A DNA stretch of 64,000 nucleotides from Gemmatimonadota bacterium (GTDB lineage: Bacteria; JBHIER01; G020348925): assembly GCA_020348925.1 (NCBI GenBank), contig CP070758.1, forward strand, positions 4,581,528 to 4,645,527, read 5' to 3'. This document shows, in pieces, positions 1 to 64,000 of the stretch. Position 1 is the stretch's first letter, and the number at the start of each line of letters is the position of its first letter. A program made the position numbers and the translations under genes. The notes beneath the pieces were generated by a model that searched no databases, was not told the DNA's origin, and worked only from the letters and a program-made list of their open reading frames with translations.

Positions 1-2
1 CC

Positions 3-1412
3 GGTGCTCAACGTAACAATATCTTCGTGCAATTTTTAAGTGAAGCATTTGTGCTGACGATCACAGCTCTTATTGTAGCTTTACTATTGATATCAGTCTT
101 GCTGCCTTTTTTTAACAACCTGGTTGGGAGACAGTTTACGCTGGATGCATTGAGAAACTGGACCATTCTTCCTGTACTCGGCGGTTTGGCTCTTACTACA
201 GCACTTGTTTCTGGTAGTTATCCGGCTCTTTTTCTGTCCTCATTGAAACCGACGACTGTTCTCAGGAACACATCGAAGGCAGGCGCTCCAGGCTCTCTCG
301 TCAGAAAAATTCTGGTCGTTTTTCAGTTCTCCACATCCATTTTTTTAGTTATCGGAACAGGTACGATTTACAGACAACTTGAATACATGAAAAGTAAGGA
401 CGTTGGGTATGTCAAGGATAATCTTCTCACTATTTCTCTAAAAGGTGAAAGTAGACAATATTATGAGGCATTGAAAATGAGACTATTGTCCGATGAAAGC
501 ATAGTCAGTGTCTCCGGAACGTCTGATGATCTTCCCGAATTTGATTGGAATATAGATATCAGCGACCGGAAGGGAGCGAATCTCGATAGAGAAATGTCTG
601 TGGATTTCAATTATGTCGATTACAATTTTTTTGAGACGTTGGGTATTGAAATGATTGATGGGGGAGATTATACGGAAGAAAACATTTCGGGAGGCGATAA
701 TATCCTTGTCGTGAATGAAAAATTGGTCGAATTGATGGGATTCAATATTGGCGTCGGACATCGCCTCCATTTCGAAGGTGATGAGGGAATAATCGTGGGT
801 GTAATTGAAAACGTTCATTTCCGGCCGTTGACCGATTTTATGAGACCAATTGTTTTTCTTCTGCAACCTCAACAGGTGAACTATTTGGTGTTACGGTTAC
901 AAGGGAAAAATATATTCTCCTCACTTCGATTCATTAAAAAAACGTGGGAAGAAATAATGCCGCTGTATCCTTTCGAATACGAGTTTGTCACCGAACGTTT
1001 CAACCGTCGCTACACTGGTATTGAAAGAATGGGCCATCTTTTCAACGTGTTCACATTTATTGCCATCTTTATCGCGTGTCTCGGTCTCTTCGGTTTGGCC
1101 TCTTTTATTTCCGAACAACGATCGAAGGAGATTGGTATTCGAAAAGCTTTAGGGGCTTCAGTTTCAGGAATTATGCTCATGCTATCTAGAGAATTCTTAC
1201 TGTGGGTGCTTATGGCCAATTGCATTGCCTGGCCCATCGCCTGGTTAATCATGAACACATGGCTCGACAAATTTGCATATCGAATTACAATGAGTGGCTC
1301 CACATTTGTCATGGCTGGGACTCTGGCCCTGATGATTGCATTCCTTACGGTGAGTTATCAAACAATGAAGGCAGCCCTGGCCAATCCGGTAAAGAGCTTG
1401 AGATACGAATAA
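3..1412 (+). CDS. MacB/FtsX-family ABC permease, 5' end cut by window
   Basis: C-terminal part of a large MacB-type permease. The frame is open to the left window edge: codons before the GTG at 27 continue the family pattern 'GA-R-x2-I-x2-QFL-E' seen in the paralogues, so the gene starts outside the window. What remains is two transmembrane helices of the first FtsX block, a single helix preceded by 'SGSYPALFLSS', the second extracytoplasmic PCD domain, and the last three-helix FtsX block with 'SKEIGIRKALGAS'. It ends with 'ALANPVKSLRYE', the signature end of the five copies in this array. Such permeases couple an ATPase to extracytoplasmic work (lipoprotein or peptide export, signalling) by mechanotransmission; the substrate is unknown. 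The next copy follows after 87 nt on the same strand. Confidence 0.9.
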   Translation, partial: GAQRNNIFVQFLSEAFVLTITALIVALLLISVLLPFFNNLVGRQFTLDALRNWTILPVLGGLALTTALVSGSYPALFLSSLKPTTVLRNTSKAGAPGSLVRKILVVFQFSTSIFLVIGTGTIYRQLEYMKSKDVGYVKDNLLTISLKGESRQYYEALKMRLLSDESIVSVSGTSDDLPEFDWNIDISDRKGANLDREMSVDFNYVDYNFFETLGIEMIDGGDYTEENISGGDNILVVNEKLVELMGFNIGVGHRLHFEGDEGIIVGVIENVHFRPLTDFMRPIVFLLQPQQVNYLVLRLQGKNIFSSLRFIKKTWEEIMPLYPFEYEFVTERFNRRYTGIERMGHLFNVFTFIAIFIACLGLFGLASFISEQRSKEIGIRKALGASVSGIMLMLSREFLLWVLMANCIAWPIAWLIMNTWLDKFAYRITMSGSTFVMAGTLALMIAFLTVSYQTMKAALANPVKSLRYE

Positions 1413-1499
1413 AAATATGAGATGTCAAATGTGTCTAATCTTCGAGAACCGTTTTACATTTCACGTCCACGTCTGACGTTTCACATAGAGGAGCAAATC

Positions 1500-3848
1500 A
1501 TGTTTAAAAACTACCTAAAAATCGCATTGAGGAACATGGAACGGCACAAAGGATATTCTTTGATCAACATCTTTGGTCTTGCCGTTGGTATGAGCTGCAT
1601 GATTCTCATACTGTTATGGATTCAGGATGAACTCAGTTATGATAGGTTTCATAAGAATGCTAAGGAGATTTATCGACTCGTTCCCCAGGAAAGTGGAATA
1701 CGATATGCGGTATCTCACGCACCGATTGGTCATACCTTAAAAGAAGATTATTCTGAAATAGTAAGTGCCTCACGAGTTAGTATTGGTGAGGATCGGTCTC
1801 TTTTAAAATATCAGGATAAACGATTCGAGCAAAATGGGAAAATGGTTGATCCTGATTTTTTGAAGATCTTTTCATTTTCATTTGTCAAAGGTAATCCCGA
1901 TACCGCTCTAAATGATCCAACTGCGATAGTCCTTTCAGAGAGTCTTGCAAAAAAGCTTTTCGATAATAAAGAGCCAATCGGAGAAATTATTCACGTTGAT
2001 GATCATATTGTTTGTAAAGTAACTGGTGTTTTTGAGAATATCCCACATAACTCTCATTTGCAATTCGATTTTTTACGTCCATTTGTGGAAGGGGAGTGGT
2101 CTCAAAATTGGAATGATTGGTCTTATTACACCTACATTCAACTTCAAAAAAACAGTTCGATCTTAGAAATGAATCAAAAGATAAATGATTGTTTTAAAAA
2201 ACATAAATCACCGGCTAAGAACATCGCAGAATACACAATCCAACCTTTAAATCGAATCCATCTTTATTCGAACTTCAAGTTTGATGTCGAAGGAAATAGT
2301 GATATTCAATATGTGTATATCTTTACAATCATTGCGATATTTATTTTGCTGATCGCCTGCATCAATTTCATGAACCTTTCCACAGCTCGTTCTGCTAATC
2401 GAGCCAAAGAGATTGGAATCAGAAAAGTTGTTGGCTCGGCAAGACTCCAAGTAATGAAGCAATTTTTTGGTGAATCAATTCTTATAGCCTTTTTGGCCTT
2501 TATCATCGCTATATTTTTAGTAGTGTTTTTACTGCCCATATTCAATGACTTCTCCGGGAAGCACTTGTCATTCAATTACCTTGAGTATCCTCTTATCCTG
2601 AGCTCCATTGCTATCATTATTATAACTGGGATTGTCGCCGGTAGTTATCCAGCAATACTGCTCTCATCTCATAAACCAATAAATGTGTTAAGAACGACAA
2701 CGAAATTAGACAGCAAGGGTGAGAATTTTAGAAAGATATTGGTCGTCACCCAATTTACACTTTCAATTGGCTTAATAATAAGCACAATGGTCGTGGCAAA
2801 CCAATTTAATTTTATGAAAAATGCTAAATTGGGCTTTGACAAAGAAAATTTGCTATATCTACAATTAAGAGGGATTAACAGAGAAAAAATTGAATCGTTG
2901 AAAACCGAATTACTTCGCCACCCCAATATCGTAAATGCCTCAGTATCAAATTCCCTTCTCAATGAAATGTTGAATGGAACTTCCGGTGCGGAATGGGAAG
3001 GTAAGGCGGAAGATAAAAGGGTACAAATGCAGTTTATTGCAGTCGACTATGATTACATGGATACGTTCAAAATGCAAATGGCGCAAGGAAGATTTTTTTC
3101 GAAAGAATTTGCAACTGATATTAAGGAAGCTGTGATATTAAATCAAGCTGCAATAAAGGCAATGGAACTGGAATCTCCAATTGGAAAACGGTTCAAATGT
3201 TTTTGGAAACCCGATGCAAGAATAATTGGAGTGATAAAAGACTTTCATTACAGACCTCTGCGTGAAGAATTGAAACCTATTATTTTGGGAGTTGTGAGTG
3301 ATCGCATCAATTACCTTACGATCAGAACAAAGCCGATCCAGTCCGGTGTTTCGGATCTGATTCACTTCTTAGAGAACAAGTGGAAAGAATATAATTACGA
3401 TTATCCTTTTGAATTCCATTTTTTGGACGACACAATTGACGAACTTTATGCAGCAGAACAGCGGATGAGCACAATCTATAAATACTTTACTTTTCTTGCA
3501 ATATGCATTGCTTGTCTTGGACTGTTTGGATTGGCTTCCTATTCAGCCGAACGACGCACCAAAGAAATCGGTATCCGAAAAGTAATGGGAGCTTCAGTAC
3601 CGGGAATTATAGGCATGCTAACCAAAGATTTTTTAAAATGGGTTTTATTTTCCAACATCATCGCCTGGCCCATCGCCTGGTATGCCATGAATACATGGCT
3701 GCAGAATTTTGCATATCGAGTGAATATTGGAATCTGGACATTTATTTTATCTGCGTCATTGGCATTAATCATTGCACTGGTTACGGTGAGTTATCAATCG
3801 ATGAAAGCAGCTCTGGCCAATCCGGTGGAGAGTTTAAGCTATGAATAG
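1500..3848 (+). CDS. MacB/FtsX-family ABC permease
   Basis: Full-length 782-residue paralogue. I chose the ATG at 1500 over an in-frame start 78 nt upstream because it has a strong ribosome site (GAGGAG at 1488-1493, 6-nt spacer) and gives the family N-terminus 'MFKNYLKIALRN'. Order: one helix (about 20-45), extracytoplasmic PCD domain with 'LSYDRFH' and 'FENIPHNSHLQFD', three helices (about 270-400) with 'NRAKEIGIRKVVGS', a fourth helix, second PCD domain, and a final three-helix FtsX block with 'TKEIGIRKVMGAS'. It ends 'ALANPVESLSYE' at a TAG stop. The reading frame and 36-nt spacing to the next paralogue suggest co-transcription. It is more AT-rich than the third and fifth copies. The partner ATPase is not in the window. 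Confidence 0.92.
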   Translation: MFKNYLKIALRNMERHKGYSLINIFGLAVGMSCMILILLWIQDELSYDRFHKNAKEIYRLVPQESGIRYAVSHAPIGHTLKEDYSEIVSASRVSIGEDRSLLKYQDKRFEQNGKMVDPDFLKIFSFSFVKGNPDTALNDPTAIVLSESLAKKLFDNKEPIGEIIHVDDHIVCKVTGVFENIPHNSHLQFDFLRPFVEGEWSQNWNDWSYYTYIQLQKNSSILEMNQKINDCFKKHKSPAKNIAEYTIQPLNRIHLYSNFKFDVEGNSDIQYVYIFTIIAIFILLIACINFMNLSTARSANRAKEIGIRKVVGSARLQVMKQFFGESILIAFLAFIIAIFLVVFLLPIFNDFSGKHLSFNYLEYPLILSSIAIIIITGIVAGSYPAILLSSHKPINVLRTTTKLDSKGENFRKILVVTQFTLSIGLIISTMVVANQFNFMKNAKLGFDKENLLYLQLRGINREKIESLKTELLRHPNIVNASVSNSLLNEMLNGTSGAEWEGKAEDKRVQMQFIAVDYDYMDTFKMQMAQGRFFSKEFATDIKEAVILNQAAIKAMELESPIGKRFKCFWKPDARIIGVIKDFHYRPLREELKPIILGVVSDRINYLTIRTKPIQSGVSDLIHFLENKWKEYNYDYPFEFHFLDDTIDELYAAEQRMSTIYKYFTFLAICIACLGLFGLASYSAERRTKEIGIRKVMGASVPGIIGMLTKDFLKWVLFSNIIAWPIAWYAMNTWLQNFAYRVNIGIWTFILSASLALIIALVTVSYQSMKAALANPVESLSYE

Positions 3849-3884
3849 ACCAAACTAACAAAACCACGCCAACGGAGAGAGATC

Positions 3885-6206
3885 ATGTTCCATAATTACT
3901 TCAAAGTAGCCTTGCGAAATATCCGTAGGAATACAAAATACTCATTGATCAACTTGACCGGACTGGGTATGGGTATCGCCTGTTCGCTTTTCATTTTTGT
4001 CTACGTTCAGGACGAGTTTAGCTACGACCGGTTTCATAACGATATCGGAACCGTCTATCAGGTTCTGTCCCACACCGACGTAGGGAACAATGCGGTTACT
4101 CCGGTGCCTCTGGGCCCGGTGTTGAAGGACGAATTTCCCGAAATAGAAAAGATGACCAGGTACCACTGGATGTGGGGGGAAACCGTATTGAGTCATGGCG
4201 ACAAGACCTTCGTCGAAAACGGGATTCGCCTCGTCGATCCCTCCTTTTTCAGCATCTTTGCCTTTCCTTTCCTCAAAGGGGATCCTCAAACAGCATTGGA
4301 CGACATCCATTCTATTGTCATCAGCGAGGAAACTGCCCGTAAGTATTTTGCCCATGGGGATCCCATCGGGAAAATACTTACTATGAACCACGAGCATGAG
4401 TTCGTCGTTACCGGAGTGATTGAAAATATTCCTCACAATTCGACGCTTCAATTCGATATGGTAATCCCCATTGAATTCAACATAACTCACTTCGACAGCT
4501 GGTACCAGGACTGGAATAATCTCTTCGTTTACACGTTTATTCAGTGCAGGAAAACGAGCCGGGTCGATGTGGTCAATGACAAGATTGCCGCAACGGTCAC
4601 CAGACATGGGGGTCAAGAGAATCTAACCCTCTCGGTACTACCCTTTGCGGATCGGCACTTTTTCTTCTTCGCCGAGAAACAGACAGTATACGCCTTCTTG
4701 ACCATTGCAGTTTTTATTCTCTTCATCGGATGTTTCAATTTCATGAACCTGGCAACAGCCCGGTCCACCAAGAGGGCCGCGGAAATTGGAATGAGGAAAA
4801 TCGTAGGAGCGCATCGTAAACAGATCGTATATCAATTTCTGGGAGAATCCCTTCTTTTGACATTGATGGCAGGCTGCATCGCCGTCTTGATTTTCATTTT
4901 TCTGTTCCCACTCTTTCGAAATATCACCGGCAAAGAGATTGACATATCGTATGCTTTTGTGCTCTGGTGTTCCTCGGCGGTCACACTCTTCACGGGTTTT
5001 GCCGCAGGAAGCTATCCCGCCTTTTTTCTTTCAAACTTCAAGGATCTCAATGTCTTGAGAGGCAATTATGCATCAGGCTCCAGAGGACAATGCTTGAGAA
5101 AAACTATTGTAACGGTTCAATTCACACTGTCGATTCTCCTTATGCTGGGCATGTGTGTCGTGTACCAACAGACACAATACATCCTGAACAAAGATATTGG
5201 ATATAATAGAGACAATATTATCAGTATCCCCATGGGAGGTGGAAGCGAAAAGTACTTTCAAACCTTTAAAAATGAATTGCTCAAGGATCCTGAAATTTTA
5301 GGGGTAACAGGTACGGCAGCGGCCCTGCCTTTTGTGAACTGGCGGATTCATGGGTTCCAGTGGCAGGGAAAAGACCCCGACGCAAAGATATCCATCAGTT
5401 TCAATGCGGTTGATTATGATTTCTTTGAGACGCTGCAAATCAATATTGTAGATGGCGGGAGTTTCACCAAAGAGTCCTTTTCCGAAAACACATTTTCTCT
5501 CATCGTCAATGAAGAAATGGCGAAGCTGATGAGATTGAATTCGGTCATAGGCGCTTCCCTGACCCGAGGGGAACAGTCAGGAACAGTCATTGGCGTTGTT
5601 GAAAATTTTCATTTCAATCCCCTCCGCTATCATATCGAGCCTCTTGTTCTCCAACTCGATCCCAGAGAAATTGATAATGTCCTGATTCGTGTTCAACCGG
5701 AAAACCTCTCCTCCACCCTCTCTTTCATTGAGGATACATGGAAAGAAGTTATTCCCCACTACCCCTTTCAATACAGTTTACTCGATGAAGATTATGAGAG
5801 AAATCTATTCAGCCTGAAAAGAACTGGATATTTGCTTGCCGCTTTCTCTATTTTAGCCATTATCATTTCCTGTCTCGGTCTCTTCGGTCTATCGTCCCAT
5901 GCCGCCGAACAGCGGACAAAGGAGATCGGCATACGTAAAGTACTCGGTGCCTCAATTTTCAGTATCGTACGGTATATATCGAAAGAATTAGTGATCCTTG
6001 TGGTGATCGCAAATTTACTCGTCTGGCCTGTGGCGTATTATGTCATGAGCACATGGCTGCGAAACTTCGCATACAGAACCAGTATCGAATGGTGGATCTT
6101 TCTGCTGGCCGGAGGGTCGGCTGTATGTATCGCGATTTTGACAGTGAGCGTTCAATCGGTGAAGGCGGCAGTGGCGAATCCGGTGAAAAGTCTGAGATAT
6201 GAGTAA
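3885..6206 (+). CDS. MacB/FtsX-family ABC permease
   Basis: Third copy, 773 residues, with a GGAGAG ribosome site just upstream of the ATG. Architecture is the same as its neighbours: N-terminal helix, PCD domain ('FSYDRFH', 'ENIPHNSTLQFD'), three helices with 'KRAAEIGMRKIVGAHRKQ', a helix with 'AGSYPAFFLSN', second PCD domain, terminal FtsX block with 'TKEIGIRKVLGAS', and the ending 'AVANPVKSLRYE'. The stop lies inside a short overlap with an alternative start of the following PD40 gene, so the two are probably translated from one message. Sequence similarity to the other copies is highest in the FtsX blocks and lowest in the PCD domains, the expected pattern for paralogues that sense or move different things. 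Confidence 0.92.
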   Translation: MFHNYFKVALRNIRRNTKYSLINLTGLGMGIACSLFIFVYVQDEFSYDRFHNDIGTVYQVLSHTDVGNNAVTPVPLGPVLKDEFPEIEKMTRYHWMWGETVLSHGDKTFVENGIRLVDPSFFSIFAFPFLKGDPQTALDDIHSIVISEETARKYFAHGDPIGKILTMNHEHEFVVTGVIENIPHNSTLQFDMVIPIEFNITHFDSWYQDWNNLFVYTFIQCRKTSRVDVVNDKIAATVTRHGGQENLTLSVLPFADRHFFFFAEKQTVYAFLTIAVFILFIGCFNFMNLATARSTKRAAEIGMRKIVGAHRKQIVYQFLGESLLLTLMAGCIAVLIFIFLFPLFRNITGKEIDISYAFVLWCSSAVTLFTGFAAGSYPAFFLSNFKDLNVLRGNYASGSRGQCLRKTIVTVQFTLSILLMLGMCVVYQQTQYILNKDIGYNRDNIISIPMGGGSEKYFQTFKNELLKDPEILGVTGTAAALPFVNWRIHGFQWQGKDPDAKISISFNAVDYDFFETLQINIVDGGSFTKESFSENTFSLIVNEEMAKLMRLNSVIGASLTRGEQSGTVIGVVENFHFNPLRYHIEPLVLQLDPREIDNVLIRVQPENLSSTLSFIEDTWKEVIPHYPFQYSLLDEDYERNLFSLKRTGYLLAAFSILAIIISCLGLFGLSSHAAEQRTKEIGIRKVLGASIFSIVRYISKELVILVVIANLLVWPVAYYVMSTWLRNFAYRTSIEWWIFLLAGGSAVCIAILTVSVQSVKAAVANPVKSLRYE

Positions 6207-6222
6207 ACACCGAGGCATTATC

Positions 6223-7155
6223 ATGAACAGATTTTTATCCATTTTATATTTATTGCTTTTAACGCCAGTGACAGTGTGTCCGCAGGCAAAGGAATTTCCA
6301 AAACTCACTGGTTTTTATCTTGGCCAAACACCGCCGGGTAAAACCCCGGTTGCGTTTCCGTTTGATTATATGCTGGAGGGGTATCGACTTCACAGTGCAC
6401 CGGTCTTCACACCCGACGGCAGAGAGGTCTATTTCTCTGCAATGGATTTCAGTATTCGATACTCCGAAAAAATATTTGTCATGAAAATGATCGATAGTAC
6501 CTGGACTCCTCCCCAGATCGCTTCGTTTTCAGGAGATTCTTTTGATGGCTCACCTTCAATATCCAGAGATGGTAAATATTTGTTTTTCTCTTCGGCAAGG
6601 AAACTGGATGAAGACGGGATGAATGAAACCGGGCATAGAAATATCTGGTATGTGACAAGAATGGGCCAAGAGTGGAGTTCACCAAAACCACTCAGTTATA
6701 GGACAACAGGATGGGAAAACGGGAGCGATCTTTCAGAACGGGGAAATCTTTTTTTCGACTCGTCCGACATTTATTCAATAAAATTTCCTCCGGATGAAAA
6801 ATACACCGCTGAAAAATTAGGGAGTGCCATAAACTCCAGCGCAACCGAACTACATCCATGTGTTGCATCGGATGAACGTTTCATTGTCTTTTATTCAAGC
6901 AGACCAGGTCATTTTGGAGAAAGAGGAGGTGATTTATACATCAGTTTTCGAAATAACGACGGAACATGGAAACAGGCAATAAACATTGGGAAACAATTCA
7001 ACAGGGGACATCTCTCGACCAGTTTTCCTCGCCTCTCGCCCGACGGGAAATATTTTTTCTTTCTCAAGCTCATAGCTGTCCCCTGGCAGTGCGAGGTGTT
7101 CTGGGTCTCGGTGGATGCGCTCACTGATTTGGACAAACAGTCAGATAGGAACTGA
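6223..7155 (+). CDS. Secreted PD40 (WD40-like) beta-propeller protein
   Basis: About 310 residues. I prefer the ATG at 6223 (GAGG at 6212-6215, 7-nt spacer, clean signal peptide 'MNRFLSILYLLLL') to the in-frame ATG at 6199, which overlaps the permease stop. Several PD40 blades are visible as 'PVFTPDGREVYFSA', 'PSISRDGKYLFFSSA', 'FIVFYSSRPG' and 'PRLSPDGKYFFFLK', the same repeat as in TolB propellers. It is exported to the periplasm or outside, where propellers of this type act as protein-binding or enzyme scaffolds. It follows the third permease directly and precedes the MBL protein by 2 nt, so the three genes look like one transcription unit. No catalytic residue set is recognisable. Confidence 0.8.
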   Translation: MNRFLSILYLLLLTPVTVCPQAKEFPKLTGFYLGQTPPGKTPVAFPFDYMLEGYRLHSAPVFTPDGREVYFSAMDFSIRYSEKIFVMKMIDSTWTPPQIASFSGDSFDGSPSISRDGKYLFFSSARKLDEDGMNETGHRNIWYVTRMGQEWSSPKPLSYRTTGWENGSDLSERGNLFFDSSDIYSIKFPPDEKYTAEKLGSAINSSATELHPCVASDERFIVFYSSRPGHFGERGGDLYISFRNNDGTWKQAINIGKQFNRGHLSTSFPRLSPDGKYFFFLKLIAVPWQCEVFWVSVDALTDLDKQSDRN

Positions 7156-7157
7156 AC

Positions 7158-8015
7158 ATGAGATTCCTTATTCTACTATTACTTTTATGTAATGTTATTC
7201 TATGCGTCCCTTTCGAAATCAGAAGCCAAGAAAAACCGATCGATCCCGGAAGCATTTCGTTCACGATTCTTTACAATGATGTGCCCTTGAACGAATCGTT
7301 TATCGGCGATCAGGGTTTTTCATGTTTCATTGAGATCCCTGACCATGCCTTTTTGTTCGATGCGGGCAGAATCGCTGAGCATCTTGCTCGAAATACAGAG
7401 AAATCTGGGATAGATTGTTCCAAGATAGATTTTATTTTCATTTCTCATCTTCATTCCGATCACATCGGAGGATTACCCGGTATTATTGAGAAATGTGACA
7501 GACCCCTATTATATCTTCCGTTTTCATTTCCCAAAACGCAAACTGCGAAAGGACGGACGTTTATTGTTGAAAGACTTGATAGAGTAAAACGGTATGTTTC
7601 TGATGTTGTCGAGATAAAGGAACCGGTCAAACTGAACGAGTATTTCTATTCAACAGGAATGATTGAGGATCGAACATACGAGCAGGCGTTCATCATCACG
7701 ACAACGAAAGGATTGATGATAGTAACAGGATGTTCCCATCCGGGAATTGTAGAAATTGTTCGGCGTGCCAAAACATTCATGAAGAGAGAAGTATATTTTG
7801 TAATGGGTGGATTTCACCTCGCTGCTACAGATTCCGAAGAAGTAAAAAGTATTGCCACTGAATTAAGGGGATTAACAAAATTTATAGCTCCGTGTCACTG
7901 CACCGGTGAAGCAGCACAAGAAACATTCAGATCTGTTTTTAGGGAAGATTACATCGAAATAAAAACGGGTCTCACGTTCAAAGTTGTCGCGAAGAACGAA
8001 AATGTAATTGATTAA
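7158..8015 (+). CDS. Exported metallo-beta-lactamase-fold hydrolase
   Basis: 285 residues with an N-terminal signal peptide (about 1-24). The metal-binding motif HLHSDH (H97, H99, D101, H102) is intact, followed by GG. Later motifs 'GCSHPGI', 'GGFHL' and 'PCHCTGE' match the MBL subfamily annotated as dihydropterin-ribofuranosyl-aminobenzene-phosphate (RFA-P) synthase-like proteins. The signal peptide argues against the archaeal cofactor pathway and for a periplasmic phosphoesterase or lactonase-like role; that is inference. It starts 2 nt after the stop of the PD40 gene, so it belongs to the same operon. It is followed by 570 nt without an intact gene that begins with a PD40 remnant. Confidence 0.85.
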   Translation: MRFLILLLLLCNVILCVPFEIRSQEKPIDPGSISFTILYNDVPLNESFIGDQGFSCFIEIPDHAFLFDAGRIAEHLARNTEKSGIDCSKIDFIFISHLHSDHIGGLPGIIEKCDRPLLYLPFSFPKTQTAKGRTFIVERLDRVKRYVSDVVEIKEPVKLNEYFYSTGMIEDRTYEQAFIITTTKGLMIVTGCSHPGIVEIVRRAKTFMKREVYFVMGGFHLAATDSEEVKSIATELRGLTKFIAPCHCTGEAAQETFRSVFREDYIEIKTGLTFKVVAKNENVID

Positions 8016-8040
8016 AAAGTATTACAAAATAAAAAATTAC

Positions 8041-8121
8041 GGCGAAAAAGGAGATCTGAGGGTATTCTGGGTATCTGCAAAAATCATTGACGAAATTAGA
8101 ACAAAAGAAAACAAGGGATAA
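8041..8121 (+). pseudogene. 3' remnant of a second PD40 gene
   Basis: In the frame starting at 8041 the sequence reads 'GDLRVFWVSAKIIDEIR' and ends at TAA 8119-8121. This resembles the C-terminal end of PD40 proteins ('...VFWVSVDALTDL' in the intact copy ending at 7155). There is no start codon or ribosome site and nothing propeller-like upstream, because the MBL gene ends at 8015. I read it as the tail of a deleted PD40 paralogue. It is short, so chance cannot be excluded. Confidence 0.45.
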
Positions 8122-8585
8122 TTATCTTGCAGGAGTATCACAATGAAATTTTCTGGTTCCACCAACATGTAGGCGGTCGTAACTTGAATACTTTTCAATG
8201 AAAAGTACTCTTGATCGCGACAGCCATAGAGATTTCTATTGATGGCTTTGGGTTCATTATTCATGCTTTCGAGAAAGGGTATATCATTTGTTCGCTTCAG
8301 CTTTGATGAAAATACTTTTTTCATTAACGATTATGAATCCGATCATTTTCACTCGTTCGAACGGAAATATCTGTATTTATTTTTTTCCGACATAGCACAA
8401 CTCTCTTTTGATAAAATCTGATTTTATTAAAGATTTATTGAATACGAGGAGGCTTGGAGTTCACTTTCAAACCGAAAACTTAAGCACCGGCTCTTTATCG
8501 GAAGGACCGTATCAATAATTTTCAATTGGAATTGTATCACCTAATGAAAAGGATTCTGTATCGAAAATGACGACAGGAGAAAAGC
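8122..8585. other. Intergenic stretch without a supported gene
   Basis: AT-rich spacer before the fourth permease. A good ribosome site followed by ATG near 8140 opens only nine codons before TAG. Open frames on both strands in 8037-8421 have no family pattern. The only functional site I would assign is the AGGAG ribosome site a few bases before 8586. Confidence 0.5.
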
Positions 8586-10997
8586 ATGTTTAAAAATTAC
8601 CTGAAAACGGCTTACCGGAATCTATTTAAGACCAAGATATTTTCTCTCATCAACATCCTTGGTCTGGCCATGGGCATGACCATCTGCCTCCTCATTTTGC
8701 ATTACGTCAATTATGAGAAAAGCTACGATAGATTTCATCCTCATCATGAGCGCATTTACCGTCTGAGATATGAACGTACCGACGAACAAGGTCAGAGTGT
8801 CCGTTTTGCCTCCTGCTGTCCGCCTGCAGCGCCCCGAATCCGCGACCGGTATCCGGAAGTGGAAAAGATCGGCCGCCTCTTACGTTATCGTGCCAGCGTG
8901 TCACACGGCGACACGAATTTTTTTGAGGAAAGAATGTATTTTGCGGAACCCGATGTTTTCGAAATCCTGAAATTCAGCTTCATCGAGGGTGACCCAACGC
9001 AAAGCCTTCAAGATCCAAACAATGCCTTTGTCTCTCAGACGACGGCTAAAAAATATTTTGGAGACGAGTATCCCATAGGAAAAACGATCAGTGTCGACAA
9101 AAAGGAAGACTATCAAATTGTCGGTCTCTTCGAGGATATACCACACAATTCACACCTGAAGTTCGATATTCTCCTTCCCTTCAAAAAACTGGAAACCCTT
9201 TTCGGTCCCGAGTATACCGAAGCCTGGGGACATACGGGTTCGTATACGTATCTCAGAGTGAAGTCCGGCACCGATCCCTCTCTTTTTGAAAAAAAATTAC
9301 TCGGTTTGGTGGAAGCCGAATGTCCCTGGCTGAAGGAGTACAAAATGATTATGACGCTGCCGATGCAGCATCTCACGGATATTCATCTCACATCCCATTT
9401 CATGCAGGAATATGAGGCCAACGGCAATCGTGAGTCAGTCAATTTCTTAATGCTCGTTGCTCTATTCATTATCGTCATGGCCTGGGTAAATTATATGAAC
9501 CTCTCAACCGCACGGGCATTGAACCGTGCAAAAGAGGTTGGTTTGCGAAAAGTCGTGGGAGCCAACCGGCGGCAGTTGATGATCCAATTCTTCATGGAAA
9601 CAACGCTTATCAATATGGTGGCCCTGATTATGGCCCTGGTGTTGGTCACATTGTCCATATCCTTCTTCAGTCACCTCACCAGTATTCCCGTCTCCTTTCG
9701 TATCTGGACCCAGAGCTGGTTTTTTCCAGCATTGCTTCTGATGTTCGTCGTCGGGATATTTTTATCCGGTATCTATCCTGTTGCAGCGATGTCCTCCTTC
9801 GAACCGATACGCGTCTTGAAAGGAAAAATCGGAAACGCAACCAAAGGATTGAGTTTGCGGAAGGGTTTGGTCGTGTTTCAGTTTGTCATGGCCCTGATTT
9901 TGATTACGGGCACACTCACTGTGTATCGTCAAATTTCGTTCATGAGAAGCCAGGATCTGGGATTTTCAATGGATCAAACCCTAGTGGTAAAAGCTCCCAG
10001 GGTCAGAAACGATTCCTATGCCGAGACGTTTCTTTCATTCAAAGAGACATTGCTGCAAAATACACGTCTATCCAAAATCAGTCATGTGACTGAGGTCCCG
10101 GGAAGGCAGATCTATTGGGATGCCGGTGGAATTCATCGAGCAGGTACGGACATCAGTCAGAGTAAGAACTACCAGATCGTCGGCGTGGATTATGACTTTG
10201 CAGATGTATTCGATCTCCAATTCAGCAGCGGAAGAAACTTCTCAAAAGAATTTTCCACTGATTCCGATGCACTCATTCTCAACGAAACGGCTGTGAAATG
10301 GATGGGGTTTGAAAATGCGGAAAGTGCTTTAGGGCAGCAGGTCGATTACTGGGGGGATATCTACACAATTATAGGCGTACTGAAAGATTACCATCAACAA
10401 TCCCCAAAGGAAGCCTTCGAACCGACCATTTTCCGGTTTATGCCGACCGGCAGAGACGTTCGAGGGCTCTTTGCCATAAAACTGAAAACGCAAAACATGA
10501 GGGAAATCATACGCCTCGTCCAGTCACAATACGATGCCTTCTTCCCAGGCAATCCGTTTGACTATTTTTTCCTGGACGAGTATTATGATCAGCAATATCA
10601 TTCAGATGAATTATTTGGACAAGTATTCACTCTGTTTTCTTTCTTGGCGGTATTTATTACGGCTCTGGGAATATTCGGATTATCCTCTTTCAGTGTTGCC
10701 CAAAGGACAAAAGAGGTGGGAATCCGAAAAGTGGTGGGAGCCAGTGTTCTTCGAATATTTTTGTTGCTAACGAGAGATTACCTTCTTTTATTGAGTCTAT
10801 CATTTCTGATCTCGTTTCCGATAGTATTCTTTGGATTAAGATACTGGCTTCATGGATTTGCATTTCGAATGAGTCTCAACGGCTGGCTCTTTCTTAGTCC
10901 ATTCCTTCTTACCGCCTGTATCACTCTCTTCACAGTAAGTTACCAGTCAATATATGCAGCCTTAGCGAATCCTGTGGAGAGCCTAAAATATGAATAG
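8586..10997 (+). CDS. MacB/FtsX-family ABC permease
   Basis: Fourth copy, 803 residues, ATG at 8586 preceded by AGGAG. N-terminal helix with 'NILGLAMGMTICLLIL', PCD domain with 'EKSYDRFHPHH' and 'FEDIPHNSHLKFD', three helices carrying 'NRAKEVGLRKVVGANRRQ', a helix with 'LSGIYPVAAMSS', second PCD domain, and a final block with 'TKEVGIRKVVGAS'. It ends 'ALANPVESLKYE' at TAG. It is the most diverged of the five (EVGLRK in place of EIGIRK) and sits after a 570-nt gap, so it may start its own transcript. The fifth copy follows after 69 nt. Confidence 0.92.
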   Translation: MFKNYLKTAYRNLFKTKIFSLINILGLAMGMTICLLILHYVNYEKSYDRFHPHHERIYRLRYERTDEQGQSVRFASCCPPAAPRIRDRYPEVEKIGRLLRYRASVSHGDTNFFEERMYFAEPDVFEILKFSFIEGDPTQSLQDPNNAFVSQTTAKKYFGDEYPIGKTISVDKKEDYQIVGLFEDIPHNSHLKFDILLPFKKLETLFGPEYTEAWGHTGSYTYLRVKSGTDPSLFEKKLLGLVEAECPWLKEYKMIMTLPMQHLTDIHLTSHFMQEYEANGNRESVNFLMLVALFIIVMAWVNYMNLSTARALNRAKEVGLRKVVGANRRQLMIQFFMETTLINMVALIMALVLVTLSISFFSHLTSIPVSFRIWTQSWFFPALLLMFVVGIFLSGIYPVAAMSSFEPIRVLKGKIGNATKGLSLRKGLVVFQFVMALILITGTLTVYRQISFMRSQDLGFSMDQTLVVKAPRVRNDSYAETFLSFKETLLQNTRLSKISHVTEVPGRQIYWDAGGIHRAGTDISQSKNYQIVGVDYDFADVFDLQFSSGRNFSKEFSTDSDALILNETAVKWMGFENAESALGQQVDYWGDIYTIIGVLKDYHQQSPKEAFEPTIFRFMPTGRDVRGLFAIKLKTQNMREIIRLVQSQYDAFFPGNPFDYFFLDEYYDQQYHSDELFGQVFTLFSFLAVFITALGIFGLSSFSVAQRTKEVGIRKVVGASVLRIFLLLTRDYLLLLSLSFLISFPIVFFGLRYWLHGFAFRMSLNGWLFLSPFLLTACITLFTVSYQSIYAALANPVESLKYE

Positions 10998-11066
10998 CAC
11001 AAGAGACGAATGATGTCGCATAAATTTTCACCGATGTTGTTGTGAACTTTAAGGAGTGGCGAGAGC

Positions 11067-13466
11067 ATGTTAAAAAATTACTTTACGGTTGCGTTTAGAA
11101 ACATGAAAAGGCACAAGGGTTATTCCTTCATCAATATTGCCGGCCTTTCCATAGGAATCGCCTGCTGTGTTTTCATTTTGCTCTTTGTTCGATTGGAATT
11201 GAGTTATGATAGCTATCATCCTGATGTTGATCGCATCTTCAGGGTCGGTCTCATGAAAGAGACTGAGAAGGGTAGAACAGCAGAGGAATCGAACTTGATC
11301 CCCATGGGCCCTGCCTTAAAGGAAAACTATCCTCAGGTAGAATACGCCGGGCGTGTGTGTATCGCTTTCAGTCAACCGACCGTCCAATACCAAAACAAAA
11401 TATTTAAAGAAAAGAGCATATTTAAAGCGGATTCCGAACTCTTCAGTATTTTTCATATCCCTTTTCTCCAGGGGGATCCACGTACCGCCCTCGACCACAT
11501 CAATACCGCAGTCCTTACCGAGTCTTTTGCGAAAAAGTACTTCGGTCAGGAAGATCCCATGGGGAAAATGATCCGGATCAATTCAAGCGATTTTATGGTC
11601 ACAGGAATTGCCGAAAATCCTCCGCACAACACTCATCTGCAGTTAGACCTTTTCCTATCATATACGATCGCTGATGAGCCTGAGTGGATGAGCGGCTGGC
11701 ATGCTTTGGCTACGCCGGCTTTCACTTACATCAAGGTGAAGCCTGGAATTCATCCTGATGAATTTGAGGATCTGATACGCCATGTACCGCAGACCTATAT
11801 CGGGGAACAGCTGGAAGAGATGGGAGCCGAATATACGAATTTCCTCCAGCCGGTCAGAGATATTCACCTCTATTCTCTTTCTGCGCAAGGAAAGAGACCG
11901 GCTCGCAGCCTCATATATACATATATCTTCTCCGTAGTGGGTGTGCTTATACTTCTGATCGCCGGTATGAATTTCATGAATCTCTCGACCGCGCGGTCCG
12001 CCAACCGCTCATCTGAAGTGGGGATCCGTAAAGTTGTGGGCGCACATCGAGGTCAGCTTGTCGGTCAATTTCTCGGGGAATCCCTTGTTACATCATTCAC
12101 GTCGCTCGCGATAGCCGTCACGGGTGTGGGTCTGTTGTTACCCTTTTTTAACAATTTCGCAGGGACACAGTTTACCTCCTCCGCACTTTTAGAACCAATG
12201 ATCATAACTATCCTCCTCTTCTTAGCTCTGTTTATAGGAATTGTAGCTGGCATATACCCTGCATTCTTTCTGTCGGCATTTCGACCGATATCGATTCTTC
12301 AAGGCTCTCTGAGAGCCGGCTCTCGAGCTTTGATGATGCGGAAAATCCTGGTAGTCGGCCAGTTTGCCATATCGATCATACTCATCATCGCTACGCTTAT
12401 TGTTTACCACCAGCTTGACTATATGAAAAATCAGCCCCTCGGCTTTGAGAAGGAACGAAAGCTTGTACTTCCTCTCAGTAGCTGGGATATTATTGAAGAC
12501 AACTACGATCACGTCAAAGACCAGTTTCTGCAACATCCTTCCATAACTGCCGCCACGGCCACATCCGGCGTTCCGGGTAAAAGTATCAACCGTCTCTGGA
12601 TGTATCCTTCCGAAGAAGAATCTGAAAATGGACAAACTCCGATGATTCTTCGCTGCGATCAAGATTTCATCTCTGTCTACGGTATCGAAATGGTAGCCGG
12701 GAGACCGTTTCGCAAGGAGATGGAGACAGATAGACTCAGCGGAAACTTCATCATAAATGAGGCGGCCGTCACCTCCTTTGGCTGGAACTCGCCTGAAGAA
12801 GCGGTTGACAGACAAATTATGGTCGGCAGTCGGCGCACTCCCTTTCAAGTTCTTGGGGTTGTGAAAAATTTCCACTGGTACGGCTTGCAGAACGCTATCG
12901 AGCCTGTGGTTCTTCGGTTCGTGTCTATGTTTCGGTACATCACGCTCAACGTCAATACTGACAATCTTCCGGAGACACTCGCGTTTATTGAAAAGAAATA
13001 TGGGGAACTGTTCCCGAATCAAGTCTTTGAATATTTCTTTGTCGATAGGGATTTTGACAAGCAGTACAGCTTTGAAGAGCGTCTGGGTCGAATTTTTCGC
13101 CTATTTAGTTTCCTGGGAATTTTCATTGCCTGCCTGGGCCTTTTTGGAATGACAGCCTTCATAGCGCAGCAGCGGAAAAAAGAGATCGGTATTCGTAAGG
13201 TGTTTGGGGCTCAGGTTCCGGGGATACTCCTCCTGTTAGGCACAGAATTCTTGAAATGGGTATGCGTTGCCAATATCATAGCCTGGCCATTCGCCTATTA
13301 CGCCGGACAAAAATGGCTCAACAATTTTGCATACCGTATCTCTCTAAGCGTGTCGACCTTCATCTCAGCAGGGGTACTCGCGATATGTATTGCTCTGTTG
13401 ACTGTAAGCTATCAATCGATAAAAAGTGCTCTGGCCAATCCCGTAGAGAGTTTGAGGTATGAATAA
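11067..13466 (+). CDS. MacB/FtsX-family ABC permease
   Basis: Fifth and last copy, 799 residues, with an AAGGAG site upstream of ATG 11067. N-terminus 'MLKNYFTVAFRNMKRHKGYSF', first PCD domain, three helices with 'NRSSEVGIRKVVGAHRGQ', a helix with 'AGIYPAFFLSAF', second PCD domain with 'LGVVKNFHWYG', and last FtsX block with 'KKEIGIRKVFGAQ'. Ends 'ALANPVESLRYE'. The following small ORF starts about 100 nt downstream on the same strand. No nucleotide-binding protein accompanies the array, so the ATPase must lie outside the window or be shared. Confidence 0.92.
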   Translation: MLKNYFTVAFRNMKRHKGYSFINIAGLSIGIACCVFILLFVRLELSYDSYHPDVDRIFRVGLMKETEKGRTAEESNLIPMGPALKENYPQVEYAGRVCIAFSQPTVQYQNKIFKEKSIFKADSELFSIFHIPFLQGDPRTALDHINTAVLTESFAKKYFGQEDPMGKMIRINSSDFMVTGIAENPPHNTHLQLDLFLSYTIADEPEWMSGWHALATPAFTYIKVKPGIHPDEFEDLIRHVPQTYIGEQLEEMGAEYTNFLQPVRDIHLYSLSAQGKRPARSLIYTYIFSVVGVLILLIAGMNFMNLSTARSANRSSEVGIRKVVGAHRGQLVGQFLGESLVTSFTSLAIAVTGVGLLLPFFNNFAGTQFTSSALLEPMIITILLFLALFIGIVAGIYPAFFLSAFRPISILQGSLRAGSRALMMRKILVVGQFAISIILIIATLIVYHQLDYMKNQPLGFEKERKLVLPLSSWDIIEDNYDHVKDQFLQHPSITAATATSGVPGKSINRLWMYPSEEESENGQTPMILRCDQDFISVYGIEMVAGRPFRKEMETDRLSGNFIINEAAVTSFGWNSPEEAVDRQIMVGSRRTPFQVLGVVKNFHWYGLQNAIEPVVLRFVSMFRYITLNVNTDNLPETLAFIEKKYGELFPNQVFEYFFVDRDFDKQYSFEERLGRIFRLFSFLGIFIACLGLFGMTAFIAQQRKKEIGIRKVFGAQVPGILLLLGTEFLKWVCVANIIAWPFAYYAGQKWLNNFAYRISLSVSTFISAGVLAICIALLTVSYQSIKSALANPVESLRYE

Positions 13467-13569
13467 AAATTGCCGTGAGGCTGTTGTGAAAAAAGCTCTA
13501 TCTTCTTACAGAACAATCAAACTCAGGGCAAATATATTAGAAAAGAATCAAATATAAAAGGAGATGAAA

Positions 13570-13848
13570 ATGAGAGAGGTTGTCATCCAAATTCCAACCT
13601 ACGAGATTGAGCAGAACATCGAGATTGATGTCAGTATCAACGGCAAAAAGAGAGCCATGAAGTACCGCGTTGAGATCATAGAATGGGACAATTACAAGGA
13701 AGAGGTTCAGGACAAAGTCTCCATCCTGCGACGGGTTATTAAAGAGCACGATAAAGATTGGGAATTGATCCAGATTGGCGCTCCCTCCGAGAACGACATT
13801 CCAATCATGTTCCGGAAAAGAAGTGCAGTCATCGAGGACGCGTGGTAG
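13570..13848 (+). CDS. Small conserved-looking protein, function unknown
   Basis: 92 residues. Two ATGs occur in frame; the second (13570) has a GGAG site at 13560-13563 with a 6-nt spacer, while the first directly touches that site, so 13570 is the likely start. The protein is charged, lacks a signal peptide or membrane helix, and alternates hydrophobic and polar residues in its first half ('VVIQIPTYEIEQNIEIDV'), suggesting a beta-rich fold followed by a helix. I do not recognise a family. It follows the permease array and precedes a cluster of hairpins. Confidence 0.6.
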   Translation: MREVVIQIPTYEIEQNIEIDVSINGKKRAMKYRVEIIEWDNYKEEVQDKVSILRRVIKEHDKDWELIQIGAPSENDIPIMFRKRSAVIEDAW

Positions 13849-13949
13849 GAACGACATCAGCGATCCAAAGTTGATCCCTGAACTCAATCACATAACTATC
13901 TCGGATCATAACCGACCTTGTTCCCTTTCATCTACAGAATGATTCCAGC

Positions 13950-14036
13950 CCTGCCTATCATGTTGAGGTAGCGATAGGCAGGTTTCCATACCTGCCGCTT
14001 TTACCAACCCTTGAGCCGGCGGGAATGAATCCCGCC
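13950..14036. repeat. Three hairpins, two of them mutually exclusive
   Basis: Arms CCTGCCTATC (13950-13959) and GATAGGCAGG (13973-13982) form a perfect 10-bp stem. The right arm overlaps GGCAGGT (13977-13983), which can instead pair with ACCTGCC (13990-13996). A third stem, GGCGGG (14018-14023) with CCCGCC (14031-14036), follows. This may be a REP-type element or a transcription end between the plus-strand small gene and the minus-strand hydrolase that converge here. No clear T-run follows. Confidence 0.55.
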
Positions 14037-14095
14037 CTAACCAATCTTCGTGATTTAGAACAGGTATCTATATCCGCCGTTCTTATTTTCAGAAT

Positions 14096-15856
14096 TTATT
14101 CACGCACCATATCCATAATCTCAGCCCCCAGGTCCATGGCAACCGGCGGATCGTAATTTGAGAGAACAATGACCGTATACCTGGTGTCGAAGTTCATCTC
14201 AATAACACCATTGATCCCCGGGGCACCTCCGGCGAATCCCACTCCTCCCGACCGCGGACCAGGCTCCGCTTCGTTATTGAAATTATTGAAAAGCATATTA
14301 GTATACTTGTTCCTGAGCAACCGATCACTGCGGAGGGCAATGTCGAATAGCAGCAAATCCTCTGCCGTCGAATAGCCTCCACCGGCGGACGTCCCCTTGA
14401 CAGAATGCATGAAGATGTTCTCCCGCTGATACCCTTCCTCAGGTCCGTAAGGGCTCATGTTCGTGTACCCGATGGCGAGATTCTCAACCGGATCATCCAT
14501 TTCATAGGAATCGGTGTCCTTCATACCAATCGGTTCAAAAATGTGGTCCCGCACATAATCATAATAATTCTGCCTTGAAACCTTTTCAATAATTGCTCCG
14601 AGGACCACATAACCCGTGTTACTGTATTGCTCACCTGTTCCCGGCTCGAAATCGAGGGGTGTGTTCTCGATGAATTCCATGTAATCATCAATGGTCCTCA
14701 GATCTTTCCAGGTCGCCAGATACGTTTCGTCCTCCCAGTAATGTCCCCACCCGGATCGATGCTGGAGCAAATGCCGAATCGTGACTTTATCGGCCACTTC
14801 CTCGGGGAAATCAGAAAGATATTCACCAATAGAATCGTCCAAAGCGAGTTTTCCCATTTCAAGTAACTGCAGGATGGCGACGCTCGTGAACAACTTGTTT
14901 ATCGAACCGATGTTGAATTTGGTGTCTTTTCTGTTCGGCACCTTGAATCGCTTGCTGGCAAAGCCGTAAGCTTTATGAAACGTGGGAGTACCATCTTTGG
15001 CAATGAGTACCACACCTGAGAATTTATCCTCTGCCGTCTGTTTCTCAAGAAAAATATCCAGCTCATCAGTACTGGAGAACTGTACATGCTTTTTCGGTAT
15101 GATGAAGATTTCATCATCCACAGGCTCATTGAACGTTACCGCGGTTGTTTTGATATCAAATCGTTGCGATCCCTGCTGACTGTGAATGAGAAAGGGAATC
15201 ATTATGCCATCGACTTCTCGGTAATCATCGTACACGTCTTCAACCTGAATTTCGCCCTGAGGTGTGTAAGCAGTCCGAATCTGCTTCTTCATCAGGTATG
15301 ACTTCGAATCAAGATAGACAAATTGTTCAGCCCCGCTGGCCAGCCTCACTTTAAGCTCATAGGTTTCTGTATCCTCGATATCCTCCATCCCCACAATTTC
15401 AACACTGTGACCTTTTCGTTCATAATCGACCAAAATACCATCAAAATCGGCCACCGATTCCCGTTGATGGTCGGCGGCAAAATCGGGACGCTGCCTCGGG
15501 TTTCGCTGCCCCATTTGGATCCAGGCGTTCCTCTCATTCACAGCCCTGACCATAATGTCTCCATGCGGCATAATCTGCTCCGAACGATAAAGCTGAGGTC
15601 TTTTTTTGTAAATAGTAATGGGTATCTCTTGCGGTCCCATGGAGACACGCTGCTCGATTCTTTGAGTCTGAATCGCTTTGAGGGTTTCATATCCTCCTAA
15701 AGCCTCAATATGCTTCTCAATAATCTCATCGACAGATTGGTTTACCGATGTCTGCGCTTGTACGTTTGAAGAAATGAGGCTTAGGACAACCGGATAAAAA
15801 AATATAGAGAAAGAACCACAAATGAATATTGAAAAAAATCTCTTGAACAACTCCAT
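14096..15856 (-). CDS. Exported serine hydrolase (class C beta-lactamase family) with LolA-like N-domain
   Basis: 586 residues from the ATG at 15856, which has AAGGAG 5 nt upstream; an in-frame start 129 nt earlier has none. After a signal peptide (1-35), residues 40-255 resemble the outer-membrane lipoprotein-sorting fold: 'EKHIEALGGYETLKAIQT' at the start and 'YLDSKSYLMKKQ' later. Residues 265-586 are a beta-lactamase/transpeptidase-like domain with catalytic SxxK as SINK (S318, K321), YSN (411-413) and the C-terminal 'GGAPGINGVIEM' strand typical of esterase/D-aminopeptidase members. It probably acts in the periplasm on peptides or esters; it is not necessarily a resistance enzyme. It stands alone, and the next gene upstream is a pseudogene. 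Confidence 0.85.
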   Translation of the reverse strand: MELFKRFFSIFICGSFSIFFYPVVLSLISSNVQAQTSVNQSVDEIIEKHIEALGGYETLKAIQTQRIEQRVSMGPQEIPITIYKKRPQLYRSEQIMPHGDIMVRAVNERNAWIQMGQRNPRQRPDFAADHQRESVADFDGILVDYERKGHSVEIVGMEDIEDTETYELKVRLASGAEQFVYLDSKSYLMKKQIRTAYTPQGEIQVEDVYDDYREVDGIMIPFLIHSQQGSQRFDIKTTAVTFNEPVDDEIFIIPKKHVQFSSTDELDIFLEKQTAEDKFSGVVLIAKDGTPTFHKAYGFASKRFKVPNRKDTKFNIGSINKLFTSVAILQLLEMGKLALDDSIGEYLSDFPEEVADKVTIRHLLQHRSGWGHYWEDETYLATWKDLRTIDDYMEFIENTPLDFEPGTGEQYSNTGYVVLGAIIEKVSRQNYYDYVRDHIFEPIGMKDTDSYEMDDPVENLAIGYTNMSPYGPEEGYQRENIFMHSVKGTSAGGGYSTAEDLLLFDIALRSDRLLRNKYTNMLFNNFNNEAEPGPRSGGVGFAGGAPGINGVIEMNFDTRYTVIVLSNYDPPVAMDLGAEIMDMVRE

Positions 15857-16081
15857 TGTTTCTCCTTCTTCCGTATATATTTCATCATGAAAAGCAAACC
15901 TTCCGTGTTCCCAGTCTCGGGTTTTAAACATAGAACGAACCAAGGATATTGAAGTTCCGGTGAGTCTGCAATGTTGATCATTCAAATCTCATACAAAGAA
16001 ACTGAGAAATTGGACATTTATGAGTGAAGGAACGGTCAATTTGACGTGCTAAGGTTTTAAGAATATAAGTTTTTAAAAACG

Positions 16082-17385
16082 TCACACCTGCTGTGACCAG
16101 CAGAAGGCGCGGACGCCGATGAAGAAGCAGAAAATACCCACAGCCACCAGTATGCCGCAGGGCAGGATCATCTCCGCCAGGGAAAAATGGCGCCAGATCG
16201 CGCCTTCCATGGCCAGTATGGCCCATTTGACAGGGCTGAAATGGCCTACGGTCCGCATCCACGAAGGCATAAAGAAAAGCGGTACCATACCGCCGCCCAG
16301 CATGGCCATGATAAGCAGCACGGCCCAGGAGATACCTCCAGCAGCCTGTTCCGTCCTCCCGAGGACGGACAAAAACATCATGATCCCCACAAATGCAAAG
16401 GAGCTTGACACAACGGCCAGAAATAAAATCGCAAAAGAGTCGGGTCGTATACCGAAGACAGCTATGCCGAAAACAAAGAGACCTATCGAGACTGTAAGTG
16501 TCGTAGTGAAACAGGCCAATGCCTTTCCTGCAAGAATATGGGCTCGGTCGATGGGGGCCATCTGAAGTCGGACCAATGTACCTCTGGCACGTTCAGTCAC
16601 CAAAGAAAGCCCGAAGGCGGCCGTGACACCGATGAGCCCCCAGATGATACCCTGGGAAAAGAGATTTCGTACGAGCTTGAGGGTCCCTCCCTGATGACGG
16701 CGACATCAGTCTGTTCGATGGCGATCGGTTCCAACCCCCGGAAGCCACCCTCCTCACTCACACCCTCGCCCCCACCCATCCCGTTCTCGTCACCTTCAAT
16801 CAAATTCTCCCAGGCACCGAATATCTGTTCGAGATTTTCCCTGACACTGGGGGACATGTCAGACGATTCATTCAGTGACGTCCTGGCCCTCTCAATATTA
16901 TCGCACTGAGCAGCGGAATTGGAGAATATGCGCTGCATCCGCTCGGCGCCATACTTCATAAGAATCCCCTGCAGCATGGCCGCCTCGGCTTGGCGGGCAG
17001 GATCAACGCCCAGCTCGACTGTCGGGGGATCACCCCAGAACACCCGCTCGTAGGCCTCACCGAAGCCTTTTTTCAGCACGACAAAAGCAACGCGCTTGCC
17101 GCGACGGACGAGCTCTGCGGCTTACTCGCGGTTCGCCTCTTCGATGTGGACTTCGGATGCCGCATCAAGGGCAGCAACGAACATCCGTGATCCCTCGGTA
17201 TTATCCTCGTCCACGACCAATATGGGAATGGCGCTGCGAGTACCACCCCCTCCCCCACCGAAGATGGCACCGAAAAAGACGGCGATGATGAGGGGGAAAA
17301 AGAGCGTGAAGAAGAAGCCGGCTTTATCCCTCAAGAGCAGCCGGAGATCCTTCACGGCCATGGCGATAATTTCTCTCATGCTCAA
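16082..17385 (-). pseudogene. ABC-2 type permease, broken by a stop codon and a frameshift
   Basis: Reads on the minus strand as one ABC-2 permease. N-terminal helix 'FFFTLFFPLIIAVFFGAIFG' is followed by an extracytoplasmic section and a C-terminal helix block with 'RGTLVRLQMAPI' and 'ISWAVLLIMAMLGGGMVPLF'. A TAA at 17122-17124 interrupts it after 'EEANRE', and the same frame then continues 'AAELVRRGKRVAFVVLKKGF'. Near 16657-16663 one base is missing in an AAAA/GGG run; restoring it joins 'SSSYEISF' to 'SQGIIWGLIGV' and the downstream helices. Start is ATG 17379 or TTG 17385, touching the upstream ATPase stop. Assembly error could mimic the frameshift, but the adjacent ATPase is broken too. 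Confidence 0.8.
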
Positions 17386-18242
17386 TCCCTGAGATGTCGA
17401 CCCGTCAGATTTAAAAAGACCCCTTCGAGGTCAGGAGTGTCCAAGCGAAACCGAAGAAGATCCCCTTCTCCCTGAAGCCGGGTCAGCTCTGCTATGGGTT
17501 CATCCGTTTCGATACGAATTTCACCACCTGTCCGCTCGGCAATGACGACGCTCTTCCCACCGTGGGTATTGATGAGCCCTTGGACGGTGTCGAGGGCCAA
17601 CAGCTTCCCGTGGTCGATGATACCCACCCGGTCGCACAGTCTTTGTGCTTCTTCCATGTAGTGGGTGGTGTAAACGATCGTACGGCCTTCCACCCGCATC
17701 ACTTCTATCTTCTCAAAGATGGCGTTGCGCGATTGGGGATCAACACCGACCGTGGGCTCATCCAGAAGAAGAAGCGGCGGATCGTGGATGAGAGCAATCG
17801 CCAAATTCAACCGTCTTTTCATTCCCCCGGAATAGGTTTTGGCTCTGTCGCGACATCGTTCCCTGAGATCGACGAAGTCCAGGCACCACGCAATACGATC
17901 TTTCAGTCTTTTTCCTGTAAGTCCCTGGATCTTGCCGAAAAATGTCAGGTTTTCCTCTCCCGAAAGTTCCTCATAAATCGCCAGTGTCTACGGGGCCACA
18001 CCGATCTGTGCTCGCACCTCGGCTCGAATCGGTCGACCTGATCCATTCAGTTCGATACTCCCAGCATCAGGTTCCATAAGCCCCACAGCCATATTGACTG
18101 TCGTCGTTTTCCCGGCTCCGTTTGGTCCCAAGAGGCCGAAGACTTCACCCCTTTTGATATCGAGAGTGAGATCGTCGACGGCCACTATTGAGCCAAAGGA
18201 TTTTTTTACGTTTTGAAATCGTAGCATGTTCTTCAGTTTCAT
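17382..18242 (-). pseudogene. ABC-2 transporter ATP-binding protein with internal stop
   Basis: 286 codons encode a complete ABC ATPase: Walker A 'GPNGAGKTTT', a Q-loop region ending 'IGVAP', signature 'YSGGMKRRLNLAIAL', Walker B 'LLLLDEPTVGVD' and switch His in 'IVYTTHYMEEA'. A TAG at 17988-17990 lies exactly where the family usually has Gln ('GVAPQ'), consistent with a CAG to TAG change. The frame is otherwise open on both sides. The C-terminal part keeps a reinitiation-capable ATG but lacks Walker A, so the gene is probably dead. It is paired with the equally damaged permease downstream. Such pairs export drugs, lipids or polysaccharide. Confidence 0.85.
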
Positions 18243-18343
18243 TGGTGAGACACATTAATTGGACACAGATCTGCACAGATACACACAGATCTACTTTCGA
18301 AAGTTTTCGAACACCTTTCCGCTTGACCTCGGGTTACGACCCT

Positions 18344-18368
18344 CGTTCCCAAACTCTGTTTGGGAACG
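18344..18368. repeat. Dispersed palindrome, copy 1
   Basis: Perfect 10-bp inverted repeat: CGTTCCCAAA (18344-18353), loop CTCTG, TTTGGGAACG (18359-18368). A near-copy with loop CTCTT occurs at 56129-56149. Both lie in intergenic DNA, as expected for a REP-type element. Confidence 0.65.
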
Positions 18369-18554
18369 AAAATGCCTAATGAAACTCCGTTTCCTTTCCA
18401 ATGTCCACTCCCAGACCGTAATTTGGTTGAAGGATCTAAACTGGATTATTCATACAATCAACGCAAAAACAACGTAACCGAAATATATTTTAAAAGTTAA
18501 AACGAACACTGGTGTTGAACTTTTTCCCACGGCATCTTCAACAAATAAAGACCA

Positions 18555-18641
18555 TGTCATTCCGGGTTTATCCCGGAATCTCCTGAATTTTGAATCCATT
18601 GCACCAATCGAGGAGATTCCGGCACTCAGGCCGGAATGACA
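18555..18641. repeat. Cloverleaf-like palindromic element
   Basis: Outer arms TGTCATTCCGG (18555-18565) and CCGGAATGACA (18631-18641) are exact complements, as are inner arms CCGGAATCTCCT (18573-18584) and AGGAGATTCCGG (18611-18622). Each end can also fold alone, for example ATTCCGGG-TTTAT-CCCGGAAT. This is the architecture of small palindromic repeats or nonautonomous elements. No coding role is likely. Confidence 0.65.
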
Positions 18642-18900
18642 GTTCATGAATAAAGCAGGCTAAAAGGAGATTCCTCTACGATTACATGAATACATCACTT
18701 TATCTTTGTGGGCAAATCCCTTTGTATAATCGATAAAGAAACCCGCAGCCGGTTCTATCTTCATTATGAACGACCGGTTTTCCATCAGGATCGGTTGTGG
18801 TTAAGGCTTAATATCTGTGAGTCGAAAGATAGTCAGTAACTCTTTTTCTAATTTCGTCCTCCATTTCAAGTTCTTTTCTTTTTAGATTTCCATTTGGAAA

Positions 18901-19311
18901 TCATGCTCCGTCCAGGCGAGCCTTAATCTGACGTACAGGTTCGAAGTCGGCAATAATTTGCCACAAGGCTATTCGCCCATCCTTTACAATGGCCTTCCAG
19001 GCGGCCGGTATTTCCCAATGACCGTCAGAGACTGGCTTCCCCTTCAGAGTATACGTTCCGCTGGCCCTACCGAAAATACCGATGACGTCACCTCTTTGAA
19101 TCATATCTGTAACCGATACCATATAATCGGGAAACACATCCAGAAACTTTTGCCACTCTTCATGAATTTTTTCCTTACCTCTTAATCTTCTGCCGAGTGT
19201 ATCAACAAATATGTGATCATCGGTCATGAGATCGGTAAGTTTTCCCATGTTATGTGTATTAATAGCATCGATGAAATTCAATGTAATTTCAATTTCCATT
19301 GTGTTGCTCAT
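18901..19311 (-). CDS. SnoaL/NTF2-like protein
   Basis: 136 residues from the ATG at 19311; a GTG five codons earlier overlaps the preceding pseudogene. The pattern 'FIDAINTHNMGKLTDLM', 'DDHIFVDTLGRRLRGKEKI', 'WQKFLDVFPDYMVSV' and 'HWEIPAAWKAIVKDGRIALWQI' is typical of the cone-shaped NTF2/SnoaL fold used by small cyclases, isomerases and binding proteins. It is cytoplasmic with no signal peptide. The substrate cannot be deduced. The start lies 2 nt after the stop of the DUF4143 remnant, so the pair was probably once an operon. Confidence 0.75.
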   Translation of the reverse strand: MSNTMEIEITLNFIDAINTHNMGKLTDLMTDDHIFVDTLGRRLRGKEKIHEEWQKFLDVFPDYMVSVTDMIQRGDVIGIFGRASGTYTLKGKPVSDGHWEIPAAWKAIVKDGRIALWQIIADFEPVRQIKARLDGA

Positions 19312-19313
19312 CG

Positions 19314-19817
19314 TTAAGCTAACCACTCTTCCGGCGGTATCAATAAAAATGCTTCCGAAGGAATTCCCTGGGATCCAACCAACAATTTTCTTTTTACTGA
19401 GAATTCTCCGGCAAAGGTTTCGATGCCAGGTACGGTCGTTCTCCTTCGTCCACTTTTTACTTCCACCGCCACTAAAACATCACCCCGACGTAACACGAAA
19501 TCCACTTCTTTTTTTCGACTCGACCAATAAGAGAGCTCTACTTGAGTACCTTTGAGACCATTAGCTAAAGCCGCCCCGATTGCCGACTCCACTAATCGAC
19601 CCCAAAACTCGGAGTCCTCTTTTGCCTTTTCGAAGCTATGTTGAGACTGGGCCGTTAGAAGTGCAGTATTTAAAACCAAAAGTTTGGGGCTTGAGGCACG
19701 CTGGCGGATTTTCTAACCGGCGTATTTCTGCAACCCGGCCAACATTCCCGCCGACTCAAGGAGTTTCAAAAAATGGACCAGGGTCGTTCTTTCCTGTCTG
19801 TCTCGGGCCCAATACAA
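19314..19817 (-). pseudogene. Truncated DUF4143-type AAA ATPase
   Basis: The 3' half of an AAA ATPase/DUF4143 gene. The frame reads 'TTLVHFLKLLESAGMLAGLQ', 'KYAG', a TAG at 19713-19715, then 'KIRQRASSPKLLVLNTALLT' and a C-terminal 'EVDFVLRRGDVLVAVEVKSG'. The last resembles the PD-(D/E)xK-like end of this family. The in-frame TAG replaces a residue that is usually Lys or Gln. The N-terminal P-loop half is absent: upstream of 19817 the match disappears. Intact members are about 400 residues. Two tandem palindromes lie just upstream. Confidence 0.75.
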
Positions 19818-19906
19818 CCCGGATGAACCGCCTCGGTTCATGTAATCGACGATGCAGTGATTTGTATATCGGTCTTTTAAACATAAGGTTACAAGAGCAT
19901 TAACAA

Positions 19907-19950
19907 TTTACTCAATACAGTGAGTAAATTTACTCAATACCCTGAGTAAT
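19907..19950. promoter_or_regulatory. Two tandem palindromes, likely operators
   Basis: TTTACTCA-N6-TGAGTAAA (19907-19928) is followed immediately by TTTACTCA-N6-TGAGTAAT (19929-19950). The repeat period is exactly 22 bp, two helical turns, so dimers would sit on the same DNA face. They lie upstream of the truncated DUF4143 gene (minus strand), consistent with autoregulation of that lost gene; no regulator gene is nearby. Confidence 0.55.
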
Positions 19951-19982
19951 ATCAATCAAAATCTTTCTTCCTTCTCTACCCT

Positions 19983-20010
19983 GTAACTGCAACTGTGCAG
20001 TCACTTTTTT
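19983..20010 (+). terminator. Hairpin with T-tract
   Basis: GTAACTGCA (19983-19991), loop ACTG, TGCAGTCAC (19996-20004), one mismatch, then six T (20005-20010). It would end transcription running rightward toward the HIT gene's 3' end. No plus-strand gene precedes it, so its use is uncertain. Confidence 0.4.
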
Positions 20011-20437
20011 AACGCTTTAACATCGCGCGGATTTTTTCCGCGACGGAATCCAAATCCGATCTCGTTGACTCAGGGGTGCGTCCTCTCGCAAACTTGAAGC
20101 CGAAGCCATCACCCTGAACACGGGGAATGATGTGAAGATGGACATGAAATATCTCCTGCCCGGCTGCCGCACCATCGGCCAAATGATAATTGATGCCTTC
20201 GCACTTGAACTCACTTTCATGCAATGCTTGGGCAATCAGCATGCCAATTCGAAACAGATACCCCCCTGTTTCCTCGGGAAGATCCCTCATGTAAGCCGCA
20301 TGCTGTGCCGGTATAACCAGCACATGTCCTGGATTGGCGGGAAAAAGGTCCAGGAAAGCACAACTCACGTCATCCCTGTACACGATGCTCGCCTCAGCCT
20401 GACCATTGAGAATATCACAAAATACGCAATTGCTCAT
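20009..20437 (-). CDS. HIT-family nucleotide hydrolase/transferase
   Basis: 142 residues with an AAAGGAG ribosome site. It has the N-terminal 'CVFCDIL' cysteine pair (C4, C7), the central 'LDLFPANPGHVLVIP' strand and the histidine triad HVHLH (H98, H100, H102) followed by IIPR. Length and motifs fit the bacterial Hint/HinT branch, which cleaves purine nucleoside phosphoramidates and aminoacyl-adenylates in the cytoplasm. It appears monocistronic; the eIF2B-like gene on its 5' side is divergent. Confidence 0.92.
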   Translation of the reverse strand: MSNCVFCDILNGQAEASIVYRDDVSCAFLDLFPANPGHVLVIPAQHAAYMRDLPEETGGYLFRIGMLIAQALHESEFKCEGINYHLADGAAAGQEIFHVHLHIIPRVQGDGFGFKFARGRTPESTRSDLDSVAEKIRAMLKR

Positions 20438-20535
20438 AGGTGCTTACTCCTTTTTCACTTCACTTCAAATTCCATAGATAGAACTGGACACGTATGGATC
20501 AGATCCGACGGAAAACATATGTTTTGAAATTACTA

Positions 20536-20565
20536 TTGACAACACTCAATTTCATATCGTATCTT
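20536..20565 (+). promoter_or_regulatory. Sigma70-like promoter for the eIF2B-like gene
   Basis: TTGACA at 20536-20541, 18-nt spacer, TATCTT at 20560-20565, about 50 nt before the TTG start at 20619. The -35 box is perfect; the -10 box matches four of six. Confidence 0.5.
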
Positions 20566-20618
20566 ACCCTCATGGACAGCCCATGTGATGCGATCGATTC
20601 CAATAAGGAGTTCTTGTT

Positions 20619-21518
20619 TTGAACAAACTGGAAAAGATCGGAAATGACCATGTTTCAGGCGCAATGGATATTACGATACGTTGTGCCGAATATCTTCGAG
20701 AGCGTGCGCAACGGTTTTCGGGGGAGGAACCTGACCAATTCGTCCTCCATCTGACCACCATCGGAGATCAATTGAAGGAAGCGCAACCAGCAATGGCCCC
20801 AGTCCATCATGCAGTCCAATCCATACTTACTCCAGTAAAGAAGAGTTTCAAGGATGGACTCGATGTTCAGCACCTCAAGGAGGCTACTGATAGTGCAGCC
20901 CAAAATTTCATAGATAAAATGAAGTTATCATTAAAACACCTTGCAGAATTTGGGTTTACACTTATAGAGAGCGGGCAAAAAATCATGACCTACAGCTCCA
21001 GTCGCGCTGTTTCTGAGATATTGAAAAAAGCGAAAAAAGAGGGGAAAACTTTTCGTGTGATTGTTCCCGAATCCCGGCCCATGTTGGAAGGACGCATATT
21101 GGCCCAGGATTTGGGGTCGAGTGGCATTCAATGTACAATGATTATTGACGGAGCCATTTCGATATTTTTAGACGCCGCGGATATCGTGCTCGTTGGAGCG
21201 GACAGAGTGTCCGAGACCTATGCCGTTAACAAGGTCGGAACCTTTGCTCTGGCCCGCATGGCCTTTGACATGCACCTTCCTGTTTACTGCGCCTGCGAGA
21301 CGAGCAAATTTCTGCATTCGGATCTGCTTCCCTTCATCCAGAACGAGATGCCGTCTGAAGAAGTATGGGAAAAATCTCCTGAGAATGTGATCATAAAGAA
21401 TCTGTATTTCGAGAAAATCCTTCTTGATTCCTTTACCGGATTTATTACTGAAAGAGGAATACTCGGAGCAGAGAAGGTTAGAAACCTAATATCGAATAGT
21501 CCATTTTCAGAGGATTAA
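20619..21518 (+). CDS. eIF-2B alpha/beta/delta-family protein
   Basis: 299 residues from a TTG at 20619 with AAGGAG 8 nt upstream. The C-terminal Rossmann half carries 'GQKIMTYSSSRAVSEIL', 'IVPESRPMLEGRILAQDL', 'ADIVLVGADRVSETYAVNKV' and 'GTFALARMAF', the signature of the family that includes methylthioribose-1-phosphate isomerase, archaeal ribose-1,5-bisphosphate isomerase and eukaryotic eIF2B subunits. The isomerase Cys of the CNAG-type motif is replaced by Ser ('YSSSR'), as in eIF2B alpha, so isomerase activity is doubtful. Bacterial members of this group have no settled role. Likely transcribed alone from the promoter at 20536. Confidence 0.8.
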   Translation: MNKLEKIGNDHVSGAMDITIRCAEYLRERAQRFSGEEPDQFVLHLTTIGDQLKEAQPAMAPVHHAVQSILTPVKKSFKDGLDVQHLKEATDSAAQNFIDKMKLSLKHLAEFGFTLIESGQKIMTYSSSRAVSEILKKAKKEGKTFRVIVPESRPMLEGRILAQDLGSSGIQCTMIIDGAISIFLDAADIVLVGADRVSETYAVNKVGTFALARMAFDMHLPVYCACETSKFLHSDLLPFIQNEMPSEEVWEKSPENVIIKNLYFEKILLDSFTGFITERGILGAEKVRNLISNSPFSED

Positions 21519-21672
21519 GCGTGGAGATTTTCAGAGATAATATTCAGTGCCAGATTTTGAACGATGGTATTCGATGTCCCCAAATATAACAGAAATCAAG
21601 GTTCGCATTGTCCAATACTGAAGCTGTATTGAGCAGTGTACCTCTATTCACTAATGTCTTCTCTGAACACAT

Positions 21673-22503
21673 TTAATCCTTCACACAACGTACCGAATGG
21701 CCTGCGGACTTGGGGTGACTGCTCCAACTTATACTTGGCGCAATTCGTGTAAGAACACAATATTTAACATCTGTAGGTTCCCAGCCTCCTTGAGTGATAG
21801 TCCAATATTTATCCAAGTCCGGAGATAGATTAAAAATGCCAAAATCGGATGTCCGTTGCCCTGCACCCTGAGCCCTAAAACCTATATCGGCAAGTCTACT
21901 TCCCGCAACTGTCTCGCCGCCTAAATAACTGATGAGTATGTTCCATTCAGCTTCGGAAGGAATATGCCATCCTGTTGGTGCTAACTTCCCAGTATTGACT
22001 GCATACCAATTGTACAATCCGCCGAGAGTATCTCTATTTGAGGAGTTATTATTGTACCAGCAATAAGCGGGAGTGACACGACTGCACCATTCCGAATTAT
22101 CTGTTACGTTAGGAATTGGCTCTCCATCACTGAATTTTGTTGTTTTTAGATTCTCCGCCATCCATATCTGGTCACCGATTGTTACGACTTTGTATACATT
22201 CCCATCTATGTCAGTTACGGTTGTGCCAGAACATCCATCACTGCCCAAAATGATGTTCACAATCTTCAGTGCGTCCAAAATGTTGATGACTCCTTCTCCA
22301 TCACAACTCCCTTCAGAGCCATTGCAGTCAGCTCTCCATAAGCCTTGCTCATCCAAAATGACAATTCCCAATATATGATTGGCGATACTTAATATGTCCA
22401 ATACATTGATAGAACCATCATTATTCACATCACCCTTTACACCTTCGTGTGGCTGGGCGAAAAGAGTGATGGGAAGGAAGACAAGAAGTGCGTTTGCTAT
22501 CAC
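21673..22503 (-). CDS. Secreted dockerin-like + FISUMP-domain protein
   Basis: 276 residues from a GTG at 22503. A hydrophobic export segment ends 'PITLFAQ'. Residues 21-87 hold two dockerin-like calcium repeats ('GDVNNDGSINVLDILSIANH' and 'GEGVINILDALKIVNIILG'). Residues 96-276 match the Fibrobacter major paralogous (FISUMP) domain: 'DIDGNVYKVVTIGDQIWMAE', 'GGLYNWYAV', 'LAPTGWHIPSEAEWN' and the ending 'AGHSVRCVKD'. The first residues lack the usual positive charges. Just upstream a GGAGG site is followed by GTG-initiated codons reading VVLRKPVHK in another frame, so the true signal-peptide start may be hidden by a one-base shift. Presumably surface-displayed or complexed; function unknown. 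Confidence 0.8.
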   Translation of the reverse strand: MIANALLVFLPITLFAQPHEGVKGDVNNDGSINVLDILSIANHILGIVILDEQGLWRADCNGSEGSCDGEGVINILDALKIVNIILGSDGCSGTTVTDIDGNVYKVVTIGDQIWMAENLKTTKFSDGEPIPNVTDNSEWCSRVTPAYCWYNNNSSNRDTLGGLYNWYAVNTGKLAPTGWHIPSEAEWNILISYLGGETVAGSRLADIGFRAQGAGQRTSDFGIFNLSPDLDKYWTITQGGWEPTDVKYCVLTRIAPSISWSSHPKSAGHSVRCVKD

Positions 22504-22880
22504 TTGTGCACAGGTTTTCGTAGGACCACAACCTCCAATTAATTGATTTTAATCGTATTATTAAGGTTGAACTTTGAATTGTAATGTTTCTATGATGAAT
22601 TACCTGAAAAATGCAGCCAAATTATTATGTGGAAAGTGTTGTTTGCTGATACAAATCAACTTGACCGTCACAGGTGAGATTTTTACTACTCAAAAGAACT
22701 TGAGAAAATTTGAGCCTTTTTGCTCTGGACATCACTCCCCATTCAGAATGTATTTTTTAAAAAACTTGTTCAAGATTAGTTTATGACACTGTTGATTTTT
22801 GTTTCAGCTTTTCTAATTTCTTATGACCTCATAACGGTTTTCTTGAATGTACAACCACTATGCTTTTGCCGAAACAACCT
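22504..22880. other. Intergenic stretch, nothing recognisable
   Basis: AT-rich spacer of about 375 nt between two minus-strand genes for exported proteins. It holds the GGAGG site discussed for the FISUMP gene; otherwise I see no gene, repeat or clear terminator. Confidence 0.5.
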
Positions 22881-23570
22881 CTACGGAAGATTGAAGGTCG
22901 CTCCGGCTAGGACTGACATTGCCTGAAGATCGTCTTTGCGGCCCTTATCCTCATCCTGGGTCTTTATCAAAGCAAACCGACCTTCAAGGAAGAATTCGAA
23001 CGGCACAACGGGCGGATTCACCTTTACACCGAAGAGCCCATGGATATCGAATCTCCCGTTATCCTCGAAGAATTGAACCGTATCTTCAAAATCCTCAGGC
23101 GGCTCAGTACCTGCCGAAACATTCTCGGAAAGCTCGGTGTTCAAAAGATGCGATCCAATCCCACCACCCATATAGAATGCCACGGGCGACGCTGGGAGCG
23201 AGTAAATATTGAATTTCCCGTCGAGACTGATGTAAAGGTCACGGAAATCAATCGTATGAGTGTAATCCGGTGTGGGATCACCGGGCGGATATTTAAAAAC
23301 GTAGAATTCATCCTTGCTGAAATAATCGATGTTCAAATAGACATCGACAACGGGAAGCGTTCCAACCTTGACATGTCCACCGTACTGAATTGAGGAACCC
23401 ACGTCACCGCTCTCAATGGTCTGTTCAAAGATCGTATACCGAAAGACGTCCCCTCGATAGTTCCCCAAACCACCGTGAATACCGAAACCGAGACCTGTAA
23501 TGGCCTGGCTCGAAGCTCCTGTCAGAAAGACAATAATCACTGCGATGAAAGACGCTTTCAAGTACTGCAT
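22881..23570 (-). CDS. Outer-membrane beta-barrel protein
   Basis: 229 residues with an AGGAGGG-like site before the ATG and a signal peptide ending 'SQA'. The mature part alternates hydrophobic residues and ends in the hydrophobic strand 'MSVLAGATFNLP'. Repeated 'GFGIHGGLGNYRGDV', 'YGGHVKVGTLPVVDVYLNI', 'FYMGGGIGSHL' and 'FEFFLEGRFALI' are typical of 8-strand OmpW/OmpX-like porins or adhesins. Location is the outer membrane, so the organism is a diderm. Substrate unknown. It is separated from rel by about 135 nt and faces the same way. Confidence 0.75.
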   Translation of the reverse strand: MQYLKASFIAVIIVFLTGASSQAITGLGFGIHGGLGNYRGDVFRYTIFEQTIESGDVGSSIQYGGHVKVGTLPVVDVYLNIDYFSKDEFYVFKYPPGDPTPDYTHTIDFRDLYISLDGKFNIYSLPASPVAFYMGGGIGSHLLNTELSENVSAGTEPPEDFEDTVQFFEDNGRFDIHGLFGVKVNPPVVPFEFFLEGRFALIKTQDEDKGRKDDLQAMSVLAGATFNLP

Positions 23571-23707
23571 GGAACCCTCCTTCCGTTCATTTGAGTGTCA
23601 TACAAACGACGCATAGGCTTCGACTAAATTAAATACCCACTTTAAATTCACTGGTGTATTATATGCCGCGTTTTCTCCCAAGTCAAGAACTTTTTTGAAA
23701 TAAGCGA

Positions 23708-25873
23708 TCAGGCACTCTCCAATTCGCTCAATCGTTCCACACTCAGAACGCCCTGAACCCTTTTTACTTTTTTCATGACCCGTCGCAGTTGCTGGAGATT
23801 TGCCACTTCGAGCACAAAAATGGTCGACGCACGGCTGTTGACGGTACTGGCTTTCGCACTCTGAATGTTCGTATCGGTATCAGCAATCGCCTCAGAAAGA
23901 TCTCCGAGAAGCCCCTTCCTGTCCTCAGCCACAACATTGATTCCAGTCAAAAAGGACTGGTCCTTATCAACATGCCACTGGACAGGGACCCGGCGATCCG
24001 CCTCACTCATCAATTGAAGACGATTCGGGCAATCAATACGATGAATCGATATCCCCCGTCCTCTCGTTACATACCCGAGAATATGATCGCCCGGCAGGGG
24101 ATGACAGCACTTGGCCAACCGAATCATGAGATTATCGACGCCTTCGACTTGGACCCCAGTTGGGCTGCGGCGGGCACGTTCAATCACCTTTCCGACAAGC
24201 GACTCTTTGGCCCTTTGCTCTTTCGGAGGAAGCAGTTTGTGAACGACCTGCAGGACGGAAAGATCACCAGTGCCCAGAGCTGCATACAGACTGCTCAGAT
24301 CGAAAAACCCGAAATCTTGAGCCACACCTAAGAGATCGTCCTTGGGTATCTTCTTGATGCGGTGCTTTTTCAGTTCCCGCTCCACGATCTCCTCACCCAG
24401 TTTGACACTCTGCTCGCGGAACTGAACCTTGATCCATGCCCGAATTTTACCTCTGGCCCGCGGAGTCTGCACAAGATTGAGCCAATCCTGGTTCGGCTTC
24501 TGCGAGGGAGAGGTGATGATCTCAACGGTCACACCGCTTTGCAACGGCGTGCTCAAGGGGACGAACCTGCCGTTGACCCGTGCTCCTGAGCAGTGATAAC
24601 CGACTTCACTGTGCACCGCAAAGGCAAAATCTATGGGCGTTGAGCCCCTCGGTAATCGGATAAGATCCCCCTGAGGCGTGAAGACAAAAACTTCCCTTTG
24701 AAACAAATCTATCTTCAAAGACTCGAGGAACTCCTTAGGATCAGGCGTTTCGACCTGCCAATCAACCAGTTGGCGCACCCAGCGCATGTGCTGGTCCAGC
24801 TCGTCCTCCTTCTTCTTCCCCTCTTTGTACCTCCAGTGGGCGGCGATGCCCTCTTCGGCGATACGATGCATCTCCTCGGTACGAATCTGGATTTCCACCA
24901 TCTTCCCTCGAGGTCCGATAACGGTGGTGTGCAGGGATTGATACATGTTCGACTTCGGCGTGGCAATGTAGTCGTCGAACCGGTCTTGCACCGGCGTATA
25001 GAGAGTGTGAACCACGCCCAGAGCATGATAACAGTCTTGCACGGTGGGGACGATGACCCGAATTGCCAGGAGATCTTGAATCTCTTCAAAGGGGACATTG
25101 CGCTGGGTTATCTTCAGGTGAATACTTTGGAAATGCTTGGCCCGACCGTATATCCTGGCCTTTATTTCCGGCTTTTTGAATTCTCTCGTCAACGGTTTCT
25201 CCACCTCTTGTATGTACTGTTCGCGCTCCTCGCGAGTATCACTCACCTTGGCCTCCAACTCTCCGTATGCTTCGGGATCAATATATTTCAGGCTGAGATC
25301 CTCTAACTCCCACTTGATCCGCCACATCCCGAACCGATGGGCGAGGGGCGCGTAAACGTCCATGGTTTCCTGCGCAATTCGCCTCGCCTTCTCGGCACCG
25401 AGATGCTCCAACGTCCTCATGTTGTGAAGCCGGTCGGCAAACTTTATCAGAATGACACGTATGTCCTGAGCCATGGAGAGCAACATTTTGCGGAAATTTT
25501 CCGCCTGCTGCTCCTCTCGGCTCTGAAATTTTAACTCCCCAATCTTTGTCACACCATCAACAAGCTCGGCAATCTCTTCCCCAAACTCCTCCCGAACGTG
25601 CTCGACAGTGATCTTCGTGTCCTCAACCACATCGTGGAGGAGACCGGCGGCGATCGTAACCGAATCGAGATGGAGTCCGGCCAAAATACGGGCGACCTCA
25701 ATGCAATGTTCCATATATCGGTGGCCCGATTTCCGAGATTGATCCTTGTGGGCCATCTCCGAGAAACGATAGGCGTGAGTGATGAAATCGAGATCAGCAA
25801 TGCGCGAGCTCGATTTCACCTCATTCAATAAGGCACTCAGCTCCGATCTGCACCGAATTTCAGTTTTCATCAT
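23708..25873 (-). CDS. rel: Bifunctional (p)ppGpp synthetase/hydrolase, Rel/SpoT family
   Basis: 721 residues. The HD hydrolase domain is intact (H56, HDVVED 80-85, ADRLHN 146-151). The synthetase domain has 'GRAKHFQSIHLK' (about 243-254), 'DLLAIRVIV' and YQSLHT (311-316). The catalytic-loop motif is RFDD at 298-301, an intermediate between RxKD of bifunctional enzymes and ExDD of synthetase-only RelA. A TGS domain follows ('VFVFTPQGDLIRLPRGSTPI'), then a zinc-finger/helical part ('LAKCCHPLPGD') and a C-terminal ACT domain ('TGINVVAEDRKGLLGDLSEA'). It makes and degrades the stringent-response alarmone in the cytoplasm. It lies 44 nt after the mutase small subunit on the same strand, so it may share that message. 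Confidence 0.93.
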   Translation of the reverse strand: MMKTEIRCRSELSALLNEVKSSSRIADLDFITHAYRFSEMAHKDQSRKSGHRYMEHCIEVARILAGLHLDSVTIAAGLLHDVVEDTKITVEHVREEFGEEIAELVDGVTKIGELKFQSREEQQAENFRKMLLSMAQDIRVILIKFADRLHNMRTLEHLGAEKARRIAQETMDVYAPLAHRFGMWRIKWELEDLSLKYIDPEAYGELEAKVSDTREEREQYIQEVEKPLTREFKKPEIKARIYGRAKHFQSIHLKITQRNVPFEEIQDLLAIRVIVPTVQDCYHALGVVHTLYTPVQDRFDDYIATPKSNMYQSLHTTVIGPRGKMVEIQIRTEEMHRIAEEGIAAHWRYKEGKKKEDELDQHMRWVRQLVDWQVETPDPKEFLESLKIDLFQREVFVFTPQGDLIRLPRGSTPIDFAFAVHSEVGYHCSGARVNGRFVPLSTPLQSGVTVEIITSPSQKPNQDWLNLVQTPRARGKIRAWIKVQFREQSVKLGEEIVERELKKHRIKKIPKDDLLGVAQDFGFFDLSSLYAALGTGDLSVLQVVHKLLPPKEQRAKESLVGKVIERARRSPTGVQVEGVDNLMIRLAKCCHPLPGDHILGYVTRGRGISIHRIDCPNRLQLMSEADRRVPVQWHVDKDQSFLTGINVVAEDRKGLLGDLSEAIADTDTNIQSAKASTVNSRASTIFVLEVANLQQLRRVMKKVKRVQGVLSVERLSELESA

Positions 25874-25917
25874 AGCGTAGACTGTTGATGATACGAGAAA
25901 AGAATGACATCAATCTC

Positions 25918-26313
25918 TCAGTGGGCCACCGAACTTCGGATATACTCGATAATTTCAGTCGTGGGCGTACCCGGTCCGAAGAGCTTTCCGACTCCCATCC
26001 GTTCCAACGCATCCATATCTTTTTGGGGGATGATCCCCCCTCCCGTCAAGAGAACATTGTCCAGTCCCTTCTCGTTCAGCAACGACATGACCCGAGGGAA
26101 AACCGTCATATGCGCTCCGGAGAGGATACTCAGCCCTATAACATCCACGTCTTCCTGGAGGGCCGCTTCCACCACCATCTCCGGGGTTTGATGCAATCCC
26201 GTATAGATGACCTCCATGCCGGCGTCGCGCAACGCCGCTGCGATCACTTTCGCCCCGCGATCGTGTCCATCCAACCCCGGTTTGGCAACTAAAACCCTGA
26301 TCTTTTGCGCCAT
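25918..26313 (-). CDS. mcmA2: Methylmalonyl-CoA mutase, cobalamin-binding small subunit
   Basis: 131 residues, AAGGAGGG ribosome site before ATG 26313. It is the stand-alone B12 domain: DGHDRG (15-20) supplies the lower axial His17 to cobalt, followed by '[11 protein letters not shown]' and 'TGGGIIP' that hold the nucleotide tail. With the large subunit it converts (R)-methylmalonyl-CoA and succinyl-CoA into each other. Separate large and small chains are the archaeal and deep-branching bacterial arrangement, unlike the fused mutB. It lies 206 nt after the large-subunit gene. Confidence 0.93.
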
Positions 26314-26519
26314 TCTATCCCTCCTTGATACCCTATGTTGACATTTTCACGAGGACCATTCGCAACAGACATGTCACGGTATTCAAAGACTTGTAGTGAT
26401 AAGCTCAAAATGCATTCTGACATATGATGTTAACCTTACACTTTGCATTTTACATTTCCCACTGTGACCTTTCATCACCGAGCGGTATTCACATCTTGGT
26501 GTTCCGAGATGAAGCGTGC

Positions 26520-28178
26520 TTAGAATATTGGTGGCTCGCGGTAGAGGCCGAAGACACCTCGCAGGACGTCGCATATCTCACCAAGCGTCGCGTACGCCCG
26601 TGTCGCGTTCAAAATGCAAGGTATAACATTGTCTGTGCTCTCGGCTGCTCTGCGGAGTTCTTCCAATGTAGCCTTGACCGCCCCATTGTCCCGTTCTGAT
26701 TTTAATTTCTTGACACGCTTCACCTGCTCCTCTTCGATCTCGGAATCGATCGAAAGGATGGGGATATCGATGCTCTCATCACCCTCTACGAAATCGTTCA
26801 CGCCAACAATGATCTGTTTGCTTTCCTCGATATTCTTTTGATATCGATAGGCAGCGTTGGCGATCTCCCTCTGAAAAAAGCCTTTCTCAATAGCTTTGAC
26901 CACACCGCCCAAGGCTTCGATCTTCTCGAAATACTCCTCTGCCTGCGCTTCGAGTTTGTTCGTGAGCGATTCCACAAAGTAGGAGCCGGCGAGCGGATCG
27001 ATGGTATTGGCCGCACCGCTTTCATAGGCGATGATCTGTTGCGTCCGCAAGGCAATTTTTGCGGCCTTGGCCGAAGGGAGAGCATGGGTCTCGTCCATGG
27101 AATTGGTGTGCAACGATTGGGTTCCGCCCAATACGGCGGCCAGAGCTTCAAAGGCCGTCCTAACAATGTTGTTCTCGGGCTGTTGGGCCGTCAGCGAACA
27201 CCCGGCTGTCTGCGTGTGGAACCGCATCAAGAGGGATCGCGGATCCTTCGCCTTATATTTCTCCTTCATGCGTTTCGCCCAAATCCTTCTGGCAGCCCGA
27301 TACTTGGCGATCTCCTCGAAAAAATCGAGATGCGAATTGAAGAAGAACGACAGCCGCGGGGCAAAGACATCGACATCCATGCCCGCCGCCATGCCCGCTT
27401 CGACATAAGCAAACCCGTCGGCCAAAGTGAAGGCCAATTCCTGGGCGGCCGTCGAGCCCGCTTCCCGAATATGGTACCCGCTGATTGAGATCGTATTCCA
27501 CTTCGGGACATGATCGGCAGCATAGGCCATAATATCCGTAATGATTCGCATGGATGGTTGCGGCGGGAAGATCCACGACTTTTGAGCAATGTATTCCTTC
27601 AGGATATCATTCTGAATCGTACCTCTGAGCTCCCTTGAGGGGACCCCCTGCTTTTCACCCACACAGATATAAAATGCCCAGAGCATGGCTGCGGGTCCGT
27701 TGATCGTCATCGAGGTGCTGACCTTATCCAGGGGGATACCATCAAACAACACTTCCATATCAGCCAGGGATGAGATGGCCACACCGCACCGGCCCACCTC
27801 CCCCTGCGAGCGCGGATGATCGGAATCGTAGCCCATAATCGTTGGCATATCGAAGGCGACGGACAGGCCGGTCTGTCCGTGATTCAACAAATAGTGATAG
27901 CGTTCGTTGGACTCTTTGGCGCTGGCAAAACCTGAGAACTGGCGCATGGTCCATAACTGACCTCGATACATTGTATCATATACTCCCCGAGTGTAGGGAA
28001 ATTTCCCCGGTTGCCCGAGATCACGGTCGTAGTCCAATTCCCCGACATCCTTTGGAGTGTAAATATCTTTGACCGGCTCTCCAGAAATCGTATTGAATTG
28101 GCGCTCCTTTCTTTTCGACTCGATCTTCAGTCTCATACCCTTCGGTTTGCATGATGCTCCGACACTCTTCGACATCAT
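26520..28178 (-). CDS. mcmA1: Methylmalonyl-CoA mutase, large (catalytic) subunit
   Basis: About 552 residues. The ATG at 28178 overlaps the meaB stop in an ATGA arrangement and follows AGGGAG, so it is preferred to the ATG at 28196 inside meaB. The TIM-barrel shows '[20 protein letters not shown]', '[14 protein letters not shown]', '[14 protein letters not shown]', '[20 protein letters not shown]', '[19 protein letters not shown]' and '[18 protein letters not shown]', all family hallmarks. The C-terminus stops after the barrel and linker; the B12 domain is the next gene. Role: propionate/branched-chain metabolism or succinyl-CoA to propionyl-CoA flux. Confidence 0.95.
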
Positions 28179-29179
28179 TGTTCTCCCTTCATGCACTCAC
28201 TGTGATTGTAGAATCCTACCATGTGTAAAATTTCTTCTGCCGCTGAATGGGGTGTTCCGTTTCCTGTGGTAATTTCATCGACGCGCTTCTTCAAAAATTC
28301 TTCGATCCTCGGATCGTTCCAAACTCTGGAATGGAGCTTTTCTTGAACGATTCCAACGGTGGCGGCCCGAACCCGTTTTCGACGCTTCTCCGCCAATTTT
28401 TCCTTTGAGGCAAGGTACCGGTAGTGTTGATCGATGATGCGTCGCAAGGCATCAACACCGTCACCCTCATGAGCAACCGTTTTCAATACCGGAACGGTCC
28501 ATCCCTCTTGATCAGAGGTCATATCCAGAATGACCTCAATCTCGCGAACAGCGTTGTCCGCTCCCTCCCGGTCGGCCTTGTTGACGACAAAAATATCCGC
28601 AATTTCCATGAGCCCGGCCTTCATGGCCTGGACGCTGTCTCCGGACTCGGGTACCAGGACAACGACCGTCGTGTCAGCCGCTTCAACAATATCCAGTTCG
28701 GATTGGCCCACGCCCACCGTTTCAAAAAGAATCACATCCTTCCCAAAGGCATCGAACACATCCGCCACATCACTCGTCGTTTTGGCCAATCCCCCCAGGT
28801 TCCCTCGAGTGGCCATGCTTCGAATAAAGACTCCGTCATCCATGCCAATATCCGTCATTCGGACCCGATCCCCGAGGAGCGCTCCTCCTGAAAAGGGGCT
28901 CGTCGGATCAACGGCAATGATGCCCACGGTGACCCCTTCACCCCTGAGGGTCACCGTGAGCCTGTCGACCAAAGTACTTTTTCCTACTCCCGGGGGACCC
29001 GTCACCCCTATTCGATATGCGCGCCCTGTGTGAGGGAAGATTTCCCTGACAATATCCGAGCTTTCCACCGAATCATCCTCAATTATTGAAATAAGACGAG
29101 CGGCGGCCAAACGGTCACCCTCGAGTAATTTTGAGACCAACTCTTTTGATTTACCACTCTTAAGATTGCGCGAATCCAT
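28175..29179 (-). CDS. meaB: MeaB/ArgK GTPase, methylmalonyl-CoA mutase chaperone
   Basis: 334 residues. Walker [10 protein letters not shown] (61-69), '[20 protein letters not shown]', '[16 protein letters not shown]', the Walker B/switch region '[15 protein letters not shown]' and NKAD for guanine recognition are all present. MeaB gates cobalamin loading and protects mutase from inactivation in a GTP-dependent way. It is first in the operon meaB-mcmA1-mcmA2-rel and its stop codon overlaps the mutase start by 4 nt, which fits coupled translation of the chaperone and its client. Confidence 0.95.
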
Positions 29180-29443
29180 CAGGACATGTTCTACAGTTTC
29201 AGATTAAAAGAAACGATATTTTCCTCTGTGCTCTTCCAGTGTCCGCTGGTATTCAATAGATCTCCTGAGCAATCGAGCATTGAAATTAGACACCATTAAG
29301 AACCACATCTCCTTTTCCCATTTTCTTTCTGAGATCTTTGAACCGGACGTGAATTCTGTGGCCCTTCATAGAATCTAAGATAGACGGCCGTACTGAATGA
29401 CGCAACCGAAAAAGTAACCTTTCGTATCAGGACCTCTTCGATG

Positions 29444-32047
29444 TTAACGTCTTTTCCAGGTAAGGGTCACAATACCTCCAGCAGAGGATGCCCCTTTCAA
29501 CAGCAGTGTGCCTCGGTGTGACCGGTACGTGAGACGATTGTCTCCTCTTCCGAAGAGATAATAGTAATCAAAGCCCTCGGGTTCTTGGCGGACAACGGCG
29601 AACGTGATTGTTGTATCCGCCACCGAATAGGCGCCCGATTCAACGATTGAGAACGTCCTGCCGGTCTTATCCTGAAATCCCGGATTTGAAAGAGTAAACG
29701 TACTGTCGCTGTTCAAGCTCAGTGTGGCTGACATAAATGTCGTATCTATGTCCTCGGAATCCGATCCCTCGAATAGATACGCCCCCACCGATGGGGAACG
29801 CAAGCGCCGCAGAGCATCGGTCGCCTCCCCAGCCGATGGACCCCTTGGATTGAGCCGCAGTACCTGCTGGTACGCCGTACAAGCTTCCTCGGTGAACCCC
29901 TGCCCTTCAAGGAGTGCAGCCAACAGAATCCATGCATTATGCATCGTGGGCAACACCGATATACTGTTCTGAAGAAGTTGAATCGCGGAGAGAGGTCGAC
30001 CCCTTTTCAACGTCTCGAGTCCAGAATAGTAGAGGAAGGATGCGTAGCTGAATTGTTCCCCAAACTGTCTCATAGTCTCCATATTATTCGTTGCATACTT
30101 TGGATCGAAAACGGGTTGATAATCAACCGGCTCGTCGACCTTGGGTTCTGCCCCTTCAAGCACTTTGTACACTCGAAAACAATCGTTCTGATACCGCAGG
30201 CTGAAGCGGGCCAGTTTTTCAGGATAAAAATGGGCTTTGTGCGTGAAGCAATTTGAGTTGAGGGACAATCGATCCGCAAGAAACCTCGTTCCGACGATGG
30301 AGTCATCGAGGAAATATCTCGATGAATAGATGAAATAATTGACACCGTACTTCTCACAGTAGCTGAAGAATGCTCTTTCGGAGTTATACAGGGTGTGAGC
30401 GAATTCAATGATTTTTCTGCGCATGTTTGCATCTTCGAAAAAAGTATGGAGAACCGTTGAGCGATCGGCATACGCCAAAATCTGGGCCGACGTGTGCCAA
30501 TAGCTGAGGAACACACTTTCGGGTTCCGTGTTACTCTCGATCCAACGAATCACATCGTTCAGATTGAACACATTTTCTAAGAAAATTTCTTCTCGCACGG
30601 GTTGAATACCAAGTGTCGACATCACTCGAAGAGGATCCCAGCCGATCACGACCTGATACACCTGATGGACACCTATCAATCCTACCATCGCATAGACAAA
30701 GATCTTTTTTTGAAATCGAGTCAGCAAAAGATCGATGGATCGACCCATAAACACAGTGAGAAAAAATATGAAGAAGACGTGCAGTCTGGAAAAGAATATA
30801 TAACTGATAAATGTCGCAGCAAGACTATAGAGGAGGAACTGTTCCCCCACAGACGTTCTTCCGCGAATAACATCCCGAATGGAGCGGGCCACACCATAGA
30901 CTCCGGTGACAAGAGGCAATGTGAAATAGGCCAAGAAATTGTACAAGGAGGGATGGGTGTACCCCGGCACCCAATAGAGTCGAGCCTCAGGAGGCAGGCG
31001 AGACGGATCCTGAGGATGCCGAAACAGAAAAAGAATCTGGTAGAGGGCCGTATAATAGACGTGTCCAAAGCGGCTCGTTTGAGGGAGAAGCACATAGAGA
31101 CCGACAGACGTACCGAAGACAAAAGCTGTTTTCAGAATGGTTCTCCCGATGGGTCTGACAAACTGGTCGATGACACCCACAAGGATCATGCTGTACATGA
31201 GTATCATGGGCGTCGAGGTGAGAAACAGATCGGCTCTCAGATGAGGGACACTCAAGCCGCTGACAAAGGCAAAGGCAAACAGTACCAAAACCGGTACTCT
31301 CAGTATGCGCGTCTCTTTCTTCAAAAGAAACTGAAGGAGAACAAAAAGTACAAAGATGAGAAAGTAGAACCGACACAACTTCCAGGAGGCGAGAGCAATA
31401 AAGAGGCACAAACCTGAGATTATTGCGGAAGTGAGCCGAGTTTGAAAGCTACTTTTCGCATCAATTGATTTCACGAAAAAGGAGGTGTGGAAGAAGAGAA
31501 AGGGAAGGGAGAAGTGTTCGCGGGCAAATTCCGTTCCAATGTTCCTCAGAATGGAAGGGAGGGAGACCGTATACAGGAGTGTTGCGAACAAACCCGCCGC
31601 ACGTGTTCGTGTGAATTGTCTTGATAAATGGAAGACCGCAAAGATTGAAAGGCTGGAGAAGAGAATGACGAAATAGCTTACAAAACGATGGAAGGGTATC
31701 TCTTGAAATGGGAAAACTCGGTAAAGATACCCAACAACATATTCCTCCATAATGCTGTCATGAGTCACCTCGAGTCCTTCGGGATGCTGAGCCTGACGGT
31801 CGGGGGACGGGATCGGCTTTTCCTCGGCAATCATCTTCGCGTAACGATAGTGAGAGGCCGACTCCTTGGCAAAAGGAATGGCCGACAGATCCTCGAAGGT
31901 TGGAATCATTTTCGAAAAGAGAGAGAAACGCATTCCGATCCCGAGAACGAAGATGGCCACCACAACAATGAGTGTAATTTTTTTGTATTCTCGTTTGCCC
32001 ATGGGTACGTGAGAGCGCGGAGCTCCCGCTGTTCTACTCTGGCTCAA
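29444..32047 (-). CDS. STT3/GT-C-like membrane glycosyltransferase with C-terminal TPRs
   Basis: 867 residues from a TTG; an ATG at 32002 is an alternative. One early helix and about ten further helices fill residues 20-500. The first loop has 'ESASHYRYAKMIAE' and 'THDSIMEEYVVGYLYRVF', resembling the acidic catalytic loop and following segment of STT3/AglB oligosaccharyltransferases. The soluble part resembles the STT3 C-terminal domain ('LAYADRSTVLHTFFED', 'YGVNYFIYSSRYF'), but where STT3 has WWDYG this protein has 'YWHTS'. Residues about 665-755 form TPRs, and the tail is a beta-rich lipocalin-like section. It may transfer or assemble glycans on the outer side of the inner membrane. It lies beside surface glycosyltransferases. 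Confidence 0.65.
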   Translation of the reverse strand: MSQSRTAGAPRSHVPMGKREYKKITLIVVVAIFVLGIGMRFSLFSKMIPTFEDLSAIPFAKESASHYRYAKMIAEEKPIPSPDRQAQHPEGLEVTHDSIMEEYVVGYLYRVFPFQEIPFHRFVSYFVILFSSLSIFAVFHLSRQFTRTRAAGLFATLLYTVSLPSILRNIGTEFAREHFSLPFLFFHTSFFVKSIDAKSSFQTRLTSAIISGLCLFIALASWKLCRFYFLIFVLFVLLQFLLKKETRILRVPVLVLFAFAFVSGLSVPHLRADLFLTSTPMILMYSMILVGVIDQFVRPIGRTILKTAFVFGTSVGLYVLLPQTSRFGHVYYTALYQILFLFRHPQDPSRLPPEARLYWVPGYTHPSLYNFLAYFTLPLVTGVYGVARSIRDVIRGRTSVGEQFLLYSLAATFISYIFFSRLHVFFIFFLTVFMGRSIDLLLTRFQKKIFVYAMVGLIGVHQVYQVVIGWDPLRVMSTLGIQPVREEIFLENVFNLNDVIRWIESNTEPESVFLSYWHTSAQILAYADRSTVLHTFFEDANMRRKIIEFAHTLYNSERAFFSYCEKYGVNYFIYSSRYFLDDSIVGTRFLADRLSLNSNCFTHKAHFYPEKLARFSLRYQNDCFRVYKVLEGAEPKVDEPVDYQPVFDPKYATNNMETMRQFGEQFSYASFLYYSGLETLKRGRPLSAIQLLQNSISVLPTMHNAWILLAALLEGQGFTEEACTAYQQVLRLNPRGPSAGEATDALRRLRSPSVGAYLFEGSDSEDIDTTFMSATLSLNSDSTFTLSNPGFQDKTGRTFSIVESGAYSVADTTITFAVVRQEPEGFDYYYLFGRGDNRLTYRSHRGTLLLKGASSAGGIVTLTWKRR

Positions 32048-32151
32048 TGTAAAGATGAAGCATTCTCCTCACCAACAGTGACGTGGTGTCGCTGAGAATC
32101 ATCTGCGTTTAGCGACGTCTATCACACATGCATACATGGAACCCACGTGTC

Positions 32152-33240
32152 TCAATTGCCTCGATTCCGGCGGTCACTCCTTAAAATTTTTTTCTGAGGA
32201 TATTTCTCGAGTATTTCACGAACAGCAGAGAAAACTTCAGTCACATGAATACCCTCCATGCAATTGAAAAAAGGACAGGCATCCTCAACACATCGCTTGC
32301 AGTGAGGAATCCTTGGCATAATAACCGCATGTCCCTCACCGTAAGGACCCCATCGACGAGGCCCACAATGGACGATAGGCGGGAAAAGTGCAATGACAGG
32401 AGTGGCTATGGCAGCAGCAATGTGCATTGGGCCCGTACTGTTACTCACGAAGAGATGGGATCGTTGGATGAGAGCGATATATTCCTTCATGGTAAGCTGG
32501 CAGGCTTCGAGAAGAGGTTTCTCTCTCATACGGCGACTCACTTCCGCAACAAGCGCAGTTTCATCTCTATTGCCTGTTATAATGACTTGAAGACCCAATT
32601 CATTCACAATTCGATCGCCAAGTTCAGCAAATTTATATGCCGGCCAATCCCTGGCAGATCCGCCACTCCCCGGATGAAGAATGACGAATCTTTCCGATGC
32701 ATTCATGCCATTCCTCCGAAGTTTTGATTCAATCTTGTGGATCGCATCCGGATGAACACGAATGTTGAATCGGACATTTTCAACGACACCTCCCAAGGGA
32801 TCTAACATATTGAGGTTGTATTCCACCTCGTGTTTCGAGGCGAATCGGCGATGTTCGTAAATCTTGTCAGTAAATAAAAGTTGATACCAGCGATAGCCCG
32901 ATCCGATTCTCCTGGGAATTCCTGCGAGAAAGAGAGCCAAGGCCAGTCTGAAAGTGGGATGGAGGAGAATCGCCAAATGATACCTGCGACTCCGTAGTAA
33001 TGCGACCAATTGTAGAAAACCCGAGAAGCTTTTATGTTGTCCTTTTTCATCATCGATCACTATTTCACTCACGTGGGGATGACCCGAGACAAGTTCTCTC
33101 GTTAATGGACTCAGCAACATATCCACTGAAGAACTTGGGAAATTCCTTTTTAACGCCGAAACGACAGGGAGGGATAGCGTCACATCACCTATCTTATCGG
33201 TCCGCACAATCAGGATCCGTCTGTCGCTCTCACCGTGCAT
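32152..33240 (-). CDS. GT9 family (heptosyltransferase-like) glycosyltransferase
   Basis: About 362 residues from the ATG at 33240 (GGGG upstream); the frame is open 39 nt further. N-terminal 'ILIVRTDKIGDVTLSLPVV' is the ADP-heptose/LPS heptosyltransferase signature, and the C-terminal Rossmann domain has 'ILHPGSGGSARDWPAYKFAE' and 'FVSNSTGPMHIAAAIATPVI'. Members add heptose or related sugars to lipopolysaccharide core on the cytoplasmic face. A cysteine cluster near the C-terminus ('CKRCVEDACPFFNC') is common in this branch. It is downstream of a GT4 gene on the same strand after 270 nt, within the glycan locus. Confidence 0.88.
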   Translation of the reverse strand: MHGESDRRILIVRTDKIGDVTLSLPVVSALKRNFPSSSVDMLLSPLTRELVSGHPHVSEIVIDDEKGQHKSFSGFLQLVALLRSRRYHLAILLHPTFRLALALFLAGIPRRIGSGYRWYQLLFTDKIYEHRRFASKHEVEYNLNMLDPLGGVVENVRFNIRVHPDAIHKIESKLRRNGMNASERFVILHPGSGGSARDWPAYKFAELGDRIVNELGLQVIITGNRDETALVAEVSRRMREKPLLEACQLTMKEYIALIQRSHLFVSNSTGPMHIAAAIATPVIALFPPIVHCGPRRWGPYGEGHAVIMPRIPHCKRCVEDACPFFNCMEGIHVTEVFSAVREILEKYPQKKILRSDRRNRGN

Positions 33241-33509
33241 GTTCCCCTGCCTCTCTCTCCAACCAGGTCGCACATACAAAACATGTTACTCTGTGACATA
33301 TCAGAAAACCGTGATATTTTTTCGTTCAAGAGCATTCCCACATAACGAGGGCATCAATCTCTCTCAAAGTATAAACAGATATTCTGGTCATCACCTGAGA
33401 AAACGCAGTTCTTTTGAAAGAGGTTATTCCCTTATCATTATGGGTCATAAAGATACGATAGTCAGACCGTTTTGCCAAGCTCATATCTCTCTGTTTCGGT
33501 GGAAACTGA

Positions 33510-34664
33510 TCACTCTGCTAAAACATGTGATCTCCCCCCATCCAACCTCTCACCGTTTCGAATGTGGAGATATAATTCTTCCAAGGCTGCAATCATGTGA
33601 TGGAGATTGAACTTTTTTTCAACCCTCCTTCTCGCCGCTCTCCCCAGAGCCTTCCTTTTCTCTTCATCCCCGAGTAAGCAGACAAGAGCTTCAGACAAGG
33701 CCCTGGCATCCCCGGGTGGGACGAGAGAAACGCACGTACCATCCTCAACCACATCGAGAACACCACCTGCTCTCGTAGCCACACATGCTTTCTTCATAGC
33801 CATGGCTTCGATCAACACATTTGGAAACGCCTCCGTATAGGAGGTCAGGGCGAAGAGGTCAAGCGCCGACAGAAGGGTCGGAATATCCTCACGGTGCCCG
33901 GTGAAGACGACGGTCTCTCCTAACCCAAGCTCAACGGCGAGTCTTTTGATTTTCTCCTCATACCAGGACTCATCGGAGCTCGAGCCCCCGACAATAAGAA
34001 ACTTACTACAGGGGAACTGCTTCCTTACGTTCGAAGCAGCTTTCAAGAATTCCATATGCCCTTTCGCCGGAGTGATACGGCCCACGATGCCAACGAGGAG
34101 CTCCTCCTCCTGAACGGATAATTCATTCCTCACACGGTCCCGATTCTGGGACTCGGGATCGAAAACATTCAGATCGACCCCGTTGTTGAGTGTGACAACT
34201 CTCTTCGGATCGATCGGATAGGCTTCAATGATACGGTGGTGAAGATATTCCGACTTGGCGATCAAACAGTCCACATGCATGTATAACCAGCTGTGCAACG
34301 GATCGTTTTTCCGCTTTCCAGGCCCGACACCTTTCGATAGAATGACGCTCCCACCACCAGTACATTCAGTTGCCGGGATGAGGTGCCAGAGATCTTTCGA
34401 ATAATGGCAGTGCAGAATATCAAACTTCCTCCTCCTCAGGAAACGACCCAGTTGGAACGTCAGGGGAGGCTGAAAATATGAATCCAGAGCAATTGCCATG
34501 CATTCAAGACCCCTTCCTCGTGACGCCTTGAAGATCGGGCTTCCGGGAAAACACAGGACGACAACTTCGTGCCCCCGCCCTTCCAATTGAACCGCCAAGT
34601 GTACGACCTGCATCTCCATACCACCCCAGGCACGGGAGGAACACATCTGAAAAATTTTCAGCAT
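33510..34664 (-). CDS. GT4 family glycosyltransferase
   Basis: 384 residues, GAGAGGA before the ATG. Typical two-Rossmann GT-B protein: N-terminal glycine loop 'SSRAWGGMEMQVVHLAVQLE', 'VTLNNGVDLNVFDPE' at the linker, 'VGIVGRITPAKGHMEFLKA' opening the donor domain, and the E-x7-E motif in 'SYTEAFPNVLIEAMAM'. A nucleotide-sugar-dependent retaining transferase acting on a surface polysaccharide or LPS core is expected; donor and acceptor cannot be read from sequence. It faces left, divergent from the plus-strand glycan genes that begin at 35224. Confidence 0.9.
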   Translation of the reverse strand: MLKIFQMCSSRAWGGMEMQVVHLAVQLEGRGHEVVVLCFPGSPIFKASRGRGLECMAIALDSYFQPPLTFQLGRFLRRRKFDILHCHYSKDLWHLIPATECTGGGSVILSKGVGPGKRKNDPLHSWLYMHVDCLIAKSEYLHHRIIEAYPIDPKRVVTLNNGVDLNVFDPESQNRDRVRNELSVQEEELLVGIVGRITPAKGHMEFLKAASNVRKQFPCSKFLIVGGSSSDESWYEEKIKRLAVELGLGETVVFTGHREDIPTLLSALDLFALTSYTEAFPNVLIEAMAMKKACVATRAGGVLDVVEDGTCVSLVPPGDARALSEALVCLLGDEEKRKALGRAARRRVEKKFNLHHMIAALEELYLHIRNGERLDGGRSHVLAE

Positions 34665-35223
34665 GCGTATCCTCTCACGATGTGTCTCCCAATGGCACTT
34701 CTGTCAGGCTCTCTTTTCCTGTGACGAATCTCGACGAGAGTACCCTCTATGAACGAAATTCCGGACGTCCCATTATTCCGTGAAACTGGCATACAGTGTA
34801 TTTTCGAAGACAATTCTTTTCACCAAAGAAGCAGGAAACACCTTTCACATCTCACGACCCATTCCGGAGGGAAAATCGAAATCCAACACGCCACGCCCTC
34901 AAGAACGACACGAGAGTAAGTCCCTTCAAAAAACAGGACGTGACTGAACGTGTTGCCAATGCACCCTTCGGTTTTTCCTGTGCTCGCATCGACCAATCTT
35001 ATCTATAATAAGTATAATTAAAAACTTAGTAAGGAGCAAGTATGATTATTTTAAAATGACGAAGGACCATCATCTTCCTCTTTTCCAGACTCCGAAGACT
35101 GCTGGTCTGCCTTCACATTGACGGAACCCGAAATAACAAACCATCATTTCTTTTAATCTTGACTTTACTGCTCGCTGTGTGTAATTTAAAAATAGTTGAA
35201 AATCATAGTGATAGGAGCATTTG
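34665..35223. other. Divergent intergenic region with a minigene
   Basis: About 560 nt between leftward and rightward glycan operons. It contains TATAAT-like boxes near 34994-35018 and a good ribosome site (AAGGAG 35031-35036) before ATG 35042, which encodes only MIILK before TGA. A second promoter-like pair is at 35159-35187. No longer gene is supported. Confidence 0.45.
35159..35187 (+). promoter_or_regulatory. Putative promoter of the rightward glycan operon
   Basis: TTGACT (35159-35164), 17-nt spacer, TAATTT (35182-35187), 37 nt before the ATG at 35224. The -35 box is good and the spacing ideal; the -10 box matches only three of six. Confidence 0.35.
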
Positions 35224-36180
35224 ATGACGATTAGTGGTTTTTCATTTATCAGAAACGGTATAAAACTCTATTATCCCGTTGTCGAATCCATCAGATCCAT
35301 TCTCCCAATCTGTGACGAATTTGTTGTTGCAGTCGGCGCAGGAGATGATGACGACACGACCCGCGAAAAAATTGCATCCATAGATGATCCCAAGATCAAA
35401 ATAATCGACACGGTATGGGACAGCAAGTATTTTGTTAAGGGTATTATCAATGCGATCCAGACTGATGTCGCAAAAGGAGCTTGTACAGGAGATTGGCTCT
35501 TTTATCTGCAGGCAGATGAAGTTATCCACGAAAAATATTTAGCCGTAATACAACATCGGTGTGAAGAATTATTGAGCAATGAGAACGTTGAGGGATTTCT
35601 TTTCAAGTACAGGCATTTTTGGGGAGATTATTGGCATTATCACGACTGCCATGGCTGGTATCCGTATGAAATCCGTATTATTCGAAACAGGTCATATATT
35701 CATTCCTGGCAAAGTGCGCAATCCTTCCGTCGATTCGATTATTACGATAATCCTCGTCAAAAGAATGGTACCCATAAATTGAAGGTTGCACGCATGAATG
35801 CGGAAATCTACCATTACGGATGGGTACGACCGCCTTCTATAATGCAACAAAAAAAACGGGCATTACACTCTGTACATTGGGGATTCAAAAGGGCTCAGGA
35901 GCATTACGATCAACTGAGCCATGAATTCGATTACGGTCCTCTGAATCGACTGCCCGTTTTTACAGGGACGCACCCCAAGGTCATGGAGGAACGATTGAAG
36001 GAAATTGACTGGCAGGATCGTTTACAGTTTTCGGGAAAGCCAAATCCCCGGCGGGAAAAACACAAGCACGAGAGACTCAAATACCGTTTTCTTACATTTC
36101 TTGAGAAAACGATCCATGCCGGTCAACCGATAGGAGGATTCAACAATTATATCCTTCTGAAAAATGTACAGGATTTATGA
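35224..36180 (+). CDS. GT2-like glycosyltransferase
   Basis: 318 residues from the ATG at 35224 (AGGAG with 6-nt spacer; the TTG at 35221 is less likely). The start 'GFSFIRNGIKLYYPVVESI', 'CDEFVVAVGAGDDDDTTREK' and 'GDWLFYLQADEVIHEKY' match a widespread group of GT-A proteins near WcaA-type family 2 transferases. Here the usual DADE is QADE. Further 'YPYEIRIIRN' and 'AEIYHYGWVRPP' are typical of this group. Likely adds a sugar to a surface glycan in the cytoplasm. The stop overlaps the next start by 4 nt (ATGA), so translation is coupled. Confidence 0.8.
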   Translation: MTISGFSFIRNGIKLYYPVVESIRSILPICDEFVVAVGAGDDDDTTREKIASIDDPKIKIIDTVWDSKYFVKGIINAIQTDVAKGACTGDWLFYLQADEVIHEKYLAVIQHRCEELLSNENVEGFLFKYRHFWGDYWHYHDCHGWYPYEIRIIRNRSYIHSWQSAQSFRRFDYYDNPRQKNGTHKLKVARMNAEIYHYGWVRPPSIMQQKKRALHSVHWGFKRAQEHYDQLSHEFDYGPLNRLPVFTGTHPKVMEERLKEIDWQDRLQFSGKPNPRREKHKHERLKYRFLTFLEKTIHAGQPIGGFNNYILLKNVQDL

Positions 36181-37400
36181 AGAAGGTACTCATTCTTGCA
36201 TATCATTTCCCTCCGGAAGGTGGACCCGCTGTCCAGCGAGTCCTCAAATTCGTTAAGTATTTACCCCGGTACGACTATTGCCCTCTTGTGCTATCAGCAA
36301 AGCATCCCTTAAAAACAATCGATCCGACTTTAGTAGACGATATTCCGGCTCAGACCAGCCTCTTCCAAGCCAAGGATTGGGGCGCGTACGTCCCTCATGA
36401 TATCAAAAAATTCATCAAAAGAATGTACATCCCCGACAATCAGGCCATGTGGAAATACACCGCGGTCAAAAAAGGAATTGAAATCATTTCACGGGAAAGC
36501 GTCCCACTATTATTTTCTTCTTCTCCACCGCATTCTGTCCAGGTCATTGCCAAAGAAATTGCTCAAAGAACGGGCGTACCATGGATAGCCGATTTCCGGG
36601 ATGAATGGACGTTCGATCCCAACTTCCACAGTTCTTCCTTTAAAAAAACACAGGCAGAAATGGAACGTGAAGTTCTCCATGAGTGCAGTGCCATTACGAC
36701 CGTTCAAAATAATGCACGGGAAAATTTTTGCAAAACCACGGACAGAAAAAAAATATTCGTCATAAGGAATGGATTTGATCCTGACGATTTTGGAGCAATT
36801 GAGCATAGGACGCAAATGAACCCGGAGAGATTAATCCTGGCATACAGCGGACGTTTTACGGTGAAGAGTTCACCCGAATCATTTTTTCAAGCACTCGATT
36901 CCGTGTGCAATCACGATCACACAATAAAACAACTCATTGGAATCCGCATTATTGGGAAGTCGGGCAACAAGGAATGGATAAAGAAATACCCGATTTTGCA
37001 CGAAATTGCTGAATTCATCCCCTATCAACCGCATAAGAAATGTCTTTCCATGCTGAATCAAGCGGACGCTCTCTTGCTCTTGGCCAATAATTTGAAACAC
37101 GCTGATGTTTTGCCTGCGAAAATGTATGAATATTTTTATTTAAAGAAACCTATCTTTGCAGTGACATCGTATCCGGGAGAATTGACTTCGCTGTTGAAGG
37201 AGTATGGAAATGCATATATCGGTTATGATACAAATATTAAAACAATAGAGGACAGTATTCTCAAGTTACTTTCTGATTGGCAAAATGACACCATGCGAGA
37301 ATCGGTCACAGGTAATTTTGTGAACCGGTTTCACCGAGAAAGATTAACGCAATACTTAGCGGCATTATTCGATAGGGTGATCGATAGCAGCCACAATTAA
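36177..37400 (+). CDS. GT4-like glycosyltransferase
   Basis: 407 residues. It begins 'ILAYHFPPEGGPAVQRVLKF', the acceptor-domain loop of WbuB-type GT4 proteins. It continues with 'DFRDEWTFDPNF', 'FVIRNGFDPDDF'-like linker ('KKIFVIRNGFDPDDF') and 'LILAYSGRF' at the donor domain. The usual donor E-x7-E site is weak: 'MYEYFYLKKPIFAVTSYPGE' supplies a single recognisable E. The start codon lies inside the stop region of the preceding GT2-like gene. Substrate unknown; a step in surface polysaccharide assembly is inferred from context. Confidence 0.85.
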   Translation: MKKVLILAYHFPPEGGPAVQRVLKFVKYLPRYDYCPLVLSAKHPLKTIDPTLVDDIPAQTSLFQAKDWGAYVPHDIKKFIKRMYIPDNQAMWKYTAVKKGIEIISRESVPLLFSSSPPHSVQVIAKEIAQRTGVPWIADFRDEWTFDPNFHSSSFKKTQAEMEREVLHECSAITTVQNNARENFCKTTDRKKIFVIRNGFDPDDFGAIEHRTQMNPERLILAYSGRFTVKSSPESFFQALDSVCNHDHTIKQLIGIRIIGKSGNKEWIKKYPILHEIAEFIPYQPHKKCLSMLNQADALLLLANNLKHADVLPAKMYEYFYLKKPIFAVTSYPGELTSLLKEYGNAYIGYDTNIKTIEDSILKLLSDWQNDTMRESVTGNFVNRFHRERLTQYLAALFDRVIDSSHN

Positions 37401-37518
37401 AATTGTTTCGCCTGGTGGCCTGTGTCTTGTTATGGCTCATAATACCAAGATGTCAGCCGCCCTTAGAATAAAAAAGTGAAACAAGTGAAACCGCATTTCT
37501 CCGTGGATCAAATCGAAA

Positions 37519-38271
37519 ATGGAAACAGACATAACCAAATCGGACGGCTGTCAACATCTCTACGATCAACAGAAATTTTTCACTCTGTCGGAGCTCAAGA
37601 AACAGAATTATCGCCATTTCCTGAACGAAATTTTGAGAAACAGACACCTTTTCAAAATGTTGCCGGCAAATATCAGTCACGCCATTGATGTCGGGTGTGG
37701 CACTGGTTACCTGGCATATTTTTTAGCGCGAAAAGGAAAAAGGGTAACTGCTGTCGATATGTCTTCAAAAAAATTACAATCGTTTCGAGACATTGCCCTG
37801 CAATATAATATCACACAGGTTCATTCGGATCTTTTCCAATTGCGTTATACGCATTCCTTCGATGTCCTTATTTGTCAGGAAGTTTTGGAACATCTTGAAC
37901 ATTACGAAAAAGCTGTGAGTCTCATGAAGTCATTCTTAAGGCCTCGCGGATTTGCCTTATTTTGTGTACCCTACGAGGAAAACTTAACTGCGAAGATGCG
38001 GACCTGTCCCTTGTGTCATGCATCTTACCACAAAAACGGTCATCTCCACAGTTTCAACAGACAAATACTGTCTGATGTTCTTGAAAGGCAAGACCTGACA
38101 ATCCTGAGGACCAAACTTATTGTGAGTAAGCGAGTCACGAAATGGTTCGCTAAGATAAAGTATCCGGCATGGATGGGGTTCTTCGGTGTGTTACTTTTTG
38201 ACAACGTCATGAATCATCTCTGCCCCCGAAAAGCGGCATACCTTGCCGTTCTCTGCCGGAAGAATTCGTGA
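37519..38271 (+). CDS. SAM-dependent methyltransferase (class I)
   Basis: 250 residues. Motif I 'AIDVGCGTGYLAYFLARKG' is followed by 'VTAVDMSS' (acidic residue for the SAM ribose), 'FDVLICQEVLEHLEH' and 'LRPRGFALFCVPYEEN', the UbiG/Methyltransf_11/23 pattern. A 'CPLCHASYHKNGHLHSF' segment with a Cys pair and His may bind a metal. Within the glycosyltransferase run it may methylate a sugar or cap the glycan chain, as O-antigen terminators do; that is inference. It is followed 9 nt later by a GT4 gene. Confidence 0.85.
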   Translation: METDITKSDGCQHLYDQQKFFTLSELKKQNYRHFLNEILRNRHLFKMLPANISHAIDVGCGTGYLAYFLARKGKRVTAVDMSSKKLQSFRDIALQYNITQVHSDLFQLRYTHSFDVLICQEVLEHLEHYEKAVSLMKSFLRPRGFALFCVPYEENLTAKMRTCPLCHASYHKNGHLHSFNRQILSDVLERQDLTILRTKLIVSKRVTKWFAKIKYPAWMGFFGVLLFDNVMNHLCPRKAAYLAVLCRKNS

Positions 38272-38280
38272 GAACAGAGC

Positions 38281-39501
38281 GTGTCCGTGAAAAAGAGAGA
38301 AACAGAGTATCCTCGCCGAGAAGGCACGATTTCGAAGGGAACAGATAATAGTATTGTAAATATTGCTTATGTCCATACAGGATTGTGGCCATCCAATTCT
38401 CCCTCCATGACGTTCTCCGCAATGACTGCTGCGGCTTTTTCATCGGTAGGAATCCCGTGCCTCTTTTTCATCAAGAAAAATTCGAAGGAGTCACCGGACC
38501 AAATTTTTCTGAATCTTTTTGGTTCACAAAAACCCGATTTGCTCACCATTCATTCCATCTCTCGGTTTCCACATCTCAGGTGGAATCGAATGCATTATAT
38601 GAGAGTGTATCGCATCCTGAAGCGGAATCTGAAAAAGCGATCTCTCTTAGCAGTGATTTCACGGAATACAACTTTCTTGCCATACCTGGCAAAGCTCACC
38701 AGAAAGTATAATATCAAAACATATTTTGAAGCTCATGATTTCTATGCAGACTTGACCGTTCGAGACGACGTGAGCGTTCGCAAAAAACACCGGTACTCCC
38801 AAATCGAAAAAAAGTACATTCCCCTCATATCAGGTATCATTTGCCTTCAAAACAGCCAAAAGACATGGTACCAGAGAACGTTTCCTCAACAGACCGTTTT
38901 TGTGGCACGAACTGGAATTGATACCATCCATCGGTATCCGTTTCACAATCGTCGCTCCATCTGTTATATTGGATCTTTCGATCCGCATAAAGGATTAGAT
39001 ACCCTTCTTGAGGCGTTGAAGTATTCTCAGACGAAGCCCCATCTCTTCATTATCGGGGGAAAAAATGAAGTGGAAATTGTCGCACTTCAAAAACTAATTT
39101 CTGCGTTATACGATCATTCGAGGGTAACACTTACGGGCTGGGTGAACAAAGATCACTTAAATACCTACCTGAAACAAACAGCCATTGGTATCCTCCCCCT
39201 GAAAGATACTTTTTTTAATCGCTTCATCACATCCCCCTTAAAACTTTTCGATTATTACAGTTATGGTATACCTGTTGTGGCTTCCGATCTCCCCACGACC
39301 CGTGAGCTTATCCAGGAAAATGAAACCGGACTCTTCTTTCAATGCGATAATTCAAAGGATTTGGCTCAAAAAATTGATTATCTTATTTCCAACAGGAAAA
39401 TTATGGAGAACATGAATCGGCATATTTATCATTTTGCGGAGAATTTTCTTTGGAAACATCGAGCGCAGTCCATTATCGATACGATAACACATATAAAGTA
39501 A
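38281..39501 (+). CDS. GT4 family glycosyltransferase
   Basis: 406 residues from a GTG. The N-terminal 30 residues are charged and nonconserved; the fold begins at 'IAYVHTGLWPSNSPSMTFSA'. Donor domain: 'ICYIGSFDPHKGLDTLLEAL', 'VTLTGWVNKDHLNTYL', 'SPLKLFDYYSYGIPVVASDL'. The second E of the usual E-x7-E site is D/Y here ('KLFDYYSYG'), as in several GT4 subgroups. Probably acts on the same glycan as its neighbours. Co-directional with the methyltransferase and the next GT4. Confidence 0.88.
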   Translation: MSVKKRETEYPRREGTISKGTDNSIVNIAYVHTGLWPSNSPSMTFSAMTAAAFSSVGIPCLFFIKKNSKESPDQIFLNLFGSQKPDLLTIHSISRFPHLRWNRMHYMRVYRILKRNLKKRSLLAVISRNTTFLPYLAKLTRKYNIKTYFEAHDFYADLTVRDDVSVRKKHRYSQIEKKYIPLISGIICLQNSQKTWYQRTFPQQTVFVARTGIDTIHRYPFHNRRSICYIGSFDPHKGLDTLLEALKYSQTKPHLFIIGGKNEVEIVALQKLISALYDHSRVTLTGWVNKDHLNTYLKQTAIGILPLKDTFFNRFITSPLKLFDYYSYGIPVVASDLPTTRELIQENETGLFFQCDNSKDLAQKIDYLISNRKIMENMNRHIYHFAENFLWKHRAQSIIDTITHIK

Positions 39502-39590
39502 ATCGTTTGACTCTTTCCCGATCGAACGATATTGTTCTCAAGAAAGATACATGGGTTCTGTGAGCAATACTGAGATACTGAGAACGTGTT

Positions 39591-40700
39591 ATGAATAAAA
39601 TATTTACTATTCTGTTTTCAAACACCATACCCGGAAAAATATGGGGTGGTGGTGAAAAATGGATTCTCATGGCAGCACACGGCTTACGGGAGAAAGGGCA
39701 TCGGATTCTCATAGCCGGGCGAAAAGATTCCGTCTTCCTGGAAAGAGCACGAACTGCAACTTTTGAGACGTACGAATTCAACATTCATGCATCTTTCAAC
39801 CCACTGAAGTCATTGAGCATGGTCCGATTTTTAAAACAGCAGAGCATCGACGTTATTATACTCAATTTTAAAAAGGATATCCGGGTGGCGGGTTTAGCAG
39901 CACGATATGCAAAAGTCCCTGTCATTCTCGCGAGAAATGGTGTCCAGCTTTTTTCGAATAAGTGGCTTGACAAAACAACCGTTTCCCTTCTCGATGGAAT
40001 CATCACAAACACGCAGACAATCAAGCATATCTATGATTCGTTCGCTTGGATGCCCGAAAATTTTGTGAAAGTCATTTATAACGGGGTTCGAATCCCTGGA
40101 AAGGGAGACATAATCAATATAAAGAAATTACACAAAATACCGGAGGATCATTTTGTTTTCGGATCCGCTGGTCGCTTATCCCCTCAAAAGGGATTTGATC
40201 TGCTGATACGGGCCATGAGTCTCCTGAAAAAAAAGAATGTCCCAATCACCGTTTTGATTGCCGGGGATGGAAAACATAAGCTTACTCTCGAGCACTTAAA
40301 CAGGAGCCACAACACACAAGACAGAGTTCGCTTCATCGGTTTTGTCGAAGATACGGATACATTTATTCGATCTGTTGATGCGGTGGTTCTCCCATCACGA
40401 GCCGAAGGGATGCCAAATTTTATCCTGGAGGCTATGGCCCTTGGTCAAATAGCCCTGGCCACCAGAGTCAACGGCATTCAGGAACTGCTCAAGCACGATG
40501 AAAATGGTTTTGTCACTCCCCCTCAGGACGTTGAAGCGTTGGCTCATTCCATGGAGTACGTCATTCAACAGCGACAGAGATTTCCAATCGTGCAAAAAAA
40601 CGCTCTTGAAACTGTCAGGACTCAATACTCTGTCGAAAGAATGGTCTCGAACTTAGAACAATATTTGCTTCAGAAGTACAACACCGCTCACGAATCATAG
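39591..40700 (+). CDS. GT4 family glycosyltransferase
   Basis: 369 residues. 'IPGKIWGGGEKWILMAAHGL' is the glycine-rich acceptor loop, 'VKVIYNGVRIPGKG' the linker, 'FGSAGRLSPQKGFDLLIRAM' the donor-domain start and 'PSRAEGMPNFILEAMALGQI' a complete E-x7-E site, so this copy should be catalytically competent. It is the last plus-strand gene of this cluster and converges on the TagF-like gene with about 170 nt between. Confidence 0.9.
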   Translation: MNKIFTILFSNTIPGKIWGGGEKWILMAAHGLREKGHRILIAGRKDSVFLERARTATFETYEFNIHASFNPLKSLSMVRFLKQQSIDVIILNFKKDIRVAGLAARYAKVPVILARNGVQLFSNKWLDKTTVSLLDGIITNTQTIKHIYDSFAWMPENFVKVIYNGVRIPGKGDIINIKKLHKIPEDHFVFGSAGRLSPQKGFDLLIRAMSLLKKKNVPITVLIAGDGKHKLTLEHLNRSHNTQDRVRFIGFVEDTDTFIRSVDAVVLPSRAEGMPNFILEAMALGQIALATRVNGIQELLKHDENGFVTPPQDVEALAHSMEYVIQQRQRFPIVQKNALETVRTQYSVERMVSNLEQYLLQKYNTAHES

Positions 40701-40867
40701 CGTGACACGTTTCTCTGCCACAATATTGAGAGCATGACGGTTGTGATTTCCTGCCAGGACCTGTGAATCGAATAATAAAAGCATCTGGCTGCATGTTAAA
40801 AGGGATTTTGTTGCGAAATTATTACCGTTCCATGACACAAACAGTATTCATTATTCAAATGACGTTC

Positions 40868-41983
40868 TTACGATTCATTGGTTTCACGTCTCTCTTTCTC
40901 ATACAATTCTTCAATTTTCCATTTGAGCCTCATACTGGCTTGGCCATCGAGCTTGTGAAAATAGTATTCCCTCTTTTTTTCGGCGGACCTTCTCATCTCC
41001 TCGGTAGGTTTTAAAGCTCTTTCGATTCCTTCCCGAATATCATGAGGTGATTGGATATGAACAAAGGCGTCCTGAAGAAATTCCCGATTATCCTCTGTTA
41101 AAAGAGGTTGCCCGTCACTATGCTGCAAACGATCACAGGGCAAATCATAGATAATTCCTATTTTATTCAGAGCTAAAAAATCGAAAACAGTACTCGATGC
41201 TTCACTAATCAGGGTATCGGCGACTGCCATGAAGGGGACAATATTGTACTCGGTCACAGGTACAAGCACACTGTGTGTATACTTGGAGACTCTTTTTTGG
41301 AAGATTCGATGCTGCCGATGAGGAGCATACTTTCCCATCCAACTGTAATGATGCAACTTGATGATTAAATTGTAATCGTTCTGTGTCGCCTCGAAAAGAG
41401 CGTCCTTTACATCGTACATACATGTCGGTTTGTATGTCGGTGCAAAAAGTACCGTGGGCTTTTTCGGATTGAGTCCCCACGTTCTGAGAAATGACACTCT
41501 GTCTTGAAATTTGCCTTGGAAATAATAATCGAGTTTCGGCAACCCTACCACATAAGCTTCGCTTTTTCCCAAAACCCCTGATTCTTTCAGTTTGTCCATC
41601 CGATATTTCCCCTCAACAAAAATGTGATAGCGATCCCCAGAATATTTCGCCAAATTCCGGTATAGGATGTTTTTTATACCTGTTCCGTGATTGAGAAAAC
41701 AGAGCATTGCGTTGCCGTATTGTCTGGCCTGTCGGATGGTGTCACCGGTAATGACGATGTCAAATCCGTTCTTATCCGTAGTGAAGCGATAACCCTGCTG
41801 TATCCATTCATCTATGATTGGAGGACGATACGGAACGTTGAACAGAAAACGGCGTATTCTTTCCTCCTCAAGTGAAAACCAAACATCATAATTATCATCT
41901 TTGAGGAATAACTCAATAACGGAATCAAAGGCCGCTTTATGATATACAAATCCTATTCTAAACAGAAGTTTTATCTTGGCCAT
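40868..41983 (-). CDS. TagF-like polyol-phosphate transferase
   Basis: 371 residues of the CDP-glycerol glycerophosphotransferase (TagF/TagB) superfamily: 'LNHGTGIKNILY', 'VGLPKLDYYFQG', 'VLFAPTYKPT', 'LIIKLHHYSW' and 'LISEASSTVFDFLALNKIGI' correspond to the conserved GT-B core, including the His and Ser/Thr cluster that binds CDP-polyol phosphate. Known members polymerise or prime glycerol- or ribitol-phosphate in teichoic acids and capsules on the cytoplasmic face. It lies 15 nt after a cytidylyltransferase gene in the same operon, which would supply its CDP-activated donor. Confidence 0.82.
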   Translation of the reverse strand: MAKIKLLFRIGFVYHKAAFDSVIELFLKDDNYDVWFSLEEERIRRFLFNVPYRPPIIDEWIQQGYRFTTDKNGFDIVITGDTIRQARQYGNAMLCFLNHGTGIKNILYRNLAKYSGDRYHIFVEGKYRMDKLKESGVLGKSEAYVVGLPKLDYYFQGKFQDRVSFLRTWGLNPKKPTVLFAPTYKPTCMYDVKDALFEATQNDYNLIIKLHHYSWMGKYAPHRQHRIFQKRVSKYTHSVLVPVTEYNIVPFMAVADTLISEASSTVFDFLALNKIGIIYDLPCDRLQHSDGQPLLTEDNREFLQDAFVHIQSPHDIREGIERALKPTEEMRRSAEKKREYYFHKLDGQASMRLKWKIEELYEKERRETNES

Positions 41984-41998
41984 GACGTTGGGGAACCC

Positions 41999-42715
41999 TT
42001 AAACGAATTTTTCCTTGAAAGCGAGAGCATCTTGATAGGAGGCCGGGGTATCGATGTCAATCCAAAAGCAATGTTCTGGAATGATCACGGGAGCAACATG
42101 GTTCTCATCGATCAGGACTTCGACCGCTTCTGAAACAGATTCCTTTCCCAAAGGAATTTGTCTCGCAGCGGCACGAAAGAAAGAGTGATTGAGGCGAAAA
42201 ATTCCACAATCAATCCCATTATAATCGTCCAATTTCTTCCCTATCGAGAGAATGCGACTCTTTCGAAATAGCACTTTCGTCGCATCTTCAAGATCGTATA
42301 CGATGTTCAACCTCGGATCGACCAATAACAAGTTTTTATCACTTGTTGCCGTGTAAATTTCCTCTAATGCTTTCGGGGAAACAAGGTGGTCGGACATCGA
42401 AAGTACGAATTGTTCATCTTCTTTTATCCTCGCCCGTGCTGCATACACTGACAGACCATTTCCCCTGCGCCATTCCCTGTTTTCTACAAAGGTCACATGA
42501 AATCCGAAATAGTTATGTTCCCCAAGGTATTCCCGTATGAGCCTTGCCCGAAACCCTATCACAAGGACGAAATCAGAAATACCAATGGAACCGAAGTTTT
42601 TCAGTATCTGTGATAGAATCGTCTCTTCACCAAAGGGAAGGAGCGTTTTTGGCAACCGAAATGTTTTCTCCCAGAGTCGTGTTCCTCGCCCCGCCGCAAT
42701 AAGGACTGCCTTCAT
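41999..42715 (-). CDS. CTP:polyol/sugar-phosphate cytidylyltransferase (IPCT-like)
   Basis: 238 residues with GGAG before the ATG. N-terminal 'LIAAGRGTRL' (5-14) and 'LPKTLLPFGEETILSQIL' identify a nucleotidyltransferase. 'ENREWRRGNGLSVYAAR' (RGNG 84-87), 'VLSMSDHLVSPKALEEIY' and 'DDYNGIDCGIFRL' resemble the cytidylyltransferase half of IPCT/DIPPS (inositol-1-phosphate cytidylyltransferase) and phosphocholine cytidylyltransferases. The phosphatidyltransferase half is absent. The product would be a CDP-polyol or CDP-amino-alcohol for the adjacent TagF-like enzyme. The exact alcohol (inositol, glycerol, choline) cannot be read from sequence. Confidence 0.78.
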   Translation of the reverse strand: MKAVLIAAGRGTRLWEKTFRLPKTLLPFGEETILSQILKNFGSIGISDFVLVIGFRARLIREYLGEHNYFGFHVTFVENREWRRGNGLSVYAARARIKEDEQFVLSMSDHLVSPKALEEIYTATSDKNLLLVDPRLNIVYDLEDATKVLFRKSRILSIGKKLDDYNGIDCGIFRLNHSFFRAAARQIPLGKESVSEAVEVLIDENHVAPVIIPEHCFWIDIDTPASYQDALAFKEKFV

Positions 42716-42755
42716 GAAACTCCTGTTTTGAAAAATATTTTTTTAAGGGAAGGAA

Positions 42756-44612
42756 TCAAAGATCTCGAAACTGCATGTCGTAAAGCTTTTTGTAGAGCCC
42801 CCCCTGCTCTAACAATTCCTCGTGCCTACCCTGTTGAACGATTCGACCATTATCAATGACAATGATTCGATCAGCGTGTCGAATGGTCGAAAGGCGATGG
42901 GCGATCACGAAAACCGTCCGGTTTTCCATCAAATTTTCAATGGCCTGCTGAACGAGAAACTCCGATTCGGTGTCCAACGCGGAAGTCGCTTCATCAAAGA
43001 TAAGAATATCAGGATCTTTAAGAATAGCCCGAGCGATAGCCAGCCGTTGTCGTTCCCCGCCAGATATCCTGACCCCCCTGTCTCCGATAGTCGTCTCGTA
43101 TTTTTGAGGTAAAATATCAATAAAGGCATGGGCGTTGGCCGCCTTCGCGGCCTGGATAATGCGGTCGTCTGAGATACCTTTTATACCATAGGCGATATTG
43201 TTCCTGACCGTGTCATTAAAGAGAACGGTTTCTTGAGTCACGATACCCATTAATCGCCGAAGATCATCAATCCTGACCATTCGCACATCAATCCCGTCGA
43301 TTTCTATTCGCCCCTCCGTCGGATCATAAAACCGAGCCAACAGGTCCATCAAGGTTGATTTTCCACCTCCGCTGGGACCGGCCAAGGCTGTAATTTCGCT
43401 TCGCCGTACCTCAAGATTGATATGTTCCAATACCATATCGCTCCCATTGTAGCTAAACGAGACATCCTCAAAACGAATAGAATCTTGAAATTTCGGAAGG
43501 TCTATTGTTTTTGGGGCCTCACGGATCTTTGGCTGTATATCCATAACCTGAAAGATCCGTTTCGCCGCTGCTATTCCAATCTGGACATTACCGTAGCTTC
43601 TCACCAGGTCCTTCACCGGTTGTATAATCGAAAAGAGCACTACTAAGAAAGCAATGAAATATTCCGGTTCGAGAGCGCCCCCTGTGAGAACCTGTCGTCC
43701 GCCATACCAAAGAATCAAGACGCACACGATCGTAATCACAGCCTCATTCACAGGGCCGAATAACTTTCGTATACGAGTCAACCGAAGCATGGTTTTAAAA
43801 TACTCTCTGATCTTTTTGGTAAACTTATCAATTTCAAAGCGCTCCATGGCAAAGGCTTTCACGACGCGTATACCGGAAATTGTTTCCTGAAGCAGAGAAG
43901 TGATATCGGCCATCTTCTCCTGAGTCACCGTGCTCTGTCGTCGGATCCGTTTTCCGAACTTACTCATAATCCAAAACGTGATCGGAAAAATGATTGCGGC
44001 AAAAAGGGTCAAACGCCAGCTGAAGTAAAAGAGGATTACGGTGTAACAGAAGATCAATAACGGATCCTTGATCATTCCCACGAATCCACCGGTCACACCA
44101 CTGTTCACGAGGCTCACATCATAGGTGACCCGTGATATGAGCTGACCTGTTCGTTCCCCGTGAAAATAGCTCAGAGAAAGAGTGTGGAAATGTCGATAGA
44201 GATCATTTCGCAATCCCATGATGAGCCTCTGCTCCACATAGGCCATGAGGTACCCCTGTAAATAGAGAAAAATGCTTTTCAACAGGGACACGACGATCAC
44301 CAAAAGACACAGCCGTCTCAAGCTCTCTACTCGCGTCTCCCCCATCATGAGTCGGGCCGCCATGGACTTCATTTTTGAGGAGACACCAGAGAGAAATGAG
44401 AGGGGGTGGACCGGTTCCTGATCGTCCCCCCTCACGCTGATATCATCCTGAACGATGAAACCCTGGGGAGAAAAAACCGTTTTCAGAAAAGGCCCCACCA
44501 GCAGAACAAGGAGCCCGCTGAACAGAGTGAAGCATACGGTACACAGAATCGATCCGGTCAGACTCTTCCAACTGGGGGTTACGTAACTGAACAGCCGTCT
44601 GTATATTTTCAA
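42756..44612 (-). CDS. MsbA-like ABC exporter (fused permease-ATPase)
   Basis: 618 residues. The start is a TTG at 44612 overlapping the TGA of the upstream decarboxylase gene, with AAGGA 8 nt before; a longer frame would run deep into that gene. Six-helix exporter domain (about 20-335), then ATPase with Walker [10 protein letters not shown], signature '[14 protein letters not shown]', Walker B '[12 protein letters not shown]' and switch 'IAHRLST'. All catalytic residues are present. MsbA homologues flip lipid A or lipid-linked glycans across the inner membrane. Its place between a nucleotide-sugar enzyme and a polyol-phosphate pair suggests it flips the glycolipid made by this locus. Confidence 0.92.
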
Positions 44613-45568
44613 TTGATTTTTCCTTCGACACGAGAACGCTCCAGTCGCTCCCGGAACCATGCCGCCGTTTTCATGAGCCCATTCCTCAAGTCTGTCTCCG
44701 GTTTCCAATGCAACAATTGTTCCGCCCTGGTAATATCGGGTCTCCGAACCTTGGGATCATCGATCGGCAGAGATTGGTACAACAAGGGACTGCGACTCCC
44801 GGTAATCTCAAGGATGAGCCGAGCCAAATCATTGATCGTCATTTCGTCCGGGTTGCCGATGTTCACCGGCTCCTGATTATCGGACATCAACAATCGAAAA
44901 AGTCCTTCGACCGTATCAGCGATATAACAGAAACTTCGCGTTTGGCCTCCGTCTCCATGCACTGTCAACGGTTCTCCTCTCAGGGCTTGAACCATGAACG
45001 TTGGAACCGCTCTGCCATCTCCGAACCGCATGCGGGGTCCATAGGTATTAAAAATTCGAGCAATCCGGGTATTCAAACCGTGAACCCGGTGATAGGCCAT
45101 CGTCATCGCCTCGGCATATCGTTTCGCCTCATCGTATACGCCTCTGGGACCCACAGGATTCACGTTGCCCCAATATGCTTCGCTCTGCGGGCTGACCAGA
45201 GGATCGCCGTAAACTTCCGATGTTGAGGCCAGAAAGAATGTCGCCCGTTTCTTCAAGGCAAGTCCTAAGGCGTTATGCGTTCCGAGCGCGCCCACTTTCA
45301 ATGTCGGAATGGGTAACCGAAGATAATCTTCCGGACTGGCTGGAGATGCAAAATGAAGCACGTAATCAACCGGACCTTCCAAATCGATATGTCGCGTCAC
45401 ATCATAAGGGATAAATTCGAACCGTTTTGTTTGAAGGTGAGCGACGTTGTCATTTTCCCCTGTGGATAAATTGTCCATGCACACCACCGAATGGCCTTCC
45501 TGCAACAAGCGTTCACACAAATATGACCCGATAAAGCCTGCCCCACCTGTGACTAATGATCTCGGCAC
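44609..45568 (-). CDS. UDP-glucuronate decarboxylase (UXS)-like epimerase/dehydratase
   Basis: 319 residues from a GTG. NAD-binding GGAGFIG (8-14), '[20 protein letters not shown]', active-site YDEAK (Y145, K149) and '[20 protein letters not shown]' match UDP-glucuronic acid decarboxylase of the extended SDR family, which makes UDP-xylose. A related UDP-glucose epimerase or dTDP-glucose dehydratase activity is less likely given the 'FASPASPxDY' motif. Cytoplasmic supplier of a nucleotide sugar for the locus. The stop overlaps the exporter start by 4 nt. Confidence 0.88.
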
Positions 45569-45577
45569 GATGTGACC

Positions 45578-46609
45578 TCACTTGTTAAATGTGATGTTCT
45601 CCCCGAGCCCACCTGAAACAGCGTGTTCAATCTGGCCGCCCTCCTCGAAAAGGAGAAGTCCTTCGACCCCAGGGAGACCCTCTATAAATGCCAATCCTTT
45701 TTCCGGACCAAGGACGAACACGGCTGTAGCCAGAATATCAGCATCCATGGCCCTTTTGGTAACAATGGTGGCACTCATGCAATTTCGGGCCGGCCATCCT
45801 GTTTTTGGATCGAGAATGTGATGATAACGACGGCCATCCCGCATGAAGTATCGTTCATAATCTCCGGAAGTGGCCACACTTCCGGAATCAATTTCAATAA
45901 CGGCTATCATTCTCTGCATATCTCTGGGATGTTGAACACCAATGCGCCAGAGCTTCCCATCAGGTTTCGAACCCAGCAGTCCAATATCACCTCCGGCATC
46001 CACCAAACTTGAAGCGACACCATTCTCTTTTAATACCTGCAAGGCTCGGTCGACGGCATACCCCTTGGCAACTCCGCCCAGATCGATAGCCATACCGGAG
46101 TCCGAGAGGCCGACGTGCCTTCCGTTACTCATCATTATTTTACCGTAATCGACATGTTCGAGTTGTTCTTCTGTTCTGGCCTGCTCAGGAAGCGTCGGCT
46201 CGGCACTGGTGAAATCCCACAGTTGTGAAACCGCTCCCACGGTGACATCAAAAGCACCCTTCGATATTTCGGAAAAATGGATCGATCGCTGGAGAACAGC
46301 AATGACATCTTTTGAAACCATCACGGCATCTCTCCCGGCGTTGCGGTTTATACTCGACACCTCACTCTCCGCAAGATAGCGTGAAAAGACATGATCGAGA
46401 CGCTCAATTTCCTCGAAGGCCAATTCAAGAGTGGCCCGTGATTTCCCTTCATCCTTGTCAAAGATCTCGATGCGGACCAATGTATCCATGAGCACCTTGG
46501 TCCGTTCTGTTGACCCCACCTCATGCGTTCTCAGAAATCTGTATCGCCATATGGAGATGGCCGCAAATATGACACAAAAGAGTACAAAACTGACTGGAAG
46601 GCGCTTCAT
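45578..46609 (-). CDS. apbE: FAD:protein FMN transferase (ApbE)
   Basis: 343 residues. After an N-terminal membrane anchor ('FVLFCVIFAAISIW') without a lipobox Cys, the ApbE core follows: 'LMDTLVRIEIF', 'ERLDHVFSRYLAESEVSSIN', 'GAFDVTVGAVSQLW', 'DLGGVAKGYAVDRAL', 'SSLVDAGGDIGLLG', 'TSGDYERYF', 'HHILDPKTGWPA' and a metal-binding 'MDADILATAVFVLG'. It moves FMN from FAD onto Thr of Rnf/Nqr-type or other periplasmic flavoproteins. No target is in the window. It sits in the operon between the prenyl synthase and UXS, 9 nt before the latter. Confidence 0.92.
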   Translation of the reverse strand: MKRLPVSFVLFCVIFAAISIWRYRFLRTHEVGSTERTKVLMDTLVRIEIFDKDEGKSRATLELAFEEIERLDHVFSRYLAESEVSSINRNAGRDAVMVSKDVIAVLQRSIHFSEISKGAFDVTVGAVSQLWDFTSAEPTLPEQARTEEQLEHVDYGKIMMSNGRHVGLSDSGMAIDLGGVAKGYAVDRALQVLKENGVASSLVDAGGDIGLLGSKPDGKLWRIGVQHPRDMQRMIAVIEIDSGSVATSGDYERYFMRDGRRYHHILDPKTGWPARNCMSATIVTKRAMDADILATAVFVLGPEKGLAFIEGLPGVEGLLLFEEGGQIEHAVSGGLGENITFNK

Positions 46610-46637
46610 GCCGTGCTCTTGCTCGTCGGGCGAATCA

Positions 46638-47609
46638 TTATCTTCTCCTATGAACCGAGAGAGAAACCAAATTCATTAAAGCCGACTTGGCCGGGGAGTC
46701 ATCAAGGCCTTTCACAAGAGCGGCAGCACGCTGGGCATACTCCTTTGCTTTGGAAGCGGCGTATTCCAGACCTCCGTGGGTTCGAATAAAGGAGCGCACA
46801 TGCTCCCAGCCTCTGGTGTCTATTTCCTTCTCGATGAGCGCCTTTATCTTTCGCGCCTCCGATTGAGAAGCCGTCTCGAGGGCACGGATGAGCGGCAGGG
46901 TAAGATGCTTTCCCCTCAAGTCACTTCCTGAAGGCTTCCCCGTCTCTTTCTCCGTTCCCTCGAAATCCAGAATATCATCAGTAATCTGAAAAGCCAATCC
47001 AAGATTTTCCCCAAACTCCGCCATGGTCCGCCGCAAGTGAGTATCACCCTCGGCCAAGATGGGTCCCATCTCGCAGCCGGCCGCGAAGAGCGAGGCCGTC
47101 TTATCGGCGATGACCTTGAAATAGATCTCCTCCGCTGTTTCCAGGCCTTCACTCTGCTGAATCTGGTGGATCTCTCCACTGCTCAGTCGCACGGTGGCTC
47201 TGGCTAAAATATCGAGGATCAGCTGAGATCGAATACCGACAAAAAGGGAAAAGGCATGGGACAACAGGTAGTCCCCCATGAGAATGGATGCTCGGCTTGA
47301 CCATATTGAATGAACGGAGAGTTCACCGCGACGCATTTCGGATTCGTCAACGACGTCATCGTGTATCAAGGTCGCCACGTGGATCAATTCAAGGCCGGCC
47401 GCAGCCCTCATTGCCTCATCCGGGACATTTCCGCATACTTTCGTCGAAAGGAGAACAAGGATCGGGCGCAGAAATTTCCCCTTCAGAGCGACAATGTATT
47501 GAGCCATTTCGCTCACCAGGGCTACTTCGGAGGCGAGGGTCTCCTTCAGAACCCGCTTCGTGCCCTCGAGCTCCTCTCGGATTGGGAATATGATATCTTT
47601 CATCTCCAT
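46638..47609 (-). CDS. Polyprenyl diphosphate synthase
   Basis: 323 residues. First aspartate motif 'LIHDDVVDESEMRRG' (D84, D85, D88), 'LMGDYLLSHAFSLF', and second motif 'ITDDILDFEGTEKETGKPSG' identify a trans-prenyltransferase of the octaprenyl/heptaprenyl class. The first motif is preceded by small/medium residues, compatible with long-chain (C35-C50) products for menaquinone rather than geranylgeranyl. It is the first gene of the leftward operon that ends with the TagF-like gene and may be its promoter-proximal gene. Confidence 0.92.
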   Translation of the reverse strand: MEMKDIIFPIREELEGTKRVLKETLASEVALVSEMAQYIVALKGKFLRPILVLLSTKVCGNVPDEAMRAAAGLELIHVATLIHDDVVDESEMRRGELSVHSIWSSRASILMGDYLLSHAFSLFVGIRSQLILDILARATVRLSSGEIHQIQQSEGLETAEEIYFKVIADKTASLFAAGCEMGPILAEGDTHLRRTMAEFGENLGLAFQITDDILDFEGTEKETGKPSGSDLRGKHLTLPLIRALETASQSEARKIKALIEKEIDTRGWEHVRSFIRTHGGLEYAASKAKEYAQRAAALVKGLDDSPAKSALMNLVSLSVHRRR

Positions 47610-48289
47610 CGATCACGCGTACAAACACTGAAAACGAATCTTAAGTATATGAAATTTTGAACCCTTTGTCAAATGAAAAGCGGACCTGCCGAAAACAACC
47701 GACCCTCTCCAAACCAGTAATGCATAGTGGAGCATTATCCAAAGGACGCTGAAGTTGAGTCATTGTTGCTGTAAGTCAGGGCGAAGTGAACACGCGATGC
47801 CGTCTCGACCATGCACCATCTCAGCGAAGTACGTATGAAACAGAAACCGAACCTCTTTTGAACATTCCTTGTGAAACGGAGGTAGAAATAGTATGTGTGC
47901 ACCATTCCAGATTCCAGCGATATGGTGACAGCATGGTCAAACTGTTGCAGCCGACGTTGACCAAGCGGGACCCATAGGTGCTGCTCAAGAGAATGCAGGA
48001 ACCTCTGCCGCACTTCGTACATCGGACAACACCGTCACTTTGTGCATTCTGACCATCTCGCCAACGAACCATAGCAATATGCCCTTAAATTCTTACGAAA
48101 AACAAAAATATTGAAGGTGCGGTGTCACCTTTGAGGACCGTCAATGGACCGCAGCTTTCCGAAGGGTTCAAAACTTCGGGAGGTTTTGTGTCAAAAACTT
48201 TTTCAACGGCTCCTGAAAAATGCATTGACACACTCAGCTGAACTCGCTATTTTTGGACACGGTTATCCGTTGAAAAAGGATCGTTCATT
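47610..48289. other. Intergenic stretch without a supported gene
   Basis: About 680 nt between a leftward operon and a rightward GT4 gene. Open frames of up to 95 codons on both strands show no family motif and no good ribosome site. Promoters for both sides should lie here, but I see no convincing -35/-10 pair. Confidence 0.45.
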
Positions 48290-49243
48290 GTGAACATACT
48301 TATAGCATACAAGCATAAAATACCGGTCGAAAAATACGGAGGGACCCAAAGGATCATTTGGTGGTTGGGCAAAGCGTTGGTGAACCTGGGTCACAAAGTG
48401 ACGTATCTCGTTAAAAAGGGATCACACTGCCCTTTCGCAGACGTCATTCCTTTTGATATGAAAAAACCTTTGAAAGCCCAAATTCCTGAATATATTGACC
48501 TTGTCCATTTTCACTATAAAGTAAATGCTCCCAACATCGATATCCCTTTCGTGGCGACCATTCACGGAAACGCCGGACCAGGATCGATTTTTCATGAAAA
48601 CTCCATTTTTCTCTCACACAGACACGCCTCCAATCACAATTCGGATGTGTATGTCTACAACGGCATTGATACGGAAGATTATGGCAACGTCTTGCTTGAC
48701 AATAAAAGGGAACATCTCCTTTTTCTTGGAAAAATTTCACGAAAAAGTAAAAACCTCAAAGGATGCATTAAAATCGCACAAAAGGCAAACATGAAGCTGG
48801 CGATAGTAGGGGGACATGGCCTCTCTTTTGACAGACGAATACAGTACAAAGGGTATTTGGGCGGCGAAAAAAAGAAGAGAGTGATCCAACAATCGCTGGC
48901 CCTCCTCTTTCCGATACTCTGGGAGGAGCCTTTCGGGCTCGCCATAATTGAGAGTCTCTATTTCGGAAGTCCCGTTCTTGGAACACCGTACGGTTCTCTG
49001 CCTGAACTCATTCACAGCGAAGTCGGTTTTCTCTCAAACAGGGTCGCCGAACTCGTCAAAGTCCTGAAAAATCTTGACCAATTCGACCGCAAAAAGTGTC
49101 ACGAATATGTCTGCGACTCTTTCAGCGCAACCGTCATGGCTCAGAATTATGTGAAGCTCTATGAAAGGGTCGGTTCCGGCGAAAAACTGCACAGTAAAAA
49201 ACCAGTGAAACGCGATATTCGTGTTGCATACGAAATGAAATAG
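48290..49243 (+). CDS. GT4 family glycosyltransferase
   Basis: 317 residues from a GTG, AAGGA upstream. 'VEKYGGTQRIIWWLGKALVN' is the acceptor loop, 'YVYNGIDTEDYG' the linker, 'FLGKISRKSKNLKGCIKIAQ' the donor-domain start, and 'PILWEEPFGLAIIESLYFGS' carries the E-x7-E donor site. The protein is short for GT4 because the acceptor domain is reduced. It closely resembles the group that annotates as MshA/WcaI-like transferases. It probably extends the same surface glycan. An asparagine-synthetase-like gene follows on the same strand. Confidence 0.88.
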   Translation: MNILIAYKHKIPVEKYGGTQRIIWWLGKALVNLGHKVTYLVKKGSHCPFADVIPFDMKKPLKAQIPEYIDLVHFHYKVNAPNIDIPFVATIHGNAGPGSIFHENSIFLSHRHASNHNSDVYVYNGIDTEDYGNVLLDNKREHLLFLGKISRKSKNLKGCIKIAQKANMKLAIVGGHGLSFDRRIQYKGYLGGEKKKRVIQQSLALLFPILWEEPFGLAIIESLYFGSPVLGTPYGSLPELIHSEVGFLSNRVAELVKVLKNLDQFDRKKCHEYVCDSFSATVMAQNYVKLYERVGSGEKLHSKKPVKRDIRVAYEMK

Positions 49244-49348
49244 GAACGGCCTCACAACACGGTATATGCATCTCGATGCGCATCTTGGGGTAGCGTCTGT
49301 CACACAAGACGCTGTTTCTCATCATCTTTTCAAAGAGATGTCAAGGCA

Positions 49349-50857
49349 ATGATTTTAAAAAGTGATCTCCCGGACGCTACGTTTATCATTTCCTCAGGCC
49401 CTAATGCTTTGAGCACGTCTGGACTCCCGTCGGTCTTTTTGGGATACAAGGCTCTCTCTGCAGACGGCGTCGCAAAAGAGGGCATCTGGGCAGAGTGGAC
49501 CTGGAACGGCAAAGAGTTTCAACTTACGAATGACAGGTATGGTTTTTATCCCCTCTTTTACTTTCGTACAAAAAATTCTTTCGGCACATCCACCTCGCTC
49601 TATCACTTGTTAAAACACGTCACCCCACCCAAGCTGAATGACGGGGCGATAGCGGTTTTTCTGAGGCTGGGCTTCTTTCTCAAGAATGATACTCCTTTTG
49701 AATCCATCCACGCCGTGCCGCCCGGATGTACGATCACCTGGCATGATGACACGCTGAACATTCAAACCGATGATTACCCCTTCGTACCTGCCCCAAACGC
49801 ATTATCGAAAAAGGCGGCTCTGAGAGCATACGGGGAACTATTTCAAGCCGGAATAGCGCGGATGCTGCCGAGTGCCTCCGACAAAGTGGGACTTCCTCTG
49901 AGCGGCGGTCGAGATTCACGGCATATTTTATTTGCTCTGCTGCGCTCAGGATATAAACCTGCTGAATGTCTTACCATGATGTATTTTCCACCGAGGCCGA
50001 ATGACGACGCACGGGTCGCAGGCAAAATCGCCCAGGCGCTCGGACTGAAGCACACCCTTTTGAAACCCCCAAAATATCTGTTGAGCTACGAGATACGGAA
50101 GAATATCATCACCCACTTTACGACTGACGAGCACACCTGGTTATTGCCCCTGGCCGATTATGTGGAACAAGAGAATTTCACGCTGTTGTATGACGGAATA
50201 GGTGGGGGTGTCTTATCCGATGGCCGTTTTCTCAGCGAACATCGTCTGAAACTCTATGATTCGGGCAACTTCAATGCGTTGGCCCAGTCACTTCTGGGAG
50301 AGGAGAAACGGCTTTCGCACATTCTCTCAAAACAACTCCACCAAAGGTGGAACCGTGAATTGGCTGTAAATCATGTGGCATGTGAGCTCGCCAAATATGC
50401 CAACACCAACAATCCCATCGGGCAGTTCTTTTTTTGGAATAGAACGAGAAGGGAAATCGCACTCAGCCCTTGGAGTATTTTGGGAAGATGCGTTCACGTG
50501 CTGGCCCCGTTTCTGAATCACGATGTGTACGATTTGCTGACAACACTGCCTCTCAGCTATTTTCTCGATCACTCATTTCATACCGATACCATCAATTATC
50601 ACTATCCAAAATATTCCAGCTTGCCGTACGCATCTCATAAGCTTTACAATAACAGACTCCGCTGGAACGAATACGCTCTGTTACTGCGGGACCTTCGTTC
50701 GTTCTTTCTGACGCAGGAATCGGAGCACTCCTATGTTCGCCGCTCATATCTTATTTTAAGATTGCTGCAATCGCTCATCGACATCAAGTGCAGATCACGA
50801 TTGCCTCGGAGTCTCGCTTACCCGATATATCTAAAGCAGTTAGAAAATCTCATCTGA
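49349..50857 (+). CDS. Asparagine-synthetase-like amidotransferase without the glutaminase Cys
   Basis: 502 residues. The C-terminal synthetase domain has the ATP-pyrophosphatase loop 'LPLSGGRDSRHILF' and downstream 'LLYDGIGGGVLSDGRF' and 'VLAPFLNHDVYDLLTTLP', as in AsnB. The N-terminal domain keeps the Ntn-hydrolase strand pattern ('NDRYGFYPLFYF') but lacks Cys2 and its surrounding motif, so glutamine hydrolysis is unlikely. It may use ammonia or, like beta-lactam synthetase, form an amide without glutamine. Related proteins in O-antigen loci amidate uronic acids. Position after a GT4 supports such a role; a conventional asparagine role cannot be excluded. Confidence 0.82.
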   Translation: MILKSDLPDATFIISSGPNALSTSGLPSVFLGYKALSADGVAKEGIWAEWTWNGKEFQLTNDRYGFYPLFYFRTKNSFGTSTSLYHLLKHVTPPKLNDGAIAVFLRLGFFLKNDTPFESIHAVPPGCTITWHDDTLNIQTDDYPFVPAPNALSKKAALRAYGELFQAGIARMLPSASDKVGLPLSGGRDSRHILFALLRSGYKPAECLTMMYFPPRPNDDARVAGKIAQALGLKHTLLKPPKYLLSYEIRKNIITHFTTDEHTWLLPLADYVEQENFTLLYDGIGGGVLSDGRFLSEHRLKLYDSGNFNALAQSLLGEEKRLSHILSKQLHQRWNRELAVNHVACELAKYANTNNPIGQFFFWNRTRREIALSPWSILGRCVHVLAPFLNHDVYDLLTTLPLSYFLDHSFHTDTINYHYPKYSSLPYASHKLYNNRLRWNEYALLLRDLRSFFLTQESEHSYVRRSYLILRLLQSLIDIKCRSRLPRSLAYPIYLKQLENLI

Positions 50858-51383
50858 ATATTATATGGATATGATTCTTTTGAATCCTACAGGCATCGTA
50901 TTTAAAAAAGGGCATCGCATTCGGGGTACAATCAGCAGCAGCGATTTCCCCATTTTCAATCGAAACCTGAACACAGGCCTGAATCCGTATACATCCGTCG
51001 ACATGGCACAAGCCACGCAGACCATATACCATGACAGCGACTCTCCCTCACATATCGTGCTGCCTGTGATCCCAAGGGATGAGTAGTTGAAGCCGGGCTT
51101 TCAATCGGGCGCAACAGGGAGCGTCCGATTTCAAACAGGAGGTAGGATACATGTGCGACATCATAGCAAGGAGAGCTGTATGATGCGCGGCAGAACGAAG
51201 CCCTGTCGCGAGTGCAGGCAGGGAACTCCTGAAAAGGCCATACATTGCACTCTCGCCGTGACGTTTTCGAAACCAAGGGATCGCTTCGCCGAGTGTCCCC
51301 TGAGCTCGTCGAAGGCTCGCACAAGCGGCCCTGAACGATCCTTCTTACTGAAAAATGGGATACACTTCACACTGTAAAAACAC
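50858..51383. other. Intergenic stretch with a REP-like motif
   Basis: About 525 nt. Around 51291-51315 the sequence GAGTGTCCCC-TGAGCTCGTCGAAGG resembles a REP unit known from many bacterial genomes. No conserved gene is visible; the small open frames lack family patterns. Confidence 0.4.
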
Positions 51384-52172
51384 GTGCTTCAATATATCGA
51401 ACTTATCTTGATCGGACTTGGAGTCGGGACCTACGCCTCCTTGGTGGGCGTCGGCGGTGGCATTGCACTCGTGCCGATTTTACTGCTCCTGTATCGACAC
51501 ACGCCCCAGAGTGCAACCGGGATCTCCCTGGCCGTCATCATCTTTAATGCGGCCTCCGCTTCAATTACCTACGGCCGAAAAAAACGAATAGACTACCGGA
51601 CCGGTCTCTATTTCGCCAGCGGCTCAATCCCGGGAGCAATCCTGGGAGCATCTGTGGTGGTGTACATACCGCAGCATATTTTCAGCAGTGTCTTCGGCCT
51701 AATTCTGATCTCTTTAGCCCTGTTCATACTCCTCGAACCTGAGAAGAGGTTGGAGAAAGAACCTCCGAACGGCAACAACGAACGTGAAAATGAACGTCTC
51801 CTTGTCCGACACCGGGGTCTGGGAATTCCCTGCGGGCTTTTCATTGGATTCATAGCCTCATTGTTGGGCATCGGCGGTGGTATTATCTACGTGCCCGTTC
51901 TCATATATCTCCTCAACTTTACCGTACAGAGGGCTGTTGCCACGTCTCTCTTCATCATTGCCATTATGGCCCTTGGAGGAGCGGCAACACATCTTCTCAA
52001 TGGTGTCTATGTCGGATATGTTCATGTCATCGGGCTCCTTGCCCTGGGGATTATTATTGGGGCTCAATGTGGGGCGAAGCTGTCGGATATCCTCAAAGCT
52101 CGGCTGATTATCCGGCTCTTTGCCCTGGCTTTGCTCGCTGCGGGTGTGAAATTGATCACGGAAATAGTGTAA
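51384..52172 (+). CDS. TSUP/TauE-SafE family membrane exporter
   Basis: 262 residues from a GTG. Two halves each open with a glycine motif ('SLVGVGGGIALVPIL' and 'SLLGIGGGIIYVPVLIYLL'), the hallmark of the 4-TMS sulfite exporter TauE/SafE family, with about eight helices in total. Members move sulfite, sulfonates or other anions across the inner membrane. A loop of about 30 charged residues separates the halves. The large spermidine-synthase-like gene starts 33 nt later and may share the message; no sulfur-metabolism gene is near. Confidence 0.9.
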   Translation: MLQYIELILIGLGVGTYASLVGVGGGIALVPILLLLYRHTPQSATGISLAVIIFNAASASITYGRKKRIDYRTGLYFASGSIPGAILGASVVVYIPQHIFSSVFGLILISLALFILLEPEKRLEKEPPNGNNERENERLLVRHRGLGIPCGLFIGFIASLLGIGGGIIYVPVLIYLLNFTVQRAVATSLFIIAIMALGGAATHLLNGVYVGYVHVIGLLALGIIIGAQCGAKLSDILKARLIIRLFALALLAAGVKLITEIV

Positions 52173-52205
52173 TGCCGATCCTTTTCCATAACCAAGGGAC
52201 GCACA

Positions 52206-55043
52206 GTGGCTCCTTATCGTAAAACCCTTTTTCTGTTCTTTTTCATCTCCGGAATGTGCGGCTTGATCTACGAAGTCGTCTGGATGCGGATGTTGACCGT
52301 CGTTTTCGGCAACACGGTTTTTGCCACGTCAACGGTATTGGCCGTCTTCATGGGAGGTTTGGCCCTCGGGAGCTTCTCTTTCGGACGGCTGATCGACAGA
52401 CGCAGCAATGCTCTCAGAATCTATGCACTCCTGGAAATCGGCATCGGTCTCTACGCGCTGCTTCTACCGGTGCTGCTTCATCTTGTCACCCCGCTCTACA
52501 TCTGGGTCTACCGATCCTTCGGAACAGGATATTACGTCTTGGGCCTCATACGCTTCCTTGTCTCTTCTCTTCTCCTGCTCGTGCCCACGGCGTGTATGGG
52601 TGCCACCCTGCCTGTCCTGACCCGTTATTTCGTCTCATCTCGAAAAAGGGTCGGGAAGGACGTCGGCCTTCTCTACGGACTCAACACCTTCGGTGCCGTT
52701 CTCGGCTGCTTTGCCTCAGGTTTTATCCTGGTCGAACTTCTCGGCGTGAAACAGACGATATCCCTTGCCGCCCTGCTGAATATCACCCTCGGAGCCATCG
52801 CTCTGGTACTTCAAAAAGAACGGTCTGCGCAGGTTACTCAAAGGGTCGATGCAGAAGAAAAAGACGAGTCCGGCGAGTCCCTCATGCCGCGGACACAGGG
52901 ACGTCTTGTACTGCTGTGCTTCGGTCTGTCAGGTTTTGCCGCATTGGCCTACGAAGTCCTGTGGATGCGCAGTCTCGTCTATGTCATGGCTACGGATACC
53001 TTCTCCTTCAGCGCCATGCTGACCACCTTTCTCTTGGGCCTGGCCGCGGGAAGTCTCATCAGCTCCAGGTTCGTCGATACGAGCGGGCGATGGGTCCTCC
53101 TCTTCGGATGGATTGAGGTCGCCATCGGTCTTTTGGCAGTGGCCACCATTCCCCTCATGGCCTGGCTGATGACACTGAACGAAGGGATGTGGCGGGCAGG
53201 TGGCACTGAAGCCGGGTGGACCCTGCGGACGGAGATCTACTTTATCGACACCCTCATCATCCTATTTCTTCCGGCCCTTTTGATGGGCATGACCTTTCCC
53301 CTGGTCAGCAAAATCTTCACACCGGATATCAGGCGCAGGGGTCGAAGTATCGGACAGGTGTATGCGGTCAATACCGTCGGAGCCATAGCCGGTTCCTTTA
53401 CCGGCGGGTTCCTTCTCATCCCCCTTGTGGGGATCCAGCTCAGCATAGCCCTGCTGGCGACATTGAACGCTGCCATCGGAATCCTTCTCGTTCTGCTGGA
53501 GGGGGGGACGAAACTCAGAGTGATGAAAATTGTCCCAATCGCTGCCGCCCTGTCTGTTGTCTTTGTTCCCCTCGCTCTTCCCGGGGATATCATCCCCACC
53601 CTCTTCGCCGCCAAGAAGAAGGGCTTTGATCTGTTATTCTTCAAGGAAGGTGTGACGACGACAACAACCGTTCATAAGGATATCAACACGGGCGAGCGCC
53701 TTCTGGCCACCAACGGTATCAGTGTGGCCGGGACCGATTACATGCTCATGACGACGCAACGGATACAGGGCCACATTCCGCTCTTTCTCCATAAACATCC
53801 TGAGACCGTTCTGACAGTCGGATTTGGCAGCGGTGAGACGTCATGGGTCATCACAACACACGGTGTTGAGAGAGTGGATTGTGTCGAGATCTCGCCGGAG
53901 GTGGTCGAGGCTGCTCGATTTTTCAGTGACATCAATCATAGCATTCTCGAAAATCATAAATTCACTCCCATCATCATGGACGGCAAAAACTACGTCCTCA
54001 TGACCGATCAAACATACGATGTCATCATGAACGATTCCATCCACCCCGCACTCGCGGGCAACGGGAGCCTCTATGCCGTGGAGTATTTCTCGTCGTGCCG
54101 CGACCATCTCAATCCGGGCGGACTCATGTCCAGCTGGATCCCGCTCTTCGGATTGTCCGAGCGCGATTTCAAAATATTGCTGAAAACCTTTCAGGACGTC
54201 TTCCCCTTTACGACGCTCTGGTACGGGACGAATTGCCTCAATCGCCACGCCCTGCTCATAGGATCCACAGATCCCGATTTTCTGATCGACCCCGATGTCA
54301 TTTCAAAGCGGTTTTCCGATCCGATCATCCGGGCAAACCTGAGGGAGATCGGAATCGGTAATATCTATGATGTTCTCGGCAGTTTTGTGATGGGGCCGGG
54401 AACCATCGCCGCGTATGTCGGTGATGTCCCGCTCAATACGGACAACAGACCCGTTCTCGAATTCTCCACGCCAAAAACTCCTGACAGTCCCGCTGTCTGG
54501 CGTCAAAAACTCCTGCTGTTCTCTCAACTGAGGGAGAGTGTTGTCCCACTCTTAAAGACCGATGAGGAACGTTCTGCAGGGCACATCCATAACACGCTTG
54601 TCGACCATTTCGTTGCCACAGGGCACATCATTCAAGGTTGGATGAAAGATCTTGAGGGTAACAAAGAGGCAGCAGTTGGCAGCTTCCAGCAGGCCCGGAC
54701 CTTAGATCCGGAGAATCAGGCGGCCTCGCGCTACGTGCGACAGTTCTACGAGCCCATGCTCAACCCCTATCCCGTATCGGCCATGGAATGGATTAACAAC
54801 GCCAAAATCTATTATCAAATCGGCGAGTACCGCACATCGATTGAGAATTTTGAGAAAGCTTTGGAAAAAGACACGCAATCGGCTCTGGCGTATTTCGGCC
54901 TCGGCCAGAACCATGAAGCCCTGGCCGATACAACCAAAGCTGTGGAAATGTACGAGAAAAGTCTCCAGCTCAATCCAAACGTCAAGATCGTCCAGGACCG
55001 CCTGAAAGCCCTCACCTCAAAAAAGAATGAATCCAAGCCATGA
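52206..55043 (+). CDS. Fused membrane/spermidine-synthase-like protein with TPRs
   Basis: 945 residues from a GTG. The N-terminal half has about twelve helices in two similar blocks ('SGMCGLIYEVVWMRMLTVVF' and 'SGFAALAYEVLWMRSLVYVM'). Residues about 525-760 are a spermidine-synthase-like SAM domain ('TVLTVGFGSGETSW', 'VDCVEISPEVVEAARFF', 'YDVIMNDSIHPA'). C-terminal TPRs occupy the last 150 residues ('IYYQIGEYRTSIENFEKAL', 'YFGLGQNHEALADTTKAVEM'). Such fusions are widespread in bacteria with no proven substrate; true polyamine synthesis is unlikely for a membrane fusion. Inner-membrane location is inferred. Confidence 0.85.
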   Translation: MAPYRKTLFLFFFISGMCGLIYEVVWMRMLTVVFGNTVFATSTVLAVFMGGLALGSFSFGRLIDRRSNALRIYALLEIGIGLYALLLPVLLHLVTPLYIWVYRSFGTGYYVLGLIRFLVSSLLLLVPTACMGATLPVLTRYFVSSRKRVGKDVGLLYGLNTFGAVLGCFASGFILVELLGVKQTISLAALLNITLGAIALVLQKERSAQVTQRVDAEEKDESGESLMPRTQGRLVLLCFGLSGFAALAYEVLWMRSLVYVMATDTFSFSAMLTTFLLGLAAGSLISSRFVDTSGRWVLLFGWIEVAIGLLAVATIPLMAWLMTLNEGMWRAGGTEAGWTLRTEIYFIDTLIILFLPALLMGMTFPLVSKIFTPDIRRRGRSIGQVYAVNTVGAIAGSFTGGFLLIPLVGIQLSIALLATLNAAIGILLVLLEGGTKLRVMKIVPIAAALSVVFVPLALPGDIIPTLFAAKKKGFDLLFFKEGVTTTTTVHKDINTGERLLATNGISVAGTDYMLMTTQRIQGHIPLFLHKHPETVLTVGFGSGETSWVITTHGVERVDCVEISPEVVEAARFFSDINHSILENHKFTPIIMDGKNYVLMTDQTYDVIMNDSIHPALAGNGSLYAVEYFSSCRDHLNPGGLMSSWIPLFGLSERDFKILLKTFQDVFPFTTLWYGTNCLNRHALLIGSTDPDFLIDPDVISKRFSDPIIRANLREIGIGNIYDVLGSFVMGPGTIAAYVGDVPLNTDNRPVLEFSTPKTPDSPAVWRQKLLLFSQLRESVVPLLKTDEERSAGHIHNTLVDHFVATGHIIQGWMKDLEGNKEAAVGSFQQARTLDPENQAASRYVRQFYEPMLNPYPVSAMEWINNAKIYYQIGEYRTSIENFEKALEKDTQSALAYFGLGQNHEALADTTKAVEMYEKSLQLNPNVKIVQDRLKALTSKKNESKP

Positions 55044-55100
55044 GAATGCTTTTCTTGCTTTCAATAGTGTCAAGTGATTACCAGAGATTAATAATGGTAT

Positions 55101-55991
55101 TTATGATTTTCTTCCAGAACAGATATCAGCAAGTTGGTCTATTAGATGTCTTTCTTCCCATTGTAAGTTTTCATAATGTACCAACGGCACAACTACTGGA
55201 ATAAAAGCCAGATGATCGTATTCATCAATATCAAATGTCGCCACAAACCAATATACCAGTAAAATCCAAATCAACCTTGAATCCGATATCCATGACCATG
55301 TGCCTTTGAATTTATTGTAGAAAGCGTCAGCAAAATTTCGTACTTGTTTGTACATCTGCCTTTCGTTTCCGAAACATTGGAGAGTATTTGCTAAATTTGA
55401 GTCACCATTTAATCCACCATCTGGATTTGTGATTCTTTCAAGACTTAATGCAATAATACCTCGACATTCATCAGAATAATATTCATTTTTTAACTTTTGA
55501 TAGGCTTTATTGATATTCCTTCCAATCTTTCCAGGGGATACAGGTCTCTTACATTCGATATGTATATTGTATTTGTCAATACGAATTTTCACATCTTCGT
55601 ATCCTTTGACTTCAACTCCCCAATCACTGAAATAAGCCGCTAATTCAAGTTCAAAAAAATGGTTTCTCTCCAGTTGATCGCCTTCCTTGAGTACTGAAGG
55701 CATTCTGCAAGCTTGTCGGATCTTTCCAGCTATTTCTCCGGTTATAGATCTATCTTTGAAGTATTGATATAAATCGACATAACAGTGACAATCATAAATG
55801 ATCTCAAAATTTCTGACAACATCTTCTTTTGTTATTTTCTGATCTTTACTCTCGATGACCCCTAAGATATAGTCCTTAACAGTGTTGAATCTCCTTCTAT
55901 CACTTTTTCGTATACCGATCTCATCAAGCCATGACTCGCAATCACATATGTGTTTGTAAATGTCAGAATATGGGATTATTACACTGCTCAT
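55101..55991 (-). CDS. Uncharacterised protein with PD-(D/E)xK-like core
   Basis: 296 residues, AT-rich compared with the genes before it, and no ribosome site before the ATG at 55991. Residues 110-150 read 'NHFFELELAAYF', 'YEDVKI' and 'IHIECKRP': E114, D133, E146 and K148 are positioned as in the restriction-endonuclease-like nuclease fold. The N-terminal 100 residues look helical and may bind DNA or a partner. There is no methyltransferase or helicase beside it, so a classical restriction role is unproven; it could be an orphan nuclease, a defence remnant or a housekeeping resolvase-like protein. A copy of a dispersed repeat ends 4 nt upstream of the start. Confidence 0.55.
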   Translation of the reverse strand: MSSVIIPYSDIYKHICDCESWLDEIGIRKSDRRRFNTVKDYILGVIESKDQKITKEDVVRNFEIIYDCHCYVDLYQYFKDRSITGEIAGKIRQACRMPSVLKEGDQLERNHFFELELAAYFSDWGVEVKGYEDVKIRIDKYNIHIECKRPVSPGKIGRNINKAYQKLKNEYYSDECRGIIALSLERITNPDGGLNGDSNLANTLQCFGNERQMYKQVRNFADAFYNKFKGTWSWISDSRLIWILLVYWFVATFDIDEYDHLAFIPVVVPLVHYENLQWEERHLIDQLADICSGRKS

Positions 55992-55994
55992 AAT

Positions 55995-56047
55995 GTGTTT
56001 TAAGGGACACTTTTTGCAATTGAATGGAGTGTATATGAATACAAATA
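55995..56047 (-). repeat. Dispersed 150-bp repeat family, partial copy A
   Basis: On the plus strand it reads TTAAGGGACACTTTTTGCAA, then an ATTGGA-like block and a 'GTATATGAATACAAATA' block. The same blocks occur at 60221-60365 and 62374-62523. Only the gene-proximal 53 bp are kept here; the rest is missing or diverged. It lies directly 5' of the minus-strand gene at 55991. Confidence 0.65.
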
Positions 56048-56128
56048 GGTTACGTCATTCGGTTACGGTTACGTAACCCCGAGGCAAGCTCGGGACGGTC
56101 CTCTTTCTTTGAACGGTTACATCCCGCA

Positions 56129-56149
56129 TTCCCAAACTCTTTTTGGGAA
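56129..56149. repeat. Dispersed palindrome, copy 2
   Basis: TTCCCAAA (56129-56136), loop CTCTT, TTTGGGAA (56142-56149). Same core as the palindrome at 18344-18368, with decayed outer bases. Another 6-bp stem, CCCGAG-GCAAG-CTCGGG, lies just before it near 56080-56100. Confidence 0.55.
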
Positions 56150-56249
56150 CATATTTACCTTTAATCACTCGATAACAGGAAGGAAAAAGGCCGAATCACT
56201 TCGTTAAATTCGTTTTCAGATATCGCCTTCTCCTCAAGCATCACAGAAA

Positions 56250-57962
56250 TCAAGGTTCACAGGCACTCAGGCCGAGAATAACATTGACGATCCCCAAGGC
56301 GTCCACAATATTGATACTGCCATCATTATTACAGTCAGATGCCCAGGTCTCATGCTGGGATGGAGGATCACCGACATTCAATATAATATGAATGGCACGG
56401 AGCGCATCAAGAATATTCACTGTCCGATCATTATTCACATCACCCCGTATACCTGCCTGTGTGCTTTCGGGTTCGAACGTAATTTCAAAGTGCCCGCCTG
56501 TTCCGGCCGGGAGTGTCAGCACCCGGGATGCCGGATCGTACTGTGCATACGTCTGCCCCTCGTGCAACACCTCGGAGACTCCTAATCTGTTATCCTCAAT
56601 GGCAAGAGGGGTTAAGACGAGTTCTCTGTCGAATTGGAGTGCTTCAAAATTGTAATGAAGTGTCACCGGCTGATAGGTATAAAACAGATTTCCATAGAGG
56701 TACGTGTAGTAGCCTGTCTCAATAGAATGATAGCCAGCTTTTCCAGAACTGCCCTTGGCTTCATTCCAGGCAAAACCGCCGGTCCGTGTTCTGTCCGCAT
56801 AGACTTCCCCGTTCTCATGGTCCACAAAATATCTCGTGTAGAAACTGATCGTCTCATCCGCCATTTGAAGATACCAGGATTCCTGCGTGATATCATAGAG
56901 TTCGAGGCCCGCCACAATCGCCTGCTCCATCTGCCACCACTCCTTGGCCGGCTCGCCCAATCCCCACAACAGCATCTGCCCGGTAACACGGTCATAATCC
57001 TTATACGGCCCGCCATAATCATGGTCGTATCCATTTTGCCACACATCGGCTATCAGTGTTTCGGAAGCTTCCACATAGCTTGTATCCGGAAACAATTGCT
57101 GAATGCGACCGAGACACCAGGCGGCTTTCAGAACATGTCCCATGATTGTCATCGTTTCACTCTCATTCCAATGCCACTCGGAATCGAACAATTCCACAAA
57201 ACCTATTGCCTGCTGGGGCATGCTTGCCACCAGGTGCTGCTTCATTTCTTCGGCCAGTTCCCGTAACTTGAGCTGATAGACTTCATCCTCAGTCAACAGA
57301 TACAGATAGAGCAGATGCGTCGTGATGGCATCCACAGTCGCGTTGAAACTTTTGTGCCGTGGATACTGATTGTTATAAATATTCCTGTCATAATACCCAA
57401 GATAGGCAGAGCGGTCATCCCAATAATATTCTTCGAGATGCTCATAGCCTCTCATCAACCACTGCCATGCGGTTGTATCCCGCGTCGCGTCGTAGTAGGC
57501 CACAATGCCCAGGAGGGCGTAGTGCTGGTAGAAAGCTGTTTTGTCACCGTACCGGTTCGTTGGATCGCCATTCGCATTCAAGTCCTGAAACCAACCTCCA
57601 TACGTATCATCCCAGGCATGCTCATACATCCAGTCCAGAGTGTTTCGTGCGTAATCGAGATACGTCGTATTCCCGGTCAGCATATAGGCGCGGGCCAGAC
57701 CGTATGCATTTCTGGATTGTGTCAGCATATTTTTGTTTGTGCCCCAGGATGTGATCACGTTACCGTATTTATCGATGTTGCTGAAAAATCCTCCCGATTG
57801 CTGATCCCAGGTCTGCAGCCAGAATTGGGCGCAGCTGTCCGTGTATCCTATGGCCAGCTCAGGATTCAGAAGATACGGAGAAGTGGGCACATACTGCGCT
57901 CTTGATGAAGAAAAAATAAGTGCTGTCATAAGAACAGCAGAAATGGTACCTATGCTTTTCAT
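56250..57962 (-). CDS. Secreted AGE-family epimerase/isomerase with C-terminal dockerin-like repeats
   Basis: About 570 residues from the ATG at 57962 (GGGAG upstream); a second plausible start is ATG 57983. After a signal peptide ending 'SRAQ', residues 35-420 form an (alpha/alpha)6 barrel of the N-acylglucosamine/cellobiose 2-epimerase superfamily: 'FWLQTWDQQSGGFF', 'WDDTYGGWFQDLN', 'FNATVDAITTHLLYLYLL', 'MTIMGHVLKAAWCLGRIQ' and 'EWWQMEQAIVAGLELY'. A linker leads to two dockerin-like repeats ('GDVNNDRTVNILDALRAIHI', 'NNDGSINIVDALGIVNVILG'). It probably acts on oligo- or polysaccharide outside the cell; the exact sugar is unknown. No cohesin is in the window. Confidence 0.8.
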   Translation of the reverse strand: MKSIGTISAVLMTALIFSSSRAQYVPTSPYLLNPELAIGYTDSCAQFWLQTWDQQSGGFFSNIDKYGNVITSWGTNKNMLTQSRNAYGLARAYMLTGNTTYLDYARNTLDWMYEHAWDDTYGGWFQDLNANGDPTNRYGDKTAFYQHYALLGIVAYYDATRDTTAWQWLMRGYEHLEEYYWDDRSAYLGYYDRNIYNNQYPRHKSFNATVDAITTHLLYLYLLTEDEVYQLKLRELAEEMKQHLVASMPQQAIGFVELFDSEWHWNESETMTIMGHVLKAAWCLGRIQQLFPDTSYVEASETLIADVWQNGYDHDYGGPYKDYDRVTGQMLLWGLGEPAKEWWQMEQAIVAGLELYDITQESWYLQMADETISFYTRYFVDHENGEVYADRTRTGGFAWNEAKGSSGKAGYHSIETGYYTYLYGNLFYTYQPVTLHYNFEALQFDRELVLTPLAIEDNRLGVSEVLHEGQTYAQYDPASRVLTLPAGTGGHFEITFEPESTQAGIRGDVNNDRTVNILDALRAIHIILNVGDPPSQHETWASDCNNDGSINIVDALGIVNVILGLSACEP

Positions 57963-58057
57963 AACCGAACTCCCGGATATCATCGGTCCTCTTCCTTTAT
58001 CCTGCTTCATTTCTATCGGAATAACGAATGCTCGTTTGTTCGAAAATCCTTTTCCTT

Positions 58058-58618
58058 CTACTGGCGCTGCGAAGAGGGTGAACAGCACTCCGAATTCTCA
58101 TGTGGTGATTTGACTGTTGGACAGCATGTGTCACGGGGTGCGCCGTGAAGCAACTGAGCGCCCGCCAGGAGTCCTGCTTTCACAATCAGTTGGGCAGGAA
58201 TTGCTTCATAGGTCTTGCCATCAACTGTTAGGGTCCTGCATTCCGAATCTCCGCACGCGGAACAACATTGGCTCTGGCCAGTTGTGGCCGAGAGCCACTC
58301 CTCGATCGGTTTTCCTTCAATCCAAATACGATTTGATTGGAGCGGATCCTGGGAGAACGCTGAGGGACTGAGAACTGTCTTCTCCAGAACGACATCGATG
58401 TCCAGTTCCCTCAGGGAACGTTTGAGCTTATGGAACGCTTCCTCTACGCTTCTTTCGGTAGTGCCACAGCGATCACATGTTTGGCCCTGTTCGTCCACAA
58501 GACGTTGCCACTGAATCTGAAGTACCTTACTCTTCTTTTCTCCGATCATCTTGTTCATTTGGCCTGCGCAACTGACCAACAGTCCAAGGGAAATCAGCAA
58601 ACCCAAACAGCGTCTCAT
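58058..58618 (-). CDS. DUF2703 lipoprotein, cysteine-rich
   Basis: 186 residues with a lipobox LVSC (Cys17 after a short signal peptide). The domain shows 'IQWQRLVDEQGQTCDRCGTT', 'LDIDVVLEKTVLS', 'SNRIWIEGKPIEEWL' and 'CSACGDSECRTL', then 'IPAQLIVKAGLLAGAQLL'. This matches DUF2703, often found beside arsenic or mercury detoxification genes and predicted to bind metal through its Cys pairs. The C-terminal tail adds more Cys. The gene upstream of the AGE epimerase is in the same orientation with about 95 nt between; a shared role is not evident. Confidence 0.8.
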   Translation of the reverse strand: MRRCLGLLISLGLLVSCAGQMNKMIGEKKSKVLQIQWQRLVDEQGQTCDRCGTTERSVEEAFHKLKRSLRELDIDVVLEKTVLSPSAFSQDPLQSNRIWIEGKPIEEWLSATTGQSQCCSACGDSECRTLTVDGKTYEAIPAQLIVKAGLLAGAQLLHGAPRDTCCPTVKSPHENSECCSPSSQRQ

Positions 58619-58643
58619 TTTTTTCCTCCTATCTTCAAGTCTT

Positions 58644-58794
58644 CAAGGGTCAACCCTTCAAAATTAAATCTTTCTCTGCACTCTTCATAGGAATATTCTG
58701 TAGAAACTCAAAATCAAAGGGATGATTCTTTCTCCCCTATTACAAGGAGAATTCCCTTATTTTCAAAATTTATATTTAAGCCCCGCCCCTCGTG
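58644..58794. repeat. MITE-like element, copy D
   Basis: Starts AAGGGTCAACCCTTCAAAAT and ends 'TTTAAGCCCC-GCCCCTCG'. The interior blocks 'TATTCTGTAGAAACTCAAAA' and 'CTCCCCTATTAC' recur in the copy at 59177-59358. The terminal inverted repeats are degraded here, so this copy is probably older. Confidence 0.65.
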
Positions 58795-59176
58795 GATATA
58801 TTCTTCGTATCAAGAAACTAAAAGAAAATATACTGTCGTGATGTTCTGATTTTTAATGCCCTGAAACGTGAGCTGCTGGATCGTCCAGCGAGCGGAGTGT
58901 CCGTTTTTTCCGTTGTTTGAGCCTGATCGGAGTGAGGGCGAGTTTGGAAAAAACAGCGAAGCGAGCTGTTGACAATCCCGGCGAACGTTTATTGGGCTGC
59001 TCTTTCTTTTGCTTCGTTTTCTTTGAGCAAGCAAAGAAAACGAAGATATTAAGTAAGAGAACTGTCATTACCCAACGTGATCGGGTAATCTAGAAATACA
59101 ATTTTTATAAAATCCCTTTAATTTTCTGGATCCTCCGGTCAAGCCGGAGGATGACAAAAGAGTATATTATGGTCTA
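58795..59176. repeat. Hairpin-rich spacer between two MITE-like copies
   Basis: Contains GCTGGA-TCG-TCCAGC near 58872, a perfect 14-bp stem CTTCGTTTTCTTTG (59012-59025) with CAAAGAAAACGAAG (59032-59045) around loop AGCAAG, and ATCCTCCGG (59130-59138) with CCGGAGGAT (59144-59152). The region has no gene. It looks like a stack of palindromic repeats of different families. Confidence 0.6.
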
Positions 59177-59358
59177 CGAGGGTCAAACCTTCAAAATTAA
59201 ATTTTCTCTTCACGCTTCACGGGATTATTATTAAAAGAATTATTATTTAAAAGAATTATTCTGTAAAAACTCAAAATCAGAAAGATGACTCCTCTCCTCC
59301 TATTACTAGTAGTGTTCCCTTTACTCTCAAAATTTTAAAATTTAAGCCCTGACCCTCG
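59177..59358. repeat. MITE-like element, copy E
   Basis: Perfect 9-bp terminal inverted repeats CGAGGGTCA (59177-59185) and TGACCCTCG (59350-59358), extended by imperfect complementarity for about 25 bp. No coding capacity. Inside, 'TTAAAAGAATTATT' is duplicated in tandem relative to copy D. Size and ends fit a nonautonomous transposable element. Confidence 0.7.
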
Positions 59359-59445
59359 TGGAGTAGAAAATTGTGTATTTCTACTATGAACAGCTACACC
59401 CAATTCACCAAACTCATGTCGTGAATCAATATATGTATTTTTGGA

Positions 59446-60054
59446 TCAACTCAACGCTATTTTAAACTTGCACCGGCTTCCGCCATACAGCACAGAAGCG
59501 ACCAATTGAACGTCCACTGGTTTTCCGAACATCTGCTCGAACATTTCTTTCACGTAGCCGACCGAACACAGGCAATAGGTTTTCGATAATCCAGCAGGTT
59601 TGGATTCCACCATCGGGCACAGACAAACGTTTTCTGGTGCCGCCTGTCCTGTTTCAGCGCTGCCCATGTACTGATAATAAATGACGTTGCCCTCGATCTG
59701 AAATGAACCATCCTTTACATTTTCTCCAACCCAGGCTACCCATTTTTCATACGGAACAACTTCAGTTTGTTGACCCGTTGACTTTATCCATTCTTGATAG
59801 CAGATTTTGCCATTGGTCATCATCACTTTTTTTCTGGTTTCCTCATCCAGTGTATTATCCAATACATTAATAAATCGCTTAACCCAGAGATCGGCAAATT
59901 CCATCCGCTTGATGGCTCTTTTTTCCAACGGATCACCCGGTTTGGATGATGTCGATTCCTGCCCAGAAACATTGTTTATTCCGATCATGAAGGCACCAAC
60001 ACATGAACAAGCCCCTACGGTGCAGACTGATTTTACAAATTCTTTCCGATCCAT
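59446..60054 (-). CDS. Exported cysteine-rich protein, function unknown
   Basis: About 202 residues from the ATG at 60054, which has AAAGGA 8 nt upstream; an ATG 24 nt earlier has none. The N-terminus 'MDRKEFVKSVCTVGACSCVG' has a Tat-like RK pair followed by a hydrophobic Cys-containing stretch. The C-terminal half has a conserved-looking Cys pattern: 'CLCPMV', 'YCLCSVGYVKEMFEQMFG', 'SVLYGGSRCKFKI'. This resembles small-molecule-binding proteins of the thiazoline-carboxylate-hydrolase/V4R type, possibly with a metal or cofactor. I do not assign a function. It is flanked by repeats on both sides. Confidence 0.65.
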   Translation of the reverse strand: MDRKEFVKSVCTVGACSCVGAFMIGINNVSGQESTSSKPGDPLEKRAIKRMEFADLWVKRFINVLDNTLDEETRKKVMMTNGKICYQEWIKSTGQQTEVVPYEKWVAWVGENVKDGSFQIEGNVIYYQYMGSAETGQAAPENVCLCPMVESKPAGLSKTYCLCSVGYVKEMFEQMFGKPVDVQLVASVLYGGSRCKFKIALS

Positions 60055-60139
60055 TGAAGAATTCCTTTCCAACTCCATGATGTAAGTTCTTCTCTCGCTT
60101 TTCTGACACTACTGAGAACCCTTAGACCTTGGAGCATGG

Positions 60140-60196
60140 TAATAGGTTTCAAATGACCGCTGAGTTTATGCGGTCAGGTTCATTCGCTTGTTAGCC
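60140..60196 (-). other. Degenerate attC-like site (weak)
   Basis: On the minus strand GGCTAAC (60196-60190) is followed by GCGAATGAACC and a hairpin TGACCGC/GCGGTCA (60176-60170 with 60160-60154). The opposite end lacks GTT and a matching L' arm, so at most half a site remains. Confidence 0.3.
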
Positions 60197-60220
60197 ATTT
60201 TTCAACAGCACTGTCTTACT

Positions 60221-60365
60221 ACAAAGTGTTTAAGGGACACTGTTTGCAACCAATTGGAGTATACACAAATACAAATATTAATCGAATAGTAACTTCTGCA
60301 TCATCGTTTTTCTTAAAAGAGCATTGATCGTCCTATGCTTTGAAAAGTAGAGACGAACAAAAGGT
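60221..60365 (-). repeat. Dispersed 150-bp repeat family, copy B
   Basis: Aligns along nearly its whole length with 62374-62523; shared blocks (plus strand) include 'TTAAGGGACACT', 'AATACAAATA', 'CGAATAGTAACTTCTGCATC', 'TTTTTCTTAA' and 'GACGAACAAAA'. It lies between the stop of the peptidase gene and the start of the next minus-strand gene. Confidence 0.75.
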
Positions 60366-60432
60366 GTTCCCTTGCTTTGGGTCGGTCAGTATTCATTGGA
60401 AAAGATGAGTATCATATTCTGCATTATATCAA

Positions 60433-62325
60433 TTACGAGCCTTCAATCATCGGTACAATGGGCTTGATGTTTGTGGGCATGTCATAGTGGCTCAGCACTT
60501 TCTTCTGCTTTAGGGACGGTGGTAATAATATATCGATGAAATTCGGATTCCCGTGAGAGAAATTCCCACCGCTGATAAATACCCGATGATCTTGTCGCAC
60601 CGGCATAGGACCACCATCGATAAAATTCATGGTGCGATTGCTCGTCAATCCCACGCCTACGAAGTATTTCCAATCCTCTTCAGGTTCGCCAATCATTGCC
60701 AAGGGAACGGATAACTCTATAGCATTTTCCTCTTTATTTATATATTCATACACGATATCAGGCGTGGTATAATACACTTTGCCAAGATGATTCGAAACGG
60801 AAACTGCTGAGCCGACATTCAACTTAATGTTATAGCCTTCATCGTGAGGAAACCGTACACCGTGGCAATCGCGGTTTAAAGCTCTTTCTTTACTATCGCC
60901 ATCATTGATAGCGATAACAATACAGGGTGTAAACTGCTCATCGCTCGATCCATAGGAGACCGGTGTCATCAATTTCGACATTGTAATTTTAAAATACGCA
61001 TTGTCGCTATCTTTAAACACAGAAAACTGTCTCAGGTCGAACACGCCTTTTGCGAAATTCGGATGCTGCGGGTAGACATAGTCTCCGTCTCCCTTATCGT
61101 CGTTTTGAGGATCGGCCATGGCAAAGACCGGTGTTGCTTCCGGAGGGACGTCAAAACCGATAGCGGTGCTTTTTCTGCTTAACAGATACTTGTGAAATTC
61201 ATCTTCGAGCGTGTTGAGAGACATTTGGAAGGCATCTTCCAGGCTTTCACCGAGATTTTCAATGTCTTCGATGTGTGTGCAAAATCGCCGCAGTTTTTCT
61301 ATCCCGAACCGGTCATGAAGAAACCGGATCAGTGCGCCCGATTCGTAATAGGTGATATAATTTGTTCGAAAATATTCTTGCTTCGGCATGGTAAAGAGCC
61401 TTTCGAGTGGGAGCAACTTCGATGCTCCAAGCATGTTGCTTGCCTCGATAAGTGTCAATTCCTCGTCTGCTCCCGCCACGCCTCCCAGAGCAACGGCAAG
61501 GCCCTCAGCAATGATGTGATTGTCGAGACTGATACCGGCCAACCCCGTCAAACAGTGGGCTACTTCGTGAGGATGATACAAGGATGGTGATATGATCTTG
61601 TAATTCGCTGGGGAGCGTCTCATCCATTTTTGAGTAGGAATGACACCGTACCCGTGGGCTGACGGATGCAGAATGAGTTCGCCGCATTCCTCGGCCGTAC
61701 GCGGGGCATAAAAATGGATTTTATCGGTCAGTTCGATGTGAAAAAAGCGTAGCATGTTCTCGCAGGATTGATCGCTGGCTCTTATCTTGTACATGTGATC
61801 GGCAAGGTGAACCTCTCGCGGAACATGATAGATGAAATATTCGCTCTCGTACGATTGCCAATCCTGTGTGAAGAGATCGATCGGATTGATGATAACCCAA
61901 CGGTCATTCTCCCTGACAATGTAATATCGCATTTCCCTCTCACGTTCTTCAAGAGAGGATATTGAATCGCTCGACATCCAAACCAAATCTATTATGGAAT
62001 ATTTTTCAAACGATCGAACATCCCGGACTCGTGGTCTGTAGCGTTTTATTAGTTCAGGCAACTGTGAGAAGTGTAATCGTGAGCCAATAAAAACGTGCAT
62101 GTCCCAGAAGGTGGGATTCTCTACTGAGCGAACACTCCAGAAAGGGAGGACACTTGCCGAATCGCCTGTAGCCAATGCTTGGGCATATCGATCGATTAGA
62201 TCTATGGCCCCTTGTTTGGTCATCTGTTTGGATGTATCTTGGATTTTTTTCTGACAAGAGGTAAAACAGGTTATAATAAAAACGACTGCAAAGTATTTTA
62301 AAATGTTTTCACACATCTGTTTCAT
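60433..62325 (-). CDS. Lipoprotein-like gluzincin peptidase with NTF2-like and DOMON-type domains
   Basis: 630 residues. The signal peptide ends near 'CFTSC' (Cys24, an imperfect lipobox). Residues about 35-100 look NTF2-like. The peptidase core has HEVAH (253-257) and a downstream Glu in 'IIAEGLAVALGG' (E274), the HExxH-E set of zinc peptidase MA clan enzymes. The last 200 residues resemble the C-terminal binding module of glucodextranase and S-layer proteins ('FAKGVFDLRQFSVFKDSDNA', 'PCIVIAINDGDS'). A secreted, surface-bound protease of unknown substrate is the likely role. Upstream lies repeat copy C; downstream lies copy B. Confidence 0.75.
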   Translation of the reverse strand: MKQMCENILKYFAVVFIITCFTSCQKKIQDTSKQMTKQGAIDLIDRYAQALATGDSASVLPFWSVRSVENPTFWDMHVFIGSRLHFSQLPELIKRYRPRVRDVRSFEKYSIIDLVWMSSDSISSLEEREREMRYYIVRENDRWVIINPIDLFTQDWQSYESEYFIYHVPREVHLADHMYKIRASDQSCENMLRFFHIELTDKIHFYAPRTAEECGELILHPSAHGYGVIPTQKWMRRSPANYKIISPSLYHPHEVAHCLTGLAGISLDNHIIAEGLAVALGGVAGADEELTLIEASNMLGASKLLPLERLFTMPKQEYFRTNYITYYESGALIRFLHDRFGIEKLRRFCTHIEDIENLGESLEDAFQMSLNTLEDEFHKYLLSRKSTAIGFDVPPEATPVFAMADPQNDDKGDGDYVYPQHPNFAKGVFDLRQFSVFKDSDNAYFKITMSKLMTPVSYGSSDEQFTPCIVIAINDGDSKERALNRDCHGVRFPHDEGYNIKLNVGSAVSVSNHLGKVYYTTPDIVYEYINKEENAIELSVPLAMIGEPEEDWKYFVGVGLTSNRTMNFIDGGPMPVRQDHRVFISGGNFSHGNPNFIDILLPPSLKQKKVLSHYDMPTNIKPIVPMIEGS

Positions 62326-62373
62326 ATTTTGGTAGCAGTTTTCTTAAGGTCGGACAAAGCCATGCGATTGCTA

Positions 62374-62523
62374 TACAAAGTGACTTAAGGGACACTCTTT
62401 ACAACTTATTGGATTGTATATAAATACAAATATACTGGTCGAATAGTAACTTCTGCATCATCATTTTTCTTAATTGCACCATAACCTTCCTATACCTTGC
62501 AAGATAAAGACGAACAAAAAGTG
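62374..62523 (-). repeat. Dispersed 150-bp repeat family, copy C
   Basis: Begins 'TACAAAGTGACTTAAGGGAC' on the plus strand and ends 'GACGAACAAAAAGTGA'. It is the full-length counterpart of copy B. On the minus strand it contains TTGTAT-TTAT-ATACAA, an inverted repeat, about 90 nt before the peptidase start. Confidence 0.75.
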
Positions 62524-62583
62524 ACCCTTAGCATATAACCAAAAATAATATTTTGGACCGATCTTGAAAATACAATATTCTTA

Positions 62584-62604
62584 ACTTTTAAGGCTTGACC
62601 CTCG
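62584..62604. repeat. Solo end of the MITE-like element, copy F
   Basis: Reads 'CTTTTAAGGCTTGACCCTCG', the right-hand end of the element at 59177-59358, including the full TGACCCTCG terminus (62596-62604). No left end follows the expected layout, so it is a remnant. Confidence 0.5.
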
Positions 62605-62619
62605 TTGAGCGCTGGGCTT

Positions 62620-62682
62620 GTTCAACTTTGTCTATTGTGTCGACGTTTGGTTCCAGCGTCGGTATGCAGCATTTTGTTAGGT
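62620..62682 (-). other. attC-like integron recombination site
   Basis: On the minus strand it starts with ACCTAAC (R'', consensus RYYYAAC) immediately after the TAG stop of the SnoaL-like gene and ends with GTTGAAC (R', consensus GTTRRRY) 63 bp later. The interior begins 'AAAATGCTGCATACCGACGC' and can fold through CGACG/CGTCG. Length, ends and placement after a stop codon fit an attC (59-base element). Confidence 0.65.
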
Positions 62683-63102
62683 CTATTCCCCCCATGCCCT
62701 TTTTAATTCATCATGGTCGAAATAGTAATCTCGCACCCTAACAGCTTTAGTCTTTTCTATTTCGATTATTGTTACACCGCCATTGCGAAAACTATACCCG
62801 CTCTTATTTTCTCCTTCAATATCCCATTCAGCCGAAACAACATTTGATCCGGTTAAGTCGAATATTCTTTCAACGCAAATATTTTTCAAGGAAATCTAAT
62901 ATTGTGTGAAATTTGCCAATAAATTGTCGAACCATTTCTTTATATCTTTTTTCCCTTTTATTTCCCCACTAACAGTTAGCTTTCCCGGATAAGTAAAAGA
63001 GGCATCTTCAGCCCACGTTGAGATAAATGATAGAATGTCTCGTTCGTTTAGTGACTTGAAAGCTGATTTCGTCTTATTTTTGGCAATTGTTGATCCGATC
63101 AT
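62683..63102 (-). pseudogene. SnoaL/NTF2-like cassette gene with internal stop
   Basis: One frame of 139 codons: 'FKSLNERDILSFISTWAEDA', 'SFTYPGKLTVSGEIKGKKDI' and 'KKWFDNLLANFTQY', then TAG at 62896-62898, then 'ISLKNICVERIFDLTG', 'SGYSFRNGGVTIIEIEKTKA' and 'VRDYYFDHDELKRAWGE'. Together this is a complete SnoaL-like domain interrupted by a single nonsense codon. AGGGAGG stands 6 nt before the ATG. It lies between two attC-like sites and is much more AT-rich than the esterase next to it, as expected for a captured cassette. Confidence 0.75.
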
Positions 63103-63140
63103 TGTGTTGCCTCCCTAAAAGTCTAGATTCGATTTCATAG

Positions 63141-63200
63141 GCCCAACGCTCAGCATCAGCGGGAGCATGCAGTGGTGTTCGTTGAATGCTGTTGCTAGGC
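63141..63200 (-). other. attC-like integron recombination site
   Basis: Minus strand: GCCTAGC (63200-63194, one base off RYYYAAC), L'' CAGCATTCAACG, a short centre, L' CGCTGATGCTG, and R' GTTGGGC (63147-63141), a match to GTTRRRY. The L arms pair with an unpaired T, the kind of extrahelical base integron integrases use. It lies 65 nt after the esterase stop and about 40 nt before the next ATG. Confidence 0.65.
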
Positions 63201-63265
63201 TTACGGCTGCTGAACACGAGCGTTGTACCCGTTTTTACCGGTGAACGGCAATTGCAGACGGCCAT

Positions 63266-64000
63266 CTACTTCGTTACATCCTTCAACCGTTCCCTCATAG
63301 GATTGAGCCACTCCGAATCGGGCAATATCCTTGTTTGCTCGAGCGCCACCGCCTTCTGAAAGCAATCGCGAGCCTTGTTCAAGTCATTCGACAACTGGTA
63401 CGTCCGGCCGTGGAAGTACCAGGCAATGGCGGACCGGGGATAAGTGGTCGTCCACTCCGCGGTAATGAAGAGAATCTCCCCCGGATCGTGTGAGTTGAAC
63501 CATCCACGCACTAGCGCCGCGTAAACGTCGTCGGGCACACTGACGGTATAGCCATAGTCAGCCGACACGCTCGCGTAGTGCTTCTTGACCGCGGCGAGCC
63601 CCTCATTCAGCTTGTTTTGCGGCACGGCAAAGTCGGGGAAGGCGGCTTGCAGGCCTTCGTAGAGCGCCTTGTAGGGCGTATAGTAGTGGGACACGCCCGG
63701 AATCTCGACGTACGCCCAGCCCTTCGCCTTTTTCTCTTCAAGTAACGGCACAATGCCGCCCTTGACCGAGTTCCCGATGCTGCCTCCCTCGAGCGCCCCC
63801 TGCGTGATCACCAGTCTTTGCCGGAACTCAGCGCCGTCGGGAATGCGATCCTGAGCCCAACCCAAGGGCTCCTGGTTGTTCCACCAGAGGCTGGGGCTGA
63901 TGGCGATGTAAGCCGCAAAGAGCTCGGGCTTCTCCAAGAACGTGTAAAACGTGAAAAGCCCACCCAGCGACCAGCCCGCGAGGATGCTTCCGCTCGTGCG
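63266..64000 (-). CDS. Esterase D/IroE-like alpha/beta hydrolase with TPR-like tail, 5' end cut
   Basis: The frame is open to the right window edge; the visible 245 codons begin 'RTSGSILAGWSLGGLFTFY', which contains the nucleophile elbow GWSLG. Then come 'AAYIAISPSLWWNN', 'LVITQGALEGGS' and the catalytic His region 'IPGVSHYYTPYKALYEGL', as in the putative esterase (IroE/Fes/YbbA) family. The last 80 residues are helical and TPR-like ('AWYFHGRTYQLSNDLNKARD'). Probably exported or periplasmic, cleaving esters of siderophores, acyl groups or glycans. Markedly GC-rich compared with all genes from 55 to 63 kb, suggesting separate origin. Confidence 0.8.
   Translation of the reverse strand, partial: RTSGSILAGWSLGGLFTFYTFLEKPELFAAYIAISPSLWWNNQEPLGWAQDRIPDGAEFRQRLVITQGALEGGSIGNSVKGGIVPLLEEKKAKGWAYVEIPGVSHYYTPYKALYEGLQAAFPDFAVPQNKLNEGLAAVKKHYASVSADYGYTVSVPDDVYAALVRGWFNSHDPGEILFITAEWTTTYPRSAIAWYFHGRTYQLSNDLNKARDCFQKAVALEQTRILPDSEWLNPMRERLKDVTK

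Follow-up and report, generated by a model that had tools for sequence, protein, structure and literature searches.

The 521-bp unit described here is probably a decaying gene cassette of a dying integron system, the platforms of which lie elsewhere in the same genome with collapsed integron integrase (intI) genes. The window, that is, the whole stretch of 64,000 nucleotides that was analysed, covers positions 4581528-4645527 of a single 5.04 Mb scaffold, and its last base directly abuts a scaffold gap of 100 N. The reading is supported by attC-like sites of graded quality, a broken open reading frame (ORF), collapsed copies of intI and a putative attI that the platforms share. In cassette insertion, the integron integrase acts on attC as a folded bottom strand, which it recombines with attI or a further attC. 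The following features were located in the window:

62620-62682, minus strand: left attC remnant, with R'' ACCTAAC at 62676-62682 and R' GTTGAAC at 62620-62626; proposed from its boxes, 5' arm and stop-codon position
62626-63146, minus strand: candidate gene cassette of 521 bp between the two crossovers; from the positions of the R' boxes
62683-63102, minus strand: SnoaL_2 gene of 139 codons, broken by an in-frame TAG; from ORFs and a Pfam match
63110-63116, minus strand: Shine-Dalgarno-like AGGGAGG, 7 nt ahead of the ATG; from reading of the sequence
63141-63200, minus strand: credible but mutated right attC, with R'' GCCTAGC at 63194-63200 and R' GTTGGGC at 63141-63147; from covariance models and arm matrices
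63266-64000, minus strand: 3' part of a GC-rich esterase and TPR gene, truncated at the scaffold gap; from sequence reading and profile matches

Read along the minus strand, the order is esterase/TPR gene, right site (63200-63141), a leader with AGGGAGG, SnoaL_2 gene and left site (62682-62620). The sequence-only reading had described a unit of about 520 bp with a ribosome site and a small SnoaL-like ORF, and both the distance measured between the R' crossovers and the AGGGAGG upstream of the ATG agree with it. The unit has a GC content of 38%. The SnoaL assignment also stood, with a SnoaL_2 Pfam match of 35.3 bits when the gene is translated through the TAG, but it had been overlooked that the ORF, which runs from the ATG at 63102 to a TAG stop at 62685-62683, is split into two ORFs of 68 aa each by an in-frame TAG at 62896-62898. 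This codon aligns with a Gln of an intact paralogue at 178 kb (41% identity), which would fit a nonsense change in a Gln codon as well as an error in the consensus. As sequenced, the SnoaL gene is a pseudogene. Both SnoaL paralogues, the one at 178 kb and another at 2.83 Mb, are intact and lack attC. The esterase gene has its stop at 63266, only 65 bp ahead of the right attC, and is therefore possibly the preceding cassette. The sharp change in base composition that had been claimed was confirmed, with 36% GC in the SnoaL gene versus 59% in the esterase gene.

A dispersed repeat or MITE was also considered for a 616-bp unit and ruled out by its single occurrence in the genome. A separate dispersed repeat of ∼190 nt lies in the window at 58842-59045 on the minus strand (within 58780-59120), and has 34 further genome matches of 72-87% identity besides the exact self-match. 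Several of these matches form clusters, at 1.025, 1.034-1.047 and 4.92-4.95 Mb, and one cluster adjoins the integron platform at 1.02 Mb. An Rfam search of the window gave no match.

Two covariance models were employed to score attC sites. Sites were mined from integron loci located with IntI1, and 21 of them were aligned with R and L helices assigned; 89.8% of the helix cells in this alignment are paired, compared with 34-44% when it is slid by one column, a strong covariation. The first model, R1, was built from these 21 real sites, and in a control on 15 integron loci it identified 33 attC sites with E < 0.01, none of them on the wrong strand. The second model, R2, was built from 56 sites, of which five come from this genome and none is either of the window sites. 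The arms were scored separately by simple position matrices against 267,650 background positions. A plain search for the pattern RYYYAAC...GCGTTRRRY performed at chance level, with 11 matches versus 9 in the reversed control.

Using these models, the right site emerged as a credible but mutated attC. R1 gives it 23.4 bits, with E 3e-4 for 6 kb. Its R2 score is 22.6 bits (E 0.0065 for the whole window and 0.5 for the genome of 5.04 Mb), sixth among the eight genome-wide matches and just behind five sites of 36-51 bits. In the reversed orientation the score falls to 9.9-10.8 bits. The crossover lies between 63147 and 63146, and 14 of the 16 model pairs are kept. Against RYYYAAC...GTTRRRY, R' GTTGGGC is exact and R'' GCCTAGC carries a single mismatch, the one base by which the right-hand copy had been said to be off. 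No background position among the 267,650 scores as high as its 3' arm, while its 5' arm, at rank 784, is mediocre. When folded as single-stranded DNA, the site is no better than shuffles (z +0.37) and no stable bottom-strand hairpin was found; some other attCs of this genome fold weakly as well.

The left site is at best an attC remnant with inferred boundaries. Both of its boxes are exact, and it directly adjoins the TAG stop of the SnoaL gene, as the sequence-only reading had stated. It resembles attC in its 5' arm, which ranks 23 among the 267,650 positions, while its 3' arm ranks 9,422 and L' is not complementary to L''; each window site thus has one good half, the 3' arm in the right one and the 5' arm in the left one. 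The covariance-model check that had been proposed for both sites succeeded for the right site and failed for the left, which with 6.7 bits from R1 (E 1.9 in 6 kb) would pass no sensible cut-off. Among 1,442 ORFs of 100 or more codons, 3 have exact R''...R' boxes directly at the stop, with a best 5'-arm score of -4.8 versus 8.6 for the left site; the comparison was made after the motif had been noticed and is supportive, not decisive. The two sites had been presented as imperfect palindromes in the same orientation. Their positions and minus-strand orientation hold, but the word palindrome is generous, the left site being the worse: folding of the bottom strand, which had been suggested as a check, gave neither site a structure better than shuffled DNA.

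Elsewhere in the genome, R2 identified clear attC sites at 107,989 (51.1 bits), 1,429,803 (48.4), 1,023,534 (44.3), 1,020,731 (38.7), 1,428,847 (35.9) and ∼1,427,731 (28.0), together with weaker attC-like sites at 2,444,796 (20.9) and 850,288 (18.9). The attCs at 1.02 and 1.43 Mb have DNA fold z values of -2.5 to -4.7. The site at 850 kb overlaps the stop of an alcohol dehydrogenase gene, and a paralogous alcohol dehydrogenase gene bears the best attC of the genome, at 108 kb, in the same place; sites of ∼19-23 bits in this genome can therefore be real. These zinc-dependent alcohol dehydrogenase paralogues (L119:5255-7360 and L116:7228-8056, in locus labels) include two that end in attC at the stop, and no attC was detected at a tandem third copy. 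The genes beside attCs encode alcohol dehydrogenase, a beta-lactamase-fold protein, a cupin, a ParE/Phd toxin-antitoxin, a deaminase, a GNAT protein, an Mrr-type nuclease, a trypsin-like protein and a flavodoxin/ferredoxin protein, and this cargo is typical of cassettes. The ParE/Phd-type pair (L116:10227-10833) has a weak attC-like site of 13.3 bits at 5 nt past its stop, in which it resembles stabilised cassette arrays.

The genome-wide search for intI that had been proposed revealed two degraded integron platforms, at 1.02 and 1.43 Mb, with a shared putative attI, and no intact intI in the assembled sequence. Both keep the intI upstream region, the start and the C-terminus, and have lost the catalytic middle:

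L118:8372-8900: degraded intI platform
L117:12800-12480, minus strand: degraded intI platform

At 1.426 Mb, an ORF starts like IntI (NCBIfam integron integrase, E 3e-6, with no Xer family listed; 30 aa align with an environmental IntI at 57% identity), and the IntI C-terminus THVLNRGGKGVKSPMDGL follows ∼100 nt on in a different frame. The platform at 1.0247 Mb has this upstream region and start codon too, and MIYTHVLNRGGKSIRSPVVNL comes ∼12 codons later. The upstream region and start common to the platforms span 79 nt at 72% identity. Immediately ahead of the first cassette, a 40-nt stretch with CATTGTTGGGCAAC, 85% identical between the platforms, forms the putative attI, which in both carries GTTGGGC between the intI remnant and the first cassette. 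The attI-like and intI-upstream motifs each occur exactly twice in the genome, the upstream motif having one two-mismatch match elsewhere, and the attI-like sequence was absent from the viral collection that was searched. Remnant, putative attI and cassettes follow one reading direction at both platforms. Nothing in the assembled sequence, which excludes the gaps, exceeds the TIGR02249 cut-off for an intact intI, and four integron-bearing genomes used as positive controls gave 465-508 bits. Two tyrosine recombinases of 328 and 301 aa match TIGR02249 weakly and look like ordinary XerC/XerD rather than IntI; the 328-aa protein is encoded downstream of a topoisomerase-like ORF.

The sequence-only reading had also remarked that no integrase was in view. 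None is present in the window, but this local absence is uninformative. Cassettes in this array would read on the minus strand, so that its upstream side, where attI and intI would lie, faces the scaffold gap ∼800 bp away and runs into it. Beyond the gap lie the start of tuf and then fusA, rpsG, rpsL, rpoC and rpoB. An array without integrase and an array cut by the gap look alike locally and cannot be separated. Among five attC-bearing loci examined, a non-random sample, four have a scaffold gap no more than ∼1 kb away, compared with 13% of random positions (577 kb sampled); examples of such 100-N gaps, in locus labels, are:

L008:628-727: 100-N scaffold gap near an attC locus
L118:11956-12055: 100-N scaffold gap near an attC locus

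Variable cassette content may break the assembly near attC loci. An intact intI hidden in a gap is possible. The collapsed platforms might be non-autonomous integrons at which cassettes can still dock when an intact IntI is supplied in trans, perhaps from a gap-hidden integron, a reading that we consider very improbable.

In the proposed history of the window unit, an integron integrase would have inserted the SnoaL gene with its attC in the minus-strand direction, behind the esterase gene or cassette; the unit is arranged as such an event would leave it. After the catalytic middle of intI was lost, nothing in the assembled genome would recombine attC sites, and with intI destroyed the attC structure would no longer be maintained. 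Decay since then would have cost the right attC its L'' pairing and the left attC its 3' arm, and would have given the ORF its nonsense codon. Since intI is destroyed, one mutated attC, one half-lost attC and a nonsense codon are what neglect would be expected to leave. We infer both that IntI once made the insertion and that decay followed because recombination was lost.

Against the cassette reading stand the below-threshold left site, the failure of either window site to fold beyond shuffles and the genome-wide E of the right site. The low score of the left site and its unpaired arms would suit a reading in which the right site alone is a true attC, marking the end of an esterase cassette, and the left site is a chance match behind an ordinary chromosomal SnoaL gene, as the two intact paralogues without attC also suggest. 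The left boxes, however, are exact at the stop and have a 5'-arm score well above that of the three comparable stops, and the unit has the usual size and layout of a cassette; this explanation is unlikely. A reading of the two palindromes as chance inverted repeats, or as terminators, with no tie to integrons agrees with their weak folding and with the genome-wide E of ∼0.5 for the better one. It is hard to reconcile with the orientation-specific covariance-model score, the position at gene ends and the independent integron remains in the same genome, and is very improbable.

The gap at the window end, and the rise from 36% to 59% GC within a few hundred bp, raise the question of whether the last ∼0.9 kb, with the right attC and the esterase gene, comes from another organism, in which case the two sites never flanked one cassette. 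The contig end could be chimeric, just as the in-frame TAG could be a consensus error, and attC loci in this scaffold lie close to gaps more often than random positions do. Cassettes normally vary in GC, however, with 37-58% in the other attC-linked genes of this genome, and downstream of the right attC the SnoaL gene has a normal leader with a Shine-Dalgarno sequence, which leaves a chimera quite improbable. Overall, the sequence-only observation is confirmed in part. Its integron reading is supported in substance, by the right site and the other integron remains of the genome, and is qualified by the failure of the left site in the covariance model, by the broken gene and by the gap, which locally could equally explain the apparent edge of an array lacking an integrase.

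A cluster of attC sites lacking an integron integrase is known as a CALIN (IntegronFinder 2.0, PMC9024848). Like a CALIN, the window unit has an attC-flanked promoterless gene, no integrase nearby and small accessory cargo; unlike one, it does not strictly fit the two-site definition, as one of its two sites passes the covariance model, and the array is cut by the gap. Three origins have been proposed for CALINs: off-target insertion by an IntI located elsewhere, loss of intI, and rearrangement (PMC8618304); for the window unit, the data favour none of them over the others. In class 1 integrons, integrases are readily inactivated, and such inactivation restores fitness (PMC3510236). The loci at 1.02 and 1.43 Mb resemble a sedentary chromosomal integron with inactivated intI in having intI remnants, an attI-like site and attC cassettes, and differ in that one genome has two platforms, with internal intI deletions that keep both gene ends. 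In the atypical integrons of Treponema, intI is oriented as the cassettes are (PMC3607928). The platforms here likewise have intI (as a remnant), attI (putative) and cassettes in one direction, yet they belong to another lineage and intI is dead in both copies.

The window unit itself is an ordinary, known kind of thing; of greater interest are the two platforms, both with an internal deletion in intI and with a putative attI that is conserved between them. The unit also gives a warning: a scaffold gap that cuts an array can make it look integrase-free. Together, the platforms, putative attI, attCs and cassettes document a degraded integron system in a phylum-level lineage, and the series from intact to eroded attC within one genome shows cassette decay after integrase loss.
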